Shown: positions 1 to 64,000 of the stretch, piece by piece
How positions within the stretch are numbered: the stretch's first letter is position 1
Layout: every line of letters begins with the position of its first letter
From: Persicirhabdus sediminis
Lineage (GTDB): Bacteria > Verrucomicrobiota > Verrucomicrobiia > Verrucomicrobiales > Akkermansiaceae
DNA: 64,000 bases
NCBI RefSeq assembly: GCF_016595495.1
Contig: NZ_JAENIM010000047.1
Span: 192,851 to 256,850, forward strand
Direction: 5' to 3'
The notes under the pieces: model-generated
What the model saw: only the letters and a program-made list of their open reading frames with translations
Databases searched by the model: none
What the model was told of the DNA's origin: nothing
Translations under genes and position numbers: made by a program

Positions 1-440
1 CCAAAGCCCTGAAAGGGCGAAACAGCACCCGACATCCCAGCTCCAAAGGAGCAAAATAGCCTAGCCTAGGGCGCAGCCCTAGGAATCAAACCACCACCAA
101 TCCAAAGCCCTGAAAGGGCGAAACAGCACCCGACATCCCAGCTCCAAAGGAGCAAAACAGCCTAGCCTAGGGCGCAGCCCTAGGAACCAAACCACCACCA
201 ATCCAAAGCCCTGAAAGGGCAAAACAGCACCCGACATCCCAGCTCCAAAGGAGCAAAACAGCCTAGCCTAGGGCGCAGCCCTAGGAATCAAACCACCACC
301 AACCCAAAGCCCTGAAAGGGCGAAACAGCACCAGACATCCCAGCTCCAAAGGAGCGAAACAGCCTAGCCTAGGGCGCAGCCCTAGGAATCAAACCACCAC
401 CAAACCAAAGCCCTGAAAGGGCAAAACAGCACCCCACAAT
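1..440. repeat. 101-bp tandem repeat array of mini-hairpins
   Basis: Units begin at 1, 102, 203, 304 and 405 (the last is partial), so the period is 101 bp and copies differ by only a few bases. Each unit holds three short hairpins: GCCCT-GAA-AGGGC (6-18), GCTCC-AAA-GGAGC (40-52) and CCTAGGGC-GCA-GCCCTAGG (65-83), with 'cagc' words between them. The layout resembles the repeats flanking the RAYT gene near 22.7 kb, so this is probably a tandemly amplified REP-like element. The array runs off the left edge of the window. Confidence 0.9.
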
Positions 441-478
441 CCAGCAAACCTATCAAGCCAACTCCAACAATCAGGCTC

Positions 479-518
479 GAAAACTGAAAACTGAAAACTG
501 AAAACTGAAAACTGAAAA
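479..518. repeat. 7-bp simple repeat (gaaaact)
   Basis: Five perfect copies of the heptamer gaaaact plus a partial sixth, immediately after the 101-bp array. The same heptamer recurs in the 28.6-28.76 kb repeats, so it is a dispersed simple-sequence element. The rest of 441-602 shows no gene I can support. Confidence 0.85.
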
Positions 519-602
519 CAAAAAACAAGGGAGAAAACCATCGGCCCTCCCCCTCGCTCAATGAATGAAAAAACTCACTCTTCTCTAATCTCCATTCACT
601 CT

Positions 603-2249
603 TCAAAGCGCCTGCGTCACGCCGCCCATGATGCTGGCGGCATCAAATCCATTCTGGCTGAGCACACGCGCCGCCATGTAGCTGGTTTTGCCAATCACAC
701 AAATCGTCGCCACCGGACGGTTGACATCTAACTCACCAAGCCGGCTTCTCAGCTCAACCATAGGGATGTTAATCGCATTCGCCACCGGTCTAGCAGCAGC
801 CATCGCAGCCGGCCTCACGTCTACAATCTGCACACTCTCATCAGTAGGGATGCTAGCGAGAGTTTTCACATGCCCAGCCATCACATTACCTGCGGCAAAT
901 CCTGCAATGTTCACTGGATCTTTAGCACTGCCAAATGGCGGTGCGTAGGCCAGCTCCAGATGAGTGAGATCGTCAATCGTTAGCTTCCCGCGCAGCGCAG
1001 TAGCTAGCACATCCAGCCGCTTATCCACACCTTCTTTACCATACGCTTCACCACCTAGCAGACGGCCAGATTCTGGATCCCACATGATTTTCACCGTCAA
1101 GCGCTCTGCTCCTGGATAATAGCCAGCGTGATGGTCCGCGTGCACCAGCACAGATTTGAAATCCACACCCAGCTGGCTGAGACGTTTTTCAGACAGTCCT
1201 GTAATGCCAGCTGCCTGATCAAACACTCTAACGATAGCGGTGCCGATAGTTCCTGGATAAGCCTGTGCTTTTTCCCCCAGCACAATGTGATCTGCAGCTG
1301 TGCGACCTTGTCGGTTAGCTGGTCCACCAAGCGGCACCGCATTGTACGCATCAGAGCCTGCGGCATCAGCTGATAGAGGATTGGCTGACTCAATCACATC
1401 ACCAACCGCGTAGATATTCGCATCGCTCGTCTGCATGTAGTCATTCACCCGGATATGTCCGCGTGGGCCTAACTCTAGCCCTGCATTTGCAGCCAGCTCA
1501 CTCTCCGGACGCACACCGATAGATAGCAAAGCCAGCTCCGTGCGCACTTCTTTTCCTGAGTTCAGTTTCACAACCAACTCATTAGCTTGCGGGTCAAAGG
1601 AGGCAATCCCATCACCTAGGATCAACTCCACGCCATTCGCTAACATCGTCTCTTCAATGCCCTTGGTCATCTCACCATCCAGCAGTGGTAAGACTTGCTC
1701 CTGCAGCTCCACCACCGTCACTTTTTTACCAATGTGCACCAACTGCTCGGCCACCTCTAAGCCAATAAATCCAGCACCAATGATCGTCACGTGATCCAGC
1801 TGCGCTACATGATCAATCAGCCTGTCCATATCTTGCAGGTTGCGCAATGTTAGGACGCGAGCGTCATCTATGCCAGCTAGCGGCGGACGCAGCGGTGATG
1901 CACCCGGCGCCAGAACTAACTTATCATAGCTGAGCTCATACTCGCCTTCTAGCGTTCTCACGGTCACTGATTTTTCAGCTGGCTGCACATTCACCACCTC
2001 GCTGCCCGTGCGCACATCCAGATTCAACAGCGCTTTGAGTTTTGCTGGCGTTTGCACCGCCAGCGCATCTCTATCTTCAATCTCACCTCCCACGTGATAG
2101 GGCAATCCACAGTTTGCAAAGGACACATCTGGCCCGCGCTCAAGCATGATGATCTCTGCATCTTCCGCTAACCTGCGTGCGCGCGCTGCTACTGAAGCTC
2201 CTCCGGCGACGCCGCCAACAATCACAATTTTCTGCTTTTCTTGATTCAT
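603..2249 (-). CDS. CoA-disulfide reductase / NADH oxidase family flavoprotein with C-terminal rhodanese domain
   Basis: A 548-residue flavin-dependent pyridine nucleotide-disulfide oxidoreductase of the CoADR-rhodanese type, which reduces CoA disulfides, persulfides or polysulfides with NAD(P)H in the cytoplasm. Visible: FAD-binding GGVAGGASVAARARR at about 12-26; the single redox cysteine in SFANCGLPYHVGG (Cys47); NAD-binding IIGAGFIGLEVAEQL near 155-170; the second FAD motif IYAVGDV near 280; a rhodanese domain from about 465 to the end with its cysteine in ICVIGKTS. That loop departs from the usual CxxGxR-type loop (Lys where Arg is common). The gene lies 164 bp downstream of a same-strand sulfatase, far enough for its own promoter. 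Family assignment is firm; the physiological substrate is inferred. Confidence 0.9.
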   Translation of the reverse strand: MNQEKQKIVIVGGVAGGASVAARARRLAEDAEIIMLERGPDVSFANCGLPYHVGGEIEDRDALAVQTPAKLKALLNLDVRTGSEVVNVQPAEKSVTVRTLEGEYELSYDKLVLAPGASPLRPPLAGIDDARVLTLRNLQDMDRLIDHVAQLDHVTIIGAGFIGLEVAEQLVHIGKKVTVVELQEQVLPLLDGEMTKGIEETMLANGVELILGDGIASFDPQANELVVKLNSGKEVRTELALLSIGVRPESELAANAGLELGPRGHIRVNDYMQTSDANIYAVGDVIESANPLSADAAGSDAYNAVPLGGPANRQGRTAADHIVLGEKAQAYPGTIGTAIVRVFDQAAGITGLSEKRLSQLGVDFKSVLVHADHHAGYYPGAERLTVKIMWDPESGRLLGGEAYGKEGVDKRLDVLATALRGKLTIDDLTHLELAYAPPFGSAKDPVNIAGFAAGNVMAGHVKTLASIPTDESVQIVDVRPAAMAAARPVANAINIPMVELRSRLGELDVNRPVATICVIGKTSYMAARVLSQNGFDAASIMGGVTQAL

Positions 2250-2413
2250 AATCGTTTCGTTGATGGAATGTATATATAATCAATTGCGAATACATGCAAA
2301 TAAAAAAAATCCCCACCCTCGCTCAGAGAGATGAAAATCACCATTCCCTCCAAGCTGGCTGGGGCTCAAAAACAAGAACCAGAGCGCAAACTTACGCCCT
2401 AAAAACCTAGACC

Positions 2414-3967
2414 TTATTCTTTTTCGGCTTTGGACTTCTTACTTTTTTTGGCTTTTTTCACCGGTATGTTTTCTGCGCGCTCTTTGTAGATCACCACCTC
2501 GATATCATTAGTCAATGGCTCACCCGCCGTACTGCGGCCCGATGTGATTTGCTTCTCTATCAAATCTACCAGCTGCTTCACCACTTCTGGATTCTGGCTA
2601 ACTACATTATTTTCCTCTTTGAAATCAGCCTCCATATCGTAGAGCTGAAACTCTGGCGCCCCAGCATCTGGATGCGCTGATTTTCCGTCATAAGCACACA
2701 GCGCGAGCTTCCATTTCCCTTTGCGAATCGCAAATCGCCCACTAGATGAATGGTGAATCAAATCCTGCCTGCTAGAATGACCGCCAGTTAGCGACGGCAA
2801 CATGCTGATAGAATCAGGACCTGCGCCAGCTGGCATTGCCACTCCAGTGATCTCAGCGCAAGTCGCCATCAGATCGTTTAAGCCTATCAGGTCGCTAGAA
2901 GTACTTCCAGCTGCCACCTTGGCTGGCCAGCGCACGATGAACGGTACGCGGTGGCCCCCCTCCCAGATATGCCTTTTATAGCCACGGAATGGGCCGCTAG
3001 AATAATGACCAAACTCTGATTCTAACTTCGACGAGTTAGCTGGCGCAGCCGAGCAGCCATTGTCAGCAGTGAATACAACGATGGTATTTTCGCGCAGGCC
3101 ATTATCGTCCACAGCCTGGATGATTCTGCCAGCCACCGCATCAGTATGCATGACAAAATCCGCATACGGAGAAATCCCTTTTTCCTGCCACACATCTGAA
3201 GGCACAATAGGCGAATGCGGCGCGCCTAAAGCCACATATAAGAAAAATGGTGTCTCTTTATCACTCCCCCTATCAGCTAAGTAACTCACCGCTTTATCAG
3301 CACAAAGATCGAGCACCTTTGCATGTGATGTTTCTTCTACCACTTTGTTATTTTCTATCAGAGTGTCCATGCTCTTGGCATGGTGGAAGCCATAAAAATA
3401 ATCGAACCCACGGCTCGTCGGCCCATTAGGGATAATCGTGCCCACTGGCACGCCAAGAGAAAAAGTCGTTCTATCATCTGCGGTCCTTACAGCATTGCCT
3501 TCAGCGTCTTCATATCTAATGCCTAGGTGCCACTTACCTACCGCAGCTGTGGTATAGCCAGCTTGTTTCAACAGCTGGGGAACGGTCAGAATATCCTCTT
3601 TAATTAGGCTATCATGGCCACCTTTGTTTGAGCTAAAGACCCCAGCTTGCAGTTTTGTGCGCCAAGAATATCGCCCCGTTAGTAAGGCGTAACGTGACGG
3701 CGTGCAAACCGCAGAGGCGGAGTGAGCATCGGTAAAGGTCATGCCATTCTTAGCCAGCGCATCTACCTGCGGCGTGGCGATTTTCCCCCGCTCTGGGTTC
3801 AGGCACTGGATGTCGCCGTAGCCAAGGTCATCACACATGATGTACACAAAGTTTGGTTTATCAGCCGCCTGCGCTGCCATCGTTGCTACTGCCGCAACCA
3901 TCCCGAGTGAAGATTTGAAGCGGCTCAGAGCGAAGGTCTCAACAGCTTTTTTTATTCTCATTTTCAT
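2414..3967 (-). CDS. Type I sulfatase (arylsulfatase A-like), exported
   Basis: A 517-residue formylglycine-dependent sulfatase hydrolysing sulfate esters. The N-terminus has a basic stretch and a hydrophobic segment ending AAQA, a probable signal peptide cut near residue 35. The metal-binding DD is at 46-47. The maturation motif C-T-P-S-R begins at Cys88, followed by LLTGRY. VGKWHLG (about 165) and FTADNGC (about 305) supply further active-site residues. The C-terminal tail is unusually lysine-rich (KKAKKSKKSK). The Cys-type motif implies activation by a formylglycine-generating or anaerobic maturase, neither of which is in this window. The natural substrate cannot be told from sequence. Confidence 0.95.
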   Translation of the reverse strand: MKMRIKKAVETFALSRFKSSLGMVAAVATMAAQAADKPNFVYIMCDDLGYGDIQCLNPERGKIATPQVDALAKNGMTFTDAHSASAVCTPSRYALLTGRYSWRTKLQAGVFSSNKGGHDSLIKEDILTVPQLLKQAGYTTAAVGKWHLGIRYEDAEGNAVRTADDRTTFSLGVPVGTIIPNGPTSRGFDYFYGFHHAKSMDTLIENNKVVEETSHAKVLDLCADKAVSYLADRGSDKETPFFLYVALGAPHSPIVPSDVWQEKGISPYADFVMHTDAVAGRIIQAVDDNGLRENTIVVFTADNGCSAAPANSSKLESEFGHYSSGPFRGYKRHIWEGGHRVPFIVRWPAKVAAGSTSSDLIGLNDLMATCAEITGVAMPAGAGPDSISMLPSLTGGHSSRQDLIHHSSSGRFAIRKGKWKLALCAYDGKSAHPDAGAPEFQLYDMEADFKEENNVVSQNPEVVKQLVDLIEKQITSGRSTAGEPLTNDIEVVIYKERAENIPVKKAKKSKKSKAEKE

Positions 3968-4117
3968 ACTGGAGTAAAACTTTTACACGATCAGTTTAAT
4001 ATGCAATGAATTTGCGAGCCTAGTTATACAAATTTTGGCATTACCCAAGCAAGCCGAGCAAATACATCCCCCTCAATAAATCGTTGAGAAGCTATCAATC
4101 CGTGCCATCTTCAGCCC

Positions 4118-5062
4118 ATGCAGACATTTCTAACGAGCTATCCGCTCATCCTTGGCGAAGCCGCCATTGCCGAACGACTGCGGCGTCTTGATGGCATCCA
4201 GCTAGATCCCATGGTCTTTAATACCCCATTCATCTACGACGACAATCTCGCCGAGCTCATGGCAGACATCCATCGCCAATACTACCAGGTCGCTAGAGAT
4301 TTCCTGCTGCCTATCATGAGCACCGCTCCCACCTGGCGCATCGATGCCCAGCGCATCCAGCTGGCTGGTCTGCCAGAATCCGTCAACCGCGATGCGGTTG
4401 ACTTCCTCATCCAGCTGCGTGAACGCACGCGTACCGAGTTCCCTGCTCAGCCAGAAATTAAAATCGGCGCGCTGATAGGTCCGCAGAATGATTGTTATCA
4501 ACCGCAAGATGCTCCCGCCGCCGCAGATGCGGAAAAATTCCACCGCTGGCAGGTTGAGCAGCTCGCCACCACTCAGGCGGACTACCTCATGGCTCAAACA
4601 TTGCCCGCAGTGAGCGAGGCTCTTGGCCTTGCCCACGCCATCAGCCAGACAGACAAACCCTACATCCTCAGCTTCTGCATCGGCCCCAATGGACGCATCC
4701 TCGATGGCCATTCTTTAGCTGACGCCATCGATCAAATCGACAACTCTGTTAGCCGACCACCGCTAGCGTATTTTGTCAATTGCGCCTACCCTAGCTTTCT
4801 CCAGCAAGCCCTAGCAGACCACCAAACTGAAAACCCAAGCTCCCCGCTTTCCCACCGCCTGATAGGCATGCAGGCCAATTCATCCTCGCTAGACCAAAGC
4901 CAGCTAGATGGCGCCAAACAAACCCAACAAGACAGCCTATCAGACTGGGGTGAGCAAATGCTCGACCTCCACCGTGCTGGCCTGCGCGTCCTCGGTGGAT
5001 GCTGCGGCACCACTGACGCCCACCTCAACTACATTGCCCGTCATGCAAAAAATCACTCGTAA
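4118..5062 (+). CDS. Homocysteine S-methyltransferase family protein
   Basis: A 314-residue protein of the zinc-dependent Hcy-methyltransferase (Pfam S-methyl_trans) family, which passes a methyl group from a donor such as S-methylmethionine, betaine or SAM to homocysteine. The zinc ligands are recognisable: Cys in YFVNCAYPS and the paired cysteines of GGCCGTT near residue 297. The N-terminal glycine motif of the family (DGAxGT) is degenerate here, reading ILGEAAIAERL, so substrate use may differ. The ATG of the downstream lipocalin lies inside this gene's 3' end (20-bp overlap), suggesting translational coupling. No SAM-type riboswitch was seen upstream. Confidence 0.85.
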   Translation: MQTFLTSYPLILGEAAIAERLRRLDGIQLDPMVFNTPFIYDDNLAELMADIHRQYYQVARDFLLPIMSTAPTWRIDAQRIQLAGLPESVNRDAVDFLIQLRERTRTEFPAQPEIKIGALIGPQNDCYQPQDAPAAADAEKFHRWQVEQLATTQADYLMAQTLPAVSEALGLAHAISQTDKPYILSFCIGPNGRILDGHSLADAIDQIDNSVSRPPLAYFVNCAYPSFLQQALADHQTENPSSPLSHRLIGMQANSSSLDQSQLDGAKQTQQDSLSDWGEQMLDLHRAGLRVLGGCCGTTDAHLNYIARHAKNHS

Positions 5063-5576
5063 ACTCACCCTATTGTTAGCCTCAGCTATCAGCCTGACTG
5101 CCCTTAGCCAGTGCACCACCAAATCCCCAGCGGACATCCAGCCAGTCAGCCAGTTCCAGCTCGACCGCTACCTTGGCACTTGGTACGAAATCGCCCGCCT
5201 CGACCATTCATTCGAGCGTGGTTTAGAAAACATCAGCGCCAACTATAGCCAAAACCCTGACGGCACTGTCAAAGTCATCAACCGAGGGTTCAAAACCGCA
5301 ACCCAACAATGGCAAGAAGCTGAAGGCAAAGCCAAGTTTGTCGCCGACCCCACCACCGGTCACCTCAAAGTTTCTTTCTTTGGCCCTTTCTACGGTTCAT
5401 ACATCATCTTCGAGTTAGATCACAAAGGCTACCAATACGCATTGATCAGCGGCCCCAACAAAAACTACTTCTGGCTGCTAGCTCGCACACCCGAACTCGA
5501 CGCCAAGCTGCAAAGCGAACTCATCAACCTAGCCAAAGCCAAAGGGTTTGCCACCGACCAACTCATCTTCCCCTAA
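5043..5576 (+). CDS. blc: Lipocalin family outer-membrane lipoprotein (Blc-like)
   Basis: A 177-residue bacterial lipocalin. The start was set at the ATG at 5043, not further upstream, because it gives a typical lipoprotein signal: MQKITRK, then a hydrophobic stretch ending LSQC at about Cys24. The lipocalin signature YLGTWYEIARLDHSFERGL follows, then VSFFGPFYGSYIIFELD and YFWLLARTPELD, all in Blc order. Blc proteins bind fatty acids or lysophospholipids at the outer membrane. It overlaps the end of the homocysteine methyltransferase gene by 20 bp and probably shares its transcript. The lipobox is imperfect (Gln before Cys). Confidence 0.9.
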   Translation: MQKITRKLTLLLASAISLTALSQCTTKSPADIQPVSQFQLDRYLGTWYEIARLDHSFERGLENISANYSQNPDGTVKVINRGFKTATQQWQEAEGKAKFVADPTTGHLKVSFFGPFYGSYIIFELDHKGYQYALISGPNKNYFWLLARTPELDAKLQSELINLAKAKGFATDQLIFP

Positions 5577-5805
5577 CAAGACCAAGCAAAAGCTGACAAC
5601 TAAAAACACCTAACCTCCCCCGCGCACCATCGTAATTTGAAATAAAAAAGCCCCACTCCATCCATGATGAAGTGAGGCTTGTCAGATGAACTGTGGTTTA
5701 TTGACCTGAGTTAGCTAGCTCTGATCAGATCCTAACTCGTCGACATTGCTCTCCTAACTTCCGCAGGGAAAAGTCCCACTCCTCATAAGAGAAGTGGAAC
5801 GGAGT
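5577..5805. other. Intergenic segment with a possible minus-strand terminator
   Basis: No gene seen. An imperfect stem pairs 5648-5659 with 5669-5680. Read on the minus strand it is followed by a T-rich run (aagccccac...cttttttatt sense), as in a Rho-independent terminator, possibly for the gene at 5968-6531. A second small stem lies near 5788-5812. Both are weak. Confidence 0.35.
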
Positions 5806-5945
5806 CAAATGCAATGCCAAACCGCCGAGCGATGTTTTCGATATGGTGAGAGATATCTAGCTGTAGCCATAACCCCTACAGATAACTCAGGTTGAGCTAT
5901 TTGCAAAAATTACTCACCACAGTTTGTATGTCTAATGATATATAT
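5806..5945 (-). pseudogene. Fragment of Y1 transposase 5' end (third copy)
   Basis: The minus strand from 5870 reads MATARYLSPYRKHRSAV-W-HC and then hits a stop, copying the first 20 residues and upstream region of the intact transposase gene at 6888-8027 with scattered substitutions. The outer edge, near cagtttgtatgtcta, coincides with the edges of the other two copies (about 8098 and 8343). That shared boundary suggests it marks the end of a mobile unit or a recombination point. Confidence 0.8.
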
Positions 5946-5967
5946 CTAGTGATATAGGTGATTTACT

Positions 5968-6531
5968 TTATTCTTTTTGACCGTCAGCTTTAAAAATAAC
6001 CGTACTCACTTTCAACTCTTGCCAATGTTCTGTTTTATCACTCGAAATCATCCACTTAATGGTTACATGGCAGAAATCTACATCATCAACTAGGTCCTTA
6101 TGATCATTTTCAAACGGAACAAAATCTATTCTATAAACCAATTCTTGACCTGAACGAAGCTGTCTGTATTTCTGTGCTGAAGCAAGATTGACATCTTTCA
6201 AACTCCACCATCTATTCTGCCTGAGTTCGTAGACTCCATCTGATCCACTATACAAAGTTTTTCTAATACTGTATGTATATGGATTATGGATTACTGGACT
6301 GATCCTACCTAGTGCGTCAAATCGAAATTCACCTTTAGGGAGACGCCCTATCACATCATCACCTTCATTTTTTATTTTTATGTACAGAGCGACACTTTCC
6401 CCTATTAGGACAGGCTTTTTAGGAGGAATAGCTACAATATCAATTGAGTCCGTTATTTTCCTCTCAGCCAAAACTGAAGAGCTGTTGACAAATAAGATTA
6501 GCCCACATCCGCAAATAGGTATCAACTTCAT
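5968..6531 (-). CDS. Secreted hypothetical protein
   Basis: A 187-residue protein I do not recognise. A cleavable signal peptide is plausible (MKLIPICGCGLILFVNSSSVLA). The mature part contains IPPKKPVLIGESVALYIKIK, which resembles the start of an immunoglobulin-like beta-sandwich; this is only a resemblance. It lies in the AT-rich patch between duplicated transposase fragments and has no co-oriented neighbour close enough for an operon. Base composition differs from the flanking housekeeping genes, consistent with recent acquisition. Confidence 0.6.
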   Translation of the reverse strand: MKLIPICGCGLILFVNSSSVLAERKITDSIDIVAIPPKKPVLIGESVALYIKIKNEGDDVIGRLPKGEFRFDALGRISPVIHNPYTYSIRKTLYSGSDGVYELRQNRWWSLKDVNLASAQKYRQLRSGQELVYRIDFVPFENDHKDLVDDVDFCHVTIKWMISSDKTEHWQELKVSTVIFKADGQKE

Positions 6532-6562
6532 TTTTTATAATGTTCCTGTAGTTAAAAACTAA

Positions 6563-6680
6563 CATATCACAAGACAGATTTATCAATAGACTAGCGGCTC
6601 ATGCAAGATTTAATCGCATCTATTTGTTAGCCAAAATTACTGAATTTAGATAGCAATTCAAAATTTAACATTCCAGCTGG
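6563..6680. repeat. ~115-bp dispersed repeat, copy A
   Basis: This stretch aligns with 9351-9470: both contain cacaagacag/tacaagacag, then aaatcgcat/taatcgcat, ttgttagc, aactgaatttt/tactgaattta and gatagcaa in the same order and spacing. It is non-coding. Together with the transposase fragments it shows that 5.8-9.5 kb has undergone repeated segmental duplication. The remaining bases to 6887 hold no supported gene. Confidence 0.7.
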
Positions 6681-6887
6681 CTGGATTACTGGCCAACTGG
6701 GCTTCAAGACGTTACTAAATTTTATAACTGGGATCATTGAACGTCATTTCAGTCAGTTTCAAGCTGACTTTGCTGCCAACAAAAACACAGTTCTCCAGCG
6801 ACAGGCGGATAGAACTGCTTTTCTTAATGTCGATTTGTTGGGCCAGTCGGATTTATCAAATGAGGCTGAGAAATCCAGCTAGCTGGC

Positions 6888-8027
6888 TCACTCCAGTTCG
6901 TTTGGCAGTGGCGGTTCCTGCTGGAGATCGCGCATGGCGCAGACCTCTTTGGGTGATTGGCTCCAGTGCTTTGACTTCATCTTACGAGCGCCAGATTTAC
7001 GTTTTTCACCGAACCATTCCTTCGTCTGTTGGAACACCTCATTGAGAAATGATTGACTCCCTATCGCCATGCCATCGCTGAAGTGGCGGACTTTGTGCCG
7101 CAGCAGATAGGCCATGTTCACCTGGCCGTTAGCTTCAGCCACTTTCTCGATTTCGTCTTTCCTGATTCCCTTTCTAACTTGAGATTTCACCCACTGGCCA
7201 TCGCGGGTCATGATGTCTTTGAATGTCTGCTCAGCATCGGTATATAACAGCACGCGGTAACGTTCAGCGCAGCCATCCGTCCAGTAATGCCGGGCATTTT
7301 CTTCATCCCACGGCTGGTTTTCTGCCGCTGAGTTAGGCATTTCATCTTTCAGCCAGAGCACACGACATAACCCACGGCGCGCGCGTTTATCTCCAGCTAG
7401 AGCGGCGCCATAACTACACCATCGATAGTCCTCTGGTTTCTCTACCATGCCCGCTCTAACGGGATTAAGATCAATGTAGGTCGACATGATTCTAGCTACA
7501 TAACCGGCTTGCACGAGCACGCTGGTATATCGACCGCTCCACAGGTAGCCGTCTCGGTTGTTATGCCTATTGTACCAGCGACTGAACCGCTGCTTTAGGC
7601 TCTTCATGAAGTTGCCCAAATCGTGCATCCGGTTGGTATATTGGCGCTTGAAGTTATCCGCCGCAACCCGACTAGTGTTCCCTTCAGCATCTTGGCTAGC
7701 AGTCTCTAGCAAGTTATAAAATATCTGCTTCACCTCGGCGTAGTAGCTGGGTGAATACAGCGCCTTCACGCGTCGTAAAAACTCATCATCGCTAATTTCC
7801 ACCTCACCTTCCTTGGGCACTTCGACCAGCAGATGAAAATGGTTCGACATCACACAATAGCTGAGGATTTTGACGCCATAGAAGGCCTCACAATTACGCA
7901 TGAGTCCAACAAATAGCTCACGCTCAGTATCACCCAAAATAAATCGCCGATCCACCACACGCGAAATGCAATGGTAAACCGCCGAGCGGTGTTTTCGATA
8001 TGGAGAGAGATATCTAGCTGTAGCCAT
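6888..8027 (-). mobile_element. Y1 (HUH) transposase, REP-associated / IS200-like superfamily
   Basis: Encodes 379 residues from the ATG at 8027. An in-frame upstream ATG at 8063 would add 12 residues but lies in the repeated upstream DNA. The start MATARYLSPYRKHRSAVYHC is typical of COG1943 proteins. The HUH metal-binding pair is H63-F-H65 (SNHFHLL). Downstream YIDLNPVRAGMV and YRWCSYGAAL are conserved in the long form of this family; the likely catalytic tyrosine lies in WYNRHNNRDGYLWSGRY. These enzymes cut single-stranded hairpin DNA. The first 60-odd codons are duplicated upstream, and no clear flanking terminal repeats define a complete insertion sequence. Confidence 0.85.
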
Positions 8028-8343
8028 AATCCCTACAGATAACTCAAATTGAGCTATTTGCAAAAATTATTGGCCACAGTTTGTATGTCTAGTGATATGC
8101 AATAGCTGAGAATTTTGACGCCATAGAAGGTCTCACAATTACGCATGAGTCCAACAAATAGCTCACGCTCAGTATCACCTAAAATAAATCGCCGATCCAC
8201 CACACGCGAAATGCAATGGTACACCGCCGATCGGTGTTTTCGATATGGAGAGAGATATCTAGCTGTAGCCATAATCCCTACAGATAACTCAAATTGAGCT
8301 ATTTGCAAAAATTATCCACCACAGTTTGTATGTCTAGTGATAT
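7855..8343. repeat. ~245-bp tandem duplication covering the transposase 5' end
   Basis: Bases about 7855-8098 and 8101-8343 are near-identical, offset 245-246 bp. The duplicated unit comprises the first part of the Y1 transposase gene plus its upstream flank, ending at agtgatatgc in both. A shorter third copy lies at 5806-5945. Confidence 0.9.
8099..8272 (-). pseudogene. Truncated duplicate of Y1 transposase N-terminus
   Basis: Starting at 8272 the minus strand again reads MATARYLSPYRKHRSAVYHC...FYGVKILSYC, with one residue change (Ala to Thr before FYGVK), and then diverges where the intact copy continues into the HUH motif. It lacks both catalytic histidines and the tyrosine, so it cannot be active. 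It may still place a second copy of the native promoter upstream of the intact gene. Confidence 0.85.
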
Positions 8344-8364
8344 GCGAGTAAGCAAGCTAGATGC

Positions 8365-8835
8365 CTAGAATTCATAACTCCATACTCCAACTCCTTTGAC
8401 CCTATCGTTATCTATTGTTACAAAAACACCTTCAAAAAGGTATAGCGGAGTACCAACATACAACTCTCCCTCAGAATCAAATCTACCTTTGCCAAATCTT
8501 TCTTTAACACTCTTAAAAGAATGGCCTATAGGGGTATAGTCGTCACTAAAATGAAACGCTTCGTTTTCCGTGTATAATGCTCTAATCATATCACGGCGGC
8601 CCACGTCTATACGGACAGACTCTTCTGTATAAAAGAAAAACTCCGTCTGGCCGGATACTTTATCCCCTAAGCAATAAGGGCCTATAGAAGTACCGGAGAT
8701 TATAAGCATATCTTTATCAAGATCCTCAATAGGATTGTTCTCACACCCCTGAACAGCGATCAGGAAAATGACAAATAACACCTGTAATCCAAATTTCAAC
8801 ATCACCTTTATTAGATTGTCTGTCTTTATATCCAC
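8365..8835 (-). CDS. Hypothetical lipoprotein
   Basis: A 156-residue protein, not recognised. The N-terminal hydrophobic segment LQVLFVIFLIAVQGC gives a lipobox-like cysteine near residue 30, so it is probably a lipoprotein. The mature part is acidic with alternating hydrophobic residues. SIGPYCLGD and IGHSFKSVKERFGKG suggest a small beta-rich fold of the kind predicting secreted product stability, but no family is claimed. It follows the 140-aa membrane protein gene with a 2-bp gap on the same strand, so the two form an operon. AT-rich relative to the surrounding chromosome. Confidence 0.65.
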   Translation of the reverse strand: MDIKTDNLIKVMLKFGLQVLFVIFLIAVQGCENNPIEDLDKDMLIISGTSIGPYCLGDKVSGQTEFFFYTEESVRIDVGRRDMIRALYTENEAFHFSDDYTPIGHSFKSVKERFGKGRFDSEGELYVGTPLYLFEGVFVTIDNDRVKGVGVWSYEF

Positions 8836-8837
8836 TC

Positions 8838-9260
8838 CTAACGATAATTCGAATTCAGATAATTGAAGGCCTTCTTAAGCGCTTTAGAACTAAGTTGATT
8901 TCCGAATTCTAGCTTTTTATCTCCTTCTTGAACATCTAGAAAACGATTACTTCTATACCCAGGACTGCAAGTAGTAACGAGCTCCACCACAGCTTGAGAA
9001 GTAAAGTTGTACTCTTTTGATATTATGAACTTCTTCTTAAGGAGAAATCCATTATCGATTTTTGTAATTTCCATCTTAAGGAAAAAAAGATAACAAGATA
9101 CAGAGAGCGTCCATATCGCAACTGGCAGCATAAACATATACGGTATGATGCTTTGAGCTCGTGCCGTACCTGTATGTGTTACCTGATAAGACAGGTAGGC
9201 TATAAAAACAGACACTATAAGTACGTTTGACCAATCCATGTCAAATCGATTAAATTTCAT
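8838..9260 (-). CDS. Hypothetical two-helix membrane protein
   Basis: A 140-residue protein with two predicted membrane segments: about 13-27 (VLIVSVFIAYLSYQV) and about 42-61 (FMLPVAIWTLSVSCYLFFL). A soluble C-terminal half rich in Lys and Asn follows. No family recognised; the arrangement resembles small PH-like membrane proteins, which is only an impression. First gene of a two-gene operon with the lipoprotein gene. AT-rich like its neighbour, possibly horizontally acquired together with the transposase-rich patch. Confidence 0.6.
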   Translation of the reverse strand: MKFNRFDMDWSNVLIVSVFIAYLSYQVTHTGTARAQSIIPYMFMLPVAIWTLSVSCYLFFLKMEITKIDNGFLLKKKFIISKEYNFTSQAVVELVTTCSPGYRSNRFLDVQEGDKKLEFGNQLSSKALKKAFNYLNSNYR

Positions 9261-9350
9261 AATATCTCTATATTCATTTATTAAAGGGTGAAGTTGAACA
9301 GCTCAGGTCCTCCCTATTGTGCCCCACTTAGTCCACCGAGTTTTCTGCAG

Positions 9351-9470
9351 CATATTACAAGACAGTGTTTAGCATCGGCCTAGCAGGATGGACAACATCA
9401 AATCGCATCATATTGTTAGCTTAAATAACTGAATTTTGATAGCAAATCAGGATTCAAGCTTCCGGTTCGT
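9351..9470. repeat. ~115-bp dispersed repeat, copy B
   Basis: Diverged copy of 6563-6680 (same order of words: caagacag, aatcgcat, ttgttagc, actgaattt, gatagcaa). It is followed at about 9467 by gttcgtttggc, which also occurs at the 3' end of the Y1 transposase gene near 6897, hinting that a longer duplicated block was partly deleted. No gene is supported elsewhere in 9261-9585; a small perfect stem (gcgtcta/tagacgc) sits near 9497-9517. Confidence 0.65.
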
Positions 9471-9591
9471 TTGGCGCCAGAGCTTCAGCTTTATCATGCG
9501 TCTAGCTAGATTAGACGCAGTGGTCTGAGGGAGATGGTTTTGGCTGAAATATCATCCTTGGCATTTAAAACGGTGGAACTATGCTTTGGGC

Positions 9592-10083
9592 ATGGATCTA
9601 TTTTTACAAATCATGTCTCAGCCATTTGTCTGGGGCCTATTGGTTGGCCTTGGGCTGGTGGTGATGGTTTGGCGCTTGCAGCGCAAAGACGTCAAGATGC
9701 TGAAATCTGAGCTGAAGCGTGTGGAAACCGACAATAAAGAGCTGCAGACACATCTCAATACGCAGCTGAAAATCAATGCTAAAGGCAACGAACAGCTGCA
9801 GAGCCAGCTCGACGAGATGCGCGAGCAGAATGAAACCCTAAAGTCTAACTTGAACGTCGCACAGCAGAAACCAGGCCGCGCCGAAATGCGCCAGCTGCAG
9901 CTGATAGAATCAGCACTGCGCGCGATGCGTGAAGATGCGCCGGGATTTGCTCCCGCATGGGAAAAGGCAATGCGTGAGGCTGAAAGCGAGCAAGAAGCCG
10001 CTGAAGGCGGGCTAAAAAAACTAATGCGCCGTGTGATGCCAGCAACTAGCGCGCCGAAGCTAACGGACAGTAGCGAAAGTTAA
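9592..10083 (+). CDS. Membrane-anchored coiled-coil protein
   Basis: A 163-residue protein from the ATG at 9592; a TTG two codons earlier is an alternative start. One N-terminal membrane helix (FVWGLLVGLGLVVMVWRL, about 11-28) is followed by a long charged heptad-rich segment to about residue 90, then a basic C-terminal part. The architecture (anchor plus cytoplasmic coiled coil) fits a scaffolding or DUF-type membrane protein; no specific family recognised. It is 131 bp upstream of the cation/H+ antiporter on the same strand. Confidence 0.7.
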   Translation: MDLFLQIMSQPFVWGLLVGLGLVVMVWRLQRKDVKMLKSELKRVETDNKELQTHLNTQLKINAKGNEQLQSQLDEMREQNETLKSNLNVAQQKPGRAEMRQLQLIESALRAMREDAPGFAPAWEKAMREAESEQEAAEGGLKKLMRRVMPATSAPKLTDSSES

Positions 10084-10214
10084 TGGCTAATGCTTAATAC
10101 CAGCGCGGGTGTCAGCTAGGCAATCAAACAATGCCTTGCTAGGAAGTTGACAAAATTGACACCTAACGACAGCTCACATACCAGCTGGCTAGCCAATATA
10201 CTCCCACTGTAATT

Positions 10215-12032
10215 ATGGCACCACTCACCTATCTCACGCTCATTTTGGGCATTGGCATCCTCGCTCAATGGCTAGCCTGGCGGTTTCGATTTCCGTCTAT
10301 CTTGCTATTGCTCATCTCTGGCTTCGCGCTGGAGTTTTTCTCAGGGGTATCTATCGATGCCTACCTGCGCGAAGACGTGCTGCTCGCTGGCATCGGCTTG
10401 TGTGTCTCGTTGATTTTGTTTGAAGGCGGACTAACGCTGAAATTTGCCGACCTAAGGGAAAGCGGCACACCGGTACTGCGGTTGTGCACCATTGCCGTCG
10501 TCGTTAGCTTCATTCTAACGGGAGCTGTTACTCATTACATTCTCGGCTACGACTGGCGAGTTGCCGGCTTGCTAGGGGCGATCTTAGTGGTCACTGGCCC
10601 GACGGTGATAGCGCCCTTGCTGCGCCACATCAAACCCTCACGTAAGGTGGGTAACATCGTCAAATGGGAAGGCATCGTGGTGGATCCTATTGGCGCGATT
10701 CTTGCGGTTTTGATCTTCCAAGCGGCGATCGCTGGCGATGCGGACCAAGCGCAAAAAGTCATCCTCATCTCGCTAGGAAAAACCATTCTGGTAGGCGGTG
10801 TGATGGCTGTCATTTTGGCCAAACTTATCGAGCAGATGCTCAAGCGTCACTTGATCCCAGACTTCCTCCACTCGGTAGTTCTACTGGCTATAAATGCGGT
10901 GGCCTTCTCTGCATCTAATGAAATCCAGCCAGAATCTGGCCTGCTCACCAGCACCGTGTTAGGCATTGCTTTGGCCAACCAAAAATCGGTCTCGGTAAAA
11001 CACATTCTCGAGTTCAAAGAGAACCTGCGTGTGCTGATTATTTCCCTGCTCTTTGTAGTTCTATCAGGGCGCATTGCTCCAGCTAGTATCTATGCCGTAC
11101 TTGTCCCGGGTTTGATCCTGCTATTTTTCCTCATCGTTATCATTCGTCCAGCTTCGGTCTTTATCGCCAACATCTTTTCTAAAAAGGTCAGCTTGCCAGA
11201 AAAGGCATTTCTAGCGGCGCTGGCGCCACGCGGCATCGTCGCCGCAGCGGTGACCTCCGTATTTGCCCTCGAGATGGAGCACGCGGCTAAGGCTGGCCAT
11301 CTATCACCTCACATCGCTGAGCAGGCTAACCACATGGTAGCGCTGATCTTCATCGTCATCATCGGCACCGTGACCTTCTACGGGCTACTAGCTGCGCCCA
11401 TTGCTAGACGGCTTGGTTTGGCGGCGAAAAATCCACGTGGTGTTTTGTTTGCCGGCGCTGCTCACTGGACACGTTTGATAGCCAAAGCACTGCAAGACGA
11501 CGGCCATTCAGTCCTCCTGCTAGATACCAACTACGATCGTGTTGCCCGTGCTCGCGTCCATGGCCTGAATGCCAAACGCGCTAACATCCTCTCCGAATAC
11601 GTCGAAGAAGAACTCGACCTCACTGGCCTCGGGCAGTTGATAGCCTGTACACCTAACGACGAGGTAAACTCGCTAGCTAGCCAGGAATTTATACACATCT
11701 TTGGCAGCGAAAACATCTGGCAAGTAGCGCCACGCGATGACAACCGCAGCACCGCCACCGCTGTGGCCTCACGTATGCGCAGCCGGATTTCATTTCCTGG
11801 TAGACCCCAGCACTTGCAGCTAGAATCTCTAGCAAAAAATGGCGCAACGATTGAGAAATCGATCTTAAACGAGGCTCTGAACTACGCCAGCTATGTTGAG
11901 CAAAACCCCGAGCACATCGTTTTGTTTGTCGACAACCCCGAGAAGGGTGGGCTCAAGGCGGCGTCTGAAGATACCAAAGCTCCAGGTGCCGGCACGATAA
12001 TTTACTCGCTCGTGCCCGCCACCTCAGCCTAA
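10215..12032 (+). CDS. Na+(K+)/H+ antiporter, CPA1 type, with C-terminal TrkA-N-like domain
   Basis: A 605-residue inner-membrane antiporter. About 12 hydrophobic segments span residues 1-395. TGPTVIAPLLRHIKPSRKVGNIVKWEGIVVDPIGA (two motifs, about 133-165) is the CPA1/NhaP ion-binding region. The C-terminal half has a Rossmann-like domain beginning RGVLFAGAAHWTRLIAKAL (about 408), like TrkA-N/RCK domains that gate transport by nucleotide binding. The nucleotide-binding glycine motif is altered (GAAHWT where GxGxxG is usual), so ligand binding is uncertain. The next gene starts 10 bp downstream, so co-transcription is likely. Confidence 0.93.
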   Translation: MAPLTYLTLILGIGILAQWLAWRFRFPSILLLLISGFALEFFSGVSIDAYLREDVLLAGIGLCVSLILFEGGLTLKFADLRESGTPVLRLCTIAVVVSFILTGAVTHYILGYDWRVAGLLGAILVVTGPTVIAPLLRHIKPSRKVGNIVKWEGIVVDPIGAILAVLIFQAAIAGDADQAQKVILISLGKTILVGGVMAVILAKLIEQMLKRHLIPDFLHSVVLLAINAVAFSASNEIQPESGLLTSTVLGIALANQKSVSVKHILEFKENLRVLIISLLFVVLSGRIAPASIYAVLVPGLILLFFLIVIIRPASVFIANIFSKKVSLPEKAFLAALAPRGIVAAAVTSVFALEMEHAAKAGHLSPHIAEQANHMVALIFIVIIGTVTFYGLLAAPIARRLGLAAKNPRGVLFAGAAHWTRLIAKALQDDGHSVLLLDTNYDRVARARVHGLNAKRANILSEYVEEELDLTGLGQLIACTPNDEVNSLASQEFIHIFGSENIWQVAPRDDNRSTATAVASRMRSRISFPGRPQHLQLESLAKNGATIEKSILNEALNYASYVEQNPEHIVLFVDNPEKGGLKAASEDTKAPGAGTIIYSLVPATSA

Positions 12033-12041
12033 ACTGCGGCC

Positions 12042-12803
12042 ATGTACGCCTCACTCGAAGCCACCTTGCACGACGCCTTCTGGGCAGCCGAAGATGAAAA
12101 CTCAGAGCTCGCGCTGATCGAGCAATTTCTAGCTAGCCGCCCGGGCTCGACGCTCGAGCTTGGCTGCGGGTCTGGTCGTCTGCTGCTGCCATTGATAGAG
12201 TCGGGCATCGACATCGAAGGGCTAGACTCGTCAGCTGATATGCTCAGACTGTGCAAAGCGGCGGCAAAAAAACAAAAACTCACACCAAAGCTACACCGCG
12301 GAAAAATTGAAACGTTAGATCTGAAGAAAAAGTATACTAACGTCTTGATTCCAGCGTTCACCTTGCAGCTGGTAGATTTGCCATCCATCCCTAGCGCCTT
12401 GGAAACTATCCGCGAGCACATGGAAGAAGGCGGCGGCCTCTACCTAACCACATTCATCCCTTGGGCTGAGCTCACCGATGACGTGGAAGAGGGAAAATGG
12501 TTCACCGACAAAGAAATCAACTTTGACGAAAAGCACAAAGCGACATGTCAGACGCGCCATTTCATCCAGCGCATTCCACAGATTCTCGAGCGCGAGCACC
12601 GCTACGAAATCAAAAATGACAAAGGCAAAGTGATCGAATCTCACGACAGCCTGCAAACACTAACATGGTTCTGGCAACGTGAGCTGCACCTGCTGCTAGC
12701 TAGCGCAGGATTCCGTGTTGAGGAAACCATTGGCGACTTCCAGCCAAATACGCCGCTAGACAATGACGCGTCTATCCTGACCACCATTGCCTACGCCGTG
12801 TAA
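12042..12803 (+). CDS. Class I SAM-dependent methyltransferase
   Basis: A 253-residue Rossmann-fold methyltransferase. Motif I is LELGCGSGRLLLPLIESGID (about 38-57), followed by the acidic residue of GLDSSADMLRLC that binds the SAM ribose, and GGGLYLTTFIPW as the later strand. The substrate cannot be inferred. Located 10 bp after the antiporter gene, so probably co-transcribed; convergent with the transglutaminase gene 20 bp downstream. Confidence 0.85.
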   Translation: MYASLEATLHDAFWAAEDENSELALIEQFLASRPGSTLELGCGSGRLLLPLIESGIDIEGLDSSADMLRLCKAAAKKQKLTPKLHRGKIETLDLKKKYTNVLIPAFTLQLVDLPSIPSALETIREHMEEGGGLYLTTFIPWAELTDDVEEGKWFTDKEINFDEKHKATCQTRHFIQRIPQILEREHRYEIKNDKGKVIESHDSLQTLTWFWQRELHLLLASAGFRVEETIGDFQPNTPLDNDASILTTIAYAV

Positions 12804-12822
12804 TACCAGACCGTTCTATCAG

Positions 12823-14583
12823 CTAGGATTTTGCAGCTCGTTCACGCGCCCATTTGGCGATGCGCTTGGCTAGCTGCTTTTCGTAGCTGGCATCGCGCTC
12901 GCGGCCAGCGTAATTCGTCTCATAGTGGTAGGCTAACAAATCACTGGCAAATTCAATTTTAATCCCCGCGCGTTCTATCAGCTCGAGCTGGCGGCGCAAT
13001 GTGCGCCCCCGATCCATCGGCATACCGAGCTTAGCACACTCGGCGGCAAAGCGGTGAAGGTAGCTACGTTCAGCTGGTCGGCCCGAGATAAATGCTGGCA
13101 TCACGGCGATTCTAATATCCTTGCGCCGGTGGATCACAATCACTAATGCCAATAGCAAAACCACCCCAGCTAACACTAGCACCAGGTCCACTGTGGGTTC
13201 GCTAGGTAGATAGTCGTCGTCAGCTGGCTCCGCATCTTCATCCGCTTCGTTATAGTCAAATTCCTCTGGTTCCGGTGCCTGCTCACCCTCTGGGGCCACC
13301 GACGGAGTGGGCACGTTTTCACTACTAACTGGCGTGGTATCAAAGCTCACCCAGCCGTATCCCTCAAACCATAACTCAGTCCACGCATGGGCATCGCGTG
13401 CGCGGAATAACCACAAATCTTGCTCTGGGTAATAAGTGCCACCAGACCAGCCGTAAGCCACTCTGCTAGGGATACCTAGACGACGGCAAATCAATGCTGT
13501 GGCTGAAGCAAAATGCTCGCAGTAACCAGATTTTTCGTAAAACAGGAAATTCTCTATCGGCTCTCTATCATCGACATTTTCGGTCCGCAGTGAGTATTGG
13601 TAATCGCGCTGCAACATCTCCTTGAGATTCATCAATGCCTCACCCAATGGCAAATGTCGCCACTGCGCGACTAGGTAGTCGATATCTTCATGAAACACTG
13701 CCGGCACCTCAGTGATCCATGGTTCAGCTGCGGCTGGCACCTTCATTTCTAGCTGAGCTTCGAGCAAATCGTCGACATCTAGCGGCTTGGCACTTTGTCT
13801 ATAAGAGTAGCGGTTTTCCGTGATTGTCGGCAGCTGATAGACATCATTTGCCAGCTGGGTCAAACTAGGCAACCAGACACGTGTTAGCCCGTTCATGCTG
13901 ATCATCGCATTGCGGCCCGTGTCATTCACTGAGTGGTAAATGCGGTAGTCCAGCGCGGCAAACTGGGCCCTATTTGCAGGCGTTTTATTGAGGGTAATCG
14001 ACTCCCGTCCGGCCTCTGGCTGGAACTGTTTGTGATTGGCTAACGGGATCATGCTCCAGCGCCCTTCACGGTATTGTTCTAACGCGTAGCTGCGCAGGTA
14101 GATGCGTTTATCATCTGGCCACTCGGCGCCATTTTTGAAACGCAAAAATACTTCTGGGTGCCCCTTTGGGTTGATGTTGCTGCGTTTCGGAAGTTCGCGC
14201 GACACATCATCGGTTAGCAAATTAGAGCCGCCCGACTCCATCAATTCATTACTCTTTTCACCGTCCTCATTGCCCTGCAGCTGCGGCAGCATATCGCCAG
14301 CTCTGGCGTACACGACCTTGTGCATACGCATGGCAATAAACTGGCTAGGTTTTTGAAATAACAGCAGAGCCGACGCTAACAAAACACCGCCAACTAAGAT
14401 GCCGTAATAACATGATGATTTAGAAATATGCCCATGGGTACGCAACTTCGACCAGACAAAGAGGCCAAATACCATGACCCAGCTGGCGACAATCACCCAG
14501 AGGCTTGACGACAAGTTGCCCGCTGATGATTTCAGGCACCAATAGCCGACCAGCAGGCTCAGGATAAAGACCATCAGGCGCAT
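12823..14583 (-). CDS. Transglutaminase-like membrane protein (TgpA-type)
   Basis: A 586-residue protein with three N-terminal membrane segments (to about residue 80), a periplasmic region, a transglutaminase core and a late membrane helix (VDLVLVLAGVVLLLALVIVI, about 470-490) leading to a cytoplasmic tail. The Cys-His-Asp triad is visible in GYCEHFASATALICRR, DAHAWTELWFEGYGW and VSFDTTP. Such proteins are typically encoded with MoxR and DUF58 genes, as here: DUF58 ends immediately before this start. The family is linked to envelope protein processing, but the substrate is unknown. Confidence 0.9.
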   Translation of the reverse strand: MRLMVFILSLLVGYWCLKSSAGNLSSSLWVIVASWVMVFGLFVWSKLRTHGHISKSSCYYGILVGGVLLASALLLFQKPSQFIAMRMHKVVYARAGDMLPQLQGNEDGEKSNELMESGGSNLLTDDVSRELPKRSNINPKGHPEVFLRFKNGAEWPDDKRIYLRSYALEQYREGRWSMIPLANHKQFQPEAGRESITLNKTPANRAQFAALDYRIYHSVNDTGRNAMISMNGLTRVWLPSLTQLANDVYQLPTITENRYSYRQSAKPLDVDDLLEAQLEMKVPAAAEPWITEVPAVFHEDIDYLVAQWRHLPLGEALMNLKEMLQRDYQYSLRTENVDDREPIENFLFYEKSGYCEHFASATALICRRLGIPSRVAYGWSGGTYYPEQDLWLFRARDAHAWTELWFEGYGWVSFDTTPVSSENVPTPSVAPEGEQAPEPEEFDYNEADEDAEPADDDYLPSEPTVDLVLVLAGVVLLLALVIVIHRRKDIRIAVMPAFISGRPAERSYLHRFAAECAKLGMPMDRGRTLRRQLELIERAGIKIEFASDLLAYHYETNYAGRERDASYEKQLAKRIAKWARERAAKS

Positions 14584-15723
14584 TTAGGCTGCCCCCTTTC
14601 CTGTTGATAGAAAGGCCACTTCTGGCAAATTGAATTGGCGAATATCAATAGCTAACACGTTAGACTTTTTGTCACAGACATGCTGCCAGCTAGGCAATGG
14701 CACATCTGAGATGACCACTGCTGCTGCGGCGGGTGGCAGCGCACTCAATGCCTGCTCTAGCTCGTGAAGCTCGGTGCCTTGCGGCCGCTTGGCCATGGCT
14801 AGGCGATCGAGAAAGCTAAGCAATTCGCTAGGCGACGAGCAGCTAGACACTCTCCAGCCAAACAAATCGGCACACATCTCGACCTTTACTCCGCTAGAGA
14901 CTAGATGTTTCACCGCGCCGGCAAAAAGAGAGATGGCGAGTTCAAAGCGGTCGCCGCGCAATAGCTCACCGCCCACAGCGTAGCTATGGAAAATCACACG
15001 ACACTTGCTAGGGTGAAATCCTGGCGGGTCGCTTTCGCGAACTCTAAGTTCACGGCCACGGGCAAGCGCACGCACACTGCTAGGCCAATGAACATCTCTA
15101 GCAAAATCACCATTTTGCCATGGACGCAGACCTCTCGGCTCGCCGGATTCGTGACCTAAACGCACGCCGATCTCAGCATAGTCACCTTGATTGTTTCCTT
15201 GGCCGAACATCTCGACAGGCACGATGAGCCGCGGGTGAACGAGGAGTCGATGGGTGACTTTCACCTGCTGGCAGCGGTCAAACAGAGCAAAAGGAAACGA
15301 GCTCTGCTGATAGAACTGAAACTCTTCTACCACCATGCGCCGCTGGATATGCATGGCTACCAATTGGCTGAATGTTGAGCTCGATGCCACCTTGATAGGA
15401 TCCAGCTTGAGATGCAGCTCGAAGCTCATGGGGATGTGGCAATTGATTCCCCAGCTAGGCAGCCATTTTTTCTCATTTTGCAGGGAAATACGCAGGTCGA
15501 ATGGTTTGCCCACTTCAACGCGCATGGGCACTAACATCTCCACATGAAGCCCAGCTAGATTGATGCGATTCCACAGATAGGCAAGGGCTACTAGCATCAA
15601 ACCGCAGCCAGCTAAAAGGATAAACGCGCCGTCAGCTAGAAGGATACCAACCATTAACAAGGCCACCGAGCCACCTGCGACGGCAGCTCCTTTGCTTTGG
15701 ATGGTTGTTTTTGCTCGGTTCAC
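14584..15723 (-). CDS. DUF58 domain protein
   Basis: A 379-residue protein with two N-terminal membrane helices (about 14-50), a beta-rich segment and the DUF58 signature: LRPWQNGDFARDVHWPSS near 200-217 then RGRELRVRESDPPG. DUF58 proteins have a von Willebrand A-like fold and act with MoxR ATPases as chaperone-like assembly pairs. The gene stop abuts the transglutaminase start and it follows moxR by 21 bp, so the order moxR-DUF58-transglutaminase is one operon. Confidence 0.88.
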   Translation of the reverse strand: MNRAKTTIQSKGAAVAGGSVALLMVGILLADGAFILLAGCGLMLVALAYLWNRINLAGLHVEMLVPMRVEVGKPFDLRISLQNEKKWLPSWGINCHIPMSFELHLKLDPIKVASSSTFSQLVAMHIQRRMVVEEFQFYQQSSFPFALFDRCQQVKVTHRLLVHPRLIVPVEMFGQGNNQGDYAEIGVRLGHESGEPRGLRPWQNGDFARDVHWPSSVRALARGRELRVRESDPPGFHPSKCRVIFHSYAVGGELLRGDRFELAISLFAGAVKHLVSSGVKVEMCADLFGWRVSSCSSPSELLSFLDRLAMAKRPQGTELHELEQALSALPPAAAAVVISDVPLPSWQHVCDKKSNVLAIDIRQFNLPEVAFLSTGKGAA

Positions 15724-15744
15724 ATTTATCTAACTACATGTATA

Positions 15745-16656
15745 TTATGGTACCGGAGTTTGCTCGAGGGCTGCTTGCAGAACGGTTTCGGGCGAACTTT
15801 GCGAGTCTGTGATCAGCCGGTGGCTGAGCACGTGTGGGTAAACTAACTGGATGTGGTCTGGATGCAGCTCAGAATGGCCAGAAAACTTGGCATAAGCTTG
15901 AGCGGCGCGCATGATTGCTAGAGAGGCGCGCACTGAGACCGACTCACGCGAGCCGAGCACCACCCTAACTGACTCACACAGATCCACAATGTACTGGCTG
16001 AGTTTTCCGGCAACTGGCAGTTGCATGGTTTCAGCTTGCAGCTGGCGCCAGTCGGCTAGGCTGAGATCACTGTCGTGTAGGCTCTCGCGCGTGCTATTCG
16101 TTAGGTGTGAGCGCAAAATATTCACCTGCACTTGGGCATCTGGCAGGTGCATGGGGATGGAGAGAAGGAAGCGGTCTAGCTGGGCTTCAGGCAATGGGAA
16201 AGTTCCGGTGGACGAGCTTACGTTCTGGGTGGCCACAACCATGAATGGTGCCTCCAGCTGGCGAGTGACGCCGTCGATACTAACTTGTCCTTCATTCATC
16301 GCCTCTAGCAGAGCTGACTGAACCCGCGGTGATGTGCGGTTAATTTCATCTGCTAGAAGGAGGTTGGTAAAGATTGGTCCGGGGATGAATTCAAACTCAT
16401 CTCTCTGCTGGCGGTACATTTGGTAGCCGAGAATATCTGATGGCAGCAGGTCAGGAGTGAACTGGATGCGCTTAAACACACCGCTCATGCCCGAGGCTAG
16501 CGATTGGGCTAAAGATGTTTTGCCCACACCGGGAGCGCCTTCAATCAACGCGTGACCTTTGGCCAACAGAGCTGTGATCAGCAAGGTAGCTGGCAGCTCA
16601 GATCCTAACACCACTGAGTTGAGCTCCGAGTGCAGAGATTTGAGTTTCTCTATCAT
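15745..16656 (-). CDS. MoxR family AAA+ ATPase
   Basis: A 303-residue ATPase from the ATG at 16656 (MIEKLKSLHSELNSVVLGSE). Longer in-frame starts overlap purN and give no family-like sequence. Walker A is GAPGVGKTS; Walker B lies in LLADEINRTSP; sensor region VVATQNV; RFLLSIPM follows, as in MoxR proteins. MoxR works as an oligomeric chaperone for VWA/DUF58 partners. It starts one base after the purN stop, so it is translationally linked to purN. Confidence 0.93.
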   Translation of the reverse strand: MIEKLKSLHSELNSVVLGSELPATLLITALLAKGHALIEGAPGVGKTSLAQSLASGMSGVFKRIQFTPDLLPSDILGYQMYRQQRDEFEFIPGPIFTNLLLADEINRTSPRVQSALLEAMNEGQVSIDGVTRQLEAPFMVVATQNVSSSTGTFPLPEAQLDRFLLSIPMHLPDAQVQVNILRSHLTNSTRESLHDSDLSLADWRQLQAETMQLPVAGKLSQYIVDLCESVRVVLGSRESVSVRASLAIMRAAQAYAKFSGHSELHPDHIQLVYPHVLSHRLITDSQSSPETVLQAALEQTPVP

Positions 16657-16657
16657 C

Positions 16658-17245
16658 TTAGCGGAGTTGCTCGGAAATATGATTGATGGCAGCTGGATAG
16701 AGGCGGTGCTCTTCCACCTGAATGCGCTGGTGCAGTGAGCTAGCGGTGTCATCACCCATCACTGGCACCATGGCCTGCATGATGATAGGGCCAGTATCCA
16801 TACCGGCATCTACGTAGTGAACGGTGCAGCCAGACTCACGCGCACCGGCTTCTACTGCCTGCACCCACGCTTCTAGTCCGGGGAAGTTAGGCAGCAATGA
16901 TGGATGGATGTTGATGATGCGATTTGGAAATGCTTCTAGCAATGGCGCTTTGACTAAGCGCATGAACCCAGCGAGACAGACGAGCTCGACGCCAGCGTCT
17001 TTGAGCTGCTGGCCAATGGCTGCCTGCGCGGCATCTGGGAATTTGGTTTTAAACCCGTGGCAATCGATCACAGCGTTAGGAATGCCTGCTTTTTGGGCAC
17101 GCTCGAGGATGAACCCGTCTGGATTATCCGAGAGCACGAGGGCGATTTCAGCATTCAACTCTCCACTGTCGATGGCATCGACGATGGCCTGCATGTTGGA
17201 TCCTGATCCAGACCCTAAAATTCCTAGACGAATTGGTTTCGACAT
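16658..17245 (-). CDS. purN: Phosphoribosylglycinamide formyltransferase (GART)
   Basis: A 195-residue 10-formyl-THF dependent enzyme of purine synthesis (GAR to FGAR). Visible: phosphate-binding GSGSGSNMQAI at about 11-21; FMRL; the catalytic Asn and His in IINIHPSLLPNFPG; the catalytic Asp in HYVDAGMDTGPII. Length and motif order match PurN. It is the first gene of a purN-moxR-DUF58-transglutaminase cluster, an unusual partner for envelope genes. No purine riboswitch was seen upstream. Confidence 0.95.
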   Translation of the reverse strand: MSKPIRLGILGSGSGSNMQAIVDAIDSGELNAEIALVLSDNPDGFILERAQKAGIPNAVIDCHGFKTKFPDAAQAAIGQQLKDAGVELVCLAGFMRLVKAPLLEAFPNRIINIHPSLLPNFPGLEAWVQAVEAGARESGCTVHYVDAGMDTGPIIMQAMVPVMGDDTASSLHQRIQVEEHRLYPAAINHISEQLR

Positions 17246-17305
17246 GCCAACAAGCTAAGCAGGATAATCTCGTGGCGCAAGCTATCATCGGGTCTGGCTA
17301 GCAGA

Positions 17306-18742
17306 TCATTCACCGCGAACATGTTTCAACTCAGCGAGAACCTCTGATCGCCAAGCGACAAGGCCTTTTTTCATCTGAGTGGTCACTTCTGGCAAATCGT
17401 CAGCTAGGTTATTTTTTTCAGCTGGATCCGCAGGGATGTCGTAGAGGAAGAACTCACCTTGACGGTCAATGAGTTTGTATTGGTCGTCCATCCACACGGT
17501 CTCTTTGCCATCGCGGTTGAGGAAACCGATTGGCTTTGAGCGAGCTTGGGATTTCCCCTGTAGTAATGGCAGCAGGCTGATGCCGTCGTAGGTGCGGTCA
17601 GCTGGCAGATCCACGCCGATGGCATCTAGGATGGTGGGAAAATAATCTGAGGTGACACAAGGGACGTCGATGACTTGTCCGCCCTTCACGCCAGCTGGCC
17701 AGACCATCAGCCCTGGCACGCGGATACCACCCTCGTTGATAGATAATTTCACCCCTGAGAGACCTGCGGTGCGGCCTAGTTCACGCGGTGACCCTTGGCG
17801 AGCTGGGCCATTATCACTGCAGAACCACAGCATGGTATTGTCCTCCACGCCGAGGGATTTGAGCTCGGCTCTGAGGCGACCTACTTGCTCGTCCATGGCG
17901 GTGATCGATGCGTAATAATGTTGTTCATCTTCGCTGAGCTCTGGGTACATTTTGCGGTATTCAGGCCCGCCAACGATGGGCGAGTGAGGCGCGTGGAACC
18001 AAACGACAGCAAGGAATGGCTGCTCTTTAGCCACGGCGTCCTGGATGAATGGCACGGCTCGATCCATCACCACACGGGAGGCACAGCCGCTGAGGTTTTC
18101 CGTTTCTATCTGCCCGGGCCCGGTGAAAAAATCATTACCGTAAGGCTTGCCCTTCATATTGCTCGCCGCTTTGGCTTTTTTGTTTTTCCTGATCGGCCCA
18201 GGGTGCAAAGTTGGATCCCATGTCGGCACTTTCGACTCAGTGACAAAACTCACATCAACATCGCGCTCCCACGGCGGGCAGAAATACTTAGCTGGGTTCC
18301 TAGCGTATTGCCCCCAGCGGCTTTGATCACCTTTGTTTTTGGTCAATGTGCCCATGTGCCATTTGCCAAAGTGGCCGGTGGTGTAGCCATTTTCTTTGAG
18401 CACGGTGGTGATGGGAATTTCTGAATCTTCAAGCATGCCCTGCATGGCAAAGGTGATGCCAAAGCGATATGGATTGCGGCCAGTGTAACAACTCCCGCGA
18501 GTTGGCGAGCACATGGCAGCGGCTGAGTAGAAACGATTGAATGTCACGCCCTGCTGGCTAAGTGCATCGAGATGGGGAGTTTTCAGGTCTGGGTGGCCAT
18601 TGTAGCCAGAGTCACCCCAGCCTTGGTCATCGGTCATCACCAGCACGATGTTGGGTTTCGCATCAGCGGCGGCAGATGGCAAAATAGCGGCTCCAGCCAG
18701 CGTGGCTGATACTGCCAACATCGGGCATAATTTAAAATTCAT
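17306..18742 (-). CDS. Type I sulfatase, exported
   Basis: A 478-residue sulfatase. Signal peptide MNFKLCPMLAVSATLAGAAILPSAAADA (cut near 27); metal-binding TDDQ at 38-40; maturation motif C-S-P-T-R-G at Cys78; FGKWHMG near 125; SDNGPARQG near 305. CSPTR rather than CTPSR or CxPSR marks a different subfamily from the other sulfatases here. It starts 60 bp upstream of the purN region on the same strand but is preceded by a divergent msrA, so it is probably transcribed from the 18743-18947 intergenic region. Confidence 0.95.
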   Translation of the reverse strand: MNFKLCPMLAVSATLAGAAILPSAAADAKPNIVLVMTDDQGWGDSGYNGHPDLKTPHLDALSQQGVTFNRFYSAAAMCSPTRGSCYTGRNPYRFGITFAMQGMLEDSEIPITTVLKENGYTTGHFGKWHMGTLTKNKGDQSRWGQYARNPAKYFCPPWERDVDVSFVTESKVPTWDPTLHPGPIRKNKKAKAASNMKGKPYGNDFFTGPGQIETENLSGCASRVVMDRAVPFIQDAVAKEQPFLAVVWFHAPHSPIVGGPEYRKMYPELSEDEQHYYASITAMDEQVGRLRAELKSLGVEDNTMLWFCSDNGPARQGSPRELGRTAGLSGVKLSINEGGIRVPGLMVWPAGVKGGQVIDVPCVTSDYFPTILDAIGVDLPADRTYDGISLLPLLQGKSQARSKPIGFLNRDGKETVWMDDQYKLIDRQGEFFLYDIPADPAEKNNLADDLPEVTTQMKKGLVAWRSEVLAELKHVRGE

Positions 18743-18947
18743 GACCGCAATTTATACTAAATGACCCATCCAGCAAAACCCATTTAGCTAACTGACATTC
18801 ATTTACTCTATCAGCCTGCGCAGTTCCTCTAGCCTGAATGATTTCCAGCTGGCTGAAATTTCCGCCATGACGGCTGAGTAGAATTCTCGGGAATAAATAG
18901 AGCGCCCAATCAATCGTATGATAAAGTAAACCCAATGATACTACGCT

Positions 18948-19592
18948 ATGAAACTCACCCGCATTATACCTATTTCCCTAAGCCTACTGGCTCTAACGGC
19001 CACATTAATCCACCTCACTACCTCTAACGCCATGTCTGAAGAACAAATGAAACCAGCAGCGATGCCAGAAGTTCCAGCTGGCCATGAAGTCGCCATCTTT
19101 GGCGCTGGCTGCTTCTGGTGTGTTGAGCCCGTTTTTGAACAACAAGCTGGCGTGAAATCCGTAGTTTCTGGCTACACCGGCGGGCATACTAAAAACCCAA
19201 GCTATGCAGAAATTTGCAGCAAAACCACCGGCCACGCAGAAGTGGTGCATGTGGTCTTTGATCCCAAAGTGATCAGCTACGCCAAGCTTGTCGATTGGTT
19301 CTGGAAATTGCACGATCCCACCCAAGTCAACCGCCAAGGCAATGACATTGGCCCACAATACCGCAGCTGCATCTTCTATACTAACGAAGCTCAGAAAAAA
19401 ACCGCCAGCGCATCAAAAGCCAAAGCTCAGGAGAAATTCAACCGTCCTATTGCCACCGAGATCACCGCAGCTAGCACATTCTATCCAGCTGAAATTGGCC
19501 ACCAAGATTATTACAAGCTGAACAAAAACCGCAATCCATACTGCCGCGCCATCATCACTCCTAAGCTGAAAAAACTCGAGCTCGACCACTAG
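18948..19592 (+). CDS. msrA: Peptide methionine sulfoxide reductase A, exported
   Basis: A 214-residue MsrA that reduces methionine-S-sulfoxide in proteins. The active-site motif GCFWC contains Cys55 and Cys58; SGYTGGHTKNPSYAEICSKTTGHAEVV and DIGPQYRSCIFYT follow; a likely recycling cysteine lies in NPYCRAII. The N-terminal 28 residues (KLTRIIPISLSLLALTATLIHL) look like a signal sequence or anchor, so it probably repairs envelope proteins. Divergent from the upstream sulfatase. Confidence 0.95.
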   Translation: MKLTRIIPISLSLLALTATLIHLTTSNAMSEEQMKPAAMPEVPAGHEVAIFGAGCFWCVEPVFEQQAGVKSVVSGYTGGHTKNPSYAEICSKTTGHAEVVHVVFDPKVISYAKLVDWFWKLHDPTQVNRQGNDIGPQYRSCIFYTNEAQKKTASASKAKAQEKFNRPIATEITAASTFYPAEIGHQDYYKLNKNRNPYCRAIITPKLKKLELDH

Positions 19593-19839
19593 CCGACCCC
19601 TTGGGAAGTGGTTTCGCCATGATGCCCTCAGCTCCTGCTTTTGCTAACAAGTAAGCCAGCAGGCTTGCTGAGCGCATGAATTTGCAATTATTTTTCGCTA
19701 ACGAACACAGCGAAACTATAGCCTATAGAACGCTTGAATCAATATAGTTACACGATTAAACGGCCATTTATGCATATTTGAACACGTATTATTTCCTGTA
19801 AAAACCACCCAGAAAACCTATCATACGATTCATCTGGTC

Positions 19840-20901
19840 ATGGTAAAACTACATTATCTCTTAATCGTATTATTGGCCCCCTCACTCGTCGTTATGTTCT
19901 GGGCAGCTCAATCGGGCGCGCTGGAAGATGCGGGCATGACGCACGCTTACAACAACTACCGCAAAGAAACTGCTAGACTCGTTGAAGAAAACCGTCACGA
20001 CGAACTCGCTTACGCCTATCAGAAGTGGTTGAGCAAGTTTGAACAACTCATGGCGGAATCTGATCCAGACTCAGAAAAAAGGCTGCAGATCATGAGTGAA
20101 ATGACGGCCCTCTATTCTGCGCTGGGCCAAGATGAACGCTCAGCCGACCTATCCATTACCGTTAGAGATGAGGCAAAAAAACGTGGTTATAGCCACTTGG
20201 CCGATGTGCATACGGTTTCCGCTGTTGGAAATATCTATTACGCCAAAGGCCGCGGCAATGCCCAAGATTTGCTAGAGCTAATTGAAAAGATCAACATAAG
20301 CATGCCCGCAGCTGAAAGGTTAGGCCCGCTAGATCACCTATGCCTGCTGCAGAACAAAATAGAAATTCAAACCAGGTCTGCTGACTACCGTGGAGCGTTA
20401 GACTCATTGGATGAATTCATTGCTCACCTCCAAAGCTATACAGAGGCAGGTTTCTCTCCTTCCATGTCGATGAGCAGCTTATGTCTAACGTGGGCGACGC
20501 AGAAACAAGCTGAACTGCAAATCGTCGCCGCAGCCAAAGACGCCTATCTGGCCACAGGCCACGGCAGCAAAGAGCAGCTCGTAGAACTGCTAGGCCAGCT
20601 AGATGCAAGCATGCAAGCGGCCCAGTGCCTAGACGCCACGGTGCCTCTCTACCTCCTGCAGGCGAAAATGGAAATCCAGATTAGAAACGGCACCTATCAG
20701 GACGCGTTAGAAACTTGTCACGAGTTGAAGAGCCGCCACCAACTTTATAATAGCCTAGTCTATTCGGAGGAAAAATGCCGCGCGCTCTTCAGCTACCAAT
20801 TGGAGCCATCATGGTGGTGGCGGCAGATGCAAATTTTCCAGCCAGCTGGAGTGCTCAGTGATGCAGGAAATTCCAGCTGGCACGCGCGTCTATCCAACTA
20901 A
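19840..20901 (+). CDS. Exported TPR-like protein with internal duplication
   Basis: A 353-residue protein with an N-terminal hydrophobic segment (LHYLLIVLLAPSLVVMFWAA) and an alpha-helical body. Two segments of about 100 residues match each other: one around YAKGRGNAQDLLELIEKI...LLQNKIEIQTRSADYRGALDS and one around LATGHGSKEQLVELLGQL...LLQAKMEIQIRNGTYQDALET. This is a TPR-like arrangement that arose by internal duplication. Function unknown. It precedes the Nav channel gene by about 100 bp on the same strand. Confidence 0.7.
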   Translation: MVKLHYLLIVLLAPSLVVMFWAAQSGALEDAGMTHAYNNYRKETARLVEENRHDELAYAYQKWLSKFEQLMAESDPDSEKRLQIMSEMTALYSALGQDERSADLSITVRDEAKKRGYSHLADVHTVSAVGNIYYAKGRGNAQDLLELIEKINISMPAAERLGPLDHLCLLQNKIEIQTRSADYRGALDSLDEFIAHLQSYTEAGFSPSMSMSSLCLTWATQKQAELQIVAAAKDAYLATGHGSKEQLVELLGQLDASMQAAQCLDATVPLYLLQAKMEIQIRNGTYQDALETCHELKSRHQLYNSLVYSEEKCRALFSYQLEPSWWWRQMQIFQPAGVLSDAGNSSWHARLSN

Positions 20902-20999
20902 CTGCAGAGGCTCTAGAGCAAGCTGCTGACACACATAATTTCATCTTAACGAGCTGTGAGTTGACAAGCACGTGGTCTCTGCGACATGTCTGGCAAAAC

Positions 21000-21821
21000 A
21001 TGACTCACATGGAAACTATCAGCTGGAAAGATAAGCTTACTAACTGGATCAAATCTGACCGCACCGAGCGCTTTGTCATGGTGGCCATTGTCATCAATGC
21101 CGCGGTGTTAGGTCTGCAAACCTACCCTGCTATCACCGCTCGTGCTGGCGGCCTCTTGCATGCCATCGACCTCGCCTGCCTGGCGGTCTTCATCGTCGAG
21201 CTGCTAGCCAAGATGATCGTCTACGGTCGCCAGTTCTGGAAAACTGGCTGGAATTGGTTCGACTTCATCGTCGTGATGATTGCCATCGTCCCCGCAAGCG
21301 GACCATTTTCCGTCCTCCGCGCCCTGCGAGTTTTGCGTGTGCTGCGGCTGGTCTCCTCCGCACCTAGCTTGCGCCGAGTGATCGAGGCATTTTTACACGC
21401 CATCCCAGGCCTCAGCGGAGTACTCGTTATCATGACTGTCTTTTTCTACGTCATGGCCGTACTCGCCACTAACCTATTTAGCGCCACCCACCCGCAGTGG
21501 TTTGGTTCCATTGGCGACAGCCTGTATTCACTGTTCCAGATCATGACGCTGGAGAGCTGGTCGATGGGCATCGTTAGGCCGGTGATGGAAGTTCACCCGT
21601 GGGCGTGGATCTTTTTCATCAGCTTCATCGTCATCGCCACCTTCACCATTCTCAACCTGTTTATCGGCATCATCGTCTCCACCATGCAGGAGCTTGCCAT
21701 GGTGCCAGATACTCACGAGCAACATTTAGAATCGCTAGAGGTGCTCGAGCGCATTGAAAATGATCTTGTCACCCTGCGACAACAGCTGGCTAACAAATCC
21801 AAAGCTGGCAAAAAATCCTAG
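21000..21821 (+). CDS. Voltage-gated sodium channel, BacNav (NaChBac) family
   Basis: A 273-residue six-helix ion channel subunit that would assemble as a tetramer. The ATG at 21000 was chosen over a TTG 13 codons upstream because the result matches NaChBac in length. S4 carries four regularly spaced arginines (R107, R110, R113, R116 in RALRVLRVLRLV). The selectivity filter reads TLESWSM (183-189), the canonical sodium-selective BacNav filter. S6 follows (FFISFIVIATFTILNLFIGIIVS), then a C-terminal coiled coil (HLESLEVLERIENDLVTLRQQLA) that tetramerises these channels. In other bacteria such channels are tied to motility or pH homeostasis. Confidence 0.95.
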   Translation: MTHMETISWKDKLTNWIKSDRTERFVMVAIVINAAVLGLQTYPAITARAGGLLHAIDLACLAVFIVELLAKMIVYGRQFWKTGWNWFDFIVVMIAIVPASGPFSVLRALRVLRVLRLVSSAPSLRRVIEAFLHAIPGLSGVLVIMTVFFYVMAVLATNLFSATHPQWFGSIGDSLYSLFQIMTLESWSMGIVRPVMEVHPWAWIFFISFIVIATFTILNLFIGIIVSTMQELAMVPDTHEQHLESLEVLERIENDLVTLRQQLANKSKAGKKS

Positions 21822-21874
21822 CTAGAAGTGGGCGACCAGCTGGCGTGATTCTCCAGCTGCTAGCCCGCTATTTT

Positions 21875-22297
21875 TCAGTCATCAAATGTCCAGCGGTCGC
21901 GCCAGTCCGCTGGCAATCGCTGAATTTTAGCGCCAGGCATTTCCACCAGCGCTAGCGTATGCTGGCTGGTGATGAGCAAGTCGTTATTGCTCTGACGGCG
22001 CATTTCAAAATCAAAATAAAACCTCACGCGGTCCAGCTTGCTGAGCCGGCCAGTGGTGACGATAGTATCACCATACAGCGCAGACATCTTGTAGTTGACG
22101 TTAATATTGACCACCACAGGAAACAAACTCTGCTCCGCCATCGCCGCCAAATCCATGCCCATTTTCTCCGCCGCCAGCTTGGTACGGCAGCGCTCCAACA
22201 TCCTCAAGTAGGCAAGGTTGTGCACGACCTGTCCGCAGTCGGTATCGTAGAACATCACTTCATCCTCGGTAATCAATGTAGGCGCTGGCTCAGACAT
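21875..22297 (-). CDS. Acyl-CoA thioesterase, 4HBT hot-dog fold (YbgC/FadM-like)
   Basis: A 140-residue single hot-dog domain. The 4-hydroxybenzoyl-CoA thioesterase signature FYDTDCGQVVHNLAYLRMLERCR contains the catalytic Asp (about residue 18). MSALYGDTIVTTGRLSKLDRVRFYFDFEM is the following beta-sheet region. The acyl-CoA substrate is not defined by sequence. Convergent with the Nav channel gene 54 bp away. Confidence 0.88.
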   Translation of the reverse strand: MSEPAPTLITEDEVMFYDTDCGQVVHNLAYLRMLERCRTKLAAEKMGMDLAAMAEQSLFPVVVNINVNYKMSALYGDTIVTTGRLSKLDRVRFYFDFEMRRQSNNDLLITSQHTLALVEMPGAKIQRLPADWRDRWTFDD

Positions 22298-22356
22298 GCA
22301 CGCAGGCTAGCTAGCTAGCCGCAGAATGAAAAGAGCGAAGTCAGCGCGAGCCATGG

Positions 22357-22472
22357 TGGCTAGAAATTCTAGCCGTTTTTGCCCTGAAAGATGTCAGGCA
22401 TTTTTCCCATCAGATGGCTAGAAATTCTAGCCGTTTTTGCCCTGAAAGATGTCAGGCATTTTTCCCATCAAA
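22357..22472. repeat. Two tandem 58-bp repeats with palindrome
   Basis: Two near-perfect copies (period 58). Each begins with the palindrome GGCTAGAAATTCTAGCC and ends with a small stem (CCTGA/TCAGG) followed by a T run, resembling a plus-strand Rho-independent terminator. No plus-strand gene reads directly into it. Lies just upstream of the thioesterase start on the minus strand. Confidence 0.85.
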
Positions 22473-22530
22473 TCAGCCATAACCCTTATAGTTGCGTTAA
22501 CAACTAGCTATTGCCGCAGAATTTGGGGGT

Positions 22531-22640
22531 GCAATACGCCGAAGGCGTGCAACAGCCTAGCCTATGGTAAGGCAACCCCAAAGGGGTAACGCAACCATAG
22601 GTCAGCTCAGCCGTGAAATAGGAGCTCTGTAAGAGCGAGA
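22531..22640. repeat. REP-like hairpin cluster, left flank of RAYT 1
   Basis: Contains ACGCC-GAA-GGCGT (22536-22548), an outer stem CCTATGG/CCATAGG enclosing CCCC-AAA-GGGG, and GCTCT-GTA-AGAGC (22624-22636), linked by cagcctagcctatgg. The same modules recur inverted at 23140-23246. Confidence 0.85.
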
Positions 22641-22672
22641 CAGCCGAGTGATGATGTGTTAGTATTAAGGCT

Positions 22673-23122
22673 ATGTCTCAGTCTTTATCGCAGATATACC
22701 TGCATATTATTTTCAGCACCAAAGATAGAATGCCTCATATCAACGAGGAGACAAAAGCGCACCTCTGGGCGTATTTGGCGAAGGTTGCCAATGAACTCGA
22801 TCATGACGCCGTCGAGGTTGGCGGTGTGGCTGATCATGTCCACCTTCTCTGTCATGGCTCGCGCACGATGACAGTGAGCGATTTTTTAAAGGATTTAAAA
22901 ATATCTTCCAGCAAGTGGATGAAGGGCCAAGGCGGCGTGAGTCAGTTTGCGTGGCAGAGAGGCTACGGAGCATTTTCTGTCAGCGCATCCAATGCAGCAG
23001 CCGTACGCGAGTATATTTTAGGCCAAGAAAAACATCACCAGCAGCAAAGTTTCAAAGATGAATATCGTGAGTTTTTGCGCAAACATGGGGTCGGCTGGGA
23101 TGAGAAGTATGTTTGGGGGTAA
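22673..23122 (+). mobile_element. RAYT / IS200-like Y1 transposase 1
   Basis: A 149-residue single-domain HUH endonuclease. The HUH pair is H55-V-H57 (DHVHLL) and the likely nucleophile is Tyr98 in QRGYGAFSVSASN. FSTKDRMPHI near the N-terminus is typical of the IS200/RAYT group. RAYTs cut single-stranded REP hairpins and spread or maintain them. Here the gene lies between inverted clusters of such hairpins, the arrangement expected of a domesticated or active RAYT. It is distinct in sequence from the second RAYT at 48.8 kb. Confidence 0.92.
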
Positions 23123-23139
23123 GCGACGCATCAGGAGCT

Positions 23140-23246
23140 GTATCGCTCTTTCAGAGCTAGCTGTTTGGTGGCGCCGGCACCTAGGGGTGCGTTGTGCCTT
23201 CGGCACGGCCTTCCCCTAGGCTAGGCTGTTAAACGCCTTTGGCGTA
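23140..23246. repeat. REP-like hairpin cluster, right flank of RAYT 1 (inverted)
   Basis: On the minus strand this contains GCTCT-GAA-AGAGC, TGCC-GAA-GGCA inside an outer CCTAGGG/CCCTAGG-type stem, and ACGCC-AAA-GGCGT, in the mirror order of the left flank. The linker cagcctagcctagg is shared with both the left flank and the 101-bp array at the window start. Confidence 0.85.
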
Positions 23247-23275
23247 AGATCATTCGGCTGACTCACTTGGCTAAG

Positions 23276-23457
23276 CACATTCCAGCCACCACATTCCAGC
23301 CACCACATTCCAGCCACCACATTCCAGCCACCACATTCCAGCCACCACATTCCAGCCACCACATTCCAGCCACCACATTCCAGCCACCACATTCCAGCTA
23401 CCACATTCCAGCCACCACATTCCAACCACCACATTCCAGCCACCACATTCCAGCTAA
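23276..23457. repeat. 14-bp minisatellite, 13 copies
   Basis: Thirteen head-to-tail copies of cacattccagccac with two or three single-base variants, then one degenerate copy (cacattttggccac). The period is not a multiple of three, so apparent reading frames through it on both strands are artefacts. No gene is seen elsewhere between 23123 and 23695. Confidence 0.95.
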
Positions 23458-23695
23458 GCACATTTTGGCCACCTTCTAGCTGGGCATTTTTCTGATTCTG
23501 CGACTTCGGCTGGTGGGTGGGCTGTCTGCGTGTCGGCCTTGGCGCTAGGTGGGTATTTTTGTTCTTCTAAGTGCTTGAGCGTCGGTTGATTGATTCTAGC
23601 TGGCGGAAATGGCTGGGCTGGGTGTCGGTTACTGTTGGCAAGATTTTACAATCTGGGCTTGGGTAATTGAAAGTTCAGCGCTAGGCTGGCTGGCA

Positions 23696-24367
23696 ATGAT
23701 CGAATTGCTTCAACAAGGTGGCCCCTTTGTGATGGTCTTAGCAGCGCTGGCGTTTGTCGCGGTGTTTTTGATCTTCGAGCGAATTTTCTTTTTCCAACGC
23801 GTACGCATCAACGTTGGCGACCTGTTATTAGGTCTGGCCAATCACGTTCGCAACAAGGCCTATGCTGAGGCTCTGCACGAGGCATCTCGCGCACCTGGGC
23901 CAGTGGCTCGTGTCTGCCATGCGGTCTTGATGCGTCGTCAGGTTCCGCGCAGCGACTTACGCGACATCGCCCAAGAAGCTGGCCAGATGGAAGTACCTAT
24001 CCTCGAGCGCAACTTGCGCCCGCTGTATTCGATTGCCATGGTGGCGCCACTGATTGGTATGCTGGGCACGATTAGCGGGCTGACGGAAACATTTATGCTA
24101 CAGAGCATGGATGATGGATTTGCCTCTAGCTCGGAGATGAATATGGGCATTTATAAAAGCCTGATCACTTCAGCGATTGGCCTGACCATTGCGGTGCCAG
24201 CGTACCTGTTTTACATCTATTTTTATAGTAAAGTGAAGCGCATGGCTCACAGCATCGAGCGCGGAGGCATTGAAATGATCAACATCATTTGCGACGCCCG
24301 CGATCAAACTGAGATTGTATCCTTCCGCGAGGAAGCCGACGAGCTCGGCAAGAAGCAAGGTTCATGA
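23696..24367 (+). CDS. exbB: MotA/TolQ/ExbB proton channel family protein
   Basis: A 223-residue membrane protein from the ATG at 23696; the longer upstream reading frame starts in repeat-adjacent DNA and is not family-like. Three hydrophobic segments: FVMVLAALAFVAVFLIFERI, the conserved LYSIAMVAPLIGMLGTISGLTETF, and SLITSAIGLTIAVPAYLFYIYFY. It would form the proton-conducting motor with ExbD to energise TonB-dependent outer-membrane uptake, or a TolQR-like complex. Overlaps the ExbD gene start by 4 bp (ATGA). Confidence 0.9.
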   Translation: MIELLQQGGPFVMVLAALAFVAVFLIFERIFFFQRVRINVGDLLLGLANHVRNKAYAEALHEASRAPGPVARVCHAVLMRRQVPRSDLRDIAQEAGQMEVPILERNLRPLYSIAMVAPLIGMLGTISGLTETFMLQSMDDGFASSSEMNMGIYKSLITSAIGLTIAVPAYLFYIYFYSKVKRMAHSIERGGIEMINIICDARDQTEIVSFREEADELGKKQGS

Positions 24368-24783
24368 AGCTGCAAATTACATTGCCGTCCAAACCTGGCT
24401 TGCTGCACTTCATCCCTGGGCTGGATCTGCTAGCGCTGATTTTGGTGATTCCTCTGATGGGGGCTAGCTTCAGCCAGCAGAGTGGCGTGGCGGTGAATTT
24501 GCCCGAGTCGTCATTTCGCCTGCAGCGAATCGATAACCCAGTGCTCATCACCGTGAGCGGCGGCAATCCACCGCGCATCTGGGTGAATAAAAAAAGCGTG
24601 CCTATGCACCTGCTGGAGCGTGAGCTGGAAGAAATGCGCAACAATACCCAGCAAGAACTCATCACCACAGCTCTGATTCAGGCCGACGGCGAGGTGCCGC
24701 ACCGCGTCATCATGCAGCTGGAAGATCGCATCCTGCGCATAGGGCTCAACTGCGCTCGCATCGGCAGAATTTCTGGCCAATAA
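24364..24783 (+). CDS. exbD: ExbD/TolR family biopolymer transport protein
   Basis: A 139-residue protein with a single N-terminal membrane helix containing the family aspartate (PGLDLLALILVIPLMGASF, Asp near 20) and a periplasmic domain (NPVLITVSGG...IWVNKKSV...ALIQADGEVPHRVIMQLEDRI) of the ExbD/TolR fold. The ATG overlaps the exbB stop. Partner of the preceding gene. Confidence 0.88.
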   Translation: MKLQITLPSKPGLLHFIPGLDLLALILVIPLMGASFSQQSGVAVNLPESSFRLQRIDNPVLITVSGGNPPRIWVNKKSVPMHLLERELEEMRNNTQQELITTALIQADGEVPHRVIMQLEDRILRIGLNCARIGRISGQ

Positions 24784-24800
24784 GCCAACTCACACCACGC

Positions 24801-25625
24801 ATGGGTTATTTCCGTAAAAAGAAAGCAAAGCGCGACTGCTCAGCCGGTCTGGTCTTTCCGTGGCGCCGTGTACCGGGCAACAAACTTGGAGTGATTGGTG
24901 CCTTTTCCATCACCACCTTCCTCTTTGTTTTTCTCGCCACCGCGGTGAAAATTGACATCCGTCAGCCATTCAGCGTGCCCAATCGCAGCGGCGAAATCCT
25001 CATCTTGGGTGAGCGAGATCCCATCGCCGCCACCCTGCTGCAGCGCGCAGAAAACCTCTCGCCATTTCCCATCCGCTGGGATCCAGCTAGCGATCCAGAT
25101 ACCTGGGAGCGCATCCGCAGCCAGCAGGCACTGGCCACCACCCAGAGCGATCTGATTTACCATGGAAACCTGCAACCGCTGCCAGATTTCCGCCTCAAGC
25201 CCACCCTGTCCAACGTCTACCGCAAAGGCCAACGACCGATGCCCGAGCTCGACGCCAGCTGGAAAAATTCACCTCCAGCTAGCGCAAACGAGCCGCTGCA
25301 GATTGCCGCCAAACTGAGCGTTTCTAAAGAACTCACCGCACGCCTGCAAGACTCCACCATCCAGCTCTCTGGCGCCATCCCGCGCGAGTGGTACGGGCTG
25401 AGCTTCAACTACCTGATCAGCATCAACGCCAACGGAGACGTGGTCAATTTCCTGCCCATCGACAGCTCCATCCCAGACGCCACAGATAAAAATGCCAGCC
25501 GCGCACAAAGCGCTCTCAACCTGTGGATCCAGGCACTCAAATTCACCAGCCAGCCAGCTGAAAAATCCACCAGCCAGCCGACATTTGGCACCCTCAACGT
25601 CGAGCTCGTCGCCAGCCAGCCATGA
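24801..25625 (+). CDS. Membrane-anchored hypothetical protein in TonB position
   Basis: A 274-residue protein: short basic N-terminus, one membrane helix (LGVIGAFSITTFLFVFLATAVKI, about 30-52), then a periplasmic region with a Pro/Ser-rich middle. It sits 18 bp after exbD, where tonB often lies, and the single-anchor topology fits. No proline-rich linker or clear TonB C-terminal domain is recognised, so calling it TonB would go beyond the sequence. It overlaps the next gene by 4 bp. Confidence 0.65.
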   Translation: MGYFRKKKAKRDCSAGLVFPWRRVPGNKLGVIGAFSITTFLFVFLATAVKIDIRQPFSVPNRSGEILILGERDPIAATLLQRAENLSPFPIRWDPASDPDTWERIRSQQALATTQSDLIYHGNLQPLPDFRLKPTLSNVYRKGQRPMPELDASWKNSPPASANEPLQIAAKLSVSKELTARLQDSTIQLSGAIPREWYGLSFNYLISINANGDVVNFLPIDSSIPDATDKNASRAQSALNLWIQALKFTSQPAEKSTSQPTFGTLNVELVASQP

Positions 25626-25864
25626 TCAACCTCACGCTAGAACAATTCTCGCTTTACGCCGTGATTCTCTCCTGCGCGGTGATTTTTCTGGGCGGCACAA
25701 TCAGACGTCTGCGCCACCGCCAACTGCGTAGATCTAGGCGCAGAAAGTTCATCCGCTGCCGGATTTGTGGCCTCGCCTACACTGACTATTCAGCCGCTCG
25801 CGACCCCGAGTGCCCACACTGCGGTCGCCTCAATGACAGAGGGCGTACGCGCAGGCTGGGATAA
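25622..25864 (+). CDS. Small membrane protein with zinc-ribbon-like motif
   Basis: An 80-residue protein with an N-terminal membrane helix (LYAVILSCAVIFLGGTI) and two Cys pairs, CRICG and CPHCG, separated by 17 residues, as in zinc ribbons. Highly basic linker (RRLRHRQLRRSRRRK). Last gene of the exbB-exbD-274aa-80aa cassette, coupled by a 4-bp overlap. Function unknown. Confidence 0.65.
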   Translation: MINLTLEQFSLYAVILSCAVIFLGGTIRRLRHRQLRRSRRRKFIRCRICGLAYTDYSAARDPECPHCGRLNDRGRTRRLG

Positions 25865-25955
25865 TGAACGCAGGAACAAGCTTGCACTCTAGTAATTTAG
25901 CACGATAATGCCGCGCGAAAAGTAATCCGCTTTCGCACAAGAATCAGTAACCATC

Positions 25956-27203
25956 ATGAACGACCGCAGAGTAGTAATCACCGGAATCGGTACCGTCAGC
26001 CCGCTTGGTAATGACCTTGCCACCACTTGGGAAAACCTAAAAGCAGGCAAGAGCGGCATCGGCCGTATCACCCAGATGGACACTTCTGACTACACCGTGC
26101 ACATCGCCGGTGAAGTGAAAGATTTCGACCCGAAACCATATTTCAAGAACCCTAAAGACGCGCGTCGTGCAGACCGCTACGCCCAGCTCGGGGTAGCCGC
26201 ATCCGCCATGGCTATTGCAGATGCAGGCCTTGACGATGAAGGCATCGACAAAGACCGCGTAGGCGTCATGGTTGGCTCCGGCATCGGTGGCCTCGGTACC
26301 CTTGAAAAAGAACACCGCAACCTGATGCAAAAATCACCAGGTCGTGTATCACCTTTCGTCATCCCAATGATGATCGCCAACATCGCTAGTGGCATGGTCT
26401 CCATGGACTACGGATTTGGTGGACCAAACATGTCCATCGTTACCGCATGTGCCACATCCAACCACAACATCGGTGAAGCATGGCGCATGATCAAATTTGG
26501 CGATGCAGACGCATTTGTAGCTGGCGGCGCTGAAGCCACCATCCTGCCAATGGGCCTCGCTGGATTCAGCAACATGAAAGCTCTCAGCACCCGCAACGAC
26601 GACCCAGAAGCTGCCTCACGTCCATTCGACACTGGCCGCGACGGATTTGTCATGGGTGAAGGCGCTGGCGTACTCGTCATCGAAGAATACGAACACGCCA
26701 AAAAGCGTGGTGCCAAAATCTACGCAGAACTCGTAGGTTACGGTGTATCAGGCGACGCCTACCACATCACCTCACCACATCCAGAAGGTGTCGGCGCTAG
26801 CCGCTGTATGGACATGGCGCTCAAGCACGCCAAGATGAACCCAGAAGACGTCGACTACGTCAACGCTCACGGTACATCCACACCACTCGGTGATATTTGT
26901 GAAACCAAAGCGATCAAGCGCAGCTTCGGCGACCACGCCAAAGACAAACTTCTCGTCAGCTCAACTAAGTCCATGACTGGTCACCTTCTCGGTGCCGCTG
27001 GTGGTATCGAAATCGCCGCCTGTATCATGTCTCTTCAGGAAGGTGTCATCGCACCAACCATCAACATCGAAGACCAAGACCCTGAGTGTGACCTCGACTA
27101 CTGCGCAAACGTAGCTCGCGAAGCCAAAGTGAAATCTGCCCTCAGCAACTCATTTGGTTTTGGTGGCCACAACTCCAGCTTGCTCATCAAGACACTGGAC
27201 TAA
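25956..27203 (+). CDS. fabF: 3-oxoacyl-[acyl-carrier-protein] synthase II
   Basis: A 415-residue condensing enzyme of fatty-acid elongation. The Cys-His-His triad is visible: TACATSNHNIG (Cys about 165), NAHGTSTPLGD (His about 305), STKSMTGHLLGAAGG (His about 341), plus the C-terminal NSFGFGGHN loop. Length matches FabF. CTAG-containing codon pairs are scarce compared with neighbouring genes, consistent with high expression. A strong terminator follows at 27269. Confidence 0.96.
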   Translation: MNDRRVVITGIGTVSPLGNDLATTWENLKAGKSGIGRITQMDTSDYTVHIAGEVKDFDPKPYFKNPKDARRADRYAQLGVAASAMAIADAGLDDEGIDKDRVGVMVGSGIGGLGTLEKEHRNLMQKSPGRVSPFVIPMMIANIASGMVSMDYGFGGPNMSIVTACATSNHNIGEAWRMIKFGDADAFVAGGAEATILPMGLAGFSNMKALSTRNDDPEAASRPFDTGRDGFVMGEGAGVLVIEEYEHAKKRGAKIYAELVGYGVSGDAYHITSPHPEGVGASRCMDMALKHAKMNPEDVDYVNAHGTSTPLGDICETKAIKRSFGDHAKDKLLVSSTKSMTGHLLGAAGGIEIAACIMSLQEGVIAPTINIEDQDPECDLDYCANVAREAKVKSALSNSFGFGGHNSSLLIKTLD

Positions 27204-27268
27204 GCTTCAGTCACTTCTGTGATAGCTAGCTGAAACCATCAGCTAGCTGGCACACCATTCTCTATCTT

Positions 27269-27299
27269 GGCGACCGTGTTAGCACGGTCGCCTTTTTTT
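27269..27299 (+). terminator. Rho-independent terminator of fabF
   Basis: Perfect 10-bp stem GGCGACCGTG/CACGGTCGCC (27269-27278 and 27283-27292) with a 4-base loop and seven Ts after it, 65 bp past the fabF stop. Confidence 0.93.
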
Positions 27300-27338
27300 A
27301 TTTCGTGGCTGACAAATCAAAATCTAGCTGGCCTAATC

Positions 27339-28502
27339 ATGAATATGAAAAAGGCCATCGTCGCAATTTCCCTAGCTCTAACGTCACTATGCCTCAACGC
27401 CCAAGCCCAGCCAGCCAGCTCATTCAAGCCCGGAGAAATCTGGCCAGATAACAATGGCGTTCACATCAACGCCCACGGCGGCGGACTGCTCTATCATGAC
27501 GGCAGCTACTACTGGTACGGCGAACACAAAATCGCCGGCGTCGCAGGCAACAAAGCCGAAGTAGGCGTGCACGTCTATTCGTCTAACGACCTGTACAACT
27601 GGACCGACCGCGGCATCGCCCTCAAAGTAGAAGGCGACGACAGCGACATCGCCAAAGGATGTATCCTCGAGCGGCCAAAAGTCATCTACAACCCAAAGAC
27701 AAAAAAGTTTGTCATGTGGTTCCACCTCGAACTCAAAGGCAAAAAATACGACAGCGCTAGATCTGGTGTCGCCACCGCAGACACACCAGAAGGGCCATTC
27801 ACCTTCATCCGCAGCCAGCGCCATAACGCCGGACATTGGCCACAAAACGTCCAGCCAGAACAAAAAGACCCAGAGTCTATCAAACTCACCCTAGCAGAGA
27901 ATAACAAGTTCGGTGGCGGCCCGTCAAAAAAACACGCCAAGTTCAACATCCTCGGCTCACACTTCGAAGGTGGCCAAATGGCGCGCGACATGAACCTCTT
28001 TGTCGACGACGACGGCACCGCCTATCACATCTATTCATCTGAGCATAACAGCACACTACACATCTCCCAGCTCAGCGAGGATTTCCTCAGCCACACCGGC
28101 CACTACACACGCAACTTCCCATTCCGCTGGATGGAAGCACCAGCCGTATTCAAGCACGACGGCAAATACTACCTCATCGCCTCCGGCTGTACTGGCTGGA
28201 AACCTAACGCCGCTAGATCAGCCGTCGCCGATAACATCCTCGGACCGTGGACAGAACTCAAAAACCCATGCACCGGCACCAACCCTAGCAACAAGCTCGG
28301 AGCCGCCAAAACCTTCGGCGGACAAAGCACCTACGTGCTGCCCGTTCACGGCAAAAAAGACGCCTACATCGCCATGTTTGACCAATGGAATCCCAAAGAC
28401 GCCATCGACGGTCGCTACCTCTGGCTACCTATCAACTTCACCGCCGATGGCTTCGAAATCCCATGGATAAGCGAATGGGACCTCAGCCATTTCGATAAAT
28501 AA
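27339..28502 (+). CDS. Exported glycoside hydrolase, family 43-like
   Basis: A 387-residue protein starting at the ATG at 27339; an earlier in-frame start would lie inside the fabF terminator. Signal peptide MNMKKAIVAISLALTSLCLNAQAQ. The five-bladed beta-propeller signature of GH43-like proteins is suggested by GVHINAHGGGLLYHDGSYYWYGEHK, CILERPKVIYNPKTKKFVMWFH, FRWMEAPAVFKHDGKYYLIASGCTGW and GRYLWLPINFTADG. Likely acts on galactan, arabinan or xylan side chains outside the cytoplasm; exact specificity unknown. Confidence 0.85.
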   Translation: MNMKKAIVAISLALTSLCLNAQAQPASSFKPGEIWPDNNGVHINAHGGGLLYHDGSYYWYGEHKIAGVAGNKAEVGVHVYSSNDLYNWTDRGIALKVEGDDSDIAKGCILERPKVIYNPKTKKFVMWFHLELKGKKYDSARSGVATADTPEGPFTFIRSQRHNAGHWPQNVQPEQKDPESIKLTLAENNKFGGGPSKKHAKFNILGSHFEGGQMARDMNLFVDDDGTAYHIYSSEHNSTLHISQLSEDFLSHTGHYTRNFPFRWMEAPAVFKHDGKYYLIASGCTGWKPNAARSAVADNILGPWTELKNPCTGTNPSNKLGAAKTFGGQSTYVLPVHGKKDAYIAMFDQWNPKDAIDGRYLWLPINFTADGFEIPWISEWDLSHFDK

Positions 28503-28616
28503 TCCACCATCCTAGCAGCCAGCATCCTAGCGGGTCGGGCTCTCCCCCTAACGCTAGGATATTAAACTTTCAGCGCTCACCTCTACCTTCCAACACCTTT
28601 TTTCCTTCAATCCTCC

Positions 28617-28775
28617 ATCGTGCCGGTCTGAAAACTGAAAACTGAAAACTTCCAACTTCTTTCCTTCTCCCCTCCATCGTGCAGGTCTGAAAACTGAAAA
28701 CTTTCAACTTCTTTCCTTCTCCCCTCCATCGTGCTGGTCTGAAAACTGAACACTGAAAACTTCCCACTTCTTTCC
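28617..28775. repeat. 52-60-bp imperfect tandem repeat with gaaaact units
   Basis: Three successive units of the type tcgtgcnggtct-(gaaaact)n-tccaacttctttcct. They differ in the number of gaaaact heptamers, which explains the uneven lengths. The heptamer is the same as at 479-518. The array ends directly at the start of the thioesterase gene at 28780. Confidence 0.8.
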
Positions 28776-28779
28776 TTCC

Positions 28780-29148
28780 ATGCCCTCTCTAACAGTCACC
28801 CGCAAAGTCGCCTTCTCAGATACCGATGCCGCCGGCGTCGTCCACTTTAGCAAAATCCTCTGCTACGCCGAAGACGCCGAGCACGAACTGCTAGAATCAC
28901 TCGGTCTCGCCGTATTCCAGAACTGCGGCTGGCCACGTGTGCATATCGACTGCGACTACCGCGCCCCGCTCGTCTTTGGCGACATCGCCAGCATCGACAT
29001 CGAGCTGGCTGAAACTGGCAGAACCTCCGTCAGCTGGAAATTTTCTATCAAAAAGGGCGGCCAACTCATCGCCACCGGTACCAGCAAAAACGTCTACCTC
29101 GACGCCAAAGGCATCCCCCAGCCCATCCCCGCCGCGCTACTTAGTTAG
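28780..29148 (+). CDS. Acyl-CoA thioesterase, 4HBT hot-dog fold
   Basis: A 122-residue single hot-dog domain with the signature FSDTDAAGVVHFSKILCYAEDAEHELL (catalytic Asp near residue 15). It resembles 1,4-dihydroxy-2-naphthoyl-CoA hydrolases of menaquinone or phylloquinone synthesis as well as general YbgC thioesterases; sequence alone does not decide. Its upstream DNA is the gaaaact repeat, so any promoter is inside repeats. Confidence 0.85.
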   Translation: MPSLTVTRKVAFSDTDAAGVVHFSKILCYAEDAEHELLESLGLAVFQNCGWPRVHIDCDYRAPLVFGDIASIDIELAETGRTSVSWKFSIKKGGQLIATGTSKNVYLDAKGIPQPIPAALLS

Positions 29149-29175
29149 CTAGAATAACAGATTCTTTCAGTACCC

Positions 29176-29847
29176 ATGCGTACCTTAGTCATTGGCGACA
29201 TTCATGGTTGTCTAGCAGCTCTCAAAACTCTGTGGAGGCAAGTCGACCCTCAGCTGGACGATCGCCTTATTTTCCTCGGTGACTACATCGACCGCGGCCC
29301 CGACTCCAAGGGCGTTATCGACTTCCTCATCGAAGTCAAAAAGACCTATGCAAAAGCCATCTTCCTCATGGGCAACCATGAAGAAAAACTATGCCTAGCA
29401 ACTCACGGCGGCTCCGAGCTCGCCATCTGGCTGAGCAACTGGGGAGGCCAAGCCACGCTACAATCCTACACGACTGACAACCCTAACGACATCCCTGCAG
29501 CTCACTGGGAATTTCTGCGAGCCACCCGCCCGTACTACGAAACCTCCAGCCACATCTTTGTGCACGCAAATCTCTCGGCTAACATCCCTCTATCACTCCA
29601 GCTACCGTACACCCTGCTGCACAAAAAATTCGGTCAGCCCAAACCGCACATCTCTGGCAAAACCATGATCTGCGGCCACACCGCCATTGCCGATCACAAA
29701 CCTATCAACCTCGGCCACGCCATCTGCATCGATACCGACCCTGGCCGCGGCGGTTGGCTCACCTGCCTACACGTCGAAACCGGCCAATACTATCAGGCTA
29801 ACATGAACGGCGAATCTCGCGCTAGCCAGCTGGCACGACCTAGCTAG
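29176..29847 (+). CDS. PPP-family serine/threonine phosphatase (metallophosphoesterase)
   Basis: A 223-residue phosphatase with the three PPP metal motifs in order: GDIHG (7-11), GDYIDRGPDSKG (about 35-46) and GNHEEKL (about 67-73), then the later histidine in MICGHTAIADHKP. Small bacterial PPP enzymes (PrpA/lambda-type) remove phosphate from Ser/Thr and other substrates. It lies 27 bp after the thioesterase gene on the same strand. Confidence 0.92.
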   Translation: MRTLVIGDIHGCLAALKTLWRQVDPQLDDRLIFLGDYIDRGPDSKGVIDFLIEVKKTYAKAIFLMGNHEEKLCLATHGGSELAIWLSNWGGQATLQSYTTDNPNDIPAAHWEFLRATRPYYETSSHIFVHANLSANIPLSLQLPYTLLHKKFGQPKPHISGKTMICGHTAIADHKPINLGHAICIDTDPGRGGWLTCLHVETGQYYQANMNGESRASQLARPS

Positions 29848-29920
29848 AACAACTGTTATTTAATCTAATTATCATTGAACTCGTCTGCGCTACTCTGAGT
29901 TGCTAGCTTTGCATTTCCTT

Positions 29921-31192
29921 ATGGCTATCAAGATACGTCGCCCAGCACTGCAGTCATCTCCAGCTTTTTTATTTGGTTTGGCGCTGTTTGTCGGCGGCTC
30001 GGCATTGATCAGCTGGAAAATGTCGCCACCTGATAGAAGTAGTAAAAGGAATTCCAGCCAGCTAGAAAATTCTAGCAACAATGCGCGGGCGAGCAAAAGA
30101 GACCTCAGCGATCGTCTTGAGCCAGCTATGATAGATGTCGATGCCCGCTTGCTGTCTCTTTACCAAAGATACCCTAACCTACGGCCGTCACTCATCGAGG
30201 GACACCATCAATCTCTAGCAACCTACATGGAACTGATCACTCCAGCGGAAGCCGAGCGCATCAATGCTGCAGCCAAACCGATCAGAGAGATGATAGAAAA
30301 CAAAGCCGATTGGGATCCCGAGCTAGCTTGGCAGTTTTTAATCAACGAACATGACTTGATAGCGAAGCTCATCCACCTAGGCACCATCCCTGATACCGAT
30401 TACGAAAAATTTACTAACAAGCAAGCGATGACTGTTAACGAGTTGCTTTGTGTAGGCTTTGCCTGCCAGCTGAAATTAGGCCGACAAGAAGCAGCTGCTG
30501 TCATCCATCGCGCACTGAGAGCTAACAACCAGCACTTGGCCAATGGCAGCTTTTTCGCCCAACCCGTAGCGATTTTATCCAATCTATCACTCACAGCAAC
30601 CAGCCAGCATTTAATAGCTGACAAGCCCGAGCTAATTGAACAACTCACGATAGAATCACAACTGCAGCCAAAGCTCGTCACACAAATGGTCAACGAAACA
30701 TCCGCTGGCCTAACCATGTCCTACAGCATGATGAAAAAATCCGCTGATGGCACAGTTGGCCACTTCTACCCAGATGGGATAATGACCATTGACGAAACCG
30801 AAAAGTATTTCGCTGGCGTTAGGAGTGAGATCATCGATGGGCTCGAAAAACTCGAATCTACTCAAGATGACATGATTCACCCTGATCAGCTCGCCGAGAT
30901 CACCAAACAAGTCGTTAATCGCTATCCAGATGACGAGCGCACGCAGGCACTTATTTCTCACGCCACGAATTCGTTAGACATTTATACTCATTATTGGCAG
31001 GCCATTGAGGAGCAGAAGTATCAACTCACAGCAATGCAAATAGCCATCGCCACAGCTCGTGGAGAAAACTTCACTGGAGAACTGCCAGTGAACACCATAA
31101 CCGGTGAAGTTGCTATTTGGGATAAAGAAAATAACCAGCTCATCTATCACAATGGTGAAACCAAGCGGACAATAAAAATCCCCACGCCATAG
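29921..31192 (+). CDS. Membrane-anchored hypothetical protein
   Basis: A 423-residue protein from the ATG at 29921; a TTG seven codons earlier is possible. One N-terminal membrane helix (SPAFLFGLALFVGGSALISW) is followed by a Ser/Asn/Lys-rich linker and a mostly helical domain, predicted periplasmic. No motif recognised. It is followed by the 31.25-31.83 kb hairpin array. Confidence 0.65.
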   Translation: MAIKIRRPALQSSPAFLFGLALFVGGSALISWKMSPPDRSSKRNSSQLENSSNNARASKRDLSDRLEPAMIDVDARLLSLYQRYPNLRPSLIEGHHQSLATYMELITPAEAERINAAAKPIREMIENKADWDPELAWQFLINEHDLIAKLIHLGTIPDTDYEKFTNKQAMTVNELLCVGFACQLKLGRQEAAAVIHRALRANNQHLANGSFFAQPVAILSNLSLTATSQHLIADKPELIEQLTIESQLQPKLVTQMVNETSAGLTMSYSMMKKSADGTVGHFYPDGIMTIDETEKYFAGVRSEIIDGLEKLESTQDDMIHPDQLAEITKQVVNRYPDDERTQALISHATNSLDIYTHYWQAIEEQKYQLTAMQIAIATARGENFTGELPVNTITGEVAIWDKENNQLIYHNGETKRTIKIPTP

Positions 31193-31239
31193 CTGAGAGC
31201 CAGAGATAGCTGGCTCAAACTAGCAGATCGACCTCATTA

Positions 31240-31830
31240 AATAATAGCCACTCTCAAGTATCTGTATTATACAGATACTTTTTAAACCATCTAACTAAGC
31301 ATCTGCTCTATGCACTATGCTGGCATTCTCTGGATTCCAAAACTAGCCACGCTTAGGTACCTGTATTGCACAGATACTTACCAAACCATCTAACTAAGTA
31401 TAAGCATCTTCACTATGCAGACATTCTCTGGCTTTCAACACTAGTCGACCCAAGTACCTGTATTCCACAGCTACTTTTCAAACCTCCTGAGCGACCAAGC
31501 CTAAGAACCTGGATTGCACAGGTTCTCTCCAATTTCCAAAACTAACCACGACTAGATACCTGTATTGTACAGCTACTCACCAAACCATCTAACTAAGCAT
31601 AAGTAGCTGCACTATGCTGGCATTCTCTGGCTTCCAAAACTAGTCGACCCAAGTACCTGTACTATACAGCTAATTTTTAGACCTCCTGAGCGGCCCAGCC
31701 CAAGAATCTGTATTGCACAGGTTCTCTCCAATTCCCAAAACTAGCCACGCCTATGTACCTGTATTATACAGATACTTACCAAGCTATCTAACTAAGGTGT
31801 AAGTATCAGTCTTGCTCTGACATTCTCAAA
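31240..31830. repeat. 199-bp higher-order repeat of hairpins
   Basis: The phrase aacta(g/a)ccacg recurs at 31341, 31540 and 31739, exactly 199 bp apart. Inside each unit are three related hairpins built on acctgtattgcacaggt. The best is a perfect 11-bp stem AAGTATCTGTA/TACAGATACTT with a 3-base loop at 31256-31280; another has perfect 8-bp arms AGAACCTG/CAGGTTCT near 31504-31526. The phrases ccatctaactaag and actatgct(g)gcattctctgg also recur. No reading frame of note crosses it. The stretch 31831-31937 shows nothing further. Confidence 0.85.
31256..31284 (+). terminator. Possible terminator at start of the hairpin array
   Basis: The first hairpin of the array (11-bp perfect stem, 31256-31280) is followed by further Ts (31279-31283) and lies 64 bp after the stop of the 423-aa gene, as a Rho-independent terminator would. 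Confidence 0.5.
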
Positions 31831-31937
31831 TTTCCGCCACTGGCTGGAGATTTCCGATACGCGCACACCTAACAAAACAAAAAAATGATTAGCAGCGGCA
31901 AGGTCTTACAGGACGAGGTTATGGATGATTAACTTGC

Positions 31938-32408
31938 TCAGATTTCTTTACCGTCGATGTCTGTGATTTCCAGCTGCGGCTGGGTGGCTTGCAGTTTCTC
32001 GGCGATGGCGGGAAATTCTTTGGCGGGTACTTCGAAATAGATTTCATCGTCAGCCACAGTGGCGCAAAGCATGAGCGCGTCACCATTTTGACCAAATACG
32101 CTGACCGATTTCAGCTGGCTGATAGGTACTTTTTTTAGCTGGTCAGATTTGACTAACATCAAATTTCTAGTGATCAGATTGTCATCATCTAGCTGGACCT
32201 CGCTGAGATAGTTTTGAGATCTATCAGTGAGGCCGCGATAGGCGTAGGTAAATAACCAGCCGCACCAGATTAACATGATTGGATGAGCTAGAGAAATTGG
32301 CCACAGCGGCACGCTGAGTACGGCCCACAAGCCAGCCATGCCCATGAGTGAACAGATCACTGGCATGATGGCCGATTTTTCCTGCTTTTGTGAACTTCGA
32401 TAGATCAT
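31938..32408 (-). CDS. Membrane protein with PH-like C-terminal half
   Basis: A 156-residue protein with two membrane segments (about 14-30 and 38-55, IMPVICSLMGMAGLWAVL and PIMLIWCGWLFTYAYRG) and a soluble part of alternating hydrophobic strands (NYLSEVQLDDDNLITRNLMLVKSDQLKKVPISQLKSVSVF). That layout resembles bacterial PH-domain (DUF304-type) membrane proteins. The match is structural guesswork. Repeats lie on both sides. Confidence 0.65.
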   Translation of the reverse strand: MIYRSSQKQEKSAIMPVICSLMGMAGLWAVLSVPLWPISLAHPIMLIWCGWLFTYAYRGLTDRSQNYLSEVQLDDDNLITRNLMLVKSDQLKKVPISQLKSVSVFGQNGDALMLCATVADDEIYFEVPAKEFPAIAEKLQATQPQLEITDIDGKEI

Positions 32409-32557
32409 TAGAAAATAATCTCGCAGGTGGATTGGATAGATGGAAGAGAAAACCGTTGGATGGTGGATAGATAGGGGCTAATTCCGTAGATAGGGGGAAT
32501 TCCGGCTCTTCTATATCCACACGCATTCAGGGGCTAGTGGCTTGCGACGGTTTATAG

Positions 32558-33185
32558 CACACTTTCAGCGTGCGCCATTCTGGCTGACTCTCTCCCCATG
32601 GCTGAAGCCATGGGCTTTGTTCTGACGCGCTTTCAGCGCAGTTCAAATAGATCCACGTTCATGTGGAGTCTATCAACTGTGACGGTTTCTAGCACACTTT
32701 CAGCGTGCGATATTCTGGCTGACTCTCTCCCCATGGCTGAAGCCATGGGCTTTGTTCTGGTGCGCTTTCAGCGCAGTGTGGATAGATCCACGTTCATGCG
32801 AAGTCTAGCAACGGCGACGGTTTCTAGCACACTTTCAGCGTGCGATATTCTGGCTGACTCTCTCCCCATGGCTGAAGCCATGGGCTTTGTTCTGGTGCGC
32901 TTTCAGCGCAGTTCAGATAGATCCACGTTCATGCGGAGTCTAGCAACGGCGACGATTTCTAGCACACTTTCAGCGTGCGCCATTCTGGCTGACTCTCTCC
33001 CCATGGCTGAAGCTATGGGCTTCGTTCTGACGCGCTTTAAGCGCAGTGTGAATAGATCCACGTTCATGCGGAGTCTAGCAACTGTGACGGTTTCTAGCAC
33101 ACTTTCAGCGTGCGCCATTCTGGCTGACTCTCTCCCTATGGCTGAAGTTCTGACGCGCTTTCAGCGCAGTGTGAATGAATCCGCA
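32558..33185. repeat. 135-bp tandem repeat, five units
   Basis: Units start at about 32558, 32692, 32827, 32962 and 33097. Each contains GCAC(A)CTTTCAGCGTGC, CCCATGGCTGAAGCCATGGG, GCGCTTTCAGCGC and GTGGATAGATCCAC, all self-complementary around GAA/TTC, GA or AG centres. The period is a multiple of three and copies are well conserved, which keeps long open frames on both strands without evidence of coding. The bases 32409-32557 show no gene. Confidence 0.92.
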
Positions 33186-33231
33186 CGGGTAGACATGTAA
33201 ATGGCTGGTTCAGCTTCGACGGCCGATAGCT

Positions 33232-33602
33232 CAGAGCGGTGCTAAAGCACCAGCAGTCTAGAAGTCACAGCTGAAACCTCGTCTGATAGAATTTATCTAC
33301 CTTCAGGACGCAGTCCGAACCTTAGGGCGAAGCCCAACCTTAGGGCCCAGCCCGTCCCCCAGACCGGAGGCTGAACCTACAGAGCGGTGCTGAAGCACCG
33401 GCAGTCTAGAAGTCACAGCTGAAACCTCGTCTGATAGAATTTTTCTACCTTCAGGACGCAGTCCGAACCTTAGGGCGAAGTCCGAACCTTAGGGCGCAGC
33501 CCGTCCCCCAGACCGGAGGCTGAACCTACAGAGCGGTGCTGAAGCACCAGCAGTCTAGAAGTCACAGCTGAAACCTCGTCTGATAGAATTTTTCTACCCT
33601 CA
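33232..33602. repeat. ~148-bp tandem repeat, about 2.5 units
   Basis: Units start at cagagcggtgct at 33232, 33380 and 33529. Each carries GGTGCT-GA-AGCACC, then mini-hairpins GGAC-GCA-GTCC, GGGC-GAA-GCCC and GGGC-GCA-GCCC separated by cgaacctta. The last unit runs into the 19-bp array. Confidence 0.9.
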
Positions 33603-33849
33603 GGACGAAGTCCGAACCTTAGCGCGAAGTCCGAACCTTAGCGCGAAGTCCGAACCTTAGCGCGAAGCCCGAACCTTAGGACGAAGTCCGTACCTTAGCG
33701 CGAAGTCCGTACCTTAGCGCGAAGTCCGTACCTTAGGAGGAAGCCCGAACCTTAGCGCGAAGCCCGTACCTTAGGACGAAGCCCGCACCTTAGGGCGCAG
33801 CCCGCACCTTAGCCCGCAGGGCGTACTTGCAGGGCGCAGCCCGCACCTT
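33603..33849. repeat. 19-bp tandem repeat, 13 units
   Basis: Head-to-tail 19-mers of the type g(g/c)(a/g)cgaag(t/c)ccgaacctta. Variants swap the stem between GGAC/GTCC and GGGC/GCCC around a GAA or GCA centre, although several units (gcgcgaagtcc) break the stem. No spacers, so this is not CRISPR. The array ends next to the stop of the DsrE-like gene. Confidence 0.92.
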
Positions 33850-33857
33850 TTTACAGC

Positions 33858-34187
33858 TTAGAGGAAATCACATCGATAGGCATTCATGATGTGGCGAATG
33901 TCGTTGATGCAGGCGACGCGGCCGACATTGAGCTGTTTGGCGATGCCGTAGTATTCTAGGCAGGTGCCGCAGAAATACAGCTGGGCGCCGGCGGCTTCTA
34001 GCTGGACGAGCAGCGGCTGAATTCTGTCGTCGGTGAGCACTTGCACGCCGCGATTATAGAATGCGTAGACGATTTTGACGTCGTCATTTTCCAGTGAACT
34101 TTTCAGATATTTTTCCAGCAAGATGAGTGACAGCTCGGGCACGCCATCCCCCATTCCTAAACGCGATACAACAACAGCTCTTTCCAT
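33858..34187 (-). CDS. DsrE/DsrF-like (YedF C-terminal type) sulfur-handling protein
   Basis: A 109-residue DsrE-fold protein. The cysteines in YFCGTCLEYYG match those of YedF/DsrE-family proteins associated with persulfide or selenium chemistry, but the N-terminal TusA-like half of YedF is absent. Start MERAVVVSRLGMGDG. Its role here is not defined by neighbours: repeats follow it and a divergent kinase-like gene lies 257 bp upstream. Confidence 0.75.
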   Translation of the reverse strand: MERAVVVSRLGMGDGVPELSLILLEKYLKSSLENDDVKIVYAFYNRGVQVLTDDRIQPLLVQLEAAGAQLYFCGTCLEYYGIAKQLNVGRVACINDIRHIMNAYRCDFL

Positions 34188-34444
34188 TGCGGTAAAATAG
34201 ATTGGCGATGGCTGAGATCAACCACAGAGAAAGATCTTCTCACACTAACATGTAAACCTTTGTTCCAATTATTCTCTCAAGGCGGGTCCCGTTCTAACGA
34301 TCCAAACCAGCTATGGTAGAGAATTTTTACTTTTTAGCTGCGAAATCTGAGTTCTCTGCTTTGATATTTGTATGGTTCGCTTCAGCTAGCTGGGCGGGTC
34401 TAATTAATTAACTTCATCAACTGGCGGCTAAGCGCTAAACGATC

Positions 34445-34852
34445 ATGAGAAATCTCAAAGATGGAATTCGTTCACTGGTTCGCATTGACTACTATGGTCA
34501 CGTGCACAAATACTTTCGCGGCACGGATGCTGAGGCTCGCTTCGCTAACGAAGTGAAGATTCTAAAATTGCTAGAAGAGCGCGGCTGTGACTACGTGCCA
34601 AAGATGCTAGAAGCCCATGCTGATGAGCTGCATCTGGTAACGACTAACTGCGGCAGCCCAGCGCCAAAGATTTCTAAGAAGAAGAGCGACGGCATGTTTC
34701 AGGAGCTGGAGGACGTCTATGGTGTGCGCCACGATGATCCATTCGCGCGCAATATCACCTACTCAGAGCAGCTAGGCAGGTTTTGCATTATCGACTTTGA
34801 GCTGGCTACTGAGCTACCGATGCCTGAGCACCGAGCGACGCCAGAAGGCTAA
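34445..34852 (+). CDS. Minimal protein kinase-like protein
   Basis: Only 135 residues, but the landmarks of the kinase fold are present in order: a candidate ATP-anchoring Lys22 in VHKYFRG; the alpha-C Glu36 in RFANEVKILKLLEERG; a hinge-like ELHLVTTNCG; a catalytic loop H96-D-D98-P-F-A-R-N103 matching HxDxxxxN; and IIDFE (Asp117) in place of DFG. There is no recognisable glycine-rich loop and no C-terminal substrate lobe. It resembles RIO/Bud32-like or lipopolysaccharide-kinase-like small kinases. The PP2C gene begins 4 bp after its stop, so the pair is one transcript. Activity is inferred. Confidence 0.75.
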   Translation: MRNLKDGIRSLVRIDYYGHVHKYFRGTDAEARFANEVKILKLLEERGCDYVPKMLEAHADELHLVTTNCGSPAPKISKKKSDGMFQELEDVYGVRHDDPFARNITYSEQLGRFCIIDFELATELPMPEHRATPEG

Positions 34853-34855
34853 CGA

Positions 34856-35728
34856 ATGATTTCATCACCCATGTCTAATCCTTTTCTACCAGGAGCCCCG
34901 AAGGAATTTGATATGCTGCCCAAGCATACCTTTGAGTGGTCAGCCCGCTCCGTTTCCGGCAGCCGCAAAGAGATCAATGATGATTCGTGGATTGCCTTTG
35001 CCACTGGCGGCCAGCACGGCACAGTGATGCTGGCTACTGACGACGAGCGTACGATGGTCACGAGTGACCTGATCTACGCGGTGTCTGATGGTATGGGCGG
35101 CGGCAATGCTGGCAATGTGGCCTCGGCGCTGATTCTGGAATACCTCAGCGAGCACATCCCGGAGACGTTTCGAGCGGCGGCAGCTGGATTTTATCCAGAC
35201 TATCTAGCGCGGCTGGAAGATATCATTACCAAGATCCACCACGCCATTAACGAAAAGGGCGAGGCTGACGAAAACCGCAAAGGCATGGCTGCCACGCTGA
35301 CGCTGGCGTGGTTCACGCCGGATAACATGTATTTTGCCCACGTGGGAGACAGCCGACTGTATCGCTACCGTGACGGTGAGCTCCAGCAGCTCAGCCAGGA
35401 CCATACCTTTGTGTGGAAACAATTCCAGCGCGGCGAGATCAGCGAGCTGCAGTTCCGCAACCATCCACGGCGCTCAGCGCTGTATAATGTGATGGGCGGT
35501 GGCCATTTTTCCACCACCCCGCAGGTGGATGTGGTGGACTACAAACCTGGCGATAGATTCATGCTCTGCAGCGATGGTATCGTCGACGGATTGGGACAAA
35601 AAAGCATCGCTGGGGAATTTTCAGAAAACCTAGACTCGACAAGCTCACTGGCAGACGCTTGCATCTCACGTGCTATTGAGAATGATGGCACGGACGATAC
35701 GACATTGATAACAATCTGCGTAAAATAA
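34856..35728 (+). CDS. PP2C-family serine/threonine phosphatase
   Basis: A 290-residue metal-dependent phosphatase. PP2C motifs in order: SRKEINDDSW (about 36-45), YAVSDGMGGGNAGNVAS (about 78-94), ATLTLAWF, FAHVGDSRLYRYRDGELQQLSQDHT (about 161-185), MLCSDGIVDGL and NDGTDDTTLITI. All metal-binding aspartates appear present. It follows the mini-kinase by 4 bp, so the two probably form a kinase/phosphatase switch. A sigma-54 promoter for glnII starts 22 bp after its stop. Confidence 0.92.
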   Translation: MISSPMSNPFLPGAPKEFDMLPKHTFEWSARSVSGSRKEINDDSWIAFATGGQHGTVMLATDDERTMVTSDLIYAVSDGMGGGNAGNVASALILEYLSEHIPETFRAAAAGFYPDYLARLEDIITKIHHAINEKGEADENRKGMAATLTLAWFTPDNMYFAHVGDSRLYRYRDGELQQLSQDHTFVWKQFQRGEISELQFRNHPRRSALYNVMGGGHFSTTPQVDVVDYKPGDRFMLCSDGIVDGLGQKSIAGEFSENLDSTSSLADACISRAIENDGTDDTTLITICVK

Positions 35729-35749
35729 ATTGTCACACTAAGACAAAAG

Positions 35750-35766
35750 TTGGCACGCTAATTGCT
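35750..35766 (+). promoter_or_regulatory. Sigma-54 (RpoN) promoter of glnII
   Basis: TTGGCACGCTAATTGCT matches the -24/-12 consensus YTGGCACG-N4-TTGCW at every fixed position, with the GG and GC dinucleotides exactly 12 bases apart. It lies 89 bp upstream of the glnII ATG on the correct strand, with no gene between. Nitrogen control of glutamine synthetase by RpoN and an NtrC-type activator is well established in other bacteria; the activator gene is not in this window. Confidence 0.88.
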
Positions 35767-35854
35767 GGATTTCGCATCATCTAAAGCTACCGATGTAGCT
35801 TGCATCAATGGCCCTACCAGCCATCACAACACTATTATCAACAAATAAGAGACC

Positions 35855-36865
35855 ATGGCAAAATATAGACTCGATTACCTCTGGTTAGACGGTTACACAC
35901 CAACTCAGAACATCCGCACAAAATGCATGCTCAAGGAGTTTGACGAATTTCCAACTCTCGAAGACCTCCCAGAATGGGGCTTTGACGGTTCATCCACTCA
36001 GCAAGCTGACGGCGGCGACTCTGACTGCGTACTTAAGCCAGTAGCTCTCTATCCTGACGGCACACGCCACAACGGCATCATCGTTATGTGTGAAGTAATG
36101 CTTCCAGACGGCACTGCACACCCAACTAACGCACGTGCCTCAATCATCGACGATCCAGACACATGGTTCGGCTTTGAGCAGGAGTACTTCCTCTACGAAG
36201 ACGGTGCACCACTCGGTTTCCCGAAAGACGGATACCCAGCACCACAAGGCCCTTACTACTGTGGCGTAGGCTACAAAAACGTAGGCAGCATCGCTCGCCA
36301 GATCGTTGACGAGCACCTTGAGCTTTGCCTTGAGGCAGGCATCAACCACGAAGGCATCAACGCCGAGGTTGCTAAAGGTCAGTGGGAATTCCAAGTATTC
36401 GCCAAAGGCTCCAAGAAAGCTGCTGACGATATCTGGGTAGCTCGCTTCCTCCTTCTCCGTCTCTGCGAACAGTTCGCACTCGACGTTGAGTGGCACTGTA
36501 AGCCAGTTAAAGGTGACTGGAACGGCTCAGGCATGCACTGTAACTTCTCTACTAAGCACCTCCGTGAAGTTGGTGGTAAAGAGTACTTCGAGAAGCTCAT
36601 GGCAGCATTCGAGAAATACACAGAAGAGCACATCGCTGTTTACGGTCCTTACAACGACCAGCGTCTCACAGGTCTTCACGAAACTCAGTCAATCGACATG
36701 TTCTCATGGGGCATCGCTGACCGTGGCGCATCTATCCGCGTACCACACAGCTTTCCTAAGAACGACTGGAAGGGTTACCTCGAAGATCGTCGTCCTAACT
36801 CAGAAGGCGACCCATACAAGATCGCTTCACGCGTTCTCCAGACTATCGCCACTGTGCCAGTCTAA
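35855..36865 (+). CDS. glnII: Glutamine synthetase, type II (eukaryote-like)
   Basis: A 336-residue enzyme making glutamine from glutamate, ammonia and ATP. Type II is shown by its short length and by LPEWGFDGSSTQQADG near the start, WFGFEQEYFLY (about 104-114), NAEVAKGQWEFQVF, NGSGMHCNFSTKHLR and IADRGASIRVP. The adenylylation loop of type I enzymes is absent. No CTAG is seen in the gene, unlike most neighbours, suggesting strong expression. It has a sigma-54 promoter and a strong terminator, so it is a single-gene unit. Confidence 0.95.
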   Translation: MAKYRLDYLWLDGYTPTQNIRTKCMLKEFDEFPTLEDLPEWGFDGSSTQQADGGDSDCVLKPVALYPDGTRHNGIIVMCEVMLPDGTAHPTNARASIIDDPDTWFGFEQEYFLYEDGAPLGFPKDGYPAPQGPYYCGVGYKNVGSIARQIVDEHLELCLEAGINHEGINAEVAKGQWEFQVFAKGSKKAADDIWVARFLLLRLCEQFALDVEWHCKPVKGDWNGSGMHCNFSTKHLREVGGKEYFEKLMAAFEKYTEEHIAVYGPYNDQRLTGLHETQSIDMFSWGIADRGASIRVPHSFPKNDWKGYLEDRRPNSEGDPYKIASRVLQTIATVPV

Positions 36866-36906
36866 TTTCCCACTCGCTGCCTAGCGCAGCGAATGTAGAT
36901 TTAGCC

Positions 36907-36940
36907 AGCCGCCCGCAGCTCCAGCTGCGGGCGGCTTTTG
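36907..36940 (+). terminator. Rho-independent terminator of glnII
   Basis: Perfect 14-bp stem (36907-36920 with 36923-36936) with a 2-base centre, followed by a T-rich run, 42 bp after the glnII stop. Confidence 0.92.
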
Positions 36941-37073
36941 TTTGTGGGTCAGCTAGAAATATTTCACCACCCCGCTGGCACATCTCAGTGATGCGGCTAT
37001 AGTGATAGATCGTCGGCTAAAAATATTCGTTAGCCACTGAGACCAAAACCAACCATCTAGCTAGAAAACCATC

Positions 37074-37364
37074 ATGTCCAAGTTAACCATCGTGGCCAAC
37101 ATCCACGCCAAAGCTGATAAAATCGACTTCGTCGAAGCCGAGCTGCTCAAGCTCATCGACATCACCCGTGCCGAAAAAGGCTGCATCAACTACGACCTTC
37201 ATCAAGACAATGAAAACCCAGCTCATTTCATGTTTTACGAAAACTGGAAGTCGCGCGAGCTGTGGCAAACACACATGCAAAACCAACATCTAGCAGACTA
37301 CCTAGCCAATACCGAAGGCTGCGTTGATGAATTTATCCTCAACGAAATGAGCCACATCGCCTGA
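37074..37364 (+). CDS. Antibiotic biosynthesis monooxygenase (ABM) domain protein
   Basis: A 96-residue single ABM/ferredoxin-like domain: MSKLTIVANIHAKADK, LLKLIDITRAEKGCINYDLHQD, and PAHFMFYENWKSRELWQTHMQNQHL, the signature of putative quinol monooxygenases such as YgiN. These small dimers act on quinols or protect against them. Monocistronic, after the glnII terminator. Confidence 0.88.
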   Translation: MSKLTIVANIHAKADKIDFVEAELLKLIDITRAEKGCINYDLHQDNENPAHFMFYENWKSRELWQTHMQNQHLADYLANTEGCVDEFILNEMSHIA

Positions 37365-37470
37365 GTTAGCTGAAACGCTTACCAGCCTAACATCACGCTC
37401 TGTCACAACTCCGTGACACCGCCCACCTTGCGCCTACAGCCATGGCCAGCCAGCTTCTACGGCTACAACC

Positions 37471-39186
37471 ATGAAGCTGTTTCTCATCGATGCCCTCGGC
37501 CCATTCTGTGGCCAACTTCCGCGCGGTCGCCAGAACTGGTCGAAGATTCCATTCAGCCAGCTGGCGGGCCCAGCTGACGCCCACTGCGATTCCAGCTGGC
37601 AGGCGATCACCGCGGACATGCACACCTTTGTCCAGCGCGTGCGCAGCGCTGGCTACAATGCCATCACCCTCGATGACCTCGCCCACCTAACGAATCATCC
37701 ACTGCACGATGCCACCACTAACCAGCTGATAGACTTCTATCGTGAGAAATTCCGCCCACTCATCCAGCTAGCCATTGACGCTGGGCTGAAAGTTTTCCTC
37801 ACCTCAGACATCATCACCTTGAGTGAATCTGCTAGGATCCAGCTAGAAAACCAGCCAGCTAGGATTGAGGAATTTTACATCGACCAGCTAGAAAGCTGCC
37901 TAGCAGATTTCCCCGAGCTCAGCGGCATCATCTTGCGCATTGGCGAGAGCGACGGGCTCGACGTCAAAGACCCGCTGAAAAGCCAGCTACATCTAAAATC
38001 CGCCAAACAGACAAACCGTTTTCTCAAAGCCATTTTGCCCAGCTTTGAAAAACATAACAAACAACTCATCCTGCGCACATGGACCGTAGGCGCCCATCGC
38101 ATTGGCGACCTCATCTGGCACCGCGGCACACTCAACAAAGCGCTGCTAGGCATCAGCTCACCGCAATTCATTCTATCGATGAAATACGCTGAGAGCGACT
38201 TCTTCCGCTACCTCTCTATCAACCAAGCATTTACTCAATCACCACTAGCCAAGATCGTGGAATTTCAAGCGCGCCGCGAGTACGAAGGCGCCGGAGAATT
38301 CCCCTCATTCATCGGCTGGGACTGTCAGCGCTACCGCGAACAACTCGCCCACGTAGAAAACCTCATCGGCCTATCCGTCTGGTGCCAGACTGGTGGCTGG
38401 CACGCATTTCGCCGCCGCGCATTCCTCGAGCCAGCTGGTATTTGGACGGAAATTAACGCCAAAACCATCATCGATATCTTCCGTCATGAAAGCAGCGCAG
38501 AGGAGTCGTTAGAGCGGCAGTTTGGTCAGGAAAAATCAGCCAGCGTCATTGAGCTCATGCGGCTAACAAACCAGCTCATCCTCAAGCTCTATTACATTGA
38601 ACCCTTTGCCCGCCAGCCCCTATATTTCCGTCGCGTGCGCATTCCGCCACTGCTGCACATCTACTGGGACAGCCTGCTCATCACCGTGCCCGTGCGCAAG
38701 CTCATGCGCCATTTTGTTAGCAACCACAGCGAGACACTGCGTGATGGTCAGCTAGCGTTAGAGCTGGCGGAAGAAACTCCCACCCTAGCTAACGACGCTG
38801 GCCTCCCAGCTGAAGACATCGAGTTTATGCTAGATACCTGTCGGCTCATCCAGCTAGCTAGGCAGTTCTATTTCAGTGAACTTAATGATGGCTTAAACCA
38901 ACAAATCCAGCTGGCAAAAAAAGCCTACAAGAAAAAATACCCGCGCAAGCAGCGTCAGCGATTTCGCATCAATACCGACTTCTCTCCCAGCCAGCTGAAA
39001 TCGCGCCACCTCGCCATGGCCTCGCGCTACCTGCTGCGTTCACAGCGCAAATACCGCTGGCTCGACCACCTGTTCACACTTCACCTGCTCTCTATCGGCT
39101 ACCAATTACTCAAGCCTAGCAGTCAAGAAAAGCTACCCAAAGCACTGCGCGACTCCGCCATGGGAGTGGATAGTCTTTTCAAATAA
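37471..39186 (+). CDS. Putative TIM-barrel glycoside hydrolase (GH67-like)
   Basis: A 571-residue cytoplasmic protein; no signal peptide. The middle has IILRIGESDGLDV, RTWTVGAHRIGDLIWHRGTLNKAL and VEFQARREYEGAGEFPSFIGWDCQRYREQL, reminiscent of alpha-glucuronidase (GH67) barrels, in which an E-Q-x-x-x-EY segment precedes the catalytic region. The C-terminal 200 residues are helical and highly basic (KKAYKKKYPRKQRQRFR). The match is partial, so both family and activity are tentative. Confidence 0.6.
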   Translation: MKLFLIDALGPFCGQLPRGRQNWSKIPFSQLAGPADAHCDSSWQAITADMHTFVQRVRSAGYNAITLDDLAHLTNHPLHDATTNQLIDFYREKFRPLIQLAIDAGLKVFLTSDIITLSESARIQLENQPARIEEFYIDQLESCLADFPELSGIILRIGESDGLDVKDPLKSQLHLKSAKQTNRFLKAILPSFEKHNKQLILRTWTVGAHRIGDLIWHRGTLNKALLGISSPQFILSMKYAESDFFRYLSINQAFTQSPLAKIVEFQARREYEGAGEFPSFIGWDCQRYREQLAHVENLIGLSVWCQTGGWHAFRRRAFLEPAGIWTEINAKTIIDIFRHESSAEESLERQFGQEKSASVIELMRLTNQLILKLYYIEPFARQPLYFRRVRIPPLLHIYWDSLLITVPVRKLMRHFVSNHSETLRDGQLALELAEETPTLANDAGLPAEDIEFMLDTCRLIQLARQFYFSELNDGLNQQIQLAKKAYKKKYPRKQRQRFRINTDFSPSQLKSRHLAMASRYLLRSQRKYRWLDHLFTLHLLSIGYQLLKPSSQEKLPKALRDSAMGVDSLFK

Positions 39187-39403
39187 AATAGCCCAACCAG
39201 CTATAGATAAGCAGGCAAATTGCCCCCCCACTGAAAAGTTAATCTGGGAATACGCACATCTGGCCACGCCAAAAAATAATCAAGCGTGAAACTTTTTTTT
39301 ATTGATGACCCGTAAGATCTATCTTCATTATGACCCTCGTTAGGGAGCTTCCTCCTATGCTCTGCATAAAAACGTGAAGCGCCCACTAGCAAATACTACA
39401 GTA

Positions 39404-40054
39404 ATGAAAATAAAACTCTTAACAACACTATTGACGGCAGCGGCAATGAGCGCATCTCAGGCAGCAGTCACATTTGTATCGGTCGCCGATGACCTTAGTA
39501 ATGTCAGCACAACTAGCAATATTACGACCGATCGAAAAAATAACGATAATTTGTGGGCTCAACGTGATGGCTATGGCGAAGGATCTGTCACCATTTTAGA
39601 AGGCTGGGATGTTAATGAAAATGTTCCCGTGCTCACCTTAACACTCTCAGACCTAACTGTTGGTCAAACTTATGACGTCTACGTGAACTATATTCGTTTC
39701 ACAAGTAATAATAATCCTCGAGGCGGTATCCGAGGATCCTTAGACGGCACAAGCTTCTCAACCTTCAATGGTGCCGGAGGAACAGAAGGGACTGTAGGCT
39801 TTGCCGAGGAAACTGGACATACAGCTAATGGTGATCAAGTAGGCCTACGAGGTTACTTGGGCACAGCTATAGCCGATGGCTCTGGCCAAATTCAAATCTT
39901 CGTTGATGATGACGGACTTGACGGCGGCATTGAGGAGCGCGTTTGGTTTGATGGAGCTTCTTATGAAGCTTCTTATGAAGCCATTCCTGAGCCTTCTGCT
40001 GTAGCCTTACTGGCTCTCGGTGGAGTTGCCCTAACTCTTCGCCGTCGTAAATAA
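39404..40054 (+). CDS. PEP-CTERM sorted exported protein
   Basis: A 216-residue protein starting at the ATG at 39404. Signal peptide MKIKLLTTLLTAAAMSASQA; C-terminal sorting tail P-E-P-S followed by a hydrophobic helix (AVALLALGGVALTL) and RRRK. The tail targets the protein to exosortase/EpsH processing and attachment to or secretion with exopolysaccharide. Just before the tail is a short in-frame duplication (YEASYEA). No enzymatic domain recognised; the middle could be a beta-sandwich carbohydrate-binding fold. Confidence 0.88.
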   Translation: MKIKLLTTLLTAAAMSASQAAVTFVSVADDLSNVSTTSNITTDRKNNDNLWAQRDGYGEGSVTILEGWDVNENVPVLTLTLSDLTVGQTYDVYVNYIRFTSNNNPRGGIRGSLDGTSFSTFNGAGGTEGTVGFAEETGHTANGDQVGLRGYLGTAIADGSGQIQIFVDDDGLDGGIEERVWFDGASYEASYEAIPEPSAVALLALGGVALTLRRRK

Positions 40055-40072
40055 CATTCCACGATAGTTTAC

Positions 40073-40106
40073 AGAGGGTATCGGCGATCTAGCAGGTACC
40101 CTCTTC
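40073..40106 (+). terminator. Possible terminator after PEP-CTERM gene
   Basis: AGAGGGTA (40073-40080) pairs with TACCCTCT (40097-40104), 19 bp after the stop; only two Ts follow, so it is weak. Confidence 0.45.
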
Positions 40107-40322
40107 ACGCTTTATCGGCCACGCTGGGTTTCCGCTAGAACTCTAAAAGACAGCTACTGCCGTTAAATACAAATTCCCTCTACGAGATTTGCTAAGGCGT
40201 CATTACTTCTAGCAACCCGGATGTGATGATAACGGAAACCTTACTGCAAATATTATCCAGCTGGTCCACACCTTGATGATCTAGCTAGACGACAGCGGGC
40301 AGGCACTATTCCGCTGAGCGGA

Positions 40323-40706
40323 TCACACCCAGTCAGGCACCACCATGTCGAACTTAGGAATATCGACACGAATATTGCGACCATCTTCGGTCACCCCAAA
40401 GAAGCTGCCGCTGGCTTCGCCGTCGCCAGAGAGCACATGATAGCTGTTATAGGCAAATGGCTGAGTTTTGCTAACGATGGGGGTTTGCCCCACCACACCA
40501 TCGCCTTCGACGACAACTAATTCGCCTTTTTCGCGAACTACCCATTTGCGCGCGAGGATTTTCACCGGCACCTCAGATTCATTGTGAATAGTTAAGAAAT
40601 AGATAAATGGGTGAGGTTTGTGGTCAGGCGCATCCAATGTGGGCATATAAACCACATCGTCTACCTCGACCCACAGGCCGCCTATCTCTTCAAAATGTTC
40701 TGACAC
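40323..40706 (-). CDS. apaG: ApaG domain protein (DUF525)
   Basis: A 127-residue ApaG-type protein with a fibronectin-like beta fold: FIYFLTIHNESEVPVKILARKWVV, GDGVVGQTPIVSKTQPFAYNSY and GSFFGV, all family landmarks. ApaG is linked to Co2+/Mg2+ homeostasis and Ap4A metabolism in enterobacteria, but its biochemical role is unsettled. Confidence 0.9.
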   Translation of the reverse strand: MSEHFEEIGGLWVEVDDVVYMPTLDAPDHKPHPFIYFLTIHNESEVPVKILARKWVVREKGELVVVEGDGVVGQTPIVSKTQPFAYNSYHVLSGDGEASGSFFGVTEDGRNIRVDIPKFDMVVPDWV

Positions 40707-40977
40707 TCGGCGAAGTTGTACATAGATGGTGCAACTGGCAAGTCGTGAGCAAAATCCAGTTACTTAATCGACTAAAAATACCAGTCTTTCGGCGGCACAC
40801 AACTCAGATCATAACAAATAGCAAGCGTCGCTAGTCGGCTGAATATCAGCTATTAAAAGAAATTGTCGCAAACTATAATTTGCACCATCAACCATTACAT
40901 TTTCCGCCTTTTAGCCGACTACCGAAACATTGGCTCGATCATTAGACTATTTATAGTATCAATTATTTTCATCTAAA

Positions 40978-42354
40978 ATGAATCTCATTTCGAAATTACT
41001 ACACACCACAGCCATTGGCCTGGGCCTCGTGGCAGCTGCGACCGCTGATACTCAGAAACCTAACGTTGTGCTGATTTTCACCGACGACTTGGGCTATGCG
41101 CAACTCAGCATCACTGGCAACGAAGACTACCAGACGCCGCACATTGATAGCATTGCACAGCAAGGCATGATGTTTAACAACGGCTACGTCACCGCTGCCA
41201 TCTGTGGGCCCAGCCGCACCGGCATGCTCACTGGGCGATATCAGCAAAAACTCGGCCGCGAAGGTAATGGCAAGGGCACTCAGCTCGGGGTGAAAACCAT
41301 TGCCAACTACCTTGGCGAGCTCGGCTACAAAAGCACTGCCATCGGCAAGTGGCACGATACTAAAGAAGACGCCTACATGCCCACTAACCGTGGCTTTGAC
41401 GAGTTCTATGGATTCAATAATGGCGCGTCAAAATTCATTGGCCTCACCTCACTCACACGCGGCTTAGAAAAAGAAGAAGTTGACCCCGAGGCCTACGCCA
41501 CGGAGCTATTTGGCGACGAAGCGCTGAAGTTTATCGATCGCAACCACAAGGAGCCATTTTTCCTCTACCTCGCCTTCAATGCGCCCCACGGGCCATTTCA
41601 AGCACCGCAAAAAGACCTCGATCGCGTCGCCCATCTAGACAAGGGAATCGACGGCGACATCCGCCAGGCAGTAGCAGCGATGGTGGTGAATATGGACGAC
41701 CAAGTAGGCCGCGTGCTCGCCAAACTCAAAGAATACGACATCGATGACAATACGATCATTTTCTTCCTCAGCGACAATGGCGGCGTGTACGTGGATAACG
41801 ATTGTGTGCCTAATGCTGAGCACAAGCGCATGAATAATGGCAAATTCAGAATGGGCAAAAGCACCCTGTATGAAGGCGGTGTGCACGTACCCTTTTTCAT
41901 CCGCTGGCCAGCCAAGATCCAACCCGCCACCACTGATGTGCCCGTGATTTCGCTCGATATCATCCCCACCGTTATCGCAGCTGCAGGTGGAGAAATTCCA
42001 GCTGAAGCGCAACTCGATGGCGTCGATCTGAACACCCTCCTGAATGGCAGCGCAAGCGACCTCGCGCCGCGCTCACTATTCTGGAAAATGGACAAATACC
42101 GCTACGCCATCCGCACTCATGACGGCTGGAAACTCGGCCAAATGCCCTTCAAAAAGATTCCTCGAAACCAGCTCAATGACATCAAAGATATGCCGGCTGA
42201 ACTCTACAACCTCAACGAGGACATTGGCGAAATGAACAACCTCATCGACCAACAACCAGAGCGCGCTCAGGCAATGTGGAAAGAGCTCAAAGCCTGGCTG
42301 GATACCACCGACCCGCAGCTCAGCCCAGTAATCCCAGACAGCCGCTTTAAATAA
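40978..42354 (+). CDS. Type I sulfatase, exported
   Basis: A 458-residue sulfatase: signal peptide MNLISKLLHTTAIGLGLVAAATADT; metal site FTDDLGYAQLS; maturation motif C-G-P-S-R near Cys77 with GMLTGRY; AIGKWHDT (Asp where His-Leu-Gly is usual); FLSDNGGVYVD. The atypical GKWHDT segment may alter specificity. It is a single gene between apaG (divergent) and icd. Confidence 0.94.
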   Translation: MNLISKLLHTTAIGLGLVAAATADTQKPNVVLIFTDDLGYAQLSITGNEDYQTPHIDSIAQQGMMFNNGYVTAAICGPSRTGMLTGRYQQKLGREGNGKGTQLGVKTIANYLGELGYKSTAIGKWHDTKEDAYMPTNRGFDEFYGFNNGASKFIGLTSLTRGLEKEEVDPEAYATELFGDEALKFIDRNHKEPFFLYLAFNAPHGPFQAPQKDLDRVAHLDKGIDGDIRQAVAAMVVNMDDQVGRVLAKLKEYDIDDNTIIFFLSDNGGVYVDNDCVPNAEHKRMNNGKFRMGKSTLYEGGVHVPFFIRWPAKIQPATTDVPVISLDIIPTVIAAAGGEIPAEAQLDGVDLNTLLNGSASDLAPRSLFWKMDKYRYAIRTHDGWKLGQMPFKKIPRNQLNDIKDMPAELYNLNEDIGEMNNLIDQQPERAQAMWKELKAWLDTTDPQLSPVIPDSRFK

Positions 42355-42520
42355 GTTAGCTAGATTTTTACCCCGTACATTTCTTCACCATGGTCGCCCA
42401 GCACAGTTCGGCGGCCATGTCATATTTGAGCATCTATCCAAGAGCACTCTTGACCTGCCTAGCCTGCTCATTTACACCCCTGTTGACAATGAAGCTAGAT
42501 CTCGTTGAGCCATTGCCTGA

Positions 42521-44836
<2,316 letters not shown>

Positions 44837-44870
44837 ATTATAAATATCAACCAAGCCCCAAACTAAAACG

Positions 44871-44900
44871 ATCCCGAGCTGACGCCAGCTCGGGATTTTT
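44871..44900 (+). terminator. Rho-independent terminator of icd
   Basis: Perfect 11-bp stem ATCCCGAGCTG/CAGCTCGGGAT (44871-44881, 44886-44896) with a 4-base loop and a T run, 34 bp past the stop. Confidence 0.93.
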
Positions 44901-45044
44901 ATTTCACCGCGAGATTTGATAGAAATATCGGTCGCCGCACACCATTGAGTTTCAGCACCTCCAAACAAAGTCTGAACATTCATTAGATTGAGAATTGCCA
45001 TCGCAGAACGGCTGCCCTAGCTTATATCACAGACTCAATCTCCT

Positions 45045-46310
45045 ATGTTCGAAACGGAAGACATTCACTTCACCCCACCAAGTCCTGAAGAACTAAACCA
45101 ACACTTTCCTGGCCATGAAATCATTAGGTTCATCGCCAAAGGAGGCATGGGTGCTGTTTATCTAGCAAAGCAAACTTCATTAGACCGCAAAGTTTGCATC
45201 AAAATCCTGCCTAAGGAATTTGCTCAGGATAAAAATTACCTCGCTTCATTTGAAACCGAAGCCAAATCACTAGCTCGGCTCAACCACGGCAACCTCGTTG
45301 GCATCTACGACTTCGGTCGCATCGACGACATGCTCTTCATCATCATGGAGTATGTGCCCGGCAAAAACCTCTACGAGCTAGCCAGCGGAAAGGCCGTCGA
45401 CCAACTCCAAGCTGCTAAGATCATTGCGGAAATTTGCCACGGCCTAGCACACGCCCACGAAGTAGGCACACTACACCGTGACATCAAACCAGCTAACATC
45501 CTCATCGATAGTGAGGCGCAACCCAAGGTCGTTGACTTTGGTCTAGCCAAACCCTTAGGAGAAAAGCAAACCTCCGGCGTGATCTTTGGTACCGAGCATT
45601 ACACCGCGCCAGAAGTCGTCAATCACCCAGACAAAGTCGACCAACGTTCAGACATCTACTCAGTTGGCGTCATGCTCTACGAGCTCCTAACTGGCCATGT
45701 CCCAGAAGAGCCATTCATCGCCGCCTCTGAAGATAACGATACGGATAGGCGCTTTGATTCCATCATCTACAAATCAGCCCACCCAGACCCTAGCAAGCGC
45801 TACAAGAGCGCTAAAAAGATGGCTGAAGACTTGGAGGACATCCTTGTTAACTGGGACGACAAACCTACTGACAACCCGCTGGCACGGTTCAATGCGCCTA
45901 TCACGCCAACAACCACCATCACCCCGCCAGCGCAGTCAGCTCAAATCACCACGCCACTAGCAGGCGCCTATCCTACATACCGACAGGCCAAACCTAGCAA
46001 TGCTGGCAACATCGTCATGTGGGGCATCATGGCTGCAGGTCTAGCCATCGCTGGCTACTTCTTCATGCAAAGCCTCAACGCCCCTGACGAACATGCTCAG
46101 CGCATGAAAGACATTGCTAACGAAGATCCCATGATCTTTGCCGCACCTTCAGACGCTCCAACAGCCACCACCCCTGAAGGCTACGACAGTATGAGCAAAC
46201 TCGACGCCGCGGGCCGTCCATCTAGCAAAAATCAAGAGCGCAAAGAGCGCGCTAACGAAGAAATTCGCAACTTCATGGATGCTAACGGTGGCTCCAGCTC
46301 ACCCAAATAA
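45045..46310 (+). CDS. Membrane-anchored serine/threonine protein kinase (PknB type)
   Basis: A 421-residue Hanks-type kinase. Glycine loop FIAKGGMGAVYLAKQ, ATP lysine in VCIKILPKEF, catalytic loop LHRDIKPANILID, DFGLAKPLG, and activation segment GTEHYTAPEV. The kinase domain spans about 20-270. A proline/threonine-rich juxtamembrane linker leads to one membrane helix (MWGIMAAGLAIAGYFFM, about 325-341) and a 75-residue extracytoplasmic tail without recognisable PASTA repeats. Possible partners are the PP2C and PPP phosphatases in this window, although neither is adjacent. Confidence 0.93.
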   Translation: MFETEDIHFTPPSPEELNQHFPGHEIIRFIAKGGMGAVYLAKQTSLDRKVCIKILPKEFAQDKNYLASFETEAKSLARLNHGNLVGIYDFGRIDDMLFIIMEYVPGKNLYELASGKAVDQLQAAKIIAEICHGLAHAHEVGTLHRDIKPANILIDSEAQPKVVDFGLAKPLGEKQTSGVIFGTEHYTAPEVVNHPDKVDQRSDIYSVGVMLYELLTGHVPEEPFIAASEDNDTDRRFDSIIYKSAHPDPSKRYKSAKKMAEDLEDILVNWDDKPTDNPLARFNAPITPTTTITPPAQSAQITTPLAGAYPTYRQAKPSNAGNIVMWGIMAAGLAIAGYFFMQSLNAPDEHAQRMKDIANEDPMIFAAPSDAPTATTPEGYDSMSKLDAAGRPSSKNQERKERANEEIRNFMDANGGSSSPK

Positions 46311-46372
46311 TACCATTTTACCATCGCAATAAAACTCAGCTAGCCCACTAGGCTAACAGCAAACCCTATCAA

Positions 46373-47743
46373 TCAGCTGCGCCAGCGCTTCAGCCAGGAC
46401 TTCAGCAATGAAGAATGCGTCTCGCGCAGCTCACCTAACTTGTGTGGAATTTCCGCGCCACCTCGTAGATCAAACAACTTGGGCACCGCCACCCGCTGCG
46501 AGCTGTAAATGCCCGTGTGACCGCTGAAATAATAGGCAACAAAACAAGCGACCGCAAAGTACAGCATGTGCTCGGCACCAAACAACTCCACCCCCATAAT
46601 CGTACAAGCCAGCGGCGTATTGGTTGCCGCCGCAAATACCGCTAGAAAACCAATCGCCGCAAATAAATCTACCGGCGCGCCAAATACCCAAGCCAGCGTA
46701 TTGCCTAAAGTCGCCCCAACAAAAAACAAGGGCGTCACCTCTCCTCCCTTGAAGCCAGCTGCTAGCGTGATCGCCGTGAGCAGCAATTTCAAAAACCAGC
46801 TATACCACTCAGCACCACCCGGCTGAAAGGCACTTAAAATACTAACACCACCATCGCGCGTGGCATACACTCCCAGGCCAATGTAGTCGCGGTTGCCTAT
46901 CAGCTGGACCAATAAAATCACCAATATCCCACCTACAACCACCGTCACGTATGGGTTCTTTGTAGTTACCTTGAAGAGGTCTTTCAGCGAGTGTGTTAGC
47001 TCGCCAAATAAATATCCAGCCAGACCAAATAAAATCCCCGCCCCAGCCACCTTGCCCAGCAATAGCAAATCCACTTTCACCTCGTGGCTAAATAAAACCG
47101 CAGATTCGAGAAAATCTATCCGGTAATGGGTATGATGCGCGCCCCAAGCCGAACATACCACGTCAGCTAGAATCGCCGCTAACAGCGCTGGAATGATCGC
47201 GTTGTATTTAATCCGACCAATCGCCAAAACCTCCAGCGCAAATATCGCCCCCGTCAGAGGCGTGCCAAAAACCGCACCGAAGCCAGCCGCCACCCCAGCT
47301 GTTAGCATCAACTTCCTATCTTCGTCATGCAGCTTAAACCACCGCGCCATCGTGTCCGTCGCCGCACCACCAATCTGCACAGCCGTGCCTTCGCGACCAG
47401 CTGAACCACCAAATAAATGCGTGATCACCGTAGTTAGCAAAACTAACGGACCCATCCTAGCTGGCACTCCCGCCCCCGGCTCATGGATCTCGTCCATGAT
47501 CAAATTATTGCCAGCCTCTGAGTTTTTTCCCAGCTGACGGTAAAGATAAACAATCACCAATCCCGCCACCGGCAACAAATACAATAACCATGGATGCGCC
47601 ACGCGGCTCGCTGTCGCCTCAGCTAACACCCATAAAAAAAAGGCATTCAAACTACCCACAACCACCGCCACAGGCACAATCATCAAACACCAGCGAAGGA
47701 TCTGGTAGAACAACTTGTGATTAGACTGAAGTGGGTGAGCCAT
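46373..47743 (-). CDS. CLC-family fluoride/proton antiporter (EriC-F type)
   Basis: A 456-residue membrane transporter from the ATG at 47743; 25 further codons upstream read through sequence not typical of the family. CLC landmarks: [15 protein letters not shown] in place of [14 protein letters not shown] (GREGT rather than GREGP) and [22 protein letters not shown] together with GREGT are hallmarks of the CLC-F clade, whose members export fluoride. No crcB fluoride riboswitch was recognised in the short leader. A TAG-rich C-terminal tail follows. Confidence 0.85.
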
Positions 47744-47833
47744 AATAAAAAATCGCCCCGCCAGCTTACACAGCTCCCCCCAATCAACAAGCCTTGCCTC
47801 CAGCCAGCTGGATTCCACACATCTCCCTCTCGA

Positions 47834-48334
47834 CTAGGGTTTATCTAGCACCAGCTGATATTCGACAACCGCACCAGCAGTATCCTCCACCTTCACCGTC
47901 TGCAGCACATCACCTAACTCATACGGCGAACCTTCCTTAAGAGGCCCGCTATGAGCTCGCCCCACGATCTTAAATTGGCTGGCAGACCCAGCTAGCTTTG
48001 CGCTACCAGAGCTAATCACATAGCGCTGCTGCTCGTCGGCTTGCGGAAACGAGTAAACCGCAACCTCACTCAGCGGCTCTACCATTTTTAAACAACCCAC
48101 AACCAGATGGCGATCGCTACCTTTGATCAAATATAGCGCCAGACCATCGCTATGCTCTGGATCATTTTCGTCATAACGAAAATTGCCAGGAATGCTAATA
48201 CGAAAATAACTTCCCCCCATCGCAGTTAGCAATTCCTCCGCGCTCAGCTCACCACCACCGTCGCTCGACTTCGCCTCATGTCGTTCACACGAAACCATCA
48301 CCACACTAGCTAACAAACACACTAAAACTCTCAT
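47834..48334 (-). CDS. Hypothetical lipoprotein
   Basis: A 166-residue protein from the ATG at 48334 (MRVLVCLLASVVMVSC gives a lipobox cysteine at 16); an ATG eight codons earlier is also possible. The mature domain has FRISIPGNFRYDEND, LALYLIKGSDRHLVVGCLKMVE, VAVYSFPQ and VEYQLVLDKP, a small beta-rich domain without a recognised family. 90 bp upstream of the CLC gene on the same strand, possibly co-transcribed. Confidence 0.65.
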   Translation of the reverse strand: MRVLVCLLASVVMVSCERHEAKSSDGGGELSAEELLTAMGGSYFRISIPGNFRYDENDPEHSDGLALYLIKGSDRHLVVGCLKMVEPLSEVAVYSFPQADEQQRYVISSGSAKLAGSASQFKIVGRAHSGPLKEGSPYELGDVLQTVKVEDTAGAVVEYQLVLDKP

Positions 48335-48365
48335 CCCCAACAAATAACAAAACATCAACTAGTCC

Positions 48366-48386
48366 ACAACACCTATCAACAAAAAC
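48366..48386 (+). repeat. 21-bp direct repeat, left copy, bounding RAYT 2 cassette
   Basis: Perfect 21-bp match to 49461-49481 (begins acaacacctatcaac, ends aaaaac). The inverted core gataggtgt also occurs at about 48768. Between the two copies lie all the hairpin repeats and the RAYT gene. Confidence 0.85.
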
Positions 48387-48402
48387 ATCTCATCAGTAAA
48401 AT

Positions 48403-48562
48403 TCACCTCCCATGCCGGAGGCATGAACAGAAAGTTCATGCTAGCTCCTCCCTACCATCCCATGCCGGAGGCATGAAAAGACTTTAGCCACGGGTAAGCG
48501 AGCCCAGCGAGCGCAACCCGTGGTTAGCCAGCCAGTGATAGGTCTGCCGGAGGCAGAATGGA
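48403..48562. repeat. REP-like repeat, left copy 1 of RAYT 2 cassette
   Basis: Contains CATGCC-GGA-GGCATG twice, an outer stem CCACGGGT/ACCCGTGG around aagcgagcccagcgagcgc, and TCTGCC-GGA-GGCAGA. Direct repeat of 48600-48760. Confidence 0.88.
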
Positions 48563-48599
48563 ACCATGCCGCTAATAGGATGACGCTCCCACGTAAACC

Positions 48600-48760
48600 C
48601 TCACCTCTCATGCCTGAGACATGAAAAGAAAGTCCATGCTAGCCCCCACGCTCCCCCTCCATGCCGGAGGCATGAAAAGACTTTAGCCGCGGGTAAGCGA
48701 GTCCAGCGAGCGCAACTCGTGGTTAGCCAGCCAGTGATAGGTCTGCCGAAGGCAGAATGG
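48600..48760. repeat. REP-like repeat, left copy 2 of RAYT 2 cassette
   Basis: Diverged direct copy of 48403-48562, offset about 198 bp, with compensated and uncompensated stem changes: ATGCC-GGA-GGCAT and TCTGCC-GAA-GGCAGA are intact, while the outer stem CCGCGGGT/ACTCGTGG is weakened. Confidence 0.88.
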
Positions 48761-48798
48761 AAATTTGATAGGTGTCGAAAATGAGATAATTTAGATCT

Positions 48799-49242
48799 AT
48801 GTCTAGCTACACAGATTTGCACTACCACCTAGTCTTCGGTACAAAAAACCGCACGCCGTGGATAGAAATTGAATGGCGAGACCGATTTCATCAATACCTA
48901 GGCGGTATGGTTCGCCAGTTGGACGGAGTAGCCGAATCGGTTGGCGGCGTAAAAGATCATGTTCATTTGTTAGTCCATCTCAAACAAAGCCACCGCATAC
49001 AAGATTTTATGAGAGAGCTCAAACGTGGATCCTCGGTCTGGGTACATCAAACCATTAAGATCAGTGAATTTGAGTGGCAACAAGGATACGGAGCCTTTTC
49101 GGTTAGCTCCAGCCAGCGACCAACCATTAGCCGCTACATCCAAAACCAAGAAGATCATCATACAAAAATCAGTTTCAAAGAAGAGCTAGAACAACTGCTG
49201 AAGAAAATGGGCATCACCTACAAACCAAAATACCTTCCTTGA
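48799..49242 (+). mobile_element. RAYT / IS200-like Y1 transposase 2
   Basis: A 147-residue single-domain HUH endonuclease: LHYHLVFGTKNR near the start, HUH pair H54-V-H56 (DHVHLLVHL), and likely nucleophile Tyr97 in QQGYGAFSVSSSQ. Flanked by two direct REP-like copies on the left and one inverted copy on the right. It is a different subfamily member from the gene at 22.7 kb, and its hairpins differ accordingly (GCC-GGA-GGC type stems). Confidence 0.92.
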
Positions 49243-49261
49243 TCCCTCAGCCATCTCACTC

Positions 49262-49370
49262 ATCCATTCTGCCTTCGGCAGACCAAGGCGGGGCCAACCT
49301 AACCACGGGTTGCACTCGCTGAGCTCGTTGACCCGCGGCTACAATCTTTAATGCCTCCGGCATTGCCAGC
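49262..49370. repeat. REP-like repeat, inverted right copy of RAYT 2 cassette
   Basis: On the minus strand it reads the same order as 48660-48760: ATGCC-GGA-GGCAT, the CCGCGGGT...ACCCGTGG outer-stem region, then TCTGCC-GAA-GGCAGA. Bases 49371-49460 hold nothing recognised. Confidence 0.87.
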
Positions 49371-49460
49371 CTGTTACAAGCTCGCTGCCAGATAAAAACT
49401 CATCCACTCCAGCTTCACCAATACTTAAACCCCACGCGGAATCACAAGCCTAAGCACCTC

Positions 49461-49481
49461 ACAACACCTATCAACAAAAAC
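49461..49481 (+). repeat. 21-bp direct repeat, right copy, bounding RAYT 2 cassette
   Basis: Perfect copy of 48366-48386, immediately before the small membrane protein gene. Confidence 0.85.
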
Positions 49482-49520
49482 CATTGCAGTCTAATGGTGA
49501 GGGAGATAATAATCTCTATC

Positions 49521-49784
49521 ATGTCCGCAGAAAAACATTATTGGTTCAAACGCAAAACCTATGGATGGGGGTGGACTCCAGCTAACTGGCAAGGGTGGGT
49601 CAGCACCCTAACATTCATTTTTGCTATCATCGGCTACCGCCAAGTTTTCAACTTCACCGGCATTGCGCTCAGCCAAACTAACTTCCTCTGCTACGTCGCC
49701 GGCTGGACTATTGCCCTCATCGCGCTTTGTTTCCTCAAAGGTGAAAAACCAAAATGGCAATGGGGCAAAGATAAAGACAATTAG
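49521..49784 (+). CDS. Small membrane protein with WF/YGWGW N-terminus
   Basis: An 87-residue protein from the ATG at 49521 (MSAEKHYWFKRKTYGWGWTPANWQGW), with two membrane segments (VSTLTFIFAIIGYRQVF and FLCYVAGWTIALIALCF). The start was preferred because the aromatic N-terminus is typical of a small, widespread family of uncharacterised membrane proteins. It ends 4 bp into the convergent PIN gene. Confidence 0.75.
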   Translation: MSAEKHYWFKRKTYGWGWTPANWQGWVSTLTFIFAIIGYRQVFNFTGIALSQTNFLCYVAGWTIALIALCFLKGEKPKWQWGKDKDN

Positions 49785-50176
49785 AATAGCTTTAATCCAG
49801 CTGAGGCATAACGAGAAAAGGAACGGTCTCTCGACATGAGAACAAAGTCATTCTGAATAGCTTGCCAGATTAACAACCTGTCAAAAGGATCCTTATGTTC
49901 ACCACGCTCCAACTGATAGAAACTAGCGTAAATATCAGCATCCGATTCTTGAATCAGAAAACCCGCTGATTTCATCAAACCAGGTAACTGATCTGGCTGC
50001 ACGCCTTGTAGCCTAAGTTTGCCCAATGAAAATTTCAGACTGATTTCAAAGAAGGAAATCGAGCTACAATACACGTTATTATCTCTATCAAGCAACGCAG
50101 CTCGCTCAGCTGAATTCAGCCTTTGACTGTCGGCCAAGACCCACAAAATAAAATGAGTATCTAGAAGAATATTCAT
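49781..50176 (-). CDS. PIN-domain toxin (VapC-like)
   Basis: A 131-residue PIN ribonuclease. Acidic active-site residues lie in LLDTHFILW (Asp6), SFFEISLK, KDPFDRLLIWQA and MSRDRSF. It overlaps the antitoxin gene by 4 bp (stop/start), the usual arrangement for a toxin following its antitoxin. Confidence 0.88.
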   Translation of the reverse strand: MNILLDTHFILWVLADSQRLNSAERAALLDRDNNVYCSSISFFEISLKFSLGKLRLQGVQPDQLPGLMKSAGFLIQESDADIYASFYQLERGEHKDPFDRLLIWQAIQNDFVLMSRDRSFSRYASAGLKLF

Positions 50177-50409
50177 AAGCCTAGCAGCTCATCGTCAGTC
50201 ATCTTAAAATCATCATTAATTTCGACACTAGCGACCTTGTCTAGCACCCCTAGCTGGCGCTCAGCTTGGTAGTACTTGTCATAGGGGACAATCACGCCCA
50301 CCTTCTCGTGCATTTTACCAAACTCAATAACAACCTCCTCACCAAGGCGCACGGCATCTAGCACTTCAGAAAACTGTGCCTTCAAATTCGCTACCGTCAT
50401 CGTCTTCAT
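50173..50409 (-). CDS. Antitoxin, Phd/YefM-like
   Basis: A 78-residue protein from the ATG at 50409 (MKTMTVANLKAQFSEVL); other in-frame ATGs at 50400, 50415 and 50421 are possible. The N-terminal Phd/YefM DNA-binding fold precedes an acidic tail (VEINDDFKMTDDELLGL) that would bind the toxin. It likely represses its own promoter through the palindrome just upstream. Confidence 0.85.
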   Translation of the reverse strand: MKTMTVANLKAQFSEVLDAVRLGEEVVIEFGKMHEKVGVIVPYDKYYQAERQLGVLDKVASVEINDDFKMTDDELLGL

Positions 50410-50426
50410 AATCATAGTCATACGCC

Positions 50427-50446
50427 AAACATGACAACTTGTCAAC
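50427..50446 (-). promoter_or_regulatory. Probable operator/promoter of the toxin-antitoxin pair
   Basis: The minus strand contains TTGACAAGTTGTCATG. TGACAA-G-TTGTCA is a near-perfect palindrome and TTGACA matches a -35 box. Autorepression by Phd/YefM antitoxins at such palindromes is known for the family. Confidence 0.55.
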
Positions 50447-50670
50447 TTGCCATCCAGCATACGCCCATGGCTGACTTTTAACCATAGCTAGACTTAAAGG
50501 CTAAATAGCTGATCTCCATCCACCCGCTCTATCCTATTTCTCCTAAAAATGCCGTGCTAAGGTCTTGTTTTCTGGCGATTTGAGGTTATGAAGACGCTAC
50601 AGGCATCAGCCAATGTTGTCTGCTCAGCGGAGCTACCGAGCTCCGAGAATTTACTAACAACCATTTCACC

Positions 50671-51294
50671 ATGAAAGCTTATACCAAAATCGCCGCAGTC
50701 CTTCTGCTTGTAGCCATTGCGCTTCTGTTTGTTCCAGCCCTCAGCGACCAATCCGTCGCCATTGCAGGCATCGCACTTGCGCTCGCGCTGATCACCACCG
50801 CAGGCATCTTCACTGCCAAACCAGCCGCTGCTCCAGCTGAGATCAAACCAGCTGAAGTCGAAGCCGTAAAACCTGCTGCTCCAAAAGCAGCGCCAGCTAA
50901 AGCCGACGACCACAGCGAAGTCATCACTCTGCTAGGCATCATGCAGGAAAAAGGTCGCCTGATTGATTTCCTCATGGACGACATCACCGCCTATCAGGAC
51001 GGTCAAGTCGGCGCCGCCGCTCGTATCGTTCATCAGGGGTGCAAAGCCGCCCTGCACGAGCATTTTGAAATCGTACCCGTTAGCGAAACCGTCGAAGGTC
51101 AGGCGATCACGGTGCCAGCTGGCTATGCGGCCGATGAATTCCGCCTCGTTGGCAAACTCAGCGGCGAAGCACCATTCAATGGCAAGCTCGTGCACAAAGG
51201 GTGGAAGACTAACAAAGTCAAACTCCCACGCGCCCTCAATGCTGATAGCGACAAACTAGCAGCGATCACTCCAGCTGAAGTGGAAATCAACTAA
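50671..51294 (+). CDS. DUF2760 protein
   Basis: A 207-residue protein with two N-terminal membrane segments (about 8-50, VLLLVAIALLFVPAL and VAIAGIALALALITTAGIF), an Ala/Pro/Lys-rich linker, and the DUF2760 domain (LLGIMQEKGRLIDFLMDDITAYQDGQVGAAARIVHQGC near 89-125). DUF2760 genes typically precede Hsp70-like genes, as here (20 bp gap). Its job is unknown; a membrane-anchored client or recruiter for the Hsp70s is a reasonable guess. Confidence 0.88.
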   Translation: MKAYTKIAAVLLLVAIALLFVPALSDQSVAIAGIALALALITTAGIFTAKPAAAPAEIKPAEVEAVKPAAPKAAPAKADDHSEVITLLGIMQEKGRLIDFLMDDITAYQDGQVGAAARIVHQGCKAALHEHFEIVPVSETVEGQAITVPAGYAADEFRLVGKLSGEAPFNGKLVHKGWKTNKVKLPRALNADSDKLAAITPAEVEIN

Positions 51295-51314
51295 CACCCC
51301 ATACATCCAGCACC

Positions 51315-53156
51315 ATGGACACCAAGTTTACCCTAGGTATCGACCTCGGTACCAGCAACAGCGCCGCCGCGCTCACAGACCTCAGCAACGACCAATGCCA
51401 CATTGTCGAGCTCAGCCAGATTGTTGCTCCTAACCAGATCAGCGAAAAGCTCGGTCTACCATCCGCGCTCTATATCCCCAACGCGTCTGAATTTCCAGCG
51501 GAAGCTATCCAGCTCCCGTGGCAGCAGCAAAATGCCAGCCATATTATTGGTGAGTTCGCCCACAACCACGGCGCGCTCATTCCTGATAGGCTGATCACCT
51601 CTGCAAAATCGTGGCTATCTAACGACCACATCGACGCCCGCCAGCCAGTACTGCCGTGGAACTCAGAAATCGATGAGCCTAAGCTTTCAGCCTACGACTG
51701 CACCGCGGCCTACCTCCAGCACATCAAGGAATCATTCCTGCACAGCGAAGCCTGCCTTGACCGCCACTGGAATCTAGCTGACGGCCAGGTAGTACTCACC
51801 GTGCCAGCCTCCTTTGATGAAGTAGCGCGCAACCTAACGGCCGAAGCAGCTGAGGCAGCTGGCCTGCACAACGTCACCCTGCTAGAAGAGCCGCAAGCAG
51901 CCTTCTACGCGTGGACAGCTCAATCAGGCAACGACTGGCGCAAGCAAGTTTCCGCTGGCGACATCATCCTCGTCTGCGACATCGGCGGTGGTACTGCTGA
52001 CTTTTCACTCATTGCTGTTAGCGAGCACGAGGGCAACTTAGCTGTCGAACGCATCAGTGTGGGCGAGCACTTGCTGCTCGGCGGTGACAACATGGACCTC
52101 GCGCTGGCTTACACCATGCGCGCCCAGCTGGATGCCGAAGGGACTGATCTAGACGACTGGCAGTTCCTCTCGCTCATTCACGCCGCCCGTCAGGCTAAAG
52201 TTAGACTGTTTGCAGATAGCTCAGTAGACGAAGTTCCTATCAGCATTCCTTCACGTGGCTCCAGCTTGTTTGCCGGCACTATCTCCACCAGCCTCAACCG
52301 CGCTACGCTAGAGGCCGTTGTGGTCGAAGGATTCTTCCCTATCACCTCAGCTGACGATCTTCCAGCTGAAGGCAATGCCGCCGCGCTGCAAGAATTTGGT
52401 CTGCCATACGCCAGCGATCCAGTGATCAGCAAGCATATTGCTAGATTCCTAACTCGTAGCTTGCAAAACGTGCTCGCCAGCGAAGATCTGCGCCAGCTAG
52501 TTGGCTCAGACGATGCGCTAGCGGGATCATTCCTCAAGCCTAACGCCATCCTCTTTAATGGTGGTGTATTCAAAGCTGAACCCGTGCGCCGCCGCGTGCT
52601 AGAGCTACTCAGCTCATGGTCTGGTGGCAGCGAAGTTAGAGAGCTGCAAGGATACGAACCAGATCTCGCTGTGGCTCGCGGAGCCTCATACTACGGTCGC
52701 AACCGCACCACTGGCGAAGGACTGCGCATCAAATCAGGCACTGCTCGTTCCTACTACATCGGCCTCGAATCATCCATGCCAGCTGTGCCTGGATTCAAGC
52801 CGCCAGTCAAAGCACTCTGCGTCGTGCCACAAGGCATGGAAGAAGGCACCGAGGTGCTTATCGATCAAAAAGAATTTGGCCTGCTTACCGGTAAACCATC
52901 CCACTTCCGCTTCTTCTCATCGGAGATCCGCAGTGGCGACCAAGCGGGTGAGATTCTACCTAACGCCGAGCGAGAACTCGACGAAACCAGCCGCCTAGAA
53001 GCCACCCTAACGGCAGCTGAAGGGTTCCCAGAAGGTCAGCCAATTCCTGTGGTCATCAATGCCGTGGTCACCGAGCTTGGCCAGCTAGAGCTGTGGCTCA
53101 AGCATAGCAAGAGCGATCAGCGTTGGAAAGTTGAGCTGCAAGTTAGAATGGACTAA
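51315..53156 (+). CDS. Hsp70 family protein (DnaK-like, non-canonical)
   Basis: A 613-residue actin-fold ATPase. Phosphate loops GIDLGTSNSAAALTDL (6-21) and VCDIGGGTADFSLIAV (about 220-235), ILFNGGVFKAEPVRRRVLEL as the adenosine segment, EEPQAAFYAW typical of Hsp70. The last 200 residues form a diverged substrate domain without a clear DnaK-type C-terminal lid. It is distinct from DnaK; it belongs to the larger-clade Hsp70s found with DUF2760. Confidence 0.9.
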   Translation: MDTKFTLGIDLGTSNSAAALTDLSNDQCHIVELSQIVAPNQISEKLGLPSALYIPNASEFPAEAIQLPWQQQNASHIIGEFAHNHGALIPDRLITSAKSWLSNDHIDARQPVLPWNSEIDEPKLSAYDCTAAYLQHIKESFLHSEACLDRHWNLADGQVVLTVPASFDEVARNLTAEAAEAAGLHNVTLLEEPQAAFYAWTAQSGNDWRKQVSAGDIILVCDIGGGTADFSLIAVSEHEGNLAVERISVGEHLLLGGDNMDLALAYTMRAQLDAEGTDLDDWQFLSLIHAARQAKVRLFADSSVDEVPISIPSRGSSLFAGTISTSLNRATLEAVVVEGFFPITSADDLPAEGNAAALQEFGLPYASDPVISKHIARFLTRSLQNVLASEDLRQLVGSDDALAGSFLKPNAILFNGGVFKAEPVRRRVLELLSSWSGGSEVRELQGYEPDLAVARGASYYGRNRTTGEGLRIKSGTARSYYIGLESSMPAVPGFKPPVKALCVVPQGMEEGTEVLIDQKEFGLLTGKPSHFRFFSSEIRSGDQAGEILPNAERELDETSRLEATLTAAEGFPEGQPIPVVINAVVTELGQLELWLKHSKSDQRWKVELQVRMD

Positions 53157-53185
53157 GTCAGCCACTTAAAACTCCTCCTTTTAAG

Positions 53186-53212
53186 CTAGGCTCACGACGG
53201 TGGGCCTAGTTT
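53186..53212. terminator. Bidirectional terminator between convergent genes
   Basis: CTAGGCTCA (53186-53194) pairs with TGGGCCTAG (53201-53209), one G-U pair, followed by TTT; between the converging stops at 53156 and 53219. Confidence 0.5.
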
Positions 53213-53218
53213 GCTCTA

Positions 53219-53893
53219 TTAATATGAGCGGCAATAAGTATAGACTGTAGGATAAACCTTTCTGAAGGATCCTATGTATTCGCTCACGCCTTCATATGGG
53301 TCAGCTTTTGGGGCTTTATAAATCCTCACCCCATGATGCCCTACCAAACCATTCCCACGGAATATATTTAAAGCATCGTCCTCTATTTTGTATCGAACAT
53401 CTTCTTGTTCGAAAGAATAGTGATCAGGAAATAGCTCACCTAGCCGTGGATATTTTTCATAAATTTCAGCTGGCATTGTTATCTCGTCATGCCTGCTTGA
53501 AGACTTATCAACAGTCTGGTCAGCTAAAAGAACTTCCTCTCTTAAGGCCTGATAAAAAGCTTGGTCATTTTCAGCGACCGCCTGCTCGATGCCATCAAAA
53601 TATGTCGGCACAGGTATGTATTTCATCCCAAGAGAGATCGCTAACATCACAGTACAAATCACAGCTGGCTGGTATTTCTTTTGAGTAAAAACACGAAACA
53701 AGCCAACAAACCAGCATACTAACATAACTATAAAAAAACAGAATTTAAGTAGGTCCCCATAAATGGCATTTCCAGCAATCAAACTCTTAATTTGTAAACC
53801 TGCCTGATAATATTGATCCGCAGTATAAAAATGAAGCACTGCATATCCTATGGTAGCCAATAAGCTAACCCACACTACTTTGGGAAAGTTCAT
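53219..53893 (-). CDS. Hypothetical membrane protein inserted between Hsp70 genes
   Basis: A 224-residue protein with membrane segments at about 6-24 (VWVSLLATIGYAVLHFY), 49-70 (FCFFIVMLVCWFVGLFRVF) and 76-94 (AVICTVMLAISLGMKYI), then a soluble C-terminal half. No family recognised. It reads opposite to both Hsp70 genes and is AT-richer than they are, so it looks inserted between two genes that elsewhere are neighbours. Confidence 0.65.
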   Translation of the reverse strand: MNFPKVVWVSLLATIGYAVLHFYTADQYYQAGLQIKSLIAGNAIYGDLLKFCFFIVMLVCWFVGLFRVFTQKKYQPAVICTVMLAISLGMKYIPVPTYFDGIEQAVAENDQAFYQALREEVLLADQTVDKSSSRHDEITMPAEIYEKYPRLGELFPDHYSFEQEDVRYKIEDDALNIFRGNGLVGHHGVRIYKAPKADPYEGVSEYIGSFRKVYPTVYTYCRSY

Positions 53894-54064
53894 ACATCAG
53901 TTTTGATGCAAGCATTTGCTAATTAACAGATTTTTCTATCCCCATTATTCATTATATTTTCGCGCCTTCTTCGGCCAATGGACCTAGATTACCAAGTCGC
54001 TATTTTCCCCATTTGACATTGCGGGCATACGGCTAGAGAATCTGGCGAATTTACTTCCTCTGAC

Positions 54065-56854
54065 ATGGCAAAATTTTCTATCGGCATCGACCTCGGCACC
54101 AGCAACTGCGCACTTTCATTTGTTCGCCTCGACGACCCCGGTGCGATCACCGAGGTCTTTGAAATTCCCCAGTGGGACAGCCTCAACGGGCTGGCATCGC
54201 TGACCACCCTGCCGTCGTTTCTCTATCTACCCACAGCAGCCGAAGCCAGCCAGCTAGGAGGAGCTGATACTAATGGTTCCGCTGATTGGATTTCAGGATT
54301 GTTAGCTCGCAAGCGCTCCGGTGAAACACCGGGTCGCGTCGCCCTATCTGCTAAGTCGTGGTTATGTCACCACAGTGTGGACCGCAATGCTGAGTTCCTC
54401 CCTTGGGGCAGTGACGAGATTGATCACGAGGAAAAAATCTCACCTATCAAAGCGTCTGCGCTGTTGCTCAACTACCTGCGCGGCGCGTGGAATAACCACT
54501 TTGCTGCCATGGGGGCAGGGTTCAGTTTTGACGAGCAGGAGATCACGGTGACCGTGCCAGCTAGCTTTGATGCCGTCGCTCAAGGGCTAACGATAGAAGC
54601 TGCTAAGCTGGCTGGATTTCCTGAATCTATGCGCCTGCTAGAAGAGCCACAAGCAGCCTTTTACCGCTGGCTGGAAAAGTACAGCCAAGATCCAAAACAC
54701 CTCTGGGAGCAGCTGCCCGAGCAGCCAAAAGCGGGAGAAAACCATCACGTCTTAGTCGTCGACATCGGCGGCGGCACCTCAGATTTCAGCTTATTTGAAA
54801 TCAACCGTCAGTCTGGTGCGGCACTGCCAGTGATCAAACGCCTCGCGGTGAGCGACCACATTCTGCTAGGTGGTGATAACATCGACTTAGCCATTGCTCA
54901 CCTCGCTGAACCAAAGCTAGCAGGAGAAGGCCAACAGCTTTCTGGCAGTCAGTGGTCATTCCTAACATCACGCTGTCGTGAGCTGAAGGAACACGTGCTC
55001 GGCCAAGACGGCGGTGGCGAAGAAGCATTCACCGTTTCGCTGCCGGGACGAGGCTCCAGCTTGCTGGCGTCGACCATCAGCACGGAGATCTCACGCACCG
55101 AGTTAGAGACTTTGCTGCTCGACGGATTTTTCCCTGACTGTCCAGCTGACGCCAAAGTTCAACAAGCCGACGCAGGTTTAAAAGAATGGGGGCTGCCATA
55201 CGCGGCTGACAGCGCCATCACCCGCCATCTAGCTGAGTTCCTAGCTGGCCGCCCCGCCATCGACGCGGTATTATTTAATGGTGGCTCGCTGTATCCAGAA
55301 AAACTACGTCTGCGCCTGCAGGGGCAAATTGCTAGCTGGCAGAATGGCTATCAGCCGACCATGCTATCTAACCCAGAGCCAGATCTAGCCGTTGCTCGCG
55401 GTGCGGCGCGCTACGGGTCTGTGCTCAACAAGCGTAGCCAGCGCATTGAAGCGGGGGCCGCGCGCTCGGTCTACCTCGAGGTGCTGAACAAAGAAAAAGA
55501 CAGCACACCTCAGCTGGTTTGTATTTTACCGCGTGGCGCAGAGCCTGAGCAGGCCTACGACATTGAAAGTCTCAAGCTCGAGCTGCGCATCAACCGACCA
55601 ATTGAATTTCGCAGTTACTACTCTACTCGCCACAGCAAACATACAGCTGGCGAGATGTTAGCGCTAAAGGGCAAAGATTACCACAAGCTGCCGCCACTAC
55701 AGACTATTGCTAGACTGAGCAACAAACCTGAAGAGTTAGAAGGTAATAGCATTCCGGTGAAACTGCGAGCCAAGCTCAACGAGCTGGGACTGCTACAGAT
55801 CGAGTGCATTTCCACCGTCGAAGAAGTGGAGCAAACGTGGCCGCTAGAATTTAACCTACGCGTTGGTGAGCTGGAAGCGGAGACTGACCATACGCCTATC
55901 GACGTCGACCCTGGGGTTGAGCAATCAGCCATCGATGAAGCCGCTAGCTACCTAGAAAGTGCGCTGCAAAAACCAGCTGGCAAAGGACGCAAAGACAAAC
56001 TCACTGCGCAACGATTGCTCAAAGAGTTAGAGCAGATTTTTGGTCTAGCGAAAGCTGACTGGAACTGGGTATTGATTCGCTCACTATGGCCAAGCATGGT
56101 GAAGACGATGGACTGCCGCAGTCTATCACCTGACCACGAAGAAGCGTGGTTGATTCTAGCTGGATTTTTCTTACGTCCGGGATACGGCACCGACCTCGAC
56201 CCACACCGCATCGATGAACTTTGGCCGCTATTTGACGCTGGTCTAGCTAACAAAGGTAAAGGGATCAAACTGCAGGAATACATTCTCTGGCGTCGCATTG
56301 CCGGTGGACTGAGCGCCGAGCGCCAGACCGCCATCATCGGTCGCGAGATAGAAAAACTTCGCCTGCAGAAAAACCCACCAGCTGAGCTCGTTAGGTTAGC
56401 TGGATCATTTGAGCGCATCAGCCCGAGCATCAAATCTGAGCTGGTAGAGAATTTCCTCGGCAAGGCTGAGACCTTTGCTAGAGATGGCAAATACTGCGCG
56501 CCGTATTTGGTTTCGCTCAGCTTGCTACTCAACCGTACGCCAATGTATGCTGGCCAAGAAACCGTGGTTAGCCCGGAATTTGTCGACAAAGCGTACGATG
56601 CCTTCTGCGATCTCGACTGGACAAAAACCGAGCTGATAGAATTGCAAAACCTGTTCCTCAGAGCAGCCCGTGTGGTGGACAACCGCAGCCTCGATGTGGA
56701 TGAAAAAATCCGCCTGAAGATTGCTAAGCAGCTGGATAAGGCAAAAGCGACGCCGCTGAAAGTCCAACGCGTTAGAGAGTTCATCCCAATGGAGCAGGCA
56801 GACAAAGCCAGCCTGTACGGCGAATCACTGCCTCCTGGCTTGGTGCTGAAATAA
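54065..56854 (+). CDS. Large Hsp70 family protein with C-terminal DUF3731-like region
   Basis: A 929-residue protein. Residues 1 to about 430 are an Hsp70 ATPase domain (GIDLGTSNCALSFVRL, VVDIGGGTSDFSLFEI, EEPQAAFYRW, VLFNGGSLYPEKLRLRL). A middle beta-domain follows, then about 300 mainly helical residues (from DEAASYLESALQKPAGKGRKDKL onward) typical of the DUF3731/HscA-like extension. Together with the DUF2760 and 613-aa Hsp70 genes it forms a dispersed three-gene chaperone set. Client proteins are unknown. Confidence 0.9.
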   Translation: MAKFSIGIDLGTSNCALSFVRLDDPGAITEVFEIPQWDSLNGLASLTTLPSFLYLPTAAEASQLGGADTNGSADWISGLLARKRSGETPGRVALSAKSWLCHHSVDRNAEFLPWGSDEIDHEEKISPIKASALLLNYLRGAWNNHFAAMGAGFSFDEQEITVTVPASFDAVAQGLTIEAAKLAGFPESMRLLEEPQAAFYRWLEKYSQDPKHLWEQLPEQPKAGENHHVLVVDIGGGTSDFSLFEINRQSGAALPVIKRLAVSDHILLGGDNIDLAIAHLAEPKLAGEGQQLSGSQWSFLTSRCRELKEHVLGQDGGGEEAFTVSLPGRGSSLLASTISTEISRTELETLLLDGFFPDCPADAKVQQADAGLKEWGLPYAADSAITRHLAEFLAGRPAIDAVLFNGGSLYPEKLRLRLQGQIASWQNGYQPTMLSNPEPDLAVARGAARYGSVLNKRSQRIEAGAARSVYLEVLNKEKDSTPQLVCILPRGAEPEQAYDIESLKLELRINRPIEFRSYYSTRHSKHTAGEMLALKGKDYHKLPPLQTIARLSNKPEELEGNSIPVKLRAKLNELGLLQIECISTVEEVEQTWPLEFNLRVGELEAETDHTPIDVDPGVEQSAIDEAASYLESALQKPAGKGRKDKLTAQRLLKELEQIFGLAKADWNWVLIRSLWPSMVKTMDCRSLSPDHEEAWLILAGFFLRPGYGTDLDPHRIDELWPLFDAGLANKGKGIKLQEYILWRRIAGGLSAERQTAIIGREIEKLRLQKNPPAELVRLAGSFERISPSIKSELVENFLGKAETFARDGKYCAPYLVSLSLLLNRTPMYAGQETVVSPEFVDKAYDAFCDLDWTKTELIELQNLFLRAARVVDNRSLDVDEKIRLKIAKQLDKAKATPLKVQRVREFIPMEQADKASLYGESLPPGLVLK

Positions 56855-56933
56855 TCTAGGCCAGAGCGCAGGCCAAACCACTGGCTGATTCTGCGCCTTT
56901 GACAGAGTCGGCCAGCCAAGGCATGGTATCCGC

Positions 56934-57413
56934 ATGAGAGGAAAAATCATTCTAGTCATCAGCGTCATTTCACTGCTAGCCGCTGGCTATTTCTGGTGGT
57001 TTAATCCAGCAAAGGTGCTGGAGCGCCAAACTAACAAACTCGTAAACTCGCTCAACATTGCCGCTGACGACGGCCAAGTGGTGCGCGGCTATCAGAGCCA
57101 GAAATTCTCCTCTCTGCTCGACGATAACATTCTCATCCTGATTCCTTATTACGAGGCGAACAACGATTACGATAGAGATAAGTTAGTCACCAGCCAGCAA
57201 GCATTTTCCTATGGAGTGAAATCGTGCCAGCTGGAATACCAAATCCTCAGCGTCGAATTTCACAACGAAGAAGAAGCCAGCGTGAATGCCGAGTTCTCCG
57301 CTGAGGTCGTTAGAAAAAATGGCAAATCGCAGACCGAAGCATTTGCCGCTGAGCTGAAGTGGACTAAACGTGGATCCAGCTGGAAGCTCAGCTCCGTCAG
57401 ATGGGAAAGATAG
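56934..57413 (+). CDS. Membrane-anchored hypothetical protein
   Basis: A 159-residue protein with one N-terminal helix (IILVISVISLLAAGYFWWF) and a periplasmic domain whose strand pattern (CQLEYQILSVEFHNEEEASVNAEFSAEVV...SSWKLSSVRWER) resembles NTF2-like folds. That is a structural guess. 79 bp downstream of the large Hsp70 gene on the same strand, so possibly part of its transcript. Confidence 0.7.
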   Translation: MRGKIILVISVISLLAAGYFWWFNPAKVLERQTNKLVNSLNIAADDGQVVRGYQSQKFSSLLDDNILILIPYYEANNDYDRDKLVTSQQAFSYGVKSCQLEYQILSVEFHNEEEASVNAEFSAEVVRKNGKSQTEAFAAELKWTKRGSSWKLSSVRWER

Positions 57414-57512
57414 GAAGAGTGAATGGTGAAGAGAGAAGAGAGAATTGCTGGCTGATGGGTACGGGTCAGGACATCCTTTACACTTTGCTATTGCTCGCTA
57501 TAATTTCCAACC

Positions 57513-57995
57513 ATGAGCTCGGTTAGGGAACTTCCACTTATTGTGCCAAATAGGCACTTTAAGAAGATTCGGCGCAACATGCGCATCACGGCAGTGGTTA
57601 GTCCAATTCTCGAGGCGCTGGCTGGCATCACCTTTCTAGCTGGCTACGACATTTTCATTCCGCTGGTCTTATTTTGCATTTCCCAGCTGCTCAACAAGGC
57701 CTTTTTGCTAGACATCGATTCAGTGGAAAACAAAACAGAGCTAGCTGGCAAATTTGCTAAATTCCAACAGCTCTGCATCATGTTGCCGGTTTTCTTGATA
57801 ATCATCTGGCTGTATATAGAGACAAAAGCACTCGCAGTTATTGATTACCTAGCAGAGCTACGTACGGACGGGCAATTTTTCCACTGGATGCCAATTTTAG
57901 CGGTCATCATTTACTTTATTGGTGAGTCGCTAACGCAGCTTAAATCTGAGTCTCAGCTGGACGATATGTATTTGTATCAAAGCCTCGCAGAGTGA
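57513..57995 (+). CDS. Hypothetical multi-pass membrane protein
   Basis: A 160-residue protein with about four hydrophobic segments (ITAVVSPILEALAGITFLAGYDIFIPLVLFCI region, LCIMLPVFLIIIWLYI, WMPILAVIIYFIGESL). No family recognised. Independent of neighbours: gaps of 99 and 249 bp. Confidence 0.65.
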   Translation: MSSVRELPLIVPNRHFKKIRRNMRITAVVSPILEALAGITFLAGYDIFIPLVLFCISQLLNKAFLLDIDSVENKTELAGKFAKFQQLCIMLPVFLIIIWLYIETKALAVIDYLAELRTDGQFFHWMPILAVIIYFIGESLTQLKSESQLDDMYLYQSLAE

Positions 57996-58244
57996 TTGGC
58001 TAGGCTGTGCATGGCGTTAAGCTATTCTCGATGCTAACTAGCGCTCAAGCGCAATCGTTAGGTAGTGGTGCTTCCAGCTACTTCCCAGCTACATGAGGCG
58101 GTGAAAGTCTGGCTAATTTTTTTGCTTAGCGCGGTGCTGGCTGGCAAAAATGCCTGATTTTAGCGATTGAGCTTTATCGATTTAAGCTGGTGCGCATACG
58201 TTTCGGAGTTCACCGCAGCTTGAGATCTGAGGAATTTGGTGTCA

Positions 58245-59726
58245 ATGTACCCTTTAAGACACAAATCACTCATGCTGAAACGCTCTGATGATAAATACCG
58301 TGCTGGCGAGACAATCCAGCCAGCCCCAAACGAAACGATGGAATCACCTGACCAACCAACTCGCAAGTTCACCCGCCGCCACCTACTTACCTTTCTGATT
58401 CCGTCTCTGATTGGTATTTTTCTTTTTATGGCGCCAGTGCCGTATACCGATGGCGATAATGAAGGGCTATCGATTCCTATTGCCGTTTTGGCCAAAACAA
58501 TGCTCGCTCTGCTGGGTGATCACGCGGTGACGCTGGCTGTATTGATGGTTTCTATCAGCGCCATTTTCTCCTCTATCTATATCTTTTGCAAACCGAGCTG
58601 GCTGGTGAATAATCGCTTTCTGGCTAGCTTGTTTCGCGTCACTGTCGGCTGGTACGCCACGCGCATGCTCGGCTTTGTCTTCATCTTGCTAGCCTACTTT
58701 GAAGTCGGCCCGGCGGCGATTTACCACGAGGATACTGGCGGATTGATTTTGCACGACCTGCTGCCGACGCTGCTGTGTGTGTTTACTTTTGCGGGCATGT
58801 TGCTGCCGCTGTTATTAAATTACGGATTGCTGGAATTCATCGGCACCATGCTGACGAAGATCATGCGTCCGGTTTTCCGTTTACCTGGCCGCTGTACGGT
58901 GGATAGTTTGGCATCATGGCTAGGTGACGGCAGCGTAGGTGTGCTGCTTACTAGCAAACAATACGAAGAGAAATTTTACACCAAACGTGAGGCGGCAGTG
59001 ATAGCGACGAGCTTCTCTGCGGTTTCTATTACCTTTGCGCTGGTGGTGCTGGCTGAGGTGAGGCTCGAGCACATGTTTGTGCCCTTCTACCTGACCGTGT
59101 GTGTGGCTGGCTTTGTAGCCGCTATCATTACACCACGTATTCCACCGCTTTCTTTGATTAAAAATGAATTCATCGACGGCTCTACTGAAGCCGCTGATCG
59201 CGAGAAAATTCCAGCTGGCCACAGCCTGTTCAGCTGGAGCAAGCATCTCGCGCTGACTCGCGCAAGCAAGGCTAACTCCGTACGCACGCAGTTGAAAGAA
59301 GGTCTGCAAAACGTCTGCGACATGATTCTGGGTGTGCTGCCTGTGATCATGGCGGTGGGCACTGTGGCGCTGGTGATCAGCGAGAATACGCCAATCTTTG
59401 ATTATTTGGGCAAGCCATTCATCCCGCTGCTCGAGCTGATGCGTCTGCCAGAAGCTGAGGCGGCCTCACGCACCTTGGTGGTTGGATTTGCCGACATGTT
59501 TGTGCCAGCTATCATTGCCGGCGGATCTATTGAAAGCGATATGACTCGTTTTGTCATCGCCGCGCTCTCCGTGACCCAGCTGATCTACTTGTCAGAAGTG
59601 GGTGCGCTGATCCTGGGCAGCAAGATTCCACTCAAGCTGTGGCAGCTGTTCATCATCTTCATCACCCGCACGCTGATTACCTTGCCGGTGATTATTCTCA
59701 TGGCTCATCTGATTTTCAGAAATTAG
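58245..59726 (+). CDS. yjiH: YjiH-family membrane protein (nucleoside-recognition/gate domain)
   Basis: About 493 residues from the ATG at 58245; TTG at 58236 and ATGs at 58272 and 58338 are alternatives, and the purine-rich tgagga about 12 bp upstream favours 58245. Roughly ten membrane segments. GDGSVGVLLTSKQYEEKFYTKREAAVIATSFSAVSITF and FADMFVPAIIAGGSIESDMTRFVIAALSVTQLIYLSEVGALILGSKIPL are characteristic gate-domain stretches. YjiH proteins are uncharacterised transporters or permeases. Confidence 0.85.
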   Translation: MYPLRHKSLMLKRSDDKYRAGETIQPAPNETMESPDQPTRKFTRRHLLTFLIPSLIGIFLFMAPVPYTDGDNEGLSIPIAVLAKTMLALLGDHAVTLAVLMVSISAIFSSIYIFCKPSWLVNNRFLASLFRVTVGWYATRMLGFVFILLAYFEVGPAAIYHEDTGGLILHDLLPTLLCVFTFAGMLLPLLLNYGLLEFIGTMLTKIMRPVFRLPGRCTVDSLASWLGDGSVGVLLTSKQYEEKFYTKREAAVIATSFSAVSITFALVVLAEVRLEHMFVPFYLTVCVAGFVAAIITPRIPPLSLIKNEFIDGSTEAADREKIPAGHSLFSWSKHLALTRASKANSVRTQLKEGLQNVCDMILGVLPVIMAVGTVALVISENTPIFDYLGKPFIPLLELMRLPEAEAASRTLVVGFADMFVPAIIAGGSIESDMTRFVIAALSVTQLIYLSEVGALILGSKIPLKLWQLFIIFITRTLITLPVIILMAHLIFRN

Positions 59727-59778
59727 CCACGCGCTGGCTGATCGTGCCAGCTGATGACCATATCCATTTTTACCACTC

Positions 59779-59808
59779 AGCCGTATTCGCTAGAATACGG
59801 CTGTTTTT
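59779..59808 (+). terminator. Rho-independent terminator after YjiH
   Basis: Perfect 10-bp stem AGCCGTATTC/GAATACGGCT with a 4-base loop and a T run, 53 bp after the stop. Confidence 0.93.
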
Positions 59809-59906
59809 CTTATAAAAAATTTGTTATCCAGACGAATAACCACAGCGGCGTGCGTATCTATGGGCACAACCACTGTCTCAGTCCATCAAACTAGCTCATC
59901 CTAAAT

Positions 59907-61319
59907 ATGCTTAAAAAACTACTCACTAGTATTTTTCTGACGATTTCCCTGCCAGCTCTGGCAGAAAAACCGCCAAACATCATCATCATCCTAGCTGACG
60001 ATATGGCCTATGGCGCTCTCAGCTATACAGGCAACAAAGAGGTCACCACACCCAATATCGACATGCTCTGTGAGCAAGGCTTATTCTGCCCAGATGGCTA
60101 CGCTACTCACGGTGTTTGTGCTCCATCTCGCGCTGGCCTGATGACTGGCCGCTACCAAGCTCGATTTGGCTACGAAACTCTCAGTGGACCTACTGAGCAT
60201 GCCAAGGCGGTAAAGCACGGCGTGGATACCAATGAGCTATTCATTTCTGAGCTACTGCAGAAAAATGGTTACGCTACGGCTACCTACGGCAAGTGGCACC
60301 TCGGCGTGAATGAAGAATTTCAGCCGCTGCAACGTGGCTTTGACCACCAGTACGGATTTGCTGGCGGCGGTGGTCCATACTGGAACCGCGCAAACCACGG
60401 TCTCCTGTTCGACGGCAAACCAGTCGATTGGCCAGAAGGTGAAACGGAAAAAGGTGCCTACCAGCCAGATTTCCTCACCGATGATGCCATCAGCTGGATG
60501 AAGGAAGTTTCTCCAGCCAAGCCATTTTTCATCTACTTCGCGCCATACTCTGTACACGGTCCATTCCACGCGCCAGAGGAGCTGATCCCAGAGGGCAAAC
60601 ACCCAATGGTGGGCATGATGAAGGCCTTTGACAACAACATCGGCCGCATAGTGCAGGCAGTGAAAGATATGGGTGAATATGAAAATACTATCTTCATTTT
60701 CCTCAGCGATAATGGTGGCATTCCTAAGCTCTTTGAACATGGATTCACCAACGAGCCATACAGCGGTGGTAAAGCAGCTGTGGTAGAAGGTGGCATCCGC
60801 GTGCCATTCACATGGCTGTGGCCAGGAAAAATCGAAGGTGACCAATTTCCAGGTATCGTTTCCAGCCTAGACATTATGCCTACTCTAGCTGCGGTAGCTG
60901 GCGCTGATCTACCTACTGACCGCGAATACGACGGCATCAACCTGCTGCCAGCTCTCACCGGCAAATCTGAGCCAATAAGCGAGCGCACACTCTGCTGGCG
61001 CTGGCGCAATGGCCACGCCGTGCGTCAAGGAAAGTGGAAGCTGACATGGGAGCTCGATTGGGGGGAATTCCACAGACTCCGCAGAGAACAAGGGCTGGAT
61101 GAGCCATCACCAACAGCACGCCCGAACCCAAATGATCGCTTCTCCTCACTGTATACCAAACCACGTCTTTACGACCTCAGCAAAGACCCAGGTGAAACCA
61201 CAGATCTCTCCGCTCAGTTCCCTGAGATCGCCGAGCAGCTGAAAAAAGAGCTCGTCAAATTCGACAACCTCGCCAAACCAATCAGCCAAGAAGACATCGA
61301 CGCGTGGCCAAAGCCATAA
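59907..61319 (+). CDS. Type I sulfatase, exported
   Basis: A 470-residue sulfatase: signal peptide MLKKLLTSIFLTISLPALA; LADDMAYGALS; C-A-P-S-R maturation motif near Cys71 with GLMTGRYQARFG; YGKWHLG; FLSDNGGIPKL. Its last 29 codons are duplicated at 62415-62501. Ends in a strong terminator at 61340. Confidence 0.95.
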   Translation: MLKKLLTSIFLTISLPALAEKPPNIIIILADDMAYGALSYTGNKEVTTPNIDMLCEQGLFCPDGYATHGVCAPSRAGLMTGRYQARFGYETLSGPTEHAKAVKHGVDTNELFISELLQKNGYATATYGKWHLGVNEEFQPLQRGFDHQYGFAGGGGPYWNRANHGLLFDGKPVDWPEGETEKGAYQPDFLTDDAISWMKEVSPAKPFFIYFAPYSVHGPFHAPEELIPEGKHPMVGMMKAFDNNIGRIVQAVKDMGEYENTIFIFLSDNGGIPKLFEHGFTNEPYSGGKAAVVEGGIRVPFTWLWPGKIEGDQFPGIVSSLDIMPTLAAVAGADLPTDREYDGINLLPALTGKSEPISERTLCWRWRNGHAVRQGKWKLTWELDWGEFHRLRREQGLDEPSPTARPNPNDRFSSLYTKPRLYDLSKDPGETTDLSAQFPEIAEQLKKELVKFDNLAKPISQEDIDAWPKP

Positions 61320-61339
61320 GCCTTACTATTAAGAATCAA

Positions 61340-61377
61340 AAAAAGGTGCACCCAGATTTTCTGAGTGCACCTTTTTT
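61340..61377 (+). terminator. Rho-independent terminator of sulfatase
   Basis: AAAAAGGTGCAC (61340-61351) pairs with GTGCACCTTTTTT (61365-61377), so the T run is partly in the stem, as in strong bidirectional terminators; 21 bp after the stop. The minus-strand PEP-CTERM gene converges on it. Confidence 0.9.
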
Positions 61378-61449
61378 ATTCTCCATCGAATACTTAGAAT
61401 TGGCAAACCATCACAAGAAAGGCGGTTTGCAGCCGCGTATTGCTACGAC

Positions 61450-62238
61450 TTATGATTTGGAGCGTCGGCGGCGGCAGACAAATACGCCGATAGTTAAAGC
61501 GAACATGCTTATCGAAGATGGCTCAGGAATCACAACTAAGCCCAGCTGTTCAAGTGCATTAGTCAACACCAACTCACCATCAGAAGTGAGGCTATCGACC
61601 CCAGCGCCCATGCCAAAATAAATACGATCACCGCCAAAACTCTCATCAGTTCTAGCTGGCACGGCATCCCCTGAACTCCAGCTGGTTAGCATAGCGAAGC
61701 CATTAGCGTCTTCGTGATTCAGTACCATATCTCCAGCTCCAACGTCGCTATTTGCAATCTGCCCAGTAGCAACCCCGTCGTTGAACAAATTAGCCATACC
61801 ATTGGTCACTGTAACCCCAGCGAGAAGTGGGCTTGAGCTATTTTTCACGAATGTTTCAGCTCCGGCAGCTAACTCATCTGTCGACATCACTTCTGTATTC
61901 ATCCAATCCCAGCGCGTATTTCGAACCAGGTAGGCAGATGTATTCAATAAACCAGCTGCCAAATTATTCCAATCGTCAGTCTCTGTCCCATCATCGTATT
62001 TACCACTGTTTACAGAGCCCATCATGATCACGACATCGCCCGCACCTGCAGTTGGAGGCCCCCCAAGATAGGTACCATAAACGATCTCCCCCAGAGATTC
62101 TGCTGTGAAAGTTGCCTCCAAATAGCTTTCCCATCTTGATTCAGGACCCGAGGCTCCAACAAGGTAGGTGGCTGCATGAGCTGAACAATTTACGATTAGC
62201 GATATCGCTAATGTTGCGGTGATCTTCTTAATTTTCAT
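61450..62238 (-). CDS. PEP-CTERM sorted exported protein
   Basis: A 262-residue protein with signal peptide MKIKKITATLAISLIVNCSAHA and a C-terminal sorting tail P-E-P-S followed by ISMFALTIGVFVC and RRRRSKS. The body is Gly/Asp/Asn-rich without a recognised enzymatic motif. Targeted to the exosortase pathway, like the product at 39.4 kb; the exosortase itself is not in the window. Confidence 0.87.
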   Translation of the reverse strand: MKIKKITATLAISLIVNCSAHAATYLVGASGPESRWESYLEATFTAESLGEIVYGTYLGGPPTAGAGDVVIMMGSVNSGKYDDGTETDDWNNLAAGLLNTSAYLVRNTRWDWMNTEVMSTDELAAGAETFVKNSSSPLLAGVTVTNGMANLFNDGVATGQIANSDVGAGDMVLNHEDANGFAMLTSWSSGDAVPARTDESFGGDRIYFGMGAGVDSLTSDGELVLTNALEQLGLVVIPEPSSISMFALTIGVFVCRRRRSKS

Positions 62239-62414
62239 ATTATAGAGTTGATTTACTATTAAAATAATAGACCGATCGGCTGCAAATCTTACAACCGGAA
62301 TAAGTTACATTTTTCACGCTGAGCAAATTAACTCCAGCCGTCAATTAATTTTTAGAAAATAATATTTACCCGCAAAAATAATCACGCCAATCCATATACC
62401 GTAAAGCTCTTCCA

Positions 62415-62501
62415 GAGCAGCTGAAAAAAGAGCTCGCCAAATTCGACAAGCTCGCCAAACCAATCAGCCAAGAAGACCTCCACGCGTGGCCAAAACCATA
62501 G
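62415..62501 (+). pseudogene. Remnant of a duplicated sulfatase 3' end
   Basis: Aligns with the last 87 bases of the 59907-61319 sulfatase with six mismatches and no gaps, still in frame (EQLKKELAKFDKLAKP...DAW/HAWPKP) and ending in TAG. No upstream sulfatase sequence remains: a PEP-CTERM gene on the other strand lies between the two. It is the trace of a lost second copy. Elsewhere in 62239-62896 no gene is seen. Confidence 0.88.
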
Positions 62502-62845
62502 CCGATTGCTCTAATCTCAGATGAGCATCAGAAGAAGAAATCAGCGGGCTGAACCAGTCTTCTACTTAGCTTAAAATCAAAACCATTCCGGCTCGTTAGC
62601 GGGCTGAATGGGCTTAATTATCATCTAAATTTAATATTGTATGAGGCCGTCGACATCGACAGCTCCATATTTTTGCTTATACACGCGTTTACCTTACCGC
62701 CATTGACAGACGGCAGCTGTTATCTCCTGCAGCTAGCCGCATTTAGCTCTACCGAAGTCCAAAATCCTCTCAGCTGCATTCAGTTACAGATATTCATACG
62801 CTTATATAATTCATTGCCTTAGCTCGTCATACACGTCATATTGTC

Positions 62846-62870
62846 GTCCACCTAATTTCTATAGGTGGAC
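62846..62870 (+). other. Perfect hairpin ahead of the last sulfatase
   Basis: GTCCACCTA (62846-62854) pairs with TAGGTGGAC (62862-62870) around a 7-base loop, 26 bp before the ATG. No T run follows, so it is more likely a 5' leader structure than a terminator. Function unknown. Confidence 0.5.
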
Positions 62871-62896
62871 ACCAACCAATAAAAAAATTCACACAC

Positions 62897-64000
62897 ATGA
62901 GCAAATTGACGCGTCTTTCTAGCTGGTCGCACAGCCAGCTGATTCGGGGCGGAACACTAGCCGTGGCTTTGGCCATGACCGCTGGCGTTCATGCCGACAC
63001 ACCCATGAATGTTCTCTTCATCACCATTGATGATTTGAGCCGCGAAAGCATGGGAATTCACGGCAACCCCATTCCTAATATCACGCCTAATATGGACCGT
63101 ATTGGTCACTCTGGACTGCGTTTCGAACACGCTCACGTTCAGACCGCCAACTGCACGCCATCGCGTAATATCATGCAGTCCGGCCAGTATGCTCATAAAA
63201 ATGGCATCTACACGGTTTCCAATGTTGGCTCCGGCAACCAAGAGATCAAAAATACCATCGCGCACACATTCCAGCTGGCTGGCTACCACACCGGCATCAT
63301 GGGCAAAAACAGCCACATGTCGCCATTCGATCCGTACACTGGATTTGATGTGGAATACGGTGGCTACGGCAGCACCAAAAGCCCGTCACTCATTTACCCC
63401 GCGCTAGATCTAGCATTTACTGATGCGGAAAATGCCGGCAAACCGCTGTATTTTAACCTCAACATCTTCGATCCACACGTCTCGTGGTTTGGCTGGCAAG
63501 ACAACGCTCCAGACGGCACCGACAACGAAGAAGCGCCAAGCTTTATTTACACCCCAACCGGCAATGAATACGACGCCGGTGATGGCCAGGGGCCGCAAAC
63601 ATTTGATATCCCCTACCCAAGCTGGTTCCCAACGCTGACCACCGCTGAGCAAACTGCTCCAGGGGAAACTTATGGCATCATCGATGAGGTGACCGCCTAC
63701 TACAATACCGTCAAACGCGCCGATGATTCCATTGGCGAAGTGCTGCGCGTACTCGACGATCGCCAAGCGTGGGACAATACCATCATTGTCTTTTACTCCG
63801 ACCACGGCACCGAGCTGCCCGGCGCTAAAACCCAGCTGTACCAGCACTCTACCGTCTCGCCATGTTTTGTTTACTGGCCAGGTGTGACCGCCGCTGATTC
63901 GGAAAATACCAGCCACGTCATCGCCTCAATGGACCTCTACCCATCGCTCTGCGACATGGCAGGGATCCCTATTCCAGCTGGCCTCGACGGTCGCTCATTC
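62897..64000 (+). CDS. Type I sulfatase, partial (runs off window end)
   Basis: Open from the ATG at 62897 to the window edge (368 codons, no stop). Twin basic start MSKLTRLSSWSHSQLIRGGTLAVALAMTAGVHAD is a signal peptide. ITIDDLSRESMGIHGNP, maturation motif N-C-T-P-S-R near Cys83, GKNSHMSPFDPYTGFDVEYGG and VFYSDHGTELPG identify a sulfatase of the N-sulfoglucosamine sulfohydrolase-like type, different from the other four. Confidence 0.92.
   Translation, partial: MSKLTRLSSWSHSQLIRGGTLAVALAMTAGVHADTPMNVLFITIDDLSRESMGIHGNPIPNITPNMDRIGHSGLRFEHAHVQTANCTPSRNIMQSGQYAHKNGIYTVSNVGSGNQEIKNTIAHTFQLAGYHTGIMGKNSHMSPFDPYTGFDVEYGGYGSTKSPSLIYPALDLAFTDAENAGKPLYFNLNIFDPHVSWFGWQDNAPDGTDNEEAPSFIYTPTGNEYDAGDGQGPQTFDIPYPSWFPTLTTAEQTAPGETYGIIDEVTAYYNTVKRADDSIGEVLRVLDDRQAWDNTIIVFYSDHGTELPGAKTQLYQHSTVSPCFVYWPGVTAADSENTSHVIASMDLYPSLCDMAGIPIPAGLDGRSF

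Follow-up and report, generated by a model that had tools for sequence, protein, structure and literature searches.

In Persicirhabdus sediminis a 135 amino acid protein of predicted kinase fold is encoded directly ahead of a PP2C-type phosphatase and of glnII, the gene for a type II glutamine synthetase (GSII), and the fact that this kinase/PP2C pair travels with GSII through a group of bacteria points to a dedicated switch by which phosphorylation would turn a nitrogen-assimilating enzyme on and off. Our reading, to which we give a probability of about 0.55, is that an active minimal kinase and the PP2C form a writer-eraser pair devoted to ammonium assimilation through GSII. The wider statement, that a kinase of about 125-135 residues and a PP2C make up a GSII switch apart from GlnE and perhaps represent the smallest active protein-kinase fold, is tentative and in our view falls somewhat short of an even chance. 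The kinase fold and the PP2C are of known kinds; new relative to the literature matches listed are the reduced kinase, its fusion to PP2C and the tie to GSII. Among the open-access matches listed, none describes a kinase-PP2C pair with GSII in its title or the opening of its abstract.

The DNA analysed (the window, 64,000 nucleotides) is part of a 4.17 Mb genome with a single copy of the kinase; among named relatives, Akkermansiaceae and further Verrucomicrobiota come closest to it. The kinase gene (34445..34852, plus strand; ORF list, alignment and fold model) is followed by the gene for the 290 amino acid PP2C (P0002; 34856..35728, plus strand). The first-pass annotation had described a complete PP2C gene straight after the kinase, which is the case, and a 4 bp gap, which is in fact a spacer of three bases (34853-34855) separating the stop codon of the kinase from the ATG of the PP2C. 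Going by this spacing the two genes would be translationally coupled. A sigma-54-like -24/-12 site (TGGCACGCTAATTGCT, 35751..35766, plus strand; exact match to TGGCAYRNNNNTTGCW) begins 22 bases past the PP2C stop, where the same annotation had placed it, ahead of glnII (35855..36865, plus strand; 336 amino acids, identified by ORF and profile match). It is the sole match in the window at one mismatch or less, and alone proves little since about four such matches are expected by chance. Strict sites of this kind stand ahead of glnII in 22 of the 34 loci with glnII downstream (near-copies counted), in 3/8 loci where glnII is upstream on the kinase strand (one site being about 440 bases away) and in 1/24 loci with divergent glnII, so that the site is common in one arrangement only. 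The hairpin scan gave no terminator between kinase, PP2C and glnII; the terminator-like hairpin 3' of glnII (36907..36936, plus strand) is weak, because one was found against a mean of 2.4 in shuffled sequences. Upstream of the kinase the window carries several tandem-repeat arrays (31335-33849; periods 199, 135, 149, 57 and 19), one of which contains a repetitive 200 amino acid ORF that is maybe no gene, and a 109 amino acid ORF on the minus strand (33858-34187), which by eye we take to resemble a DsrE/YedF-type protein.

The scan of genome contigs with the kinase yielded 215 relatives. The 80 retained are, by their record titles, from Verrucomicrobiota apart from four from Planctomycetota. 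The residues named from the single sequence as candidate active site, i.e. K22, E36, the catalytic loop H96-x-D98-x4-N103 and the metal loop D117-F118-E119, proved to be correct and are invariant in 110/110 sequences (window and near-copies counted), including His96, Asp98 and Asp117, whose conservation in homologues had been made a condition for the kinase assignment. For this count all 110 sequences were taken, 105 of them distinct across the first 125 residues, with the first letter of every sequence set to M. This invariant catalytic set argues for kinase activity. Near the N-terminus K5 is kept in 108/108 kinases with a residue at that column and R9 in 107/110, and to judge from the sequences these two residues may stand in for the absent glycine loop. 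The alignment (A1) comprised 91 rows, P0001 plus 90 from the remaining 109 loci; those left out were 16 near-copies, L010, and L003 and L091 (cut start). The kinase tree was built from 104 of the 110 sequences, without L003, L091 and four identical rows.

The AlphaFold model made on the kinase alignment has a kinase fold (pLDDT 94.7, pTM 0.87), as do the structural matches by Foldseek and VIA-align, and the check on which the first-pass annotation had staked the kinase identity thus came out in its favour. The N-lobe has five strands (b1 at residues 2-6, b2 at 10-14, b3 with K22, then helix aC with E36, b4 and b5), after which follow the hinge, helix aE (78-92), the catalytic loop, b7-b8 and the DFE motif; past the latter come a single short strand at 121-123 and a tail modelled with low confidence. 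The marks of the protein-kinase-like superfamily are present, including the fold itself, the b3-Lys/aC-Glu pair, the catalytic Asp and Asn, and the metal-binding Asp. Alignment and model agree that there is no glycine-rich loop, the place of which is taken by a tight b1-b2 hairpin at residues 7-9 without GxGxxG, and the substrate-lobe helices aF-aI are absent, the model containing no helix of at least four residues beyond position 92; both had been anticipated from the sequence. The top Foldseek match is Ark1 (E 5e-8, TM 0.69 on the query). In VIA-align RIO2 scored Z 13.1 (2.9 A over 120 residues) and Ark1 Z 12.5 (3.4 A over 116 residues), and as RIO2, RIO1, PRPK and Ark1 lie within one Z unit (13.1-12.5) no single closest fold is to be named.

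A chance ORF or a remnant of a bigger kinase was rejected: relatives are present in 118 of 145 family genomes, conservation falls off beyond about residue 127, and the modelled fusion has no displaced lobe. Weak profile matches, or matches to other kinases, were seen outside the class in G331 (a methyltransferase-kinase fusion), G165, G462, G482, G487 and G557. By eye, another locus (L141:4635-6002) encodes a methyltransferase-like protein joined to a kinase of similarly small size that has no glycine loop, an arrangement which we regard as reminiscent of WbdD, and the next gene is glycosyltransferase-like.

The phosphatase is intact, P0002 matching Pfam PP2C_2 with 1.3e-17 and 64.5 bits (cut-off 24); against the NCBIfam Stp1 model it reaches 156.6 bits (cut-off 230), and by sequence the closest solved structures are PstP and tPphA entries. 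Kinase and PP2C form one ORF of about 400 amino acids in 25 of the 110 loci, L078 having been entered among the unfused loci even though there the kinase ORF continues into the PP2C until the frame breaks. In the 25 fused proteins, on which the PP2C fold is likewise seen, every Asp of the PP2C motifs is conserved without exception; these residues bind metal. The model of one fusion (L008; pLDDT 88.1) shows the kinase up to about residue 124, a short linker and the PP2C from residue 135, and contains no extra or hidden C-lobe between kinase and PP2C. The presence of a PP2C partner argues for a protein as the substrate of the kinase. In one genome (G014) two kinases are found in frames of 411-412 amino acids, each with a PP2C and a GSII of its own; their identity to the query is 72% and 47-48%.

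The tie of the pair to nitrogen control, suggested at first by position only, gains support from the several orientations in which glnII adjoins the kinase, from co-occurrence of kinase and GSII, and from PP2C genes which stand at glnII without the kinase. Counting near-copies, glnII is in the flank of 67 of the 110 kinase loci: on the kinase strand it lies downstream in 34 and upstream in 8, and otherwise it is divergent upstream in 24 and convergent in 1. In the sample of phylum genomes all 52 kinase genomes have GSII, and in 43 of these the kinase lies within 3 kb of glnII (37 divergent, 6 downstream on the same strand). This linkage argues for GSII, or the control of GSII, as the target. 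In the nine remaining genomes, counted against the GSII-switch reading, kinase and GSII are apart: in four (G006, G010, G018, G029) the kinase is beside the magnesium transporter gene mgtE and the PP2C divergent beside glnII, and in five (G246, G255, G261, G335, G357) the kinase is beside PP2C with glnII elsewhere. Neither glnII nor mgtE is seen in 16 of the 105 distinct loci, with at least 2.5 kb on each side. GSII was found in 27 kinase-less genomes, and in the 18 of them examined for PP2C beside GSII no PP2C match (E<=1e-6) was present in any of the 18 stretches, some of which are short or cut by a contig end. An amtB-like ammonium transporter gene (by eye) adjoins the divergent glnII in L051, L053, L054, L060, L063, L079 and L211. 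In L168 (G036) and other genomes of genus g16, two adjoining GSII genes are located beside a kinase-PP2C fusion, one belonging to the kinase-linked clade and the other to the 57-59% kind.

One branch of the kinase (L005, L013, L206 and others) has its gene after mgtE, the mgtE match ending 0-31 bases ahead of the kinase and about 170 in G047 (L158). The 13 mgtE rows fall in one 15-row group of the kinase tree together with L010 and L027 (weak support, 83/54), at both of which mgtE was looked for and not detected; from these sequences the adjacency is probably one event, and we do not favour MgtE as the main partner of the kinase. It might still serve as a further target, or as a magnesium input. 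Loss of PP2C in this branch was ruled out, since of the 11 genomes checked with the kinase beside mgtE nine keep a PP2C divergent beside glnII; in the other two, G022 and G041, kinase, PP2C and glnII are all apart, which counts against the GSII-switch reading.

For the co-occurrence an evenly drawn sample of 288 phylum genomes was searched with the kinase profile (E<=0.001). It matched 54 genomes, two of which (G165, G331) carry other kinases, leaving 52, all in one class of the phylum. With GSII present in 58 genomes, the table reads 52 with both, 6 with GSII only, none with kinase only and 230 with neither (Fisher test 6e-51, the genomes being treated as independent though they are related). 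In the family sample (n=145) the corresponding numbers are 114 with both, 4 with kinase only (G003, G019, G085 and G109, three of the four less than 85% complete), 4 with GSII only (G004, G016 and G076, with a 58-61% GSII, and G088, whose GSII match is without start) and 23 with neither. Genus g3, which we take to be Akkermansia, has neither gene in its 20 listed genomes. In Planctomycetota (n=246) the kinase was found in one genome (G404) and GSII in 18; planctomycete-labelled kinase loci are L058 (within G404), L061, L072 and L078. In the GSII tree (76 of 89 sequences, near-copies being left out) the GSIIs linked to a kinase fall into one clade (100/100), outside of which are L166 and L171 with very different linked GSIIs; G516 has a GSII inside the clade and no kinase, and is counted against the GSII-switch reading. 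As the kinase follows one GSII clade, the co-occurrence is strong evidence of linkage but counts few independent events. The pattern would fit a trio that arose once, was lost jointly in g3 and was passed to a few planctomycetes, with the kinase/PP2C/glnII arrangement changing several times within that history. No Ser, Thr or Tyr is common to all kinase-linked GSIIs and absent from unlinked ones, which likewise counts against the GSII-switch reading. S186, T233, Y244 and Y308 of GSII mark the kinase clade, with the exceptions of L166, which has none of the four, L171, which has only Y308, and the kinase-less G516, which has all four.

In the mechanism we propose, Mg-ATP would be held between the N-lobe and the short catalytic segment by K22/E36, D98, N103 and D117, and the target would be recognised without a substrate lobe, probably through direct docking. 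The kinase would then phosphorylate GSII itself, which is most likely, or a protein acting on GSII, and the PP2C would take the phosphate off again. Like these steps, the sign of the control and nitrogen or energy status as its input belong to the proposed part of the reading. If this is true, GSII, the sole glutamine synthetase detected in the window genome (the catalytic domain of glutamine synthetase is matched once; controls 14/14), has its own writer and eraser, and a kinase fold functions at about half the usual size. Two questions become directly testable, namely the post-translational control of bacterial GSII and the minimum kinase fold needed for phosphotransfer.

The main rival target is PII, the kinase phosphorylating Ser49 of the T-loop and the PP2C reversing it, which we think unlikely. 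PII is present in 10/10 kinase genomes tested and in 0/3 genomes of genus g3, which is kinase-less and GSII-less, but also in the two other kinase-less genomes tested (G165 and G516), and its sites are far from the kinase in all ten kinase genomes. The T-loop YRGSEY, with Ser49, occurs in at least one PII copy of 9/9 Verrucomicrobiota kinase genomes tested and is missing from the copies compared in G516 and G165, a pattern confounded by phylogeny; in the kinase genome G404, whose locus is labelled Planctomycetaceae, Ala49 is found in 3/3 aligned PII copies, a fourth not aligning. The closeness of the phosphatase to tPphA speaks for PII, as does amtB near glnII in six loci, mostly with Opitutales/Opitutaceae labels, and in L211. 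In Synechococcus the PII phosphatase PphA is known, and a 2015 review (PMC4285133) gives the PII kinase of cyanobacteria as unidentified; if PII were the target, the pair would offer a candidate model of that kinase. Under a different explanation, again an improbable one, the small protein is a non-catalytic sensor of ATP or Mg-ATP acting allosterically on the fused or coupled PP2C or on GSII; the model without glycine loop or substrate lobe, the kinase-PP2C fusions and the branch beside mgtE would all suit it, but the full catalytic set including D98 and N103 is invariant, and a protein that only senses would have no need to retain the catalytic Asp.

The link to GSII may also be an inherited neighbourhood devoid of function, with the pair regulating MgtE, general physiology or something else. 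That the kinase association is nearly one clade in the GSII tree and that one kinase branch is beside mgtE instead are consistent with this, but the pair stays in touch with glnII in several orientations, as does PP2C without kinase, and the g3 genomes lack both kinase and GSII, so that we give this explanation a small chance. Smaller still is that of an RNA kinase of the archaeal ArkI type. It is suggested by Ark1 as top Foldseek match and by the DFE motif and missing subdomains VIII and X of ArkI, as given in its description (PMC9095486), and is opposed by the HxD with invariant Asp, by the lack of a P-loop and of a post-DFE helix, and by a gene linkage which is to PP2C and glnII. We keep a writer-eraser pair dedicated to GSII as the preferred reading.

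Compared with known systems, the kinase is like the ArkI/Ark1 tRNA kinase (COG2112) in its small kinase fold, its DFE metal loop and its reduced C-lobe. According to the same description (PMC9095486) ArkI has a P-loop, HGQ, further C-terminal helices including one with a YKR motif, and a tRNA substrate, whereas the present family has HxD in place of HGQ and shows neither P-loop nor YKR helix. By sequence there are matches to the APH (PF01636) and Kdo (PF06293) families: all 91 aligned members match APH at E<=1 (best 9e-10) and 47 match Kdo, but the window kinase alone stays below both cut-offs (0.012 for APH, with 15.9 bits against a curated cut-off of 23.2, and 0.032 for Kdo), its match being confined to the catalytic segment 92-122. 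The profile of 91 kinases searched against solved structures gave CDC7 kinase (3.4e-4) and CK2 alpha' (0.006). RIO1/RIO2 and Bud32/PRPK can be superposed on the kinase in N-lobe, catalytic loop and metal site (ranks 1-5, Z 12.9-13.1), but the top five chains have 223-292 residues as opposed to about 125-135, and no RIO or Bud32 model was among the Pfam/NCBIfam matches listed (25 of 28 families for the aligned members). RIO and Bud32 kinases also have other partners.

GlnE adenylylates glutamine synthetase and is a system of reversible covalent control. If the switch reading is right, the kinase/PP2C pair would likewise exert reversible covalent control of glutamine synthetase, with the differences that the group is phosphate and not AMP, that the enzyme is GSII and not GSI, and that the profile search of the window genome for GlnE gave no match (controls 3/14). 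The phosphatase shares with Stp1/PstP and cyanobacterial PphA the PP2C fold and the motif Asp residues seen in the fused homologues, and unlike these it has a minimal kinase as fusion or coupling partner and is tied to glnII.
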